Assembly (NCBI GenBank): GCA_947630645.1
Contig: CANRIF010000011.1
Coordinates: 1-37,884, forward strand
Source: an uncultured Oscillospiraceae bacterium
Lineage (GTDB): Bacteria > Bacillota > Clostridia > Oscillospirales > Oscillospiraceae
Length of the DNA: 37,884 bases
Direction: 5' to 3'
Below the pieces are notes generated by a model. The model had not been told where the DNA came from. It saw only the letters and a program-made list of their open reading frames with translations, and did no database searches. Every line of letters starts with the position of its first letter. The first letter of the stretch is position 1. Shown here piece by piece: positions 1-37,884 of the stretch. The position numbers and the translations under genes were made by a program.

Positions 1-482
1 TTGGCAAAGGCGGGGTCGTTCTTGGTCTCGCCCTTCTCAAAACGGGTGTTCTGCAGCAGCATGATCTCGCCGGGCTTGAGGGCCGCGGCCTTGGCCTGGG
101 CGTCGGGGCCCACCACGTCCTCCGCCAGGATGACGGGCTTGCCCAGCAGTTCGCCCAGACGCTTTGCCACGCCATCCATACGCAGCTCGTCCAGGGTCTT
201 CTGCCACTTGGCCTCGGTGAGGCTGGCGGGGTCCTTGCCCTTCTCGGTCTGCTTCTTCACCCACTTTTCAAAGCTGGGCTCGGGCTTGCCCAAGTGGGAG
301 CAGGCGATAACGGCGGCGCCGTTGTCCAACAGATACTGGATGGTGGGCAGCGCCGCGCGGATGCGCTTGTCATCGGTGATCTCGTTGGTCTTCTTGTCCC
401 GGGGCACGTTGAAGTCGCAGCGGAGCAGGACTTTCTTGCCCTTGACATCGACCTGGGTCACGTTCTTTTTGTTGTAGTTCAT
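1..482 (-). CDS. pgk: Phosphoglycerate kinase, N-terminal part (runs off window start)
   Basis: Reverse strand reads [67 protein letters not shown]..., the canonical PGK N-terminus; GGAGG RBS just upstream. The ORF track lists only shadow frames here. Confidence 0.96.
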
Positions 483-510
483 GATCCTATTTCCTCCATT
501 AATAATGGTT

Positions 511-1008
511 TTAAACGTCTTCCTCCCCCACGGCCATGATGCCCGTCTGGAGCAGGCCGGGGAACCCCTGCTGGCGCAGGGCCTCATATAATATAATGGA
601 CGCGGAACTGGCCAGATTGAGGCTGCGTGCCCGGGCCTTCATGGGGATACGCAGGCACCGGTCCCTGTACCGCTCCATCAGCGCCTCCGGCAGGCCGGAG
701 GTCTCCCGGCCAAACATCAGCGCCGCGTCCGCGCCGAAGGACGCCTCGGCATAACTCCGGGGCGCTTTCGTGGACAGCAGCCACAGCCCGTCGTCCCCGT
801 TGCGCTCCAGGTACTCGTCCACGTTCTCATAGACGTGTACGTCCACCAGGTGCCAGTAATCCAGCCCGGCCCGCTTCACGGCGGCGTCGGATATATCGAA
901 GCCCAATGGCTTGATGAGATGCAGGCTGGCGCCGGTGGCGGCGCAGGTCCGGGCGATGGCGCCGGTATTCTGGGGTATCTCCGGGGCGTATAGCACGATG
1001 CTGTTCAT
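511..1008 (-). CDS. trmL: tRNA (cytidine/uridine-2'-O-)-methyltransferase TrmL (SPOUT family)
   Basis: [37 protein letters not shown]...[27 protein letters not shown]; typical TrmL motifs. Confidence 0.93.
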
Positions 1009-1088
1009 ACTGATCAATAAACCGCCTATTTCTCCACTATGCGGGTATCATTATATACTATCGCCGGTTTTTTGCAAGGGAAACTTCC

Positions 1089-1118
1089 CCAAATTTTGCC
1101 CTCCCTTGCAAAATTTGG
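1089..1118. repeat. 11-bp perfect inverted repeat (CCAAATTTTGC-N8-GCAAAATTTGG), candidate operator
   Basis: Read directly; right arm overlaps the -35 of the promoter at 1106-1134. Confidence 0.7.
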
Positions 1119-1134
1119 ATAGAGTGTCTATAAT
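1106..1134 (+). promoter_or_regulatory. Putative sigma-A promoter TTGCAA-N17-TATAAT for the GT2 gene
   Basis: Perfect -10, 17-bp spacer, ATG at 1152. Confidence 0.75.
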
Positions 1135-1151
1135 GTCTTTGAGGTGATCCC

Positions 1152-1904
1152 ATGGAAACATTGTATATCGTCGTCCCCTGCTATAACGAGGAGCCATGCC
1201 TTCCCGAGACTGCGCCGGTGTTCCGCCAGAAACTCGCTTCCTTGGAAGCCGCCGGGCTCATATCCCCGGCCAGCCGGGTCCTTTTCGTGGACGACGGCTC
1301 CGCCGACGGCACCTGGGACATCATCCGCTCCCTGCATGAGAGCGACCCCGCCTTCTGCGGGCTGCGACTGAAGCCCAACCGGGGCCACCAGAACGCGGTG
1401 ATGGCCGGGCTCATGGAGGCCCGAGAGCGGGCGGATATCACCATCAGCATCGACGCGGACCTGCAGGACGACATCGACGCCATGGATGGCATGGTACGCA
1501 AGCACAGCCAGGGCTTCCCCATCGTCTGCGGCGTTCGTACCAGCCGGACCACTGACACATTCATGAAGCGTTTCACCGCCCAAAGCTACTATAAGATCAT
1601 GAACCTCTTCGGCGCGAAGCTGGTCTACAACCACGCCGACTTCCGCCTCATGGACAAGGATGCCCTGGAAAAACTCTCCCGCTACCACGGCGAGGACCCC
1701 TTCCTCCGCGGCCTCGCCACCCGGCTGGGTCTTCCCATCGCCACGGTGGAGTATGAGCGCGCCCCACGGGTCGCAGGCGAGAGCAAATACACCCTGAAAA
1801 AAATGGTCAAACTGGCCATCAAGGGCTTCACCAGCGCCCGCTGTAAGCCGGAAAACACCCCCCGTCCCCCCGATCCCCACATCGCAGAGCGGCTTTTTTC
1901 GTGA
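1152..1904 (+). CDS. Glycosyltransferase family 2 (DPM1/GtrB-like catalytic domain), lacks C-terminal membrane domain
   Basis: ETLYIVVPCYNEE, VLFVDDGSADGTWDII, ISIDADLQDDIDAM, ADFRLMDKDAL and RVAGESKYTLKKMVKLAIKGFTS motifs; then a short proline-rich tail and stop. Confidence 0.88.
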   Translation: METLYIVVPCYNEEPCLPETAPVFRQKLASLEAAGLISPASRVLFVDDGSADGTWDIIRSLHESDPAFCGLRLKPNRGHQNAVMAGLMEARERADITISIDADLQDDIDAMDGMVRKHSQGFPIVCGVRTSRTTDTFMKRFTAQSYYKIMNLFGAKLVYNHADFRLMDKDALEKLSRYHGEDPFLRGLATRLGLPIATVEYERAPRVAGESKYTLKKMVKLAIKGFTSARCKPENTPRPPDPHIAERLFS

Positions 1905-1912
1905 ATATTTAT

Positions 1913-1943
1913 CCCCTTTCCCCCGGGAAAGGGGTTTTGTTTT
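1913..1943 (+). terminator. Rho-independent terminator after the GT2 gene
   Basis: CCCCTTTCCC-CC-GGGAAAGGGG followed by TTTTGTTTTG. Confidence 0.8.
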
Positions 1944-1994
1944 GTATAGATTGCAAGAACATTCATCATTATTCAAAATTTCATGAATATAGCA

Positions 1995-2023
1995 TTGTTT
2001 ATTCATTTCCAGTGGAATATAAT
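1995..2023 (+). promoter_or_regulatory. Putative promoter TTGTTT-N17-TATAAT for the amino-acid ABC operon
   Basis: Perfect TATAAT, 17-bp spacer, AT-rich upstream region. Confidence 0.65.
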
Positions 2024-2086
2024 CCAACCATCGAAGCAAACAAGCTGCGAACAAAACATTTCAAATATGGAAGGATGGAACTGAAA

Positions 2087-2980
2087 ATGAAGAAACTGAT
2101 CGCTATGCTGCTGGCGCTGACCATGGTCCTGTCGATGGGCGCGATGGCCTTCGCCGCCGAAGGAGAGGAAGCCACCGAGGACGAAGAGGCTGCCGAGGCC
2201 GAGGTGCCCGAGCTGCCCGACTACCTGAAGGAACTGGAACTGCCCGAGGTCACCACCATCGAGGAAGGCAAACTCATTATGAGTACCAACGCCCAGTTCC
2301 CTCCCTATGAGATGGTCGCTGACGCCGACTCCACCGGTTTTGCCGGCACCGGCTTCGAGGGCATCGACGTGGAGATCGCCTGGTATCTGGCCCAGACCCT
2401 CGGCCTGGAGCTGCAGATCAACGACATCGACTTTGACGCCGCCATGCTGGACGTGCAGAACAACAGCTCCGACATGATGCTGGCCGGTCTGTCTTACAGC
2501 GAAGAGCGTGACGAGAACATGGATATGTCCGACACCTACGCCCACGGCGTACAGGTGGTCATCATCCCCGAGGACTCCGACATCGAGACCGCCGAGGATC
2601 TGGCCGACGGCAAGCTGATCGGCGTGCAGCGCGGCACCACCGGCGATATGTACTGCACCGACGAGTACGGCGAGGAGAACGTCCAGTCCTATGACAACGG
2701 CGCCATTGCCGTCCAGGCCCTGATGAACGGCCAGCTGGACGCGGTCGTTATCGACCAGGAGCCCGCCGAGCAGTATGTGGCCGCCAACGAGGGTCTGAAG
2801 ACCATCCCCTCCATCTTTGAGCCGGAGGAGTACGTCCTGGCCGTGGACGAGGGCAACACCCAGCTGCTAGATGTGCTGAACACCATCCTCAACACCATGA
2901 TTGAAAATGGCCTGGTGTCCGAGATCATGTCCCACTACATCGGCGGCGAGGCGGAGCCTGACGCGGAGCCCGCTGCGTAA
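2087..2980 (+). CDS. Amino-acid ABC transporter substrate-binding protein (family 3)
   Basis: Signal peptide MKKLIAMLLALTMVLSMGAMAFAAE; LIMSTNAQFPPYEMV...GFEGIDVEIAWYLAQTLGLELQINDIDFDAAMLDVQ typical of SBP_bac_3. Start chosen at the internal ATG of the 1901 ORF. Confidence 0.93.
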   Translation: MKKLIAMLLALTMVLSMGAMAFAAEGEEATEDEEAAEAEVPELPDYLKELELPEVTTIEEGKLIMSTNAQFPPYEMVADADSTGFAGTGFEGIDVEIAWYLAQTLGLELQINDIDFDAAMLDVQNNSSDMMLAGLSYSEERDENMDMSDTYAHGVQVVIIPEDSDIETAEDLADGKLIGVQRGTTGDMYCTDEYGEENVQSYDNGAIAVQALMNGQLDAVVIDQEPAEQYVAANEGLKTIPSIFEPEEYVLAVDEGNTQLLDVLNTILNTMIENGLVSEIMSHYIGGEAEPDAEPAA

Positions 2981-2992
2981 ATCCCGCTTTGT

Positions 2993-3020
2993 AAAAAGGG
3001 CGGCTGCTGCCGCCCTTTTT
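2993..3020 (+). terminator. Intercistronic hairpin between SBP and permease genes (partial terminator or stabiliser)
   Basis: AAAAAGGGCGGC-TGCT-GCCGCCCTTTTT, perfect 12-bp stem. Confidence 0.8.
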
Positions 3021-3046
3021 CCCTATATCGAGAAAGGTGAGTACTT

Positions 3047-3814
3047 ATGGACCTCTCTGGGCTTTATGAGACGCTCTCTGCCCTGCCAAAAGGCGACTTA
3101 TCCGTATGGCAGAGTTTTTTCCTTAAATTCTATCAGGCATGGTTCGCCAACGGCCGCTGGCAGCAGTACTTCAAGGGCCTGGCCTCCACCATCGAGGTGA
3201 CCGTCATCGCCCTGGCCATCGGCGTGGTGCTGGGCGTGATCGTGGCCATGGTCCGCACGGCTTACGCCCAGCGGCGACCCGGCACCCACAACCCTGTCCT
3301 GGCCGTCGTGGACTTCATCTTCAAGATCTACGTCACCGTCATCCGCGGTACCCCCATGATGGTGCAGCTGCTGATCATGGGCTTCGTCATCTTCTCCTCC
3401 AGCCGGAACACCACCTTTGTGGGCGCGCTGACCCTGGGCATCAACTCCGGCGCGTATGTGTCCGAGATCATCCGGGGCGGGCTTATGAGCCTGGACCCGG
3501 GCCAGGCGGAGGCGGGCCGGTCCCTGGGGCTGGGCTACATCCAGACCATGTGGCACATCGTCATCCCCCAGGCCTTCAAGACCATCCTCCCCTCCCTTGG
3601 CAACGAGTTCATCGTGCTTTTGAAGGACACCTCCCTCATCAGCGTCATCGGCGGCAAGGAGATCGTCTACTTCGCCAAGGCCATCGTGAACCGCACCTAC
3701 GAACCCATGTTCCCCTACATCATCACCGCCGTCATGTATCTCATCCTCGTGATGGCATTCAGCTATTTGCAGAGCTTGCTGGAAAGGAGGCTGCGCGCCA
3801 GTGATAGACGTTAA
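3047..3814 (+). CDS. Amino-acid ABC transporter permease (HisM/GlnP family)
   Basis: [23 protein letters not shown]..., [59 protein letters not shown]. Confidence 0.94.
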
Positions 3815-4526
3815 GAACCTGACCAAGGCCTTTGGCGACCACGTGGTCCTCAACGACATCTCCGAACACATCTATCCCGGCGAGAAGGTGGTCATCATCG
3901 GCCCCTCCGGCGGCGGCAAAAGCACCTTCCTGCGCTGCCTGAACCTGCTGGAGACCCCCAACGCCGGCACCATCACCTTCAAGGGCACGGACATCACCGA
4001 CCCCAAGAGCGACATCAATAAGTACCGCCAGAAGATGGGCATGGTGTTCCAGCACTTCAACCTGTTCCCCCACATGACCATTATGAAAAACCTCACCCTG
4101 GCGCCCATGAAGCTGCTGAAAAAGTCCAAGGCCGAGGCCGAGGAAACGGCCATGGAGCTGCTGGGCCGGGTGGGTCTGGCGGACCGGGCGGCGTCCTATC
4201 CCAGCCAGCTCTCCGGCGGGCAGAAGCAGCGCGTGGCCATCGTGCGGGCGCTGTGCATGGAGCCGGAGGTCATGCTCTTCGACGAGCCCACCTCCGCCCT
4301 GGACCCGGAGATGGTGGGCGAGGTGCTGGACGTGATGAAGTCCCTGGCCCGGGACGGCATGACCATGGTGGTGGTCACCCACGAGATGGGCTTTGCCAAG
4401 GAGGTGGGCGACCGGGTGCTGTTCATGGACGGCGGCGTGATCGCCGAGCAGGCACCGCCGGCCCAGTTCTTTGCCGATCCCCAGACGGAGCGGGCCAAAA
4501 GCTTCCTTGCCAAGGTCCTGATGTGA
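3801..4526 (+). CDS. Amino-acid ABC transporter ATP-binding protein (GlnQ type); GTG start overlapping the permease
   Basis: [18 protein letters not shown] (Walker A), [15 protein letters not shown] signature, [20 protein letters not shown] (Walker B). Confidence 0.95.
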
Positions 4527-4648
4527 CATCCCCGGCGGGGACCGGAAAAACTGTGACTTTTTGCTGATTTAAATTGTTTTAGTTGCCCAAAAAATTTGGG
4601 GCGCCAAACACCGGCCTGCACAGTTTCTCCAAACATCTTTTTGACCGA

Positions 4649-4677
4649 TTGACAATTTAAAAATGAGATACTATTAT
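4649..4677 (+). promoter_or_regulatory. Putative sigma-A promoter TTGACA-N17-TATTAT for the liv operon
   Basis: Consensus -35, 17-bp spacer, good -10; AT-rich context. Confidence 0.75.
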
Positions 4678-4766
4678 CATCATAACATCCCGCGAAAAAC
4701 ATATGATTTTCAGCCGCGGCCCACGGCTCCGGCAGGAAATAAAATTTTGGAAAGAGGTACACAAAA

Positions 4767-5921
4767 ATGAAGAAATCCACATTCAAGAAGCTGGTCTGTC
4801 TCGTCATGGCGATGGCTCTGATTGTGGCTCTGGGCGTGACCGCCTTCGCCACTGAAAACCCCGCCCCCATCAAGATCGGCGGCATCGGCCCCCTGACCGG
4901 CGCTGTGGCCGTGTACGGCGTCGCCACCTACAACGGCGCGCAGATCGCTGTTGATGAGATCAACGAGGCTGCCGGCTACACCGCCATCGAGTTCAACTTC
5001 CAGGACGACGAGGGCGACAACGAGAAGGCCGTTAACGCTTACGCCACCCTGCAGGACTGGGGTATGCAGGTCCTGTACGGCACCACCACCACCGGTCCCT
5101 GCGTGGCTGTGTCCGCCGAGACCAATACCGACCGTTACTTCGAACTGACCCCCTCCGCCTCCTCCCCTGACGTGACCGCGGGCAAGGACAACGTCTTCCA
5201 GATGTGCTTCACCGACCCCAACCAGGGCATCACCGCTGCCAACTACGTCAAGGAAAATGAGCTGGGCGAGAAGATCGCTGTCATCTACAACAACGCCGAC
5301 GCTTACTCCACTGGCATCGCCCAGGCCTTCGTGGCCCAGGCCGAAGAGCTGGAGTTGGAGATCGTGGAGCAACAGACCTTCCTGGCCGACACTGACACCG
5401 ACTTCTCTGTGCAGATCAACGCCTGCAAGGACGCCGGCGCCGACATGGTGTTCCTGCCCATCTACTACACCCCCGCTTCCAACATCCTGCGTCAGGCTAA
5501 GGACATCGGCTATGCTCCCACTTGGTTCGGCGGCGACGGCATGGACGGCATCCTGACCATGGAGGGCTTTGACACCGATCTGGCCGAGGGCCTGCTGTAT
5601 ATGACTCCGTTCGACACCACCAGCGAGGCCGGCGTTGCGTTCGTGGAGAAGTATGAGAAACTCTACGGCGAGACCCCCAACCAGTTCGCCGCCGATGGCT
5701 ATGACTGCATCTACGCCATCTGGCAGGCCTGCCAGGCCGCCAAGGTCACCGCTGAGACCAGCCACGAGGACGCCTGCGAGGCCCTGATCGAGACCTTCAC
5801 CTCCGAGGACTTCGCCGTGGACGGCCTGACCGGCAACGGCATGACATGGAGTGCCAACGGCGAGGTCGCCAAGGCCCCCTACGTGGTGGCTATCGTGGAC
5901 GGCGTTTCTGTCCTCCAGTAA
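4767..5921 (+). CDS. livJ: Branched-chain amino-acid ABC transporter substrate-binding protein
   Basis: Signal peptide, then PIKIGGIGPLTGAVAVYGVATYNGAQIAVDEINEAAG...; peripla_BP_6-like; followed by livHMGF. Confidence 0.94.
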   Translation: MKKSTFKKLVCLVMAMALIVALGVTAFATENPAPIKIGGIGPLTGAVAVYGVATYNGAQIAVDEINEAAGYTAIEFNFQDDEGDNEKAVNAYATLQDWGMQVLYGTTTTGPCVAVSAETNTDRYFELTPSASSPDVTAGKDNVFQMCFTDPNQGITAANYVKENELGEKIAVIYNNADAYSTGIAQAFVAQAEELELEIVEQQTFLADTDTDFSVQINACKDAGADMVFLPIYYTPASNILRQAKDIGYAPTWFGGDGMDGILTMEGFDTDLAEGLLYMTPFDTTSEAGVAFVEKYEKLYGETPNQFAADGYDCIYAIWQACQAAKVTAETSHEDACEALIETFTSEDFAVDGLTGNGMTWSANGEVAKAPYVVAIVDGVSVLQ

Positions 5922-5945
5922 TCCATCAGTAGAACGTTTTTAAAA

Positions 5946-5978
5946 GCGCAGGGTTGCCGCTCATACGGCAACCCTCGC
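5946..5978 (+). terminator. Intercistronic hairpin between livJ and livH
   Basis: GGGTTGCCG-CTCATA-CGGCAACCC with flanking GCG/CGC pairing. Confidence 0.65.
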
Positions 5979-6015
5979 TTGCCATTTTGATTCTGTCAAC
6001 AAGGAGGTGCAAGGT

Positions 6016-6900
6016 ATGATCGGTCTTATCTCCAACCTGATCAGCGGCGTCAGTTTGGGAAGCGTTTATGCCATCATTGCACTGGGATACACCATGGTCT
6101 ACGGCATCGCCAAGATGCTGAACTTCGCCCACGGCGACGTGATCATGGTGGGCGCGTACATATGCTTCTGCGGGATCAACTACCTGTCCCTGCCCCCCGT
6201 CGTGGCCGTCCTTCTGGCCATCATCGCCTGCACTGCGCTGGGCATCGTCATCGAGGGACTGGCCTACAAGCCTCTGCGCTCCGCGCCTAACCTGGCGGTG
6301 CTGATCACCGCCATCGGCGTGAGCTATTTCCTGCAGAACTCCGCGCTGCTGATCTGGAAGAGCGACCCGAAAGTCTTCCCCTCCATCATCAAGCTGGAGC
6401 CCATCCATTGCTTTGACGGCCAGCTCACCATCGGCGGCGTGACCCTGGTAACGGTACTGTGCTGCATCGTAGTGATGGTGTGCCTGACCCTGTTCATCAG
6501 CCGCAGCAAGACCGGTAAGGCCATGCGGGCCGTATCGGAGGACAAGGTCGCGGCGCAACTGATGGGCATCAACGTCAACCGTACCATCTCCGTGACCTTC
6601 GCCATCGGTTCGGGGCTGGCAGCGGTCGCGGGCGTGCTGCTGTGTTCGGCCTACCCCACCCTGATCCCCACCACCGGCGCCATGCCCGGCATCAAAGCCT
6701 TCACCGCCGCGGTGTTCGGCGGCATCGGCTCCATCCCCGGTGCCATGCTGGGCGGCATCCTCCTTGGCGTCATCGAGATCTTCGCCAAGGCTTATATCTC
6801 CACCCAGTTCTCCGATGCCATCGTCTTCGCCGTGCTGATCGTCGTGCTGCTTATCAAGCCCACGGGCATCCTGGGCAAAAAGATCAGCGAGAAAGTGTGA
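6016..6900 (+). CDS. livH: Branched-chain amino-acid ABC transporter permease LivH
   Basis: LGSVYAIIALGYTMVYGIAKMLNFAHGDVIMVGAY; AAVFGGIGSIPGAMLGGILLGVIE; AGGAGG RBS. Confidence 0.95.
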   Translation: MIGLISNLISGVSLGSVYAIIALGYTMVYGIAKMLNFAHGDVIMVGAYICFCGINYLSLPPVVAVLLAIIACTALGIVIEGLAYKPLRSAPNLAVLITAIGVSYFLQNSALLIWKSDPKVFPSIIKLEPIHCFDGQLTIGGVTLVTVLCCIVVMVCLTLFISRSKTGKAMRAVSEDKVAAQLMGINVNRTISVTFAIGSGLAAVAGVLLCSAYPTLIPTTGAMPGIKAFTAAVFGGIGSIPGAMLGGILLGVIEIFAKAYISTQFSDAIVFAVLIVVLLIKPTGILGKKISEKV

Positions 6901-6901
6901 G

Positions 6902-7999
6902 GTGCGGGAAATGAAAAATGTGAAAAAGACAAGACGCCGCGACTTCATCACCTACGGCATGGTCATCGCCGCCTATCTGGTGGTGCAGGCACTCCTGGAT
7001 ACGGGTCACATTTCCAATTCTTTGAAAAACCAGCTCATTCCCATCTGCGTGTACGTGTGCATGGCGGTGAGCCTGAACCTGGTTGTAGGCATCCTGGGCG
7101 ATCTGAGCCTAGGTCACGCAGGATTTATGAGCGTGGGCGCTTTCACGGGCATCGTGGTGTCCATGAGCCTGCAGAACGCCATCCCCGATGGGATCGTGCG
7201 CCTGATTCTGGCCATCGCGGTAGGTGCCGTGACGGCCGCCATCGCGGGCGTGCTGGTGGGCGTGCCGGTGCTGCGGCTCCGGGGCGACTACCTTGCTATC
7301 GTCACACTGGCCTTCGGCGAGATCATCAAGAACGTCCTCACCAACCTCTATGTGGGTGCGGACGGCAACGGCCTGCATATCAGCTTCAAAAACGCCATGG
7401 CTATGGGCATGGGCCTGGACGGCAAGACCATCATCAACGGTCCCATCGGCGCCGTTGGCGTGACGAAGCTGGCCACCTTTACCGCCGGCTTCATCCTGAT
7501 TCTGGTGACCCTTTTCATCACGCTGAATCTAATCAACAGCCGCTCCGGCCGGGCCATCAAAGCCATTCGGGACAACCGCATCGCCGCGGAGAGCGTGGGC
7601 ATCAACATCACCAAGTATAAGCTGATCGCCTTTGTGGTCTCCGCCGCCCTGGCGGGCATGGCCGGCGCGCTGTACGGACTGAACTACTCCGGCCTCGCCG
7701 CCAAGAAGTTCGACTTCAACACCTCCATCCTGGTGCTGGTGTTCGTGGTCCTGGGCGGCATCGGCAACATCCGCGGCTCCATCATCGCCGCCACGGTGCT
7801 TACCGTCCTGCCCGAGATGCTGCGGGCGCTGCAGGATTACCGGATGCTGATCTACGCCGTCATCCTGATCCTGGTGATGATCGTAACCAACAACCCCCTA
7901 CTGCGTAGCGTGACGCAGAGCGTTGTCAAGAAACTCAAGGCTCCTTTCGTGAAGAAAAAGGACGCCGCTCCCGCGGAAGGAGGCGACAGCAATGGCTGA
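6902..7999 (+). CDS. livM: Branched-chain amino-acid ABC transporter permease LivM
   Basis: AVSLNLVVGILGDLSLGHAGFMSVGAF; VPVLRLRGDYLAIVTLAFGEIIK; VVLGGIGNIRGSIIAATVL. Start could be 6902 (GTG) or 6911 (ATG). Confidence 0.95.
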   Translation: MREMKNVKKTRRRDFITYGMVIAAYLVVQALLDTGHISNSLKNQLIPICVYVCMAVSLNLVVGILGDLSLGHAGFMSVGAFTGIVVSMSLQNAIPDGIVRLILAIAVGAVTAAIAGVLVGVPVLRLRGDYLAIVTLAFGEIIKNVLTNLYVGADGNGLHISFKNAMAMGMGLDGKTIINGPIGAVGVTKLATFTAGFILILVTLFITLNLINSRSGRAIKAIRDNRIAAESVGINITKYKLIAFVVSAALAGMAGALYGLNYSGLAAKKFDFNTSILVLVFVVLGGIGNIRGSIIAATVLTVLPEMLRALQDYRMLIYAVILILVMIVTNNPLLRSVTQSVVKKLKAPFVKKKDAAPAEGGDSNG

Positions 8000-8831
8000 G
8001 AAAGTCAAACTCGTACCCGTTCCCAGCGGCAGCGTCATCCCCGAGCGGGATATCGACAAGAGTCCCATCCTGGAGACTCACCACCTAGGCATCGACTTCG
8101 GCGGTCTGGTGGCTGTGGACGACTTCAACCTGACCATCGGCCGGACCGAGATCGCGGGCCTTATCGGCCCCAACGGCGCGGGCAAGACCACTGTGTTCAA
8201 CCTGCTCACCAACGTCTACCAGCCCACCCGCGGCACCATTCTCCTGGACGGCAAGGCCACCAAGGGCATGAAGACCAGCCAGGTCTGCCGTCTGGGCATC
8301 GCCCGCACGTTCCAGAACATCCGCCTTTTCTCCAATATGAGCGTGATGGAGAACATTCTGGTGGGCCTGCACTATGAAATGAGTTACAATGCCCTCACCG
8401 GTGTGCTGCGCCTGCCCGCGTTCTTCCGCAGCGAGCGCATCGCCCGGGAGCGGGCCATGGAACTTTTGAGCATCTTCAACATGGAGTCCATGGCGGACGA
8501 CCAGGCAGGTTCCCTCCCCTACGGCGCCCAGCGCCGGCTGGAGATCCTCCGGGCCCTGGCCACCAACCCCAGCCTTCTGCTGCTGGACGAGCCGGCGGCG
8601 GGCATGAACCCCTCCGAGACGGAGGAACTGATGGAGAACATCCGCCGCATCAGGGATATGTTCCAGATCGCAGTGCTGCTCATCGAACATGACATGAACC
8701 TGGTCATGGGCATCTGCGAGGGCATCTGCGTCCTCAACTACGGCCGGGTCATCGCCAAGGGCGACCCGGACCAGATCAAAAACGACCCCGTGGTCATTGA
8801 GGCGTATCTGGGCAAGAAGGGGGCGAAATAA
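7992..8831 (+). CDS. livG: Branched-chain amino-acid ABC transporter ATP-binding protein LivG
   Basis: LIGPNGAGKTTVFNLLTNVY; GIARTFQNIRLFSNMSVMENILVG; LLLLDEPAAGMNPSET. Confidence 0.96.
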   Translation: MAEKVKLVPVPSGSVIPERDIDKSPILETHHLGIDFGGLVAVDDFNLTIGRTEIAGLIGPNGAGKTTVFNLLTNVYQPTRGTILLDGKATKGMKTSQVCRLGIARTFQNIRLFSNMSVMENILVGLHYEMSYNALTGVLRLPAFFRSERIARERAMELLSIFNMESMADDQAGSLPYGAQRRLEILRALATNPSLLLLDEPAAGMNPSETEELMENIRRIRDMFQIAVLLIEHDMNLVMGICEGICVLNYGRVIAKGDPDQIKNDPVVIEAYLGKKGAK

Positions 8832-9530
8832 ATGCTGAAGGTCGATAACATCAACGTCTATTACGGCGCCATCCACGCCCTGAAGGGCATCTCCTTCGAG
8901 GTGAACGAGGGCGAGATCGTGGCCCTGATCGGCGCCAACGGCGCGGGCAAGTCCACCACGCTGAAGACCGTCTCCGGCATCATGCACCCCCGCACCGGCA
9001 AGATCACCTTCCTGGACGAGGACATCACCCACACCGACGGCTACAAGCTGCCCGCCAAGGGGCTGGCCCAGGTGCCAGAAGGGCGGCGCATCTTCCTGCA
9101 GATGACCGTGATGGAGAACCTGGAGATGGGCGCTTTCGTGCAGAAAAAGCCGCCCCAGGAGGACTTTGAGAACGTGTTCACCCACTTCCCCCGCTTGAAG
9201 GAGCGCCGCAGCCAGATCGCCGGCACCCTCTCCGGCGGCGAGCAGCAGATGCTGGCCATGGGCCGGGCGCTGATGAGCCACCCCAAGCTGCTGATGCTGG
9301 ACGAACCGTCCATGGGTCTGGCCCCCATCCTGGTGGAGGAGATATTCAGCATCATCCAGGAATTCCACGCCGCCGGCACCACTATTTTGCTGGTGGAGCA
9401 GAACGCGGAGATGGCCCTGCAGATCGCCGACCGGGCCTATGTGCTGGAATCCGGCGCCATCGCCCTGTCCGGCACCGGCGCGGAACTGGCCCAGAGCGAC
9501 GCCATCAAAAAGGCCTACCTGGGCGGCTAA
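8832..9530 (+). CDS. livF: Branched-chain amino-acid ABC transporter ATP-binding protein LivF
   Basis: NVYYGAIHALKGISFEVNEGEIVALIGANGAGKSTTLKTVSG; LSGGEQQMLAMGRALMSHPKLLMLDEPSMGLAP. Confidence 0.96.
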   Translation: MLKVDNINVYYGAIHALKGISFEVNEGEIVALIGANGAGKSTTLKTVSGIMHPRTGKITFLDEDITHTDGYKLPAKGLAQVPEGRRIFLQMTVMENLEMGAFVQKKPPQEDFENVFTHFPRLKERRSQIAGTLSGGEQQMLAMGRALMSHPKLLMLDEPSMGLAPILVEEIFSIIQEFHAAGTTILLVEQNAEMALQIADRAYVLESGAIALSGTGAELAQSDAIKKAYLGG

Positions 9531-9543
9531 GAAATATCACATC

Positions 9544-9590
9544 AAAAAAGTCCGAAAGATGGAGTTTCCTCCGTCTTTCGGACATTTTTT
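9544..9590. terminator. Strong, probably bidirectional terminator between convergent livF and the 9616-10602 gene
   Basis: AAAAAAGTCCGAAAGATGGAG-TTTC-CTCCGTCTTTCGGACATTTTTT. Confidence 0.92.
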
Positions 9591-9615
9591 CTTTTTTCCC
9601 TGCACTGTACCTGCC

Positions 9616-10602
9616 TCAACCGCCGACCAGCAGTCCGGCAAGTTCCCCCGCCGCTCTCTCCCATACAGCTTCCTCCGCGGCGGGCCGGACATAAAACCCT
9701 CCGCCGTCCCGGAAGCGGGCATACTGCATCAGGCTTTCCTGTGCGTGCAGCGTTTCAAAGGAGCGCAGGCGCTCATATCTCCTGCAAAAGATCTGTTCCC
9801 GGTACGTCTCATATAGGTACGGCGCGGTCGTATACATCCGCATCTCCACCCGCGCGTCCAGTGCCGCGAGCGTCAGCGGGATCGTGCCGCAGTAGCCGGA
9901 CTCCACCACCAGGACCTTTTCCTCCTTTAGCCCGTCCAGCAGCCCGTGAAGCGCCTTTTCCAGCGCGGGCTTTCCCTTCAACACGGCGCGGATGCGGCTT
10001 TTGCAGAAGTCAGTGAACGCCCCGTGGTCTGTTACGCCGCTCTCCAGCGCCTCGTAGACGGGCAGCCGCAGGGCGTCGTCCGCCCCCTGTCCGGCCAGCT
10101 GACAGAGAAAGCGCCGGTTGATGACCCAGGGATACAGCCCCTCCCTGTCCTTCACCCGGTAATAGAGATACGGCAGGAAGGTGTCCCGGAGCAAAAACAC
10201 ATAGGCGGTGCCAGGCCGCCAGCCGATCCACTCGCAGTAACAGCGCAGTTCCCGCAGAAAAGGGTTTCCGGACGGGGACGCGGTCCCCGCCGCGCGCTTT
10301 GTAAGTTCCGCGCAGACCGTCTCCAGTTCTGTCTCCTGGCCGTATGCCGTGTCCGCGTCCAGCCTTTTCTGCACGGGAAACGGCCGCTCGCCCTGCCGCG
10401 CCAGAAGTTCTTTCAGCCTTGATACGGCGCGGTACTTGTTCTCCAGCGCGTCAGCCAGCGCCGTATAGCCCTCGTCCAGCAGGTCGTCCAGCAGCTTCAA
10501 AAGCTGCTTTGCCTCATATATCCCGCTCTCGTCCAGGCGCCGGCCCTCCAGCCGGTCCAGCGCCTGGGCGTAGTATTTCTCGTGAAAGGAGAGAAATCCC
10601 AT
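9616..10602 (-). CDS. Uncharacterised protein; weak resemblance to HAD-like domains of polysaccharide-biosynthesis proteins
   Basis: 328-aa ORF translationally coupled (TGACATG) to the TraX-like gene; motifs YVFLLRDTFLPYLYYR, LYPWVINRRFL, KVLVVESGYCGTIPLTLAAL. The HAD suggestion is pattern-based only. Confidence 0.6.
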   Translation of the reverse strand: MGFLSFHEKYYAQALDRLEGRRLDESGIYEAKQLLKLLDDLLDEGYTALADALENKYRAVSRLKELLARQGERPFPVQKRLDADTAYGQETELETVCAELTKRAAGTASPSGNPFLRELRCYCEWIGWRPGTAYVFLLRDTFLPYLYYRVKDREGLYPWVINRRFLCQLAGQGADDALRLPVYEALESGVTDHGAFTDFCKSRIRAVLKGKPALEKALHGLLDGLKEEKVLVVESGYCGTIPLTLAALDARVEMRMYTTAPYLYETYREQIFCRRYERLRSFETLHAQESLMQYARFRDGGGFYVRPAAEEAVWERAAGELAGLLVGG

Positions 10603-10603
10603 G

Positions 10604-11410
10604 TCAGGCCATGAACCGGACTACCAGCCACAGGATGATCAGGTGTGCCGGATACAGCGCGTAAAAGACGTATTTCGCCCAGGGCCGCCTCTCCAGAAGC
10701 CTTCCCCGTTCCCCGTCGTAGCACCAGAGGAAAAAGCCGGAGATGGGCGCCGTCACATAGGGCACGCTCACCGCGCAGCCTACCAGGATACGCAGGCCCT
10801 TTTTCTCTTGCAGCAGGTAATACACCGCCGCCAGCAGCAGCGTGGGCAGGCCGAACGCCCCCTGCAATATCATGCTCCACAGCACGGATGCCACCACGAT
10901 GCACCCCTGGGCGATCCGGTACTGCGCCCCCTTCCGGCTCTGGAACATCTCCAGCCCGTAGAGCATCATCAGCCCCAGCGCGTAGGTGAACATCACGTTC
11001 TGACCGGAGAAGTCCCACACCTTGCCGTTCATGGCCAGGTCGTAGGGCACCTCGCTCACCACGGCGAAGGCCAGCACCGTGAGGATATACCGCCGGAAGC
11101 TGGCGGTGTGCAGAAAGCCCTCCACCAACAGAAAGGCGAACACCGGGATCGCAAGCGCCCCGATGAACTGGAGCATGGTGGACCACGCGGACAGCGTCAT
11201 CAGCAGCGGGTCCGCCTCCAGCGCCGCCATCAGTTCCTCGGGGGTGTGTTCCGTGGCCTGCAAAAAACCGTTCTGGAAGACGGCGCGGCCGGCGGTGTAG
11301 AAAAAGGCCGCCGCGCAGCCGTAGACCTTCAGGGCCGTGCCGGACATCCGCAGGCGCAGAGGGGGCTTCTTCTGCCACTGGTCGTTCATCGTGTGGAGCG
11401 TCTCTCCCAT
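10604..11410 (-). CDS. TraX-family membrane acyltransferase-like protein
   Basis: Multi-TM; FIGALAIPVFAFLLVEGFLHTASFRRYILTVLAFAVVSEVPYDLAMNGKVWDFSGQNVMFTYALGLMMLYGLE matches the TraX pattern. Confidence 0.82.
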   Translation of the reverse strand: MGETLHTMNDQWQKKPPLRLRMSGTALKVYGCAAAFFYTAGRAVFQNGFLQATEHTPEELMAALEADPLLMTLSAWSTMLQFIGALAIPVFAFLLVEGFLHTASFRRYILTVLAFAVVSEVPYDLAMNGKVWDFSGQNVMFTYALGLMMLYGLEMFQSRKGAQYRIAQGCIVVASVLWSMILQGAFGLPTLLLAAVYYLLQEKKGLRILVGCAVSVPYVTAPISGFFLWCYDGERGRLLERRPWAKYVFYALYPAHLIILWLVVRFMA

Positions 11411-11422
11411 GGATATGCCTCC

Positions 11423-12529
11423 TTACAGCGCCCGGATGGTGTCCTGGGCCGGCAGCGCACGGCCCTCATAGTCAAACAGCGTCTGGTTGGCCCACTCGTT
11501 GCCGCCGGGCCCCTTCTCGCCCACATACCGCAGCGCCTCCTCCGACGCCCAGCCGCTGCCGCACACGGGTATCCACGCCGGCTCCCACCAGATGAAGCCT
11601 CTGCCCCAGCCGCCAGGCACGGCCCGTATGGCCGCCGCCAGGTCCCGGATGAAGTCGCTCTGGCCCTGGGGGGACATGGGATAGTCCACGCCCGCCGCCA
11701 GCTTCGCCGTGGCGGCCATGCCCTTGCGCTCGCCGGCGGAGAGGTCCTCGTAGGCCGCGTAATCCTCCAGCGTGAAGCCCATGCTTGTCTCCGCCACCAG
11801 CACGTCCTTCCCGTACAGGGCGGATATCTCCGCCATGCTCTGGGCCAGGCCGTCGATGGGGCCGTTCCAGAAGGGGTAATAACTCATGCCGATCACGTCG
11901 AAATCCGCGCCGCCCGCGGCGAAATACCGCTCCAACCAGGTCTTGTAAAGGGCCGCGTTGGGGCCGTTGTCCAGGTGGACCACCGCCTCCGTCCCCGGCA
12001 GGACCTCCCGCACCGCCCGCAGCCCCGCGTTCATGAAGCGGACGATGCCGTCCATGTCCGGCCAGCGGCCCAGGGGCCAGAGAAGGCCGTTGGTGATCTC
12101 GTTGCCCACCGCCACAATGTCCGGGGCCAGGTCCTGCTCCGCCAGGGACACGAGCGCGGAGCGGGTGAAGGCGTAGACAGCCTCTTCCAGCGCCGCCGCG
12201 TCCAGGCCACGCCACGCCTTCGGCATGATCTGCTTGCCCGGGTCAGCCCAAAAGTCGCTGTAATGGAAGTCAAGCATCCACCGACAGCCCAGGTCCTTGG
12301 CCCGCCGGGCCAATATCGCCGTCCGCCCCAGGTCGTTGGTGCCCGCGCCATAGGGCCGGCCCTTCTCGTCATAAGGGTCGTTCCATAGCCGCAGCCGCAC
12401 CAGGTCCATCCCGTGCCGGCGCAAAATGGTCATAGCGTCGCCGGGGCCGGCCTCGTCGGTGAACCGGCCGCCGTGTTCCTCCACGTCCAGCAGGCTGGAC
12501 AGGTCCATCCCCTTGATGAATCCGTTCAA
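11423..12529 (-). CDS. Arabinogalactan endo-beta-1,4-galactanase (GH53), no signal peptide
   Basis: FIKGMDLSSLLDVEEHGGRF, MDLVRLRLWNDPYDE, GCRWMLDFHYSDFWADPGKQIMPKAW, VAVGNEITNGLLWPLG (acid/base Glu), VLVAETSMGF (nucleophile Glu). Confidence 0.94.
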   Translation of the reverse strand: MNGFIKGMDLSSLLDVEEHGGRFTDEAGPGDAMTILRRHGMDLVRLRLWNDPYDEKGRPYGAGTNDLGRTAILARRAKDLGCRWMLDFHYSDFWADPGKQIMPKAWRGLDAAALEEAVYAFTRSALVSLAEQDLAPDIVAVGNEITNGLLWPLGRWPDMDGIVRFMNAGLRAVREVLPGTEAVVHLDNGPNAALYKTWLERYFAAGGADFDVIGMSYYPFWNGPIDGLAQSMAEISALYGKDVLVAETSMGFTLEDYAAYEDLSAGERKGMAATAKLAAGVDYPMSPQGQSDFIRDLAAAIRAVPGGWGRGFIWWEPAWIPVCGSGWASEEALRYVGEKGPGGNEWANQTLFDYEGRALPAQDTIRAL

Positions 12530-12765
12530 GCCTTGCCGTCCTCCCCGGAGAAATCCTCAAAGTCCGTGAAGCGCCGGTACATGGCCCCATAGCGGAAGCG
12601 GGCCATGCGGTTTTTCTCCTGCACGTCCGCCTCGCTGCCCCGGTACTGGCAGCGGATGCAGTAATACTCGTCCCTGTCCTTATCGTAGAACATATCGATG
12701 TCCAGGTCCCGCATGAAGCAGGACGGGCAGCGGTAATTCAGTCTGCCCTTTCCAGCTTGAGCCAT
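12526..12765 (-). CDS. Small CXXC...CXXC zinc-ribbon protein
   Basis: RCPSCFMRDLDIDMFYDKDRDEYYCIRCQYRG; overlaps its upstream neighbour by 28 nt and shares ATGA with the GH53 start. Confidence 0.75.
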   Translation of the reverse strand: MAQAGKGRLNYRCPSCFMRDLDIDMFYDKDRDEYYCIRCQYRGSEADVQEKNRMARFRYGAMYRRFTDFEDFSGEDGKA

Positions 12766-14576
12766 GTGGCAAAGACCTCCTTTTCTCTCAACGTGCCTGT
12801 GTAACCCAGGGTGAACATGGGGCTGAAGGCGTAGCCCTCCCGGACGTAGCCCGTCTTGTCCCGGCCCTGGCAGGCCATGGATACTTTCGTCTTGATGGGC
12901 GGGATGACGCAGGACACGCTATCCGCCCCGGATGCCGACGCCTCCCGGCACTTGTACTCGTAGGGGATGGTCTGCACGCTCTCCCCCGCCGACACCGCCA
13001 GCGTCAGACTGGTCATGTCCTCCGGGTACTCGGTGGTGCCGTAGCAGGCCACCATATACTCATTGACCGTCACCTCGGCGGCCGGGTCGCTCATAGACAG
13101 CACCCGCCGCTCGATCTTGATGTCCCCCGTCCCCTCCGGGAAGGTGATCACGGTCTGCAATTTGATCGTCAGGTCGGAAAACTCGATGTCCACCGGGTCC
13201 AGGGTCAGCACCCGGTCACCGCCCTGCTGGGAGAAGTGGCTGTGGGTCCGGCACAGGCACAGGTCCACCTCCTCGCCGCCATGGCACACCTTGGCGCTGC
13301 GGACGGTCCCCTCCCCGGCGTAGTGGGTGAAGTAGCCGGCCCGGTATTTCTCCTGGATAAGGAAGGGGTAGCTGGCGTCCTGGACGTGGGGCGTGCCGAT
13401 GCCCACGGGCCATTCCAGCTTGGCGGCGTAGGGCCGCAGGTCCACGATGGCGCCGCCCTGGTCCATGTTGACGCAGGCCCGCATATAGGGGTCGCAGTAC
13501 CAGAAAAGCTGCTTGTCGCTGCCGTAGAGGATATCCCGCCACAGGGCGCACTCCGGCTCGGTGTAGGTCTTTTTTGCCCGGTAGAAGTCGGCAAACTCGC
13601 TCATGGTCATGTCGGTGAGCTTGCCCTCTTTTTTCAGCTGGCCGTAATAGGCGCAGCCGTCCTCGTAGGACTTTTTCAGCAGCTCGTAGGGCGCCTCCCA
13701 CCGGCCCATCTTGTTCATCCAGCCGGGTCCCACGAACATCATATTGTAGGCGTAGCCGTTGTTGAACTTGGCAAGGGAGCGATATTGGTCGATCAGGTTG
13801 TAGAGATAGGGGTACTCCCAGGTGTCCGCATCGTAGATCATGCCCCGCAGCACGTTCTGCGGGTGGGTGCCGAAGTTGGAGCCATTGCCGTCATAGCAGG
13901 CCAGCAGGTCCCGGGACAGGTGCGGGATCGCCACGATGCCGCTGTCCTCGGCCGCGTTCGCGGCAGGGGCGTGGGTGTTCTGCTTGGACGGGATCCAGGG
14001 CGCCCAGGGGCCGCCGTCCATCAGGGTGTACCAGGAGTTGTTGCAGGTGTGGTAGGCCTTCGGCCCCTCCTCCCAGCAGGTAGCCACGGCGCACTTGACG
14101 CTGGGGTATTCCGCCTTGATGAAGTTGATAAGGTCCGCGTCCATGTAATAGGACCCGGTGGATCCGGGATAGAAACCGAAGGCGTCGTGGAACTTCTCGA
14201 ACACGTCCCGGACGATGGCCTTCTTGTCCTCCATGGAGAACATCCAGATACAGAAATCCTTGGTCTTATACTTGGCCCGGAACTGCTCACAGGGCAGGCC
14301 CAGGAGGCTCAAGGCGATCTCGTCGCCGTACTTTTCATGGTGTTCCTTGGCGATGGCCACGGCCTCGGCGTTGAAGAGGCTGGCATAGGTCATCTGGATG
14401 GTGGTCTTCAGGCCGTTGTCATGGGCGATCTGCTGCTGGGTCTTGAAGATATCCAGGCTCTCGGTCAGAAGGGCCTTGCGGCCGATGTCCTCGGCCTTGC
14501 CCTGGCCGGTGACCTTCTCGGCGTACTCCGGCACCATCTCCGGCCGGTGGATGATGTTGACGATGAACTGGTCCAT
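12738..14576 (-). CDS. Uncharacterised ~612-aa protein, candidate carbohydrate-active enzyme (polysaccharide deacetylase/alpha-mannosidase-like barrel suspected)
   Basis: Long ORF from MDQFIVNIIHRPEMVPEYAEKVTG with GGGAGGG RBS; coupled to GH53 and divergent from GH42. Fold suggestion rests on layout (N-terminal catalytic-like region plus C-terminal beta-rich region), not on a named motif. Confidence 0.75.
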   Translation of the reverse strand: MDQFIVNIIHRPEMVPEYAEKVTGQGKAEDIGRKALLTESLDIFKTQQQIAHDNGLKTTIQMTYASLFNAEAVAIAKEHHEKYGDEIALSLLGLPCEQFRAKYKTKDFCIWMFSMEDKKAIVRDVFEKFHDAFGFYPGSTGSYYMDADLINFIKAEYPSVKCAVATCWEEGPKAYHTCNNSWYTLMDGGPWAPWIPSKQNTHAPAANAAEDSGIVAIPHLSRDLLACYDGNGSNFGTHPQNVLRGMIYDADTWEYPYLYNLIDQYRSLAKFNNGYAYNMMFVGPGWMNKMGRWEAPYELLKKSYEDGCAYYGQLKKEGKLTDMTMSEFADFYRAKKTYTEPECALWRDILYGSDKQLFWYCDPYMRACVNMDQGGAIVDLRPYAAKLEWPVGIGTPHVQDASYPFLIQEKYRAGYFTHYAGEGTVRSAKVCHGGEEVDLCLCRTHSHFSQQGGDRVLTLDPVDIEFSDLTIKLQTVITFPEGTGDIKIERRVLSMSDPAAEVTVNEYMVACYGTTEYPEDMTSLTLAVSAGESVQTIPYEYKCREASASGADSVSCVIPPIKTKVSMACQGRDKTGYVREGYAFSPMFTLGYTGTLREKEVFATWLKLERAD

Positions 14577-14604
14577 AGGCTGTTCCCTCCCGCGTCGGAC
14601 GCGC

Positions 14605-14636
14605 AGAAAAATATGTCTTTTCAGGAGAAAAATATG
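14605..14636. repeat. Two perfect copies of AGAAAAATATG, 21 bp start to start, candidate operator
   Basis: Copies at 14605-14615 and 14626-14636 in the divergent GH42/unknown-protein intergenic region. Confidence 0.7.
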
Positions 14637-14689
14637 ATGTATAATAAGTTTATCAGCAATCCATCGCCCCGTCAAGTGGAGGGTAGATC

Positions 14690-16693
14690 ATGATAGACAA
14701 ATTGCTTTACGGCGCGGCGTACTACGCCGAGTATATGCCGGAGGAGCGCATCGAAAAGGACATGGAGCTGCTCGCCGCGGCGGGTTTTGACCTGATCCGG
14801 GTGGCGGAGTCCGCCTGGAGTACCTGGGAGCCGAGGGACGGCGTATTTGATTTCTCCCTGCTCACGCGGGTGCTGGACGCGGCCCAGGCCCACGGCATAG
14901 CCGTCATCGTGGGCACGCCCACCTATGCCATCCCCCCGTGGCTGGCGCAGAAATACCCAGACGTGATGGCGGACACCCACGCCGGCCCCTGCCGCTACGG
15001 CCACCGGCAGAACTTCGACCTGACCCACCCCGGTTACCGCTTCCACGCCGAGCGCATCATCCGCCGGCTCATGGAGGCTGTGGCCGCCCACCCCGCCGTC
15101 ATCGGCTATCAGCTGGACAATGAGACAAAGCCCTACGACACCTGCTCGCCCCGGGCGCAGGCCCTGTTTAAGGACTGGCTCAAAGAACGCTTCGGCACTG
15201 TGGAGGCTTTCAACGCCGAGATGGGCCTCGCCTACTGGTCCAACTCCATCGCGGACTGGGACGAACTGCCCGACGTGCGCGGGACCATCAACGGCAGTCT
15301 GGGCGCGGAGTACGCCGCCTTTCAGCGCCATCTGGTGACGGAGTTTCTGCTCTGGCAGCGGTCCATCGTGGACGAATACCGGCGGCCGGATCAGTTCGTC
15401 ACCCACAATTTCGACTACGAGTGGCGCAACTACTCCTTCGGCTTACAGCCGGACGCGGACCAGTTCGAGGCCGCCGCGGCGGTGGACATCGCTGGGTGCG
15501 ACATCTACCACCCCGGCGAGGACGCTCTCACCGGGGCGGAGATCGCCTTCGGCGGCGCCCTGGCCCGGGGGCTGAAAAAGTCCAACTACCTGGTCCTGGA
15601 GACACAGGCCCAGGGCAATTTTGGGTGGCTGCCCTACCCCGGCCAGCTGCGGCTGCAAGCCCTGGCCCACATCGCCTCCGGCGCGGACGGCGTGGAGTAC
15701 TGGCACTGGCACAGCATCCACAACGCCATCGAGAGTTACTGGAAGGGCGTTTTGAGCCACGATATGGCCCCGGGCCAGACGTACCGGGAGGCGGCCCAGA
15801 TCGGCGCGGAGCTGCAAAAACTCTCCCCTCACCTGCTGCATCTGCAAAAACACAGCCGGGTGGCCGTGATGGTCAGCAACCGCTCCCAGACAGGCCTGGC
15901 CTGGTTCCCCACCTGCCAGCAGGGCGAGACGCCGGACAAGAATTACAGCGACTACCTGCGCTGGCTCTGCGACAGCCTCTATCGGCTGAACGTGGAGTAC
16001 GACATCGTCTCTGACGCCCAGCGTGACTTTTCCGGCTACGATCTGCTGGTGCTGCCCTGCCTTTACGCCGCGGACGAGGACCTGCTGCGGGCTGTGGACG
16101 GGTATGTGAAGGACGGCGGACATCTGCTGGCCACGTTCCGCACCGGCTTTGCGGATCGATACCTCAAGATATACCACGACGCCCAGCCCCACCTGCTCAC
16201 CCGCTGCCTGGGCCTGACCTACGACCGATTCACCAAGCCCGTGGGCGTGACCCTGGCCTCGGACGCCATCGCCCTGCCGGATGATACGCCCGTCACGGAC
16301 TGGATGGAACTGCCGGAACTGCGCGGCGCCCGGGCGCTGTGCGTATACGACCACCCGTTCTGGGGCGGCATCCCCGCCGTGACCGAGAACGACTACGGCG
16401 CGGGCCGGGCAGCCTACCTGGCCGCCTGCTTCTCCCCCGCCGGGCTGGACGCGGTGCTGGAGGCGCTGCTGCCCCGGCTGGGCGTGGACGTGCCCCGGGA
16501 GCGGTTCCCCCTGGTGGTGCGGCGCGGCGTCAACGGAATGGGCCGGGAGGTCACATTCTACTTCAACTTCTCCTCCTCGCCACTCCCCGTGCCGGACCAC
16601 CCCGCCGGGACCCTTCTGCCGGAGGAGACGGCCCTGGCCCCGGATACGCCCATAGAGCTGCCGCCCTGGGGCGCGGTCCTTTTGGAACAATAG
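14690..16693 (+). CDS. Beta-galactosidase, GH42
   Basis: LLYGAAYYAEYMPEERIEKDMELLAAAGFDLIRVAESAWSTWEPRDGVFDF; VIGYQLDNETKPYDT (acid/base); YLVLETQAQG (nucleophile); GADGVEYWHWHS. Confidence 0.95.
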   Translation: MIDKLLYGAAYYAEYMPEERIEKDMELLAAAGFDLIRVAESAWSTWEPRDGVFDFSLLTRVLDAAQAHGIAVIVGTPTYAIPPWLAQKYPDVMADTHAGPCRYGHRQNFDLTHPGYRFHAERIIRRLMEAVAAHPAVIGYQLDNETKPYDTCSPRAQALFKDWLKERFGTVEAFNAEMGLAYWSNSIADWDELPDVRGTINGSLGAEYAAFQRHLVTEFLLWQRSIVDEYRRPDQFVTHNFDYEWRNYSFGLQPDADQFEAAAAVDIAGCDIYHPGEDALTGAEIAFGGALARGLKKSNYLVLETQAQGNFGWLPYPGQLRLQALAHIASGADGVEYWHWHSIHNAIESYWKGVLSHDMAPGQTYREAAQIGAELQKLSPHLLHLQKHSRVAVMVSNRSQTGLAWFPTCQQGETPDKNYSDYLRWLCDSLYRLNVEYDIVSDAQRDFSGYDLLVLPCLYAADEDLLRAVDGYVKDGGHLLATFRTGFADRYLKIYHDAQPHLLTRCLGLTYDRFTKPVGVTLASDAIALPDDTPVTDWMELPELRGARALCVYDHPFWGGIPAVTENDYGAGRAAYLAACFSPAGLDAVLEALLPRLGVDVPRERFPLVVRRGVNGMGREVTFYFNFSSSPLPVPDHPAGTLLPEETALAPDTPIELPPWGAVLLEQ

Positions 16694-16711
16694 CACACGC
16701 AAAAAACTGAG

Positions 16712-16788
16712 CCGGCTGGGACCGTGCCGGCGGCCGCACATTGACGGGAGCATCTCGCCAGTGCGGACGCAGGTATGGTCCCAGCCGG
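16712..16788 (+). repeat. Long nested inverted repeat / structured RNA candidate
   Basis: 17-bp outer stem CCGGCTGGGACCGTGCC / GGTATGGTCCCAGCCGG (two G-U only on + RNA) enclosing a 43-nt loop with inner CCGCAC/GTGCGG pairing. Confidence 0.7.
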
Positions 16789-16800
16789 ACCTCACATATA

Positions 16801-16847
16801 CCAAGACCGACCCAGGCAGTATCTATGTCTGGGCCGGTCTTTCTTAT
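16801..16847 (+). terminator. Terminator downstream of GH42
   Basis: AAGACCGACCCAGGCA-GTATCTA-TGTCTGGGCCGGTCTT then TCTTAT; a G-U pair favours + strand RNA. Confidence 0.8.
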
Positions 16848-16853
16848 CCCTAC

Positions 16854-17648
16854 TTATGCCAGCAGGGTCTTGTCGCTCTGGATGCTGCTGCCGCTGATCT
16901 CGGCGAACTTGTCCAGCAATTCTTTCATGGTCAGGTGGGCCTTCTCCTCCCCGGCCACGTCGAAGATGATCTTGCCCTCGTTCATCATGATAAGACGGTT
17001 GCCGTGGGCGATGGCGTCCTTCATGTTGTGGGTGACCATGAACGCGGTCAGGTGGTTCACCTCGATGACGGCGTCAGTGGTGTTGAGGACCGTCTCGGCG
17101 GTCTTGGGGTCCAGGGCGGCGGTATGCTCGTCCAGCAGCAATACCTTGGGCTTTTGCAGCGTGGCCATCAGCAGCGTCAGCGCCTGGCGCTGTCCGCCGG
17201 ACAGCAGCCCCACCTTGGAGGTCATGCGGTCCTCCAGGCCCAGGCCCAGGTCCCGCAGCAGTTCCCGGTACTCCTCCTGCTCCCGGCGGGTGATGCCGGG
17301 CATGAGGGTGCGGCTCTTGCCCCGGCGCTTGGCCAGGGCGAGGTTCTCCTGGATCTGCATGGTGGCAGCGGTGCCGTTCATGGGATCCTGGAACACCCGG
17401 CCCAGGAACTTGGCCCGCTTATGTTCGGGCAGCGCGGTCACGTCCTGGCCGTCGATGACGATGGAGCCAGAGTCAATGGGCCACACGCCGGCGATGGCGT
17501 TGAGGACCGTGGACTTGCCCGCGCCGTTGGAGCCGATGACGGTGACGAAGTCCCCCTCGTTCAGCGTCAGGTCGATGCCGTTGAGGGCGCGCTTCTCGTT
17601 CACGGTGCCGGGGTTGAAGGTCTTATAGACGTTGTGCAGTTCAAGCAT
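16854..17648 (-). CDS. ABC transporter ATP-binding protein, TrpZ-type
   Basis: LHNVYKTFNPGTVNEKRALNGIDLTLNEGDFVTVIGSNGAGKSTVLNAIAG; LLSGGQRQALTLLMATLQKPKVLLLDEHTAALDPKTAE. Confidence 0.93.
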   Translation of the reverse strand: MLELHNVYKTFNPGTVNEKRALNGIDLTLNEGDFVTVIGSNGAGKSTVLNAIAGVWPIDSGSIVIDGQDVTALPEHKRAKFLGRVFQDPMNGTAATMQIQENLALAKRRGKSRTLMPGITRREQEEYRELLRDLGLGLEDRMTSKVGLLSGGQRQALTLLMATLQKPKVLLLDEHTAALDPKTAETVLNTTDAVIEVNHLTAFMVTHNMKDAIAHGNRLIMMNEGKIIFDVAGEEKAHLTMKELLDKFAEISGSSIQSDKTLLA

Positions 17649-18606
17649 CGGTCTTGACCTCCTTTTTCGCCTTGCTCATGTAGCGCTCCTTCAAATAGGG
17701 GATCGCCAGGAACACCGCCACGACCATGGCCGTAAGCAGCTTCAGGTCGGTGGCCTCCAGGCCCAGGCGCAGCACCAGCGTGATGACCACATAATAGATG
17801 ACGGCGCCGATGACGGATGCCAGCAGCTTTAGGGCGAAATTGCGGAACAGCTTATCCAGCAGCACCTCGCCGATGATGACCGCCGCGAGGCCGATGACGA
17901 TAGCGCCCCGGCCCATATCCACCGTGGCGCTGCCGGAATACTGGGCCAGCAGCGCGCCGGACATGGCCACCAGGCCGTTGGACACCACCAGCCCCAGCAC
18001 TTTATTGCGGCTGGTGTTGATGCCCTGGGCGCGGGCCATGTTCGGATTGGCGCCGGTGGCGCGGATGGAGCAGCCCAGCTCCGTGCCAAAGAACCAGTAC
18101 ATGAGTGCGATGACCACCGCCACGATGATCACCAACAGGATCAGCGGGTTCCGCGACGACAGCTCCCGCACATAGCGGGACGAGAGCATCAGCGGGTTCC
18201 GGTCCACATTCAGTCCCAGGGTGGCCTTGGTCTTGGCGGCCGCGTCACCCAGCTTTATGATGTCGCCGATGGCCATGATCCGCAGGTTCAGCGAGTAGAG
18301 CGCCAGCTGGGTCAAAATACCGGACAGGATGGCCGGGATGCCGCAGGCGGTGTGCAGCAGCCCTGTGACCAGCCCCGCCAGCATCCCCGCCAGCACCGCC
18401 ATCAGCAGCGCCAGCCAGGGGTCCCAGCCCATGGTGATCAGCACGGCGCACACCGCGCCGCCGGTGGACAGCGTGCCGTCCACGGTCAGGTCGGCCAGGT
18501 CCAGTATCTTGTAGGTCAGGTATACGCCGATGGCCATCAGGCCCCAGGCCAGTCCCTGTCCCAATGCGCTGGGAAGAGAGCGCCCAAAGGAAAGCAGGAA
18601 ATCCAT
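17641..18606 (-). CDS. ABC transporter permease, TrpY-type (BPD_transp_2)
   Basis: GLAWGLMAIGVYLTYKILDLADLTVDGTLSTGGAVCAVLI; LGCSIRATGANPNMARAQGINTSRNKVLGLVVSNGLVAMSGALLAQYSG. Confidence 0.93.
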   Translation of the reverse strand: MDFLLSFGRSLPSALGQGLAWGLMAIGVYLTYKILDLADLTVDGTLSTGGAVCAVLITMGWDPWLALLMAVLAGMLAGLVTGLLHTACGIPAILSGILTQLALYSLNLRIMAIGDIIKLGDAAAKTKATLGLNVDRNPLMLSSRYVRELSSRNPLILLVIIVAVVIALMYWFFGTELGCSIRATGANPNMARAQGINTSRNKVLGLVVSNGLVAMSGALLAQYSGSATVDMGRGAIVIGLAAVIIGEVLLDKLFRNFALKLLASVIGAVIYYVVITLVLRLGLEATDLKLLTAMVVAVFLAIPYLKERYMSKAKKEVKTDA

Positions 18607-18653
18607 ACGGTAGTCTCCTCTGATGAATGGGGATCATAATAAAACGGCAAAGC

Positions 18654-18685
18654 CCAGCGGAAAAGGAAAGTCCCTTTTCCGCTGG
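18654..18685 (-). terminator. Intercistronic hairpin between TrpX-type SBP and permease genes
   Basis: CCAGCGGAAAAGG...CCTTTTCCGCTGG perfect stem. Confidence 0.75.
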
Positions 18686-18719
18686 TCTGCGGTTTTTAAG
18701 TCTTATTCAAGGGAACGGG

Positions 18720-19754
18720 TCAGCCCTCGGTGCTTTCCGCTTCGGGCTCTTCCTCGGTCTCCTCGGCCTCTTCGCCCTCCTCGGCCTCCTCCTCGGCGCC
18801 GATGGCCACATAGCCCTCAGGCGGCTCGATGTTCAGCGCCGCGCAGTTGTCGGCGTTGTACTCCTTGGTGACTTCGGGCGCAAACTGGACGGGCATCTCG
18901 GAGATGTCGGCCTCGCCCTTGAGGATCTCCGCGGCCATCTGACCGGTGATGTAGCCAAGGTCATAGTAGCTGATGGACAGGGTCACCACGCCGCAGCCGG
19001 CGCAGATGTTCTCCTCGCCGGCCACCACGGGCACACCCGCGGGCAGGACGATGTTGGCGATGGTCTGGGTGTTATCTGCCACATGGTTGTCGGTGGGGAC
19101 ATAGATGACATCGGAGCCATCACAGGCGCTCTGGGTAACGGCAGGCAGGTCGTTCACGTCAGTGAACGGGAACATCTCGCACTTGTAGCCCATCTCCTCG
19201 CTCTCCAGGTAGCCCTTGATCACATTCACCTGGTAGATGGAGTTAGGCTCACCGGAGCAGTAAAGCAGGCCCACGGTCTCGGCGTCGGGGAACATCTCAT
19301 GGAGGACCTCCGCCTGCTGGTCCAGCGGGGCCAGGTCGGAGGTGCCGGAGACGTTGCCGCCCACGGTGCCGGTCCAGTCCTCGATGCCCAGGGCGGTGGC
19401 ATAGTCGGTGACGGAGGTGCCCAGCACGGGGATGGTGTCGGTGGCAGCGGCGGCCATCTGCAGCGGCGCGGTGGCGTTGGCCAGGATCAGGTCCACGTCA
19501 GCGGCCACGAAGCCCTGGATGATGGGGTCCACAGCGGAGTCCTCGCCGCCGGCATTGCCCTCGTCAAAGGTCACGCCGTCCTCGCCGAATTCATCGACCA
19601 GGGCGTCCTTGAAGCCCTGGGTGGCCAGATCCAGCGCCGGATGGGGCATATACTGGCAGATGCCCACTTCATAGGGGTCCTCGTCGGCAAAGGCCGTGAC
19701 GCCCAGAGCCAGGACCATGGTCAGAGCCAGTACGATCGCAAGGGTCTTTTTCAT
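18720..19754 (-). CDS. ABC transporter substrate-binding protein, TrpX-type (PF04392-like), with acidic C-terminal tail
   Basis: MKKTLAIVLALTMVLALGVTAFADEDPYEVGICQYMPHPALDLATQGFKDAL...; TIPVLGTSVTDYATALGI; tail EEEAEEGEEAEETEEEPEAESTEG. Confidence 0.9.
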   Translation of the reverse strand: MKKTLAIVLALTMVLALGVTAFADEDPYEVGICQYMPHPALDLATQGFKDALVDEFGEDGVTFDEGNAGGEDSAVDPIIQGFVAADVDLILANATAPLQMAAAATDTIPVLGTSVTDYATALGIEDWTGTVGGNVSGTSDLAPLDQQAEVLHEMFPDAETVGLLYCSGEPNSIYQVNVIKGYLESEEMGYKCEMFPFTDVNDLPAVTQSACDGSDVIYVPTDNHVADNTQTIANIVLPAGVPVVAGEENICAGCGVVTLSISYYDLGYITGQMAAEILKGEADISEMPVQFAPEVTKEYNADNCAALNIEPPEGYVAIGAEEEAEEGEEAEETEEEPEAESTEG

Positions 19755-19803
19755 GTTGATGCTTTCCTTTCCGAATCGAAATAGTGTGTTGCACGCAGGG
19801 AAC

Positions 19804-19818
19804 GTACACATTATGTAC
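19804..19818. promoter_or_regulatory. Small palindrome GTACA-N5-TGTAC near the expected TSS of the trpX-type operon
   Basis: Read directly; just downstream of the predicted -10. Confidence 0.4.
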
Positions 19819-19825
19819 TGGCGTT

Positions 19826-19854
19826 ATTCTATTACTTTAAATGGTTGATGTCAA
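19826..19854 (-). promoter_or_regulatory. Putative sigma-A promoter TTGACA-N17-TAGAAT for the trpX-type operon
   Basis: Consensus -35 and near-consensus -10 on the minus strand. Confidence 0.78.
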
Positions 19855-19888
19855 TGTGCAGTTTCCCCAAAAACCGCACATTGACATC
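19847..19888. terminator. Hairpin downstream of tyrS (terminator or operator), overlapping the trpX -35
   Basis: GATGTCAATGTGC / GCACATTGACATC 13-bp perfect arms plus GTTT/AAAC. Confidence 0.65.
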
Positions 19889-19924
19889 CTTTTCGTTGAT
19901 GCAATATCCCCTGCTTGTGAAGGG

Positions 19925-21151
19925 TCACTTCAAGACCACTTTCCGGAAGCTCTTTTTGCCCCGGCGCAGCAGCACGCCCTGGCGCAGTTTTTCCGCCGGC
20001 ACGGCCATAAACAGGTCAGTGACCTTCTCCCCATCCAGGGTCACGCCGCCCTGGGCGATGTTCTGCCGGGCCTCGGAGTTGGACTTCACAAGCCCCGCCT
20101 TCACCAGCAGCGCCTTGATGTCCGCCGCCCCGTCGGTGAGGTCGTCCTGGGTAATCTCCGTCACGGGCATCTCGTCGCCGGAGCCAGCCCCGAACAGGGC
20201 CTTGGCCGCGGCCTGGGCCTTGGCGGCTTCCTCTTCCCCGTGGACCATCTTCGTCAGCTCGTAGGCCAAGATCTCCTTGGCCTCGTTGATCTTCTGGTCC
20301 TGCCAGTGGTCCATCTCCTCGATCTGGTCCATAGGCAGGAAGGTGAGCATACGGATGCACTTCATCACGTCCGCGTCGCCCACGTTGCGCCAGTACTGGT
20401 AGAAGTCGTAGGGGCTGGTCTTGTTGGGGTCCAGCCACACGGCGTTTCCGGCGGTCTTGCCCATCTTGTTGCCGTTGGAGTCGGTCAGCAGCGTCACGGT
20501 CATGGCATAGGCGTCCTTGCCCAGCTTGCGGCGTATAAGCTCCGTGCCGCCCAGCATATTGCTCCACTGGTCGTTGCCGCCGAACTGCATATTGCAGCCC
20601 AGGGTCTGGAACATATGGTAGAAGTCGTAGGACTGCATGATCATGTAGTTGAACTCCAGGAAGGAGAGGCCCTTCTCCATCCGCTGCTTGTAGCACTCGG
20701 CACGCAGCATATTGTTCACGGAGAAGCAGGCGCCCACCTCCCGCAGCAGGTCCACATAGTTCAGGTTCAGCAGCCAGTCGGCGTTGTTGACCATCATGGC
20801 CTTGCCCGGTCCCTCGCCGAAGTCGATGAACTTCTCCATCTGGCGCTTGAAGCACCCGGCGTTGTAGTCGATGGCCTCCCGGGTGAGCATCTTACGCATA
20901 TCGGTCCGGCCGGAGGGGTCGCCGATCATGGTGGTGCCGCCGCCGATCAGGGCGATGGGCCGGTTGCCGGCCTGCTGCAGCCGCTTCATGAACGTGAGCG
21001 TCACGAAGTGGCCGGCGGTCAGGCTGTCCGCCGTGCAGTCGAAGCCGATGTAAAAGGTGGCCTTGCCGTTGTTGATCAAGTCCTTGATCTTGTCCTCGTC
21101 CGTCACCTGGGCGATCAGCCCCCGGGCGGTCAGTTCTTCATACAGGGTCAT
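19925..21151 (-). CDS. tyrS: Tyrosyl-tRNA synthetase
   Basis: YIGFDCTADSLTAGHFVTLTFMKRLQQAGNRPIALIGGGTTMIGDPSGR; MQFGGNDQWSNMLGGTELIRR; KMGKT; C-terminal S4-like domain. Confidence 0.97.
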   Translation of the reverse strand: MTLYEELTARGLIAQVTDEDKIKDLINNGKATFYIGFDCTADSLTAGHFVTLTFMKRLQQAGNRPIALIGGGTTMIGDPSGRTDMRKMLTREAIDYNAGCFKRQMEKFIDFGEGPGKAMMVNNADWLLNLNYVDLLREVGACFSVNNMLRAECYKQRMEKGLSFLEFNYMIMQSYDFYHMFQTLGCNMQFGGNDQWSNMLGGTELIRRKLGKDAYAMTVTLLTDSNGNKMGKTAGNAVWLDPNKTSPYDFYQYWRNVGDADVMKCIRMLTFLPMDQIEEMDHWQDQKINEAKEILAYELTKMVHGEEEAAKAQAAAKALFGAGSGDEMPVTEITQDDLTDGAADIKALLVKAGLVKSNSEARQNIAQGGVTLDGEKVTDLFMAVPAEKLRQGVLLRRGKKSFRKVVLK

Positions 21152-22853
21152 GTTCCGTCTCTCCTTGATGCTGTTTTTGTTTCCAGGCGTCCGCCGCGGC
21201 GAGCAGCTCTCCGGCGGAGGCGGTGGTTGTCTCGGTGATGGTGTCGCCGCCGGTGAGCCGGGCGATCTCCCGGACCCGGCCGGGTCGGTCCAGTTCCGTC
21301 ACGGTGGTATAGGTGCGGCCGTTCTTCTCGGATTTCTCGATAAGGTACTGGCTGTCGGCCATGGACGCGATCTGGGCCAGGTGGCTGACGCAAAGCACCT
21401 GCCGCTGCATCCCGGTGAGGGCCAGCTTCTCCCCCACCCGGCTGGCCGCCACGCCAGACACGCCGGTGTCGATCTCGTCGAACACCGCCGTGGGCACCGG
21501 GTCATTCTGGCCGAACACGGTCTTCAGCGCCAGCATGATGCGGCTCAACTCGCCGCCGGAGGCGATGCGGCTGATGCGGCCTGGGGCCTCCCCGGCGTTG
21601 GCGCTCATGAGGAAACACACCGCGTCCGCCCCGTCGGGGCCGAAACCCGGCTCTCCCGCCAGGGGCGTGACCGACGTGACGAACCGCACCGACGGCATGG
21701 ACAGTTCCTTCAGTTCCTTCACCACCCGCGCCGCCAGGGCCTGCCCGGCCCTCTCCCGGCTGGCGGTGAGCGCCGCCGCCGCTGTCCGGCAGTCCTTTAC
21801 CAGCCCTTCCCGCTTTTTGTAAAGGCGCTCCAGTGCCTCGTCGCTGCCCTCCAGTTCTGCCAGGCGCGCCGCGGAGTCCTCGTAGATGTGGAGCAGTTCC
21901 GCCTCGTCCGCGGCGGAGAATTTCTTCTCCAGCCGCCGCAGCTGGGCCAGCCGCCCCTCCACCCGGTCGAATTCCTCCGGGGAGAAGTCCAGGCTGTCCC
22001 ACACGTCCCGGACCCGTTCCGCCGCGTCCTGCAAAAGGCTCACCGCCTCGGCCAGGGTGTCGTCCGCCGCCGCCAGATCGGCGCTCCAGCCCCGGGCGCG
22101 GGCCAGCCAGCCACGGGCCTGCCCCGCCAGTTCCAGGGCGGAGCCGTCGTCGCCATAGAGGGCCGTGTACGCGCCCTCCGCCGCCTCCCGCAGCTTCTCC
22201 CCGTTTCGCAGCAGCGCCGAGCGCGCCTCCAGTTCCGTCTCCTCGCCGGCCTTCAGCGATGCCTTCTCCAGTTCCTGCACCCGGTATTCCAGGCTCTCCG
22301 CCAGCCGGCGGCGGGCCTCCCCGTCCAGGGACAGGCGGCGTATCTCCCGCTCGTTGGCCTGCCAGGCGCCATAGGCCGCCCGGTAGGCTTCCAGGACGGC
22401 GCCGTTTTGCGCGAAGGCGTCCAGGTAGTGCAGGTGCCGGCTCTCGTCCAACAGCTGCCGGCCGTCGTTCTGGCCGTGGATATCCACCAGCAGCGCCCCG
22501 AGCGCGCGCAGCTGCGCCACGGTCACGGGCACGCCGTTGACCCGGCAGGCGCCCTTGCCGTCGGCGGACACGGTGCGCTGGACGATCAGGGTCCCTTCCT
22601 CCGGCTCCACGCCGTTTTCCAAGCACCAGTCCCGCGCGGCGTCCGCGTCGAACACCGCCGCCGCCAGGGCGCGCTCCGCCCCGGCGCGCACCAGTTCCCG
22701 GCTGGTCCGCCCGCCGGTGACGGCGTACAGCGCGTCGATGACGATGGATTTGCCCGCGCCGGTCTCACCGGTCAGCACGTTCAGGCCCGGCCGGAACTGC
22801 ACGTCCACCCGTTCCACCACCGCGATATTCTCGATGTGGAGGCTTTTGAGCAT
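21138..22853 (-). CDS. recN: DNA repair protein RecN
   Basis: MLKSLHIENIAVVERVDVQFRPGLNVLTGETGAGKSIVIDAL; GRISRIASGGELSRIMLALKTVF; VFDEIDTGVSGVAASRVGEKL. Confidence 0.97.
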   Translation of the reverse strand: MLKSLHIENIAVVERVDVQFRPGLNVLTGETGAGKSIVIDALYAVTGGRTSRELVRAGAERALAAAVFDADAARDWCLENGVEPEEGTLIVQRTVSADGKGACRVNGVPVTVAQLRALGALLVDIHGQNDGRQLLDESRHLHYLDAFAQNGAVLEAYRAAYGAWQANEREIRRLSLDGEARRRLAESLEYRVQELEKASLKAGEETELEARSALLRNGEKLREAAEGAYTALYGDDGSALELAGQARGWLARARGWSADLAAADDTLAEAVSLLQDAAERVRDVWDSLDFSPEEFDRVEGRLAQLRRLEKKFSAADEAELLHIYEDSAARLAELEGSDEALERLYKKREGLVKDCRTAAAALTASRERAGQALAARVVKELKELSMPSVRFVTSVTPLAGEPGFGPDGADAVCFLMSANAGEAPGRISRIASGGELSRIMLALKTVFGQNDPVPTAVFDEIDTGVSGVAASRVGEKLALTGMQRQVLCVSHLAQIASMADSQYLIEKSEKNGRTYTTVTELDRPGRVREIARLTGGDTITETTTASAGELLAAADAWKQKQHQGETEHDPV

Positions 22854-22865
22854 AGCCGTCCCTCT

Positions 22866-23321
22866 TTACCGCTTGTAGGCCCGGCGCAGCTGGGCGCACA
22901 GCCGCTCCGCCGCCGCGGCGTTACGCATGATGATGATGCCCGTGTCGTCGCCGGCCACCGATCCCAGCACCGCGTCCTCGCCCATGGCGTCCACCGCGCC
23001 GCACACCGCGCTGGCAAGGCCCGGCATGGTCCGGACCACCACCGTGTGCAGGGCGTGGTCGAAGCTCAAACAGCCCTCCCGGAAGATCTCCTCCATCCGC
23101 CGGGCGGACTCGCTGACCTCGTCCTGTCCCGCCTGGGTGTAGCGGTAGTGGCCGTTTGGTCCGATCTCCTTGACCAGCCGCAGCTCCTTGATGTCCCGGG
23201 ACACGGTGGCCTGGGTGCTTGTCACGCCCCGGGCCTGGAGCGCCTCCAGCATCTGGCTCTGAGTCTCGATGCTCTGCTCGGCGATGATGTCCAGGATCAC
23301 GCTCTGTCTTGAAGTCTTCAT
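22866..23321 (-). CDS. argR: Arginine repressor
   Basis: RQSVILDIIAEQSIETQSQMLEALQARGVTSTQATVSRDIKELRLVK; C-terminal VLGSVAGDDTGIIIMRN. Confidence 0.96.
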   Translation of the reverse strand: MKTSRQSVILDIIAEQSIETQSQMLEALQARGVTSTQATVSRDIKELRLVKEIGPNGHYRYTQAGQDEVSESARRMEEIFREGCLSFDHALHTVVVRTMPGLASAVCGAVDAMGEDAVLGSVAGDDTGIIIMRNAAAAERLCAQLRRAYKR

Positions 23322-24172
23322 GCTCTCTCCCCCAATTTCTCAAATGCCGTCTCATAAAAGCTCTTGGTCCCCAGGTCCGCCATCAGCAGCCGGTGCGCCG
23401 ATTTCTTCACGGTGACCTGGTCCCCGTCCAGCAGGTCCACCAGGCCCCGGCCGTCCGCCGACAGCACACACCGCCGCCCCTCGCTCACGTCCGACGGCAC
23501 CACCGTCACGGTCCGCTCCGGTCCCAGCACGAAAGACCGGGCCGCCAGCATATGGGCGCAGATGGGCGTCAGCACGATGGCCTCCGAACTGGGCTCCACC
23601 AGCGGTCCGCCCGCCGCCATGGAGTAGGCCGTGGAGCCTGTGGGCGAGGCGACGATGATCCCGTCGCCGGAGAAGGCCAGGATGTGCTTGCCGTCCCCGT
23701 AGGCCGTCAGGCGCACGTTCTGCACGATGCCGGAGATGACCGCGTCGTTGAGGACGGTGTCGGAAAACACCCGCTCCCCGCCCCGGCGTATCTCCACGTC
23801 CAGCATCATCCGGGGCACGGCGGTGAATCCGCCGGCGGCGGCCTGGCGCAGCAGGCCGATGTTGTCCCGGTCCAGTTCCGTCAGAAAGCCGGTATGCCCC
23901 AGATTCACCCCCACCAGGGGCGCGTCGTGGAGCATCACCTCCGGGGCGATACGCAGGATGGTACCGTCGCCGCCCAGGGTGACCAGCAGGTCCGCCCCCT
24001 CCAGGGCCGCGCCCAGCTCCTTGGCGGGAAAGGGCGGCTCGGCCGCCGCCTCGCCGCACACGGGGCTCACCACCACGCTGTGGCCGTCGGCCTCCAGCAT
24101 GGCCTTGACGTGGGCCGTACAGGAGAAGTCCCCGTCCCGCTGCACGTTGGTGCAAAGCACGATCTTTCTCAT
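23318..24172 (-). CDS. nadK: NAD kinase
   Basis: LLVTLGGDGTILRIAP; VGVNLGHTGFLTEL; GIIVASPTGSTAYSMAAGGPLVEP. Start at internal MRKIVLCTN. Confidence 0.96.
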   Translation of the reverse strand: MRKIVLCTNVQRDGDFSCTAHVKAMLEADGHSVVVSPVCGEAAAEPPFPAKELGAALEGADLLVTLGGDGTILRIAPEVMLHDAPLVGVNLGHTGFLTELDRDNIGLLRQAAAGGFTAVPRMMLDVEIRRGGERVFSDTVLNDAVISGIVQNVRLTAYGDGKHILAFSGDGIIVASPTGSTAYSMAAGGPLVEPSSEAIVLTPICAHMLAARSFVLGPERTVTVVPSDVSEGRRCVLSADGRGLVDLLDGDQVTVKKSAHRLLMADLGTKSFYETAFEKLGERA

Positions 24173-24984
24173 AGCGAGGCTCCTTTCCCGGCGTCCAGCG
24201 CCGCGTGGGACTGCGCCACCACCGCGCCGCAGTCCGCCTCCGCTCCCGGCCCGATCCTGTCCAGCCAGGCGAGATATTCGATGTTCCCCTCCGGGCCGCG
24301 CACCGGGGAATAGGTCAGGCCCCGCAGGAAAAAGCCCATGGTCCCCACGTCGGCGATGAACCGCTCCAGCACCTGGCAGTGTACGGCTGGGTCCCGGACC
24401 ACGCCCTTTTTGCCCACGCTCTCCCGGCCCGCCTCGAACTGGGGCTTGACGAGGCACACCACCTGGCCGCGCTCCGTGAGCAGGCCCTTCACCGCCGGCA
24501 GCACCAGCCGCAGGGAGATGAAGGACATATCCATCACCGCCAGGTCCATGGCCTCCGGGAACATATCCGGCGTCAGGCTCCGGGCGTTGGTGCGCTCCAT
24601 CACCGTCACCCGCCCGTCGTTCCGCAGGCTCCAGGCCAGCTGCCCGTACCCCACGTCCACGGCATACACATGGCATGCGCCCCGCTGCAAAAGGCAGTCG
24701 GTGAACCCGCCGGTGGACGCGCCGCAGTCGATGCAAACAAGGCCCGCCGGGTCGATGGAAAACGTGTCCAGGGCCTTTTCCAGCTTCAGCCCGCCCCGGC
24801 TGACGTAGGGCAGCTTCGCGCCCCGCACCTCCACGGCCGCCCCCTCCGGGACGGTGACGCCGGGCCGGGTCTGCTTCTCCCCGTCCACATACACCGCGCC
24901 CGCCATGATGAGCGCCTTAGCCCGTTCGCGGCTCTGGGCCAGGCCCAGGTCGAACACCCGCTGATCAAGCCTTATCTTCGCCAT
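24169..24984 (-). CDS. tlyA: TlyA-family rRNA methyltransferase / hemolysin-like protein (S4 + FtsJ domains)
   Basis: IRLDQRVFDLGLAQSRERAKALIMAGAVYVDG; YVSRGGLKLEKAL; CIDCGASTGGFTDCLLQ; LVKPQFEAGRE. Confidence 0.95.
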   Translation of the reverse strand: MAKIRLDQRVFDLGLAQSRERAKALIMAGAVYVDGEKQTRPGVTVPEGAAVEVRGAKLPYVSRGGLKLEKALDTFSIDPAGLVCIDCGASTGGFTDCLLQRGACHVYAVDVGYGQLAWSLRNDGRVTVMERTNARSLTPDMFPEAMDLAVMDMSFISLRLVLPAVKGLLTERGQVVCLVKPQFEAGRESVGKKGVVRDPAVHCQVLERFIADVGTMGFFLRGLTYSPVRGPEGNIEYLAWLDRIGPGAEADCGAVVAQSHAALDAGKGASL

Positions 24985-26818
24985 GCAGCATCTCCAAAAC
25001 GGCCTGCGCCAGCGAGCCGCTATCCAATCCCGTTTTCCGCCGTAGGTCCTGCGGCGCGCCGTGTTCCAGTATACCATCGCCCAGATTCACCAGCCGGACC
25101 GCCCGCAGGGCGACGCCCGCCTGCTCCGCCGCGGCCAGAAGCTGTCTTCCCACACATCCGGCGGCGCAGGCCTCCTCCGCCACCAGCAGCGCCCCGGTCC
25201 GGCGCACAGAGGCCAGCACCGGCTCCGGGTCCAGGGGCGACAGCACATTGATCTTGACGACCTCCGCCTCCACGCCGCCGCTCCGGAGTACCCGGGCGGC
25301 TATGACCGCCTCGTTGATCTCCACGCCGTAGGCGGCGATGGTCACATCCGTCCCCTGCTTCACCACCCGCGCCGTCTCGTGGGAGGTGTCCGCCTTCCAG
25401 ACGCCCTCCCCGCCCCGGGGGTACCGCACCGCCACGGGGCCGGTATCCTCCAGCACCGCTTTACGCAGCATGGACCGCATCTCCCGGAAGTTGGCCGGGG
25501 CGTAGACCTTCATCCCGGGAACGGAACTTAGGTACGCCACGTCGAACACGCCCTGGTGGGTCTCTCCGTCCTTGCCGACGATGCCGGCCCGGTCCACCCC
25601 GAACACCACATGCAGGCCCATGAGGGACACGTCGTGGATCAGCATATCGTAGCAACGCTGCATGAACGTGGAGTACACCGCGAACACCGGCTTCAGCCCC
25701 CGGGCCGCCATGCCCGCGGCCATGGCACAGGCGTGTTCCTCGGCGATGCCCACGTCGAAGAACCGGTCGGGCCAGGTCTCCTGGAAGCCGATAAGGCCCG
25801 TGCCCTCCTTCATGGCGGCGGTGATGGCCACCACAGACTTGTCCTCCCCGGCCAGTTCCGTCAGCGTCCGGCCGAACACGGAGGAGAAATCCTCGCCGGT
25901 ATACTTCGGCACGCCGGTCCTGGCGTCAAAGGCGCCTACGCCGTGAAAGGCCGCGGGGGCCTTCTCTGCCGGCGGGTAGCCCTTGCCCTTCTGGGTGATG
26001 ACGTGTACCAGCACCGGGGCGCGGTAATCCTTGGCCCAGCGGAGGGCGTTGGCCACCTTTCGGATGTCGTGGCCGTCGATGGGGCCGATGTATTCATAAC
26101 CGAAGTCGTCGAAGATGTTCTCCGGCACGACCCGTTCCTTCAGCCACCGCTTCATCCGGCTCAACGCCGAGGAGAGCAGCGGGATGTGGGGCAGCACGGA
26201 GTTGCGGTACCACTTTTTGAACCGGATGTACTCCACTCGGGTACGCATCCGGCTTAGCATCTCCGCCAGCCCGCCCACGCCCTCGTTGATGCTCATGCCG
26301 TTGTCGTTGAGGACCACCACCAGCGGCTCGCCGCTCTTTCCAGCGTCGGAGAGCCCCTCGAAGGCCATGCCGCCGTTGAGCGCCCCGTCGCCGATCAGGG
26401 CCACCACGTCGTAGTCCTCCCCCAGCGCCGTCCGCGCCCGGGCCATGCCCAGCGCCACGGACACGGAGTTGGAGGCATGGCCGGCGATGAAGGCGTCATG
26501 GACGCTCTCCCGGGGCTTGGGGAACCCCGCCAGGCCGCCCATCTCCCGCAGGTCGGACAGATCGCGCCGCCCGGTGAGCAGCTTGTGGGCGTAACACTGA
26601 TGTCCCACGTCGAACACCAGCCGGTCCCGGCTTGTATCGTATACCAGATGCAGGGCCACCGTCAGTTCCACCGCGCCCAGGTTGGACGCCAAGTGGCCCC
26701 CCTGTTTCGACAGGGAGGCGACCAGATATTCCCGGATCTCGCGGCACAGTTCGTCCAGCGCCTCCGGCGGCAGGGCGCGCACGTCCTCCGGGCTGTGGAT
26801 GTTGTCAAGCAGACCCAT
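24965..26818 (-). CDS. dxs: 1-deoxy-D-xylulose-5-phosphate synthase
   Basis: GHQCYAHKLLTGRRD; GDGALNGGMAFEGLSDAG; LNDNGMSINEGVGGLAEML; YEYIGPIDGHDI; VDRAGIVGKDGETHQGVFDVAYL. Confidence 0.97.
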   Translation of the reverse strand: MGLLDNIHSPEDVRALPPEALDELCREIREYLVASLSKQGGHLASNLGAVELTVALHLVYDTSRDRLVFDVGHQCYAHKLLTGRRDLSDLREMGGLAGFPKPRESVHDAFIAGHASNSVSVALGMARARTALGEDYDVVALIGDGALNGGMAFEGLSDAGKSGEPLVVVLNDNGMSINEGVGGLAEMLSRMRTRVEYIRFKKWYRNSVLPHIPLLSSALSRMKRWLKERVVPENIFDDFGYEYIGPIDGHDIRKVANALRWAKDYRAPVLVHVITQKGKGYPPAEKAPAAFHGVGAFDARTGVPKYTGEDFSSVFGRTLTELAGEDKSVVAITAAMKEGTGLIGFQETWPDRFFDVGIAEEHACAMAAGMAARGLKPVFAVYSTFMQRCYDMLIHDVSLMGLHVVFGVDRAGIVGKDGETHQGVFDVAYLSSVPGMKVYAPANFREMRSMLRKAVLEDTGPVAVRYPRGGEGVWKADTSHETARVVKQGTDVTIAAYGVEINEAVIAARVLRSGGVEAEVVKINVLSPLDPEPVLASVRRTGALLVAEEACAAGCVGRQLLAAAEQAGVALRAVRLVNLGDGILEHGAPQDLRRKTGLDSGSLAQAVLEMLHGEDKA

Positions 26819-26854
26819 GATCGTGAACCAGCACCAAGTTTATCGTCAGAGTGT

Positions 26855-26883
26855 ATTATCCGCGTGTCCATCTATAATAGCAA
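26855..26883 (-). promoter_or_regulatory. Putative dxs promoter TTGCTA-N17-GATAAT
   Basis: -35 overlaps the terminator arm of the upstream YD-repeat gene; 17-bp spacer. Confidence 0.55.
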
Positions 26884-26913
26884 AATACGCCTTGGAATGC
26901 AAGGCGTATTTTG
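26881..26913. terminator. Terminator after the YD-repeat gene
   Basis: CAAAATACGCCTTG-GAATG-CAAGGCGTATTTTG, perfect 14-bp stem. Confidence 0.82.
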
Positions 26914-26938
26914 TATATTTTCAGTGACAAATGAATAT

Positions 26939-27865
26939 TCAGGGCACAGGCTCGTAGGTGAATTCCGTATAACGCCCGTCCCCGGCGTCGGCCTTGACCA
27001 GGTATCCGTTGTCGTCGAAGGTCAGTTCCGGGTCCTTCACGTTGTACATCACCGCCACGTTGAGGGGCAGATTCTCGATGGTGATCAGTTTCACGATGAA
27101 CTGGTCATTGGCCCCCTCCACGTCCGAATAGGTCGCCGTGGCGCTGGCGCACTGGAGCAGCGGCGCGTAGGTGTAGACGCAGTCGGCGGTGGACCAGCCC
27201 CAGTCATAGCTGTAACTCGTCTCCCGGCCCTGCTCGTCGAAGGTCTTCGTGTCGCCGCCGTTGCTGATCATGGTCCCGTCCTCGTCGTACTCATAGGTGA
27301 CCACGCTCTCCTGCGGGTCCCCGTTCTCGTCGGTCCAGGCGTCCGTCTCGCTCACCAGACGGCCCTGCTCGTCATAGGCGTATGTATACACGTCCTCCTG
27401 CGTGGTATCCCCCTCGGCCGAGGCCATGACGTATGTATCGACCTCGCCGGTCTTCAGGCCGTTCTTGTCGTAGGTGTAGGTATATGTGGTGCGGCTGGTG
27501 GAATAATCCGTGACCGTGCTTTCGCTATGCTCGGCCAGATTGCCGTCCTCGTCATAGGCAAAGGTGGCCTCTATGGTCATGCCGTACTCTGTATCGGCCG
27601 TATAGCCGATGATCCGGCCCTCGTCGTCATAGAAGTACTGTTCGCTGTGGCTCTCCTCGCCGCCCTCTTCGCCGGATCTCAGCCCGTCGGGACACACGCC
27701 GCCGCCGTTGTATATAAGCGTGTAGATATACACGGTCCCGTCAGAGCCATGCTCCGTCACCTGGGTCAGGCGGTAGGCTGGCGTCTCCTCTTCCGACGCC
27801 AGCGCGGACACGCCCAGCGCCAGCAGCAGCGCCGCCGCCAGAAAAATGGTTGTGATGCGTTTCAT
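26939..27865 (-). CDS. Secreted YD (RHS-like) repeat protein
   Basis: Signal peptide MKRITTIFLAAALLLALGVSALASEE; about seven repeats such as YFYDDEGRIIGY, FAYDEDGNLAEH, YTYDKNGLKTGE, YAYDEQGRLVSE, YEYDEDGTMIS, LTFDDNGYLVK. Confidence 0.85.
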   Translation of the reverse strand: MKRITTIFLAAALLLALGVSALASEEETPAYRLTQVTEHGSDGTVYIYTLIYNGGGVCPDGLRSGEEGGEESHSEQYFYDDEGRIIGYTADTEYGMTIEATFAYDEDGNLAEHSESTVTDYSTSRTTYTYTYDKNGLKTGEVDTYVMASAEGDTTQEDVYTYAYDEQGRLVSETDAWTDENGDPQESVVTYEYDEDGTMISNGGDTKTFDEQGRETSYSYDWGWSTADCVYTYAPLLQCASATATYSDVEGANDQFIVKLITIENLPLNVAVMYNVKDPELTFDDNGYLVKADAGDGRYTEFTYEPVP

Positions 27866-27918
27866 TGGCTTTTCCCCCTTATTTTTATTCGCGCCGCAGG
27901 CGCGTGGGATGCGGGACT

Positions 27919-28731
27919 TTATTCCTCCCGGCCGGCCAGGGCGCGGGTCAGGACCTGGAGGAACTCCGTGTCGTCAAAGGTGTTCAGCAGCCGGAAGGCG
28001 TCCTCGGTGTAGCCGTCGGTCATCTCCTGGCACTTCTCCGGCCCCAGCAGGGCGCAAAAGCCGTCCCCGTCCAGCAGGTCGTCCCGGCACTGGAACGCCA
28101 TGCCCAGCGCCGCGCCGAAGTCCCGGGCCGCGGCCACGGTGTCCTCGTTGGCGCCAGCCGCAGCGGCGCCCATGGCGCAGGACGCGGCGATCAGGGCGGC
28201 GGTCTTGTTCAGTTCCGTCGCCGTCTGGCTCTCCTGGCTGTCCACCACGTTGGTCAGATCCATATACTGCCCAGCGCAGATGCCGCCGATCCCGGCCGCC
28301 GCGCTCAAAATGCGGCAGCAGCGGGCCCGGTCCTCCCCGGCGATGGGGGCGTCGCATATAGCGGCGAACGCCTCCGCCTGCAAACAGTCGCCCGCCAGCA
28401 GCGCCGTGGCCTCGCCGAACTTAATATGGTTGGAGGGCTTGCCCCGGCGCTCGTCGTCGTTGTCCATGCAGGGCAGATCGTCGTGGATCAAGCTGTATGT
28501 GTGCAGCAGTTCCACCGCGCAGGCCACCGGCAGCACATCGTCCGGCTCCGCGCCGCAGATGCGGGCAAACTCCAGGCACAGCACCGGCCGGACCCGCTTG
28601 CCCCCCGGCACCAGCGTGTAGATCATGGCCTGGCGCAGCCCGTCGGCCCCGTCCTGGTTGGGGACGAAGCGGCCGGCCAGCCAGTACTCCACCATGGCGT
28701 GATATTGATCATATCTCTCTTTCGGCTCCAT
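27919..28731 (-). CDS. ispA: Polyprenyl (farnesyl/geranyl) diphosphate synthase
   Basis: AVELLHTYSLIHDDLPCMDNDDERRGKPSNHIKFGEATALLAGD; FQCRDDLLD second Asp-rich motif. Confidence 0.95.
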   Translation of the reverse strand: MEPKERYDQYHAMVEYWLAGRFVPNQDGADGLRQAMIYTLVPGGKRVRPVLCLEFARICGAEPDDVLPVACAVELLHTYSLIHDDLPCMDNDDERRGKPSNHIKFGEATALLAGDCLQAEAFAAICDAPIAGEDRARCCRILSAAAGIGGICAGQYMDLTNVVDSQESQTATELNKTAALIAASCAMGAAAAGANEDTVAAARDFGAALGMAFQCRDDLLDGDGFCALLGPEKCQEMTDGYTEDAFRLLNTFDDTEFLQVLTRALAGREE

Positions 28732-28743
28732 CTCTTTCTCCTC

Positions 28744-28971
28744 TCAATCGAATGGTTTTTCTTCCGGCGTGCCGTCCGGCTGTTTTTGCAGCATGACCAC
28801 CTTCTGCTCCGCGTCGTCCAGCAGCTTCTCGCAGGCGCGGACCAGTCCCGCGCCCTCCTCGAACAGGCCCATGCTCTCCGCCAGGGGCGCGTCGCCCTTC
28901 TCCAGCAGCTTCACGATCTGCTCCAGGCGTGTCATGGAATCCTCAAAGGACAAGGTCTTCTTATCAGCCAT
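28744..28971 (-). CDS. xseB: Exodeoxyribonuclease VII small subunit
   Basis: LSFEDSMTRLEQIVKLLEKGDAPLAESMGLFEEGAGLVRACEKLLDDAEQKV; adjacent to xseA. Confidence 0.94.
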   Translation of the reverse strand: MADKKTLSFEDSMTRLEQIVKLLEKGDAPLAESMGLFEEGAGLVRACEKLLDDAEQKVVMLQKQPDGTPEEKPFD

Positions 28972-30187
28972 TGTGTACCTCCTCCACCAGGCAATCCAGG
29001 CTCCCCCCGGACAGCCGAACATTAATCTTATCGCCCTTCCGGGCATCCGACGGCGCGCGCAGCGCCCGGCCGTCTCTCTCCGCGATGGCGTAGCCCCGGC
29101 CCAGCACCTTCAAGGGACTCAATGCGTCCAGCTTAGCGGCCGCGGCCCCCAGCTGGCCCTTGCGCCGTGTCACGTCCCGCTCCCCGGCGTTGGCAAGGCC
29201 TGTCCGCGCCAGGTCCAGCGCCGCGGCCTTGGTCCGCAGGTAGATCTGCGGGTCCCGCAGCGCCGGGCGGTCCGCCAGCCCCTCCAGCCGGCGGGCAAAG
29301 TGTTCCAGCTGGTGGCTCACGGCCAGCTCCAGCCGCTCCCCCGCCGCTTCCAGGTCCGCCAGCACCTGCCGGATGTCCGGCGTGGCCAGCTGGCCCGCCT
29401 GGGTGGGGGTGATGGCGTGGCGGTCGGCCACCATGTCGGCGATCGTCTCGTTTTTCGTGTGGCCCACGGCCGTGATCACCGGGATGGACGAGTCGTAGAT
29501 GGCCTGGGCCACCCGTCCGTCGTCGAACACGTCCAGATCCTCCACGCTGCCGCCGCCCCGGCCCACGATCAGCACGTCCGCCACCTGCCAGCGGTTGGCG
29601 TAGGCGATGGCGCCGGCGATGCTGGGCGCGGCCTTGTCGCCCTGGACGAACACGGGCATGATCACCGCCTTGGCCACCGGCCAGCGGCTGCGGAGCGTGG
29701 TCAGCACGTCCCGTACCGCGTCACCCGTGGCGCTGGTGATGACGCCCACCCGCCCGGGATAGGGCGGCAGGGGCTTTTTCCGCTCGGCGTCGAAGTAACC
29801 CTTTTCCATGAGCGCGGCGATCAGCTGCTCCCGCTGGCGCTGCTTGTCCCCCACGCCCTCCGGCTCCAGGTCCGTCACCCGCAGCTGGTAGTCGCCGCCG
29901 TTGACGTACACCGTCACGGACGCGGTCACCACGAACCGCTCCCCGTTTTTCGGCGTGTAGCGCGCCCTGGCCGCGTCCCACTTCCACATCACGCACCGCA
30001 CGGCGTACTCGTCCTTTTTCGTCGTGCCCTCCCGGAGGGTGAAGTACCAGTGGCCGGAGATGCCGTTCTGGTGGCAGTTGGTCACCTCGCCGCACACCAG
30101 CAGCCGCCGCAGCACCGGCACGCCCTCCAGCAGGTCCTTGACGGCGGTGTTCAGTTCCTTTACCGACCAGACGTGCCTTTCATCCAT
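28964..30187 (-). CDS. xseA: Exodeoxyribonuclease VII large subunit
   Basis: VWSVKELNTAVKDLLEG; GRVGVITSATGDAVRDVLTTLRSRWP; VGRGGGSVEDLDVFDD; ITAVGHTKNETIADMVADRHAITPTQAGQLA. Confidence 0.96.
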   Translation of the reverse strand: MDERHVWSVKELNTAVKDLLEGVPVLRRLLVCGEVTNCHQNGISGHWYFTLREGTTKKDEYAVRCVMWKWDAARARYTPKNGERFVVTASVTVYVNGGDYQLRVTDLEPEGVGDKQRQREQLIAALMEKGYFDAERKKPLPPYPGRVGVITSATGDAVRDVLTTLRSRWPVAKAVIMPVFVQGDKAAPSIAGAIAYANRWQVADVLIVGRGGGSVEDLDVFDDGRVAQAIYDSSIPVITAVGHTKNETIADMVADRHAITPTQAGQLATPDIRQVLADLEAAGERLELAVSHQLEHFARRLEGLADRPALRDPQIYLRTKAAALDLARTGLANAGERDVTRRKGQLGAAAAKLDALSPLKVLGRGYAIAERDGRALRAPSDARKGDKINVRLSGGSLDCLVEEVHNG

Positions 30188-30650
30188 TGCCGTCCTCCGC
30201 CGGCGCCGTCTCGCCCCGGTAAAAGCCGCCCAGCACGCCGTTGATGAACGCCACCACGTCCGCATCCTCGTAGCCCTTGGCCAGCTCCACCGCCTCGTCC
30301 ATAGAGGCGGCAGCCGGCACGTCGGGCATATAGAGGATCTCGTACATGGCCTGGCGGAGGATGGCGGCGGCGCTACGGCTGATGCGCTCGGGGCGCCAGC
30401 CCTTGGCGTACTTGCCGATGAAGCCGTCCAGCTCCGCCCGGTGGGCCGTCACGCCCTCCACGCTGCGGAGGATGAAATCCATATCTCTCTTGGAGGGCCG
30501 CTCGGCATAGAGTTCGCTCTCCTGCGCCAGGGACGCATAGTGTTCCGGCTCGAAAAACGCCTCCACGGCTTCCGTGGCCGGGGCCAGGTCCGTCCCGGCC
30601 ACGGAGAATCCCAGCTGGATGGCGATCTCTCTCGCTGCTGATCGTGTCAT
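30180..30650 (-). CDS. nusB: Transcription antitermination factor NusB
   Basis: SAAREIAIQLGFS...; RISRSAAAILRQAMYEILYMPDVPAAASMDEAVELAKGYEDADVVAFINGVLGGFYR. Confidence 0.93.
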   Translation of the reverse strand: MTRSAAREIAIQLGFSVAGTDLAPATEAVEAFFEPEHYASLAQESELYAERPSKRDMDFILRSVEGVTAHRAELDGFIGKYAKGWRPERISRSAAAILRQAMYEILYMPDVPAAASMDEAVELAKGYEDADVVAFINGVLGGFYRGETAPAEDGNG

Positions 30651-30711
30651 ACTGCCTCCATATACAACGAGGAGCCCCGGCTTTGGGGGCTCCGATTTTG
30701 GTTTTGGCTGA

Positions 30712-31071
30712 TCATTTATTGAACGAGATGCCCGTGACGTGGACGTTCACCACCGCGTTCATCCCAGTGATGGACTCCACCTCGCTGCACACCGCGTCCT
30801 GCACCCGCACGGCCGTGTCGGTGACGCTGCCGGAGGACCGGACGTTGATAAGCACGTCGATGGTGATCTTCTCGTCGATGAACCGGATCTTCAGGCCCTT
30901 CACCGGATTCTTCCTGCCGAACAGTTCGGACAGCTCCGGCGTCGTCGGGGACCCGAGGCTGGCGACGCCCTCCACCTCGGACACCGTGGCGGCCACCATG
31001 ACCGCGATCACATCCTCCGAGATATTGACCGTACCCTTCTCCTCCTGCCTGGTGATGTAGTTCTCTGCCAT
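30712..31071 (-). CDS. Asp23/Gls24 family envelope stress response protein
   Basis: TVNISEDVIAVMVAATVSEVEGVASLGSP...VTDTAVRVQDAVCSEVESITGMNAVVNVHVTGISF. Confidence 0.93.
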   Translation of the reverse strand: MAENYITRQEEKGTVNISEDVIAVMVAATVSEVEGVASLGSPTTPELSELFGRKNPVKGLKIRFIDEKITIDVLINVRSSGSVTDTAVRVQDAVCSEVESITGMNAVVNVHVTGISFNK

Positions 31072-31140
31072 CGCCCGCTACCTCCCGATCATAGGATGGG
31101 GATATTATAGCACAGGCGCGCAAAAAAGAAAAGAGGCAGT

Positions 31141-31701
31141 TTACTCTGTTACCTCGATGATATTCAGGCTCTGGGCGGACCAGTCGGTGTTGGATACCAC
31201 CGTCTCGGTGATCTGGGCCACCTGGGTATCGGTCAGCCCCTCCACCGGCGCCGGCACCGCCACGGTCACCCCCTGGTCGGAGACGAACACCACGCAGTCC
31301 TTAAAACTCTTGGCCAGCAGCTGGTTCTCCAGCAGGCTCTCCTGCATATTCCATGCGGCCATGGCGTTGATCTGGCGCATGGACTCGTCGATGACCTCCT
31401 GGGACACCTCGTCCCCGGCGCAGGCCTGTTCCAGCAATTGCAGCGCCTCGTCCCGGGAGGACTGGCGGGTCAGGCGGGCCTCGTCGAAGTAGGCGCTGAC
31501 CGCCATGCTGGGACCCTCCGTCTCCGTGGAGGCGGCGGTGTACTGCTCCTGGGCCTGGAGCATGGCCGCGTCCTCCGCCGCCACCATCTCCGCGTCCGCC
31601 GCGCCCCAGCGGCTGTTATAGGACCAGTTGAGATAGACCGCTGTGCCGACGAAGATCAGCACGGCGATGACCACGATGTTGCGTTTGAGATTTCGCTTCA
31701 A
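31141..31701 (-). CDS. spoIIIAH: Stage III sporulation protein AH
   Basis: Single N-terminal TM; C-terminal region typical of SpoIIIAH; last gene of spoIIIA operon. Confidence 0.92.
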   Translation of the reverse strand: MKRNLKRNIVVIAVLIFVGTAVYLNWSYNSRWGAADAEMVAAEDAAMLQAQEQYTAASTETEGPSMAVSAYFDEARLTRQSSRDEALQLLEQACAGDEVSQEVIDESMRQINAMAAWNMQESLLENQLLAKSFKDCVVFVSDQGVTVAVPAPVEGLTDTQVAQITETVVSNTDWSAQSLNIIEVTE

Positions 31702-32048
31702 GACTTTTCCCTCCAGCTTTCATTCATTTTATAGATCACGATCCTGTCTGCGCCCAGCCCGGTGTAGCACCGCATCGCCTCCGTGACGGCAAGGCGCACG
31801 CTGACGCTGTCCGCGCCCTGGCAGACCACCGCCGCGCCGTTTTCCGAAAGAAGAACCTCCGAACGCCCCACCCCTTCCATTGACGAGAGCAGCGTCTCCA
31901 GCCGCGTCTCCTCCGTCTCCTCCGCGCCGGACGTGTCCCGGCTCCGGCCCGTGGGCCACAGCAGCAGCGCCAGACCCACGGCGGCGGCCAGCAGCGCCAG
32001 GCGCATCCGTCCGGCGCCTTGCAGCAGCGCCTTTCCCTTTTCACCCAT
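31698..32048 (-). CDS. spoIIIAG: Stage III sporulation protein AG
   Basis: LETLLSSMEGVGRSEVLLSENGAAVVCQGADSVSVRLAVTEAMRCYTGLGADRIVIYKM; operon position. Confidence 0.9.
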   Translation of the reverse strand: MGEKGKALLQGAGRMRLALLAAAVGLALLLWPTGRSRDTSGAEETEETRLETLLSSMEGVGRSEVLLSENGAAVVCQGADSVSVRLAVTEAMRCYTGLGADRIVIYKMNESWREKS

Positions 32049-32511
32049 CGCCGCTCCACTCCTGCCGTGACGCCGGGATGCCCAGTTCCGCCTCGATGGA
32101 CGCGGCCAGGGCGCTGTTGTAGGGCGCCTGGACGGTCACGGACCAGGGATACCAGACGTGGTCCTTCTCGTCCCACCGGGCCGACAGCGAAACGCCGTCC
32201 ACGGCAATGGCCGCGTCCGCCGCTTTGGCTAATATATATGCCTCGCACCGTTCCTCTATGTATGTCCGATCCAGCATTTTCGCCTCCTCTTCCGCCTGGC
32301 CGGTGATCAGCCGCGCCCGCTGCTCATAGGCCGCCAGTCCCGGCGCCAGCGCGCCGATATCCAACCGCGCCAGCGGCCCGGCCACCGCCAGCGCGCACAT
32401 CAGCCCGCAGGCCAGGCGCGTCACCTGCCGCACCCGGCCCGGGGGCGTCAGGGCCAGCGCCGCCGCCGCCAGCAGCGACGCCGCCGTGATGCCCGCGATC
32501 CAACCGCTCAA
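32041..32511 (-). CDS. spoIIIAF: Stage III sporulation protein AF
   Basis: GWIAGITAASLLAAAALALTPPGRVRQVTRLACGLMCALAVAGPL; operon position. Confidence 0.9.
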   Translation of the reverse strand: MSGWIAGITAASLLAAAALALTPPGRVRQVTRLACGLMCALAVAGPLARLDIGALAPGLAAYEQRARLITGQAEEEAKMLDRTYIEERCEAYILAKAADAAIAVDGVSLSARWDEKDHVWYPWSVTVQAPYNSALAASIEAELGIPASRQEWSGDG

Positions 32512-33578
32512 CCCGCCAGCACCTCCGTTGACAGCACGATAGAGATAAAGAGCATGGTCCCGGCGCTGCCCACCAGTCCCAGCGCCATGCCGTAGGCCGT
32601 GCCGATGCGTCCGATCAGCACCGCCAGCCGGCCATCGGCGAATGGCTCCGCGATACAGGCCGCCGCCTTATACAAGAGGTAGTGCAGCCCCAGCCCCAGC
32701 ACCGGCCCCAGACACACCGCCAGCACCGCCGCCAGCCCGAACACGCCCACCGCGCCCCGGACCAGCGCGGCCCCGGCCACATAGGTGTCCGCCGCGTCCG
32801 CCAGGATGGACCCCACCACCGGCAGCGCCGCGGCGATGGCGCTCTTGGCCAGGCTCCCTATGGTCCTGTCGGCGCTGCCCGCCACCGCCCCGGTCACCGC
32901 CAGACCCAGGGTGAACAGGGTGGTCAGAGCGGTGAGCAGCGTGGTGCTTAGCCACCCGATCAGCTTCACCGGGCCGCCCAGCGCCCCGTCCGGCAGCGCC
33001 GCCTCCGCCGCGCTGGCCGCGGCGTAGACCCGTATCACCGGCAGCGCCACCTTGATGCTCACGGTCATCAGCACATCCATCCCCAGCGCCGACGCCGCGT
33101 ACCGCGCCGCGCCTGACGCGCCCCGGCCCATGGCCGCCGCGCTGGCCGCCACGGTGGGCAGCAGCGCCTTGGAGAAGTCGCTAAGCTCCCCCAGCGCCGC
33201 CTCGGTCTGACCCAGGAAGGAGCGGATGTCCCCCGCGCAGGCGGCCATGATCGCCAGCGTACCGCCCAAAAGCACATACCCCGAGGTCTTCCCCGTCTCG
33301 CTCAACGCCCCCGCCATGGAACACAGCAGCGTCACCGCCAGCGCCACCGCCGCGCTGCGGGCGGCGCTGGAGAGGTAGCCCGACAGCGCCGAGACGGTCC
33401 AATCCCATATCCGCTGCCACAGCCCGTCCCCCCGGGAGGCCTCGTCCACCGTCACGTCCCCCAATATCTCCTTGGCGGACTCCGGCAGGGCCTGCTCCAT
33501 CTCCCCCGTGTCCACCGCCAGCGCCGGCACGGACAGGCACAGGGCAAAAAGCGCGATCATCGCGATGAAAACTCTCAT
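32508..33578 (-). CDS. spoIIIAE: Stage III sporulation protein AE
   Basis: Signal peptide MRVFIAMIALFALCLSVPALA; multi-TM; LPVVGSILADAADTYVAGAALVRGAVGVFGLAAVLAVCLGPVLGLGLHYLLYKAAACI. Confidence 0.93.
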   Translation of the reverse strand: MRVFIAMIALFALCLSVPALAVDTGEMEQALPESAKEILGDVTVDEASRGDGLWQRIWDWTVSALSGYLSSAARSAAVALAVTLLCSMAGALSETGKTSGYVLLGGTLAIMAACAGDIRSFLGQTEAALGELSDFSKALLPTVAASAAAMGRGASGAARYAASALGMDVLMTVSIKVALPVIRVYAAASAAEAALPDGALGGPVKLIGWLSTTLLTALTTLFTLGLAVTGAVAGSADRTIGSLAKSAIAAALPVVGSILADAADTYVAGAALVRGAVGVFGLAAVLAVCLGPVLGLGLHYLLYKAAACIAEPFADGRLAVLIGRIGTAYGMALGLVGSAGTMLFISIVLSTEVLAG

Positions 33579-33964
33579 GATAACTGCTCGATCAGCTGCA
33601 GCAGCGAGCGCATCAGCGGCAGCGCCGCGGTGATGGCGCAGGCCGCGCCGCACAGCTCCACTGCCGAGGCCACCGCGCTCTGGCCCGCGTCCTTGCACAG
33701 GTCCGCCGCCAAGCGTGTCACCACGCCGATGCCCACGCATTTGAGTACGGGGCTGACGATGGCGGGACTCAATCCGGTCTGCTCCCGGGCCAGGGCCACC
33801 ACCTCCCCGATCTGGCCGTACAGTTCCGCCGCCAGATACGCCGCCAGCAGGCACACCGCCACGCTCAGCGCCAGGCCCAGCTCCGGGGCGTTCTTCTTCA
33901 GCAGCAGCCCCGCCAGCGCCCCGGTCAGGCCCAGGGCCGCCGCCTTCATCAGCACCGTCATCAC
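33575..33964 (-). CDS. spoIIIAD: Stage III sporulation protein AD
   Basis: LVKNAPELGLALSVAVCLL-like; ISPVLKCVGIGVVTRLAADLCKDAGQSAVASAVELCGAACAITAALPLMRSLLQLI. Confidence 0.93.
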   Translation of the reverse strand: MMTVLMKAAALGLTGALAGLLLKKNAPELGLALSVAVCLLAAYLAAELYGQIGEVVALAREQTGLSPAIVSPVLKCVGIGVVTRLAADLCKDAGQSAVASAVELCGAACAITAALPLMRSLLQLIEQLS

Positions 33965-34155
33965 AGTTCAAACAGCCGCCGGATGAGGTCGAACAGATCC
34001 GCGATCCGCTGCACCAGGATCACCAGCACCACCACCAGGCCCGCGATGGTGGTCATCAGCGCCTGTTCATCCCGGCCGGAGCGGGTCAGCAGCAGGTTCA
34101 GCACCGCCACCAGGATACCCACCGCCGCGATCTTGAATATCAAATCAACGTCCAT
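33961..34155 (-). CDS. spoIIIAC: Stage III sporulation protein AC
   Basis: MDVDLIFKIAAVGILVAVLNLLLTRSGRDEQALMTTIAGLVVVLVILVQRIADLFDLIRRLF. Confidence 0.94.
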   Translation of the reverse strand: MDVDLIFKIAAVGILVAVLNLLLTRSGRDEQALMTTIAGLVVVLVILVQRIADLFDLIRRLFEL

Positions 34156-34171
34156 GTCCCCATCCTTAGTC

Positions 34172-34669
34172 TCACAGCAAAAGCACCGCCAGCGCCGCAG
34201 CTCCCGCCGCGGACACGCCGATGGCCACACGCCCCCTGTCCCGGCTGTCGGTCCGGGCCGCGTCCCGCAGTCGTTCCATATCCGCCCGGCAGCCTTCCAG
34301 GGCCAGCAGCAGTTCCTCCGTCCCGTACCGGCCCAGCACCTGCCCCAGCGGCAGCAGCGCCGCCTGCTCCCTCTCTTCCAGCGGTGAGAGCGCCCCGGCC
34401 CATATCCCGGCCATGTCCTGCTCTCCCAGCCGCTCCAGCCCCTCCGCCGCCCGGGCGCACAGCGCCGCCGCCTGCCCGTCCAGCTGCGCCGCCAGCGCGG
34501 CGAAGAGCGCCGGCAGGGGCGTGCGGAACCGGCCCAATTCAAAGGCCATCCGCTCCAGCATCCGGCACAGGCCGTCCAGTTCATCGGCCCGCATCCGCAG
34601 CGCCCGGGCCTGGGCCAGCCCCGCCAGGAGCCCCGCCGCCGTCAGCAGCGCCGCCCCGGTCAGGCGCAC
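34172..34669 (-). CDS. spoIIIAB: Stage III sporulation protein AB (GTG start)
   Basis: RLTGAALLTAAGLLAGLAQARALRMRADELDGLCRMLERMAFELGRFRTPLPALFAAL; operon position. Confidence 0.9.
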   Translation of the reverse strand: MRLTGAALLTAAGLLAGLAQARALRMRADELDGLCRMLERMAFELGRFRTPLPALFAALAAQLDGQAAALCARAAEGLERLGEQDMAGIWAGALSPLEEREQAALLPLGQVLGRYGTEELLLALEGCRADMERLRDAARTDSRDRGRVAIGVSAAGAAALAVLLL

Positions 34670-35538
34670 GGCCCCAGGTCCTCCACCGTGTACCGCCTCA
34701 CGCCGCCCGACGCCTCGATCCATATCCGCCGCCGGAACGCTCTCGCCCGCAGCAGCGGCGCGTACAGCGGGCTCTCGCCGCTCCCCGGCGCGCCGTGGGC
34801 CGTGGCCAGCAGCTTCACGCCCCCCGCCGCCGCCTCCAGCAGCGCCACGGCGTCCCCTGGGCCGATCTCGTCCACCGCCAGGACCTGGGGATCCATGGCC
34901 CGCAGCAGCAGCGGCACCGCCACCGCCTTGGGCGCTCCGGTCATTACGTCCGTGCAGGGGCCCACGTCGAAGGCCGGCTCCCCGTCCCAGGCGTCCGCAA
35001 GCTCTCCCCGCTCGTCCGCCGCCGCCACCCGCACCCCCGTCGATGACAGCCGCCGCACCAATTCCCGCAGCAGCGTGGTCTTCCCGGCCCCCGGCGGGGA
35101 GACGATAAGGACAGAGCCGAAGCCCCCGGCGGTGAGTTCCGGCCATATCCCGTCGGCGCAGCCGGGGGCGGCCCGGGGGATACGCAGCGCCAGGGAGGAT
35201 ATCTCCCGCACGCCGTCCATGCCGTCCCCGCCCGGCACCGCCGTGCCGCACACCCCCACCCGCACGCCGCCCGGCGCGGCGATGAAGCCCCGGCGCAGCT
35301 GTCCGCCCGCCGCGTGAAAGGACGCCCTTGTGGCCGCCTCCAGCACGGCGCGCAGATCGCTCTCTGTCACCGGCCCGGCCCCCAGGCCGTACTCCCGGCC
35401 CGCCAGCAGCGCCGTCGCCTCCCGGCCCCGGCGCAGCCGCAGTTCCTCGCACGCGGCCCGGCCCGTCTCCTCCAGCGCCAGCGCCCGCCGCCGCAGGCCC
35501 GACGGCAACAGCGCCGCCGCCGCCAGAAATCCATCCAT
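34660..35538 (-). CDS. spoIIIAA: Stage III sporulation protein AA (ATPase)
   Basis: SVLIVSPPGAGKTTLLRELVRRLSSTGVRVAAADERGELA; DPQVLAVDEIGPGDAVALLEAAAGGVKLLATAHG. Confidence 0.94.
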   Translation of the reverse strand: MDGFLAAAALLPSGLRRRALALEETGRAACEELRLRRGREATALLAGREYGLGAGPVTESDLRAVLEAATRASFHAAGGQLRRGFIAAPGGVRVGVCGTAVPGGDGMDGVREISSLALRIPRAAPGCADGIWPELTAGGFGSVLIVSPPGAGKTTLLRELVRRLSSTGVRVAAADERGELADAWDGEPAFDVGPCTDVMTGAPKAVAVPLLLRAMDPQVLAVDEIGPGDAVALLEAAAGGVKLLATAHGAPGSGESPLYAPLLRARAFRRRIWIEASGGVRRYTVEDLGPCA

Positions 35539-35556
35539 GCTCTCACCCCCGGGACA

Positions 35557-35586
35557 AGTCTATGCCGCCTGTCCCCCCGGCTATGA
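35557..35586 (-). promoter_or_regulatory. Candidate sigma-E promoter upstream of spoIIIAA
   Basis: Minus strand TCATAGC-N15-CATAGACT, resembling KMATATT / CATACAMT. Confidence 0.5.
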
Positions 35587-35696
35587 CAGTCCACTATTCA
35601 CATACTGTTCACACACCATATGTTGACATCGGGCCGGGGATTTGGTAACATACTTTAGAATATGTAGTATTTTGCATCGAGAAAGGAGCGTTCCCC

Positions 35697-36776
35697 ATGC
35701 GCCATGCACGCCTCACCGCGTTTTTCGCTGCACTGGTCCTCATCCTCTCCCTCGCCGCCCCCGCTCTGGCCTCGGAGGAGCCAGCGGAAAGCCTCGCCAA
35801 TATCGACCACGGAGGGAACGTCTGTCGGGTCGGCAGCAAAGTATTTCTTTACGATTTCAGCAGCGATGACCGTATCGTGGTTATCCACGATATGGAAGAC
35901 TGGGATGGCAGCGTCCAATCCATAGACTTGGATTGCGACGGCGTACTCTACAGCTTTCAGGATTCGATCTACTATCTAAACTGGGATGGTCCGTATATCG
36001 GCAGGCTCGATCCGGACACTCTGGAAACAGAGGTCGTCTACCAGGCCCCGATGGCTTTGGATGACTTCTGGATCTGTGACATTGTGGATGACCGTCTATA
36101 CTTCGCAGAAATTGAGGACCCCAGGTATTTCGCTATCTATCATATCGATAAGGACGGCCAGGTGACGAAGGACTCCCACGTGACCGGCGAAGCCATTGAA
36201 AAACTCGTGAACACTCTTAGTGATGGCGCCCATTTTGATTTTCTTTCTCTTTGCGTATGCCAGGACTGTATCCTCATTCCGGCTTCAGACGGCAGCCTTT
36301 ACCAACTCGACTTTTCTCTGAACCTGATCAAACGGTATAAGTACCCGGGCATCGAAGGCATAAGTTACTGCCGGCAGGTGGGGGACGATTATTACGGCTA
36401 CTGTGTCGGCAGCGAGGACGGCGTAGGACAAAGTTTCTTCCGCATAGCCCAGGACGGCTCCGGTTATGAGGACCTGACCGGCGCTTTCGTCACCGCCGGA
36501 GCGGACATGACCTGCCCTGCTACATACGATTATGGTCCCGGCTGTATGTATGCCGCGTTTTGCAGCGGGAACAGTCTGGTCGATCTCTACCGTCTCGACA
36601 TGGAAACGCTGGAAGCGCGGCTGCTGTCCACCTTCCAACTTGACCCTCTGGAACCCAGCAGTGAAAGTGATCTGTATATTTCGCTGTACATACTGAGTGA
36701 CAGCGACTGTCTTTTGCGCGTCTTTTATCTCTCCGGAGACTCCACCGCCTGGCAGCACTTCACTTTTGCACCCTGA
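35697..36776 (+). CDS. Secreted beta-propeller-like hypothetical protein (DUF5050-like style)
   Basis: Signal peptide ...FFAALVLILSLAAPALASEE; repeated segments such as LYSFQDSIYYLNWDGPYIGRLDPDTLE, DDRLYFAEIEDPRYFAIYHIDKDGQ. Confidence 0.7.
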   Translation: MRHARLTAFFAALVLILSLAAPALASEEPAESLANIDHGGNVCRVGSKVFLYDFSSDDRIVVIHDMEDWDGSVQSIDLDCDGVLYSFQDSIYYLNWDGPYIGRLDPDTLETEVVYQAPMALDDFWICDIVDDRLYFAEIEDPRYFAIYHIDKDGQVTKDSHVTGEAIEKLVNTLSDGAHFDFLSLCVCQDCILIPASDGSLYQLDFSLNLIKRYKYPGIEGISYCRQVGDDYYGYCVGSEDGVGQSFFRIAQDGSGYEDLTGAFVTAGADMTCPATYDYGPGCMYAAFCSGNSLVDLYRLDMETLEARLLSTFQLDPLEPSSESDLYISLYILSDSDCLLRVFYLSGDSTAWQHFTFAP

Positions 36777-36847
36777 TATACCCGGGCCTCATGCGGTCCC
36801 CCGAAAATGACCGCAAATCCACAGCGTAAGGAGCATTGACCCATCCC

Positions 36848-37884
36848 ATGCGTGAGATCCTCACAGGTTACTGGGGGAAGTACAAAAATTCCCTCATTCT
36901 GACCCCCATCTTCGTCCTGCTGGAGACGGTGGTCACCCTGGCTCTCCCCACCCTCATGTCCAACATCGTGGACGAGGGCGTGGCCCGGGGCGACCGGCAG
37001 TACATCGTCGTCTGCGGCCTTCTCATGACGGCGCTGGCCATCATGAGCGTGGTCTCCGGCTTCATCAGCACCTGGAACGCCTCCCGGGCGGCCAACGGCT
37101 TCGGCTCCAACCTGCGGGAGGCCATGTACCACCACATCCAGGAATTCTCCTTCGCGGACATCGACCGCTTCTCCACCGCCAGCCTTATCACCCGCACCAC
37201 CAGCGACGTGCGCCAGCTGCAAATGGCAGTGCAGATGATGCTCCGCACCTTCATCCAGGCCCCGTTCCAGCTGCTGGTGGCCATGACCATCGTCATCACA
37301 TACAGCTGGAAGCTGGCCCTCATCTACATGGTGGCGGTGCCGCTGTTGTTCATCGGCGTGGTCACGGTGATGACCCTGGTGGATAAGCTCTTCCTGGTGG
37401 TGCAGCAGAAGCTGGACGCCATGAACGCGGACATCCAGGAGAACCTGATCGCCATCCGGGTGGTGAAGGCCTTTGTCCGCCAGCGGTATGAGCGGCAGAA
37501 ATTCAAGAAGGCCAACGACGAGCTGACCCGCTCCAACCTGAAGGCCGTGGGCGTCATCATCGCCATGAGCCCCCTGGCCACCATCGTGCTGAACGTGGTG
37601 ACCCTGTGCATCTACTGGTTCGGCGGGCGGATGGTGGCCACCGGCGAGATCGAGTCCGGCCAGCTGCTGGCGGTCATCAGCTACCTCAACCAGATCATGA
37701 TGAGCGTGATGATGTTCTCCATGGTCCTGATGCAGTACACCCGCTCCCGTGCCTGCGGCAAGCGCATCGCCGAGGTGCTGGACGCGGTGCCGGACATCCA
37801 GGACAAACCGGACGCGCCGGAGCGCGTCATCGCCCCCGACCACGGCTCCGTGGAATTCCGGGACGTGACGTTCCGCTACTCCCG
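36848..37884 (+). CDS. ABC exporter (fused TM-ATPase), N-terminal part, truncated by window end
   Basis: MREILTGYWGKYKNSLILTPIFVLLETVVTLALPTLMSNIVDEGVARGD...FADIDRFSTASLITRTTSDVRQLQMAVQMMLRTFIQAPFQLL...SVEFRDVTFRYS. Missing from the ORF track because it has no stop in the window. Confidence 0.94.
   Translation, partial: MREILTGYWGKYKNSLILTPIFVLLETVVTLALPTLMSNIVDEGVARGDRQYIVVCGLLMTALAIMSVVSGFISTWNASRAANGFGSNLREAMYHHIQEFSFADIDRFSTASLITRTTSDVRQLQMAVQMMLRTFIQAPFQLLVAMTIVITYSWKLALIYMVAVPLLFIGVVTVMTLVDKLFLVVQQKLDAMNADIQENLIAIRVVKAFVRQRYERQKFKKANDELTRSNLKAVGVIIAMSPLATIVLNVVTLCIYWFGGRMVATGEIESGQLLAVISYLNQIMMSVMMFSMVLMQYTRSRACGKRIAEVLDAVPDIQDKPDAPERVIAPDHGSVEFRDVTFRYS

Follow-up and report, generated by a model that had tools for sequence, protein, structure and literature searches.

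A conserved 612-residue protein with a zinc-ribbon partner is a candidate cytosolic enzyme of galacto-oligosaccharide breakdown in Oscillospiraceae and Lachnospiraceae

The 612-residue protein encoded at positions 12738..14576 on the minus strand of a 37,884-nucleotide stretch of DNA from an uncultured Oscillospiraceae bacterium (the window) is considered, with moderate confidence, to belong to an unnamed family of carbohydrate-active enzymes, to be located in the cytosol and to take part, together with a small zinc-ribbon protein (ZNR), in the breakdown of imported beta-1,4-galacto-oligosaccharides. This reading is drawn from the linkage of its gene to ABC transporter, cytosolic GH53 and beta-galactosidase genes, the lack of a signal peptide, a predicted domain layout of the GH57/GH38 type and the modules fused to a divergent member; the enzymatic activity, the substrate and the binding of ZNR are all what we infer. 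If true, the pair would represent an unrecognised enzyme and its partner protein in a widespread uptake pathway for galactan, a pectin side chain, in gut Lachnospiraceae and Oscillospiraceae. It would also add a carbohydrate-active family not recognised before, unusual in having a zinc-ribbon partner, and would permit more exact predictions of fibre use by butyrate producers such as Roseburia hominis.

The reading frame opens with an ATG at 14576-14574 preceded by a GGGAGG ribosome site; an in-frame TTG 33 codons above this ATG lengthens the open frame, a start for which the homologues give no support. Judged from full-length homologues at 76-93% identity in many genomes, the frame is a real gene. 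It belongs to the target-like subfamily A described below. The first-pass annotation had reported an open reading frame of about 612 aa without a signal peptide and had quoted three distinctive segments of it; the frame was found with this length and strand, no signal peptide was detected in the 612 aa, and all three segments are present in the translation. Its statement that the protein carries no standard GH, PL or CE signature also held, as searches against Pfam and NCBIfam returned 0 families each at E<=1. Likewise, no match was obtained in PHROGs, in the PDB when the protein was searched as a single sequence, or with the GH42 and GH53 Pfam profiles, which match only the neighbouring genes. 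No Pfam family is common to 62 homologues, and no paper naming the protein was found in the open-access literature.

The most constant partner of the gene is the zinc ribbon. ZNR (12526..12765, minus strand; 79 aa, CPxC...CxxC) overlaps the 3' end of the 612-aa gene by 28 nt, and its start, which lies inside the end of that gene, is served by an AAGGAGG ribosome site of its own, suggesting that translation of the two is probably coupled. A CxxC...CxxC open reading frame starts within about 60 nt of the stop codon of the homologous gene in 87/87 close loci with enough sequence, so that the two look, from their gene arrangement, like an obligate pair.

In the window, the ZNR stop is in turn overlapped by the gene of a GH53 endo-beta-1,4-galactanase (11423..12529, minus strand), a protein of 368 aa without a signal peptide in which the Pfam domain begins at residue 5 (E=6.8e-105). 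On the other side, 113 bp from the 612-aa gene, a GH42 beta-galactosidase is encoded divergently (14690..16693, plus strand; Pfam E=1.2e-79). The neighbourhood predicted earlier, a zinc ribbon, a GH53 and a divergent GH42, is therefore present, with the reading frames located and both glycoside hydrolases confirmed by Pfam. No operator-like inverted repeat was found between the 612-aa gene and GH42, and no sugar ABC genes lie beside the operon in the window. The gene was described as the head of the operon, which is the case here; elsewhere it usually lies downstream of two ABC permease genes, the usual order in close loci being LacI, SBP, permease, permease, the 612-aa gene, ZNR and GH53, often followed by TraX. 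The window carries such a gene for a TraX-family membrane protein at 10604..11410 (minus strand; tblastn, and Pfam of a homologue with E=1.2e-29). In many related operons, too, GH53 is followed by a TraX homologue (for example, L096:12334-13137). For a 328-aa open reading frame downstream of TraX (9616-10602, minus strand), no conserved counterpart was found beside related loci.

The link to galactan is conserved across homologues. A same-strand GH53 gene was found within 3 kb of the 612-aa gene in 79/85 assessable loci, downstream in 71 and upstream in 8; homologues thus do co-occur with galactan enzymes. Near the other 6/85 loci GH53 is absent and ZNR is retained. In most linked GH53 copies the protein begins directly with the domain (cytosolic type); a second GH53, of a secreted type and with 28-42% identity, is encoded separately. 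Among 99 relatives, the cytosolic type was found in 17 genomes, all of which have the 612-aa gene, and in none of the 77 genomes lacking the gene. The association is significant by Fisher's test (p about 5e-15; within the genus, about 1e-5), though kinship overstates the independence of the genomes, and the secreted type shows no association within the genus (p=0.3). The genome of the window itself has a second GH53 match with 42% identity inside an 1104-aa open frame (G000:C86:1629-2618), and this longer type carries a signal peptide in several related loci. In a Roseburia hominis strain, the 612-aa gene lies beside GH2, ABC and GH53 genes. R. hominis and R. faecis have been reported to possess an arabinogalactan locus with three GH53 enzymes, two of which carry a signal peptide and CBM61, implying that one of the three is intracellular; growth of R. 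faecis on type 1 arabinogalactan was reported in the same paper (PMC5320581).

A match to the 612-aa protein was found in 25 of the 99 relatives, nearly all of the same genus, and a class-wide profile search detected family members in 24/392 genomes; a sample of the phylum gave none outside the class and none at all beyond the window's own copy. A scan of species-representative genomes recovered at least 532 stretches encoding relatives, and the best 80 of these, full length with 76-93% identity, belong to Oscillospiraceae and Lachnospiraceae, among them R. hominis, Agathobacter ruminis and Petralouisia muris. Among 73 sequences of the protein, 298 of 612 columns are invariant. Compared with the window copies, the 612-aa protein has a median identity of 83% and GH53 of the same loci one of 56%, a gap that remains large even though the 80 loci were picked as the best matches to the former, a bias in its favour. 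It is more conserved than GH53 in 79/79 pairs, and despite this both it and ZNR have been missed by annotation databases. Four homologues (L093, L096, L103 and L109) have Ala/Gly/Ser-rich insertions in the same beta-sandwich loop after residue 451, some of them with further insertions near residues 495 and 531.

Alignment of 21 members resolved three subfamilies: A (about 600-612 aa, 61-93% identity), B (562-595 aa, 32-36% identity) and C (about 500-530 aa or about 740-800 aa, 15-20% identity). Nine columns are invariant in 21/21 members, namely N7, T59, G134, P137, C167, G188, P196, A205 and D223. At the end of strand 1, H10-R11-P12 (14541..14549; this and the following motifs are on the minus strand) is replaced by HR, QR or HK in subfamily B and by NF in C; we take this position to resemble the HQP region of GH57. 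Strand 4 contains F133-G-x-Y-P-x-x-x-G-S-x-x-x-D146 (14139..14180), in which G134 and P137 are shared by A, B and C and D146 nearly so, and strand 5 ends in C167-W-E169-E170-G (14064..14078), in which every subfamily has E or D at residue 169. These are followed by P196-S-x-x-N200-x-x-x-P204-A205 (13962..13991) and by D223 (13908..13910). The strongest candidates for catalytic residues, judged by conservation and position, are D146, E169 and D223, with E169 as the putative catalytic acid.

The predicted fold has two domains. An N-terminal (beta/alpha) barrel of approximately residues 1-340 (13557..14576, minus strand) is suggested by the AF2 model, Foldseek, a match to PDB 3LM3 and a weak in-register similarity to the deacetylase core; for the C-terminal residues 424-612 (12741..13307, minus strand), AF2 and Foldseek suggest a beta-sandwich like that of galactose mutarotase. 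The AF2 model built from 62 close homologues reached a pLDDT of 69 and a pTM of 0.70, with pLDDT mostly 83-97 in residues 424-612 and low confidence in residues 166-246, likely the active-site loops; its alignment comprised close homologues only. The single-sequence model (pLDDT 37) was useless. In Foldseek searches against the PDB, the top match was the GH57 4-alpha-glucanotransferase 1K1X, which spans both domains (E=2.2e-11), followed by galactose mutarotases and YidC periplasmic domains with the same beta-sandwich, GH38 mannosidases (Bl_Man38A-C, E=6.5e-7) and the peptidoglycan deacetylase 3QBU (E=8.5e-6, target TM 0.56, on a model of moderate confidence). Query-normalised TM-scores are low (about 0.2-0.3; 0.27 for 1K1X, so that its domain packing is not recovered), as both the loops 166-246 and the positions of the domains relative to each other are uncertain. 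Searches of a viral structure library with the model gave only weak, mostly short matches.

A profile of the diverse family alignment found 3LM3 (E=2.1e-8), an uncharacterised DUF3863 protein (PF12979) and the only solved relative found by sequence; the subfamily C profile also had 3LM3 as its top match, weakly, and the close-homologue profile alone did not detect it. The match extends over 256 positions, beginning at strand 4 and reaching into the first portion of the C-terminal part, and both sides share the PS...PA motif, largely kept in 3LM3, together with fGW, EF and W...R motifs, while D146 is a serine in 3LM3. This comparison rests on one structure, which we take to be the founder of PF12979. 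No tested member reaches the PF12979 gathering cut-off of 27 bits, the best being one distant member with 14 bits (E=0.022), and DUF3863 had no matches across 292 genomes of the class, a negative that falls short of proof, control genomes being likewise silent.

The earlier proposal of a barrel related to deacetylases or GH38/57-like folds with a beta-rich C-terminal half agrees with the 3LM3 homology and with the Foldseek matches, and no strong match to a characterised family with an unrelated role emerged. Placement in this superfamily is thus reasonably supported, but the evidence does not support assigning the protein to CE4, GH38 or GH57. A GH57-like architecture is suggested by the 1K1X match across barrel and sandwich, with the low query TM noted above, but the protein has no PF03065 match and an HHalign probability below 1% against clostridial GH57, and the region aligned to the WLPE nucleophile motif (W-x-x-E) reads GSYYMDAD, with no Glu. 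GH38 alpha-mannosidases share the barrel and a large beta-sandwich, but they are proteins of 800-1000 aa rather than 612 aa. No PF01074 match was obtained, the profile comparison with clostridial GH38 gave an HHalign probability below 1%, and the metal motif H-x-D is absent from strand 1 across the subfamilies.

In Bacillus subtilis, the ganSPQAB galactan operon encodes an SBP, two permeases, the GH42 enzyme GanA and a GH53. The loci described here resemble it in that a single operon combines GH53 with an SBP and two permeases, for the same inferred substrate, but differ in that the 612-aa gene and ZNR occupy the position of GanA and that the linked GH53 lacks a signal peptide. In the proposed pathway, secreted GH53 enzymes would cut pectic beta-1,4-galactan outside the cell, an ABC transporter would import the galacto-oligosaccharides, and cytosolic GH53, the 612-aa protein and GH42/GH2 beta-galactosidases would degrade them. 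The 612-aa protein would likely cleave a bond left by GH53 and GH42, for example at a branch or an end, and the dedicated ZNR would most likely bind it as a subunit or stabiliser. This role in pectic galactan uptake is proposed for subfamily A. The first-pass annotation had envisaged action on galactan side chains or decorations; the connection with galactan proved strong, but an imported oligosaccharide is the more likely substrate, since both the protein and its linked GH53 lack signal peptides.

The GanA-like position raises an alternative, that the protein is a further beta-galactosidase replacing GanA between the permeases and GH53, and many loci do show this order with no adjacent GH42 or GH2; in one carrier genome (G202), a weak and partial match is all there is of GH42, and GH2 of the LacZ type was not seen. 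We consider this unlikely, as a full GH42 or LacZ-type GH2 is present in nearly all of 24 genomes bearing the gene, so that a step beyond the reach of these enzymes is likelier than a simple beta-galactosidase role, and as the window has GH42 close beside the gene. The pair could instead be a non-catalytic sensor or scaffold, for example one assembling cytosolic galactan enzymes or controlling expression, and the very strong conservation could then reflect protein-protein contacts, zinc ribbons often binding proteins or nucleic acids. Yet the conserved positions are rich in D, E, H, W and R, as in sugar enzymes, a divergent member bears carbohydrate-associated modules, and LacI or AraC genes already supply regulation, so that such a role seems quite improbable.

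Least probable, and in our view very unlikely, is a metal-dependent, CE4-like carbohydrate esterase that deacetylates galacto-oligosaccharides. The barrel is of the deacetylase type, as seen in the 3QBU match, its core aligns in register with clostridial deacetylases (TF, G-E-I and FG..P; HHalign probability 21%, hence weak), and the operon includes the acetyltransferase-like TraX gene. The D-H-H metal triad of CE4 is nevertheless missing, with the HTxxH histidines falling on S90 and L94 in that same weak alignment; strand 1 reads NIIHRPE in place of the DDG motif, and the protein has an extra beta-sandwich domain compared with CE4.

A cytosolic enzyme of galacto-oligosaccharide breakdown thus remains the preferred reading for subfamily A, but galactan is not the sole context of the family, as GH53 is missing near the six loci above and subfamily B occurs in other glycan loci, beside PL8, GH36-like, GH31/GH78/GH42 and other genes. 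A zinc-ribbon open reading frame lies directly downstream in 8/8 subfamily B members, so that the pairing outlasts the change of glycan context. By inspection, none follows the subfamily C genes, the one flagged case being a chance match with stop codons. More tentatively, and as a possibility short of an even chance, the protein and ZNR may be the two obligate components of one enzyme that represents a new carbohydrate-active family, has an active site unlike those of GH38, GH57 and CE4 and catalyses a cytosolic galacto-oligosaccharide step outside current pathways; subfamily B pairs may act alike on other glycans.

Several divergent members have distinctive settings. Two subfamily C genes lie in tandem at L047:5739-8889 (minus strand), and a distant member at L145:643-3033 (minus strand), which adjoins a GH20 gene, is fused to Fn3-associated/CHB_HEX_C and F5/8-type C modules. 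At L178:10062-17798 (minus strand), a subfamily B member shares a cluster with genes for two pyruvate-formate-lyase-like (glycyl radical) enzymes and with one resembling raffinose synthase.
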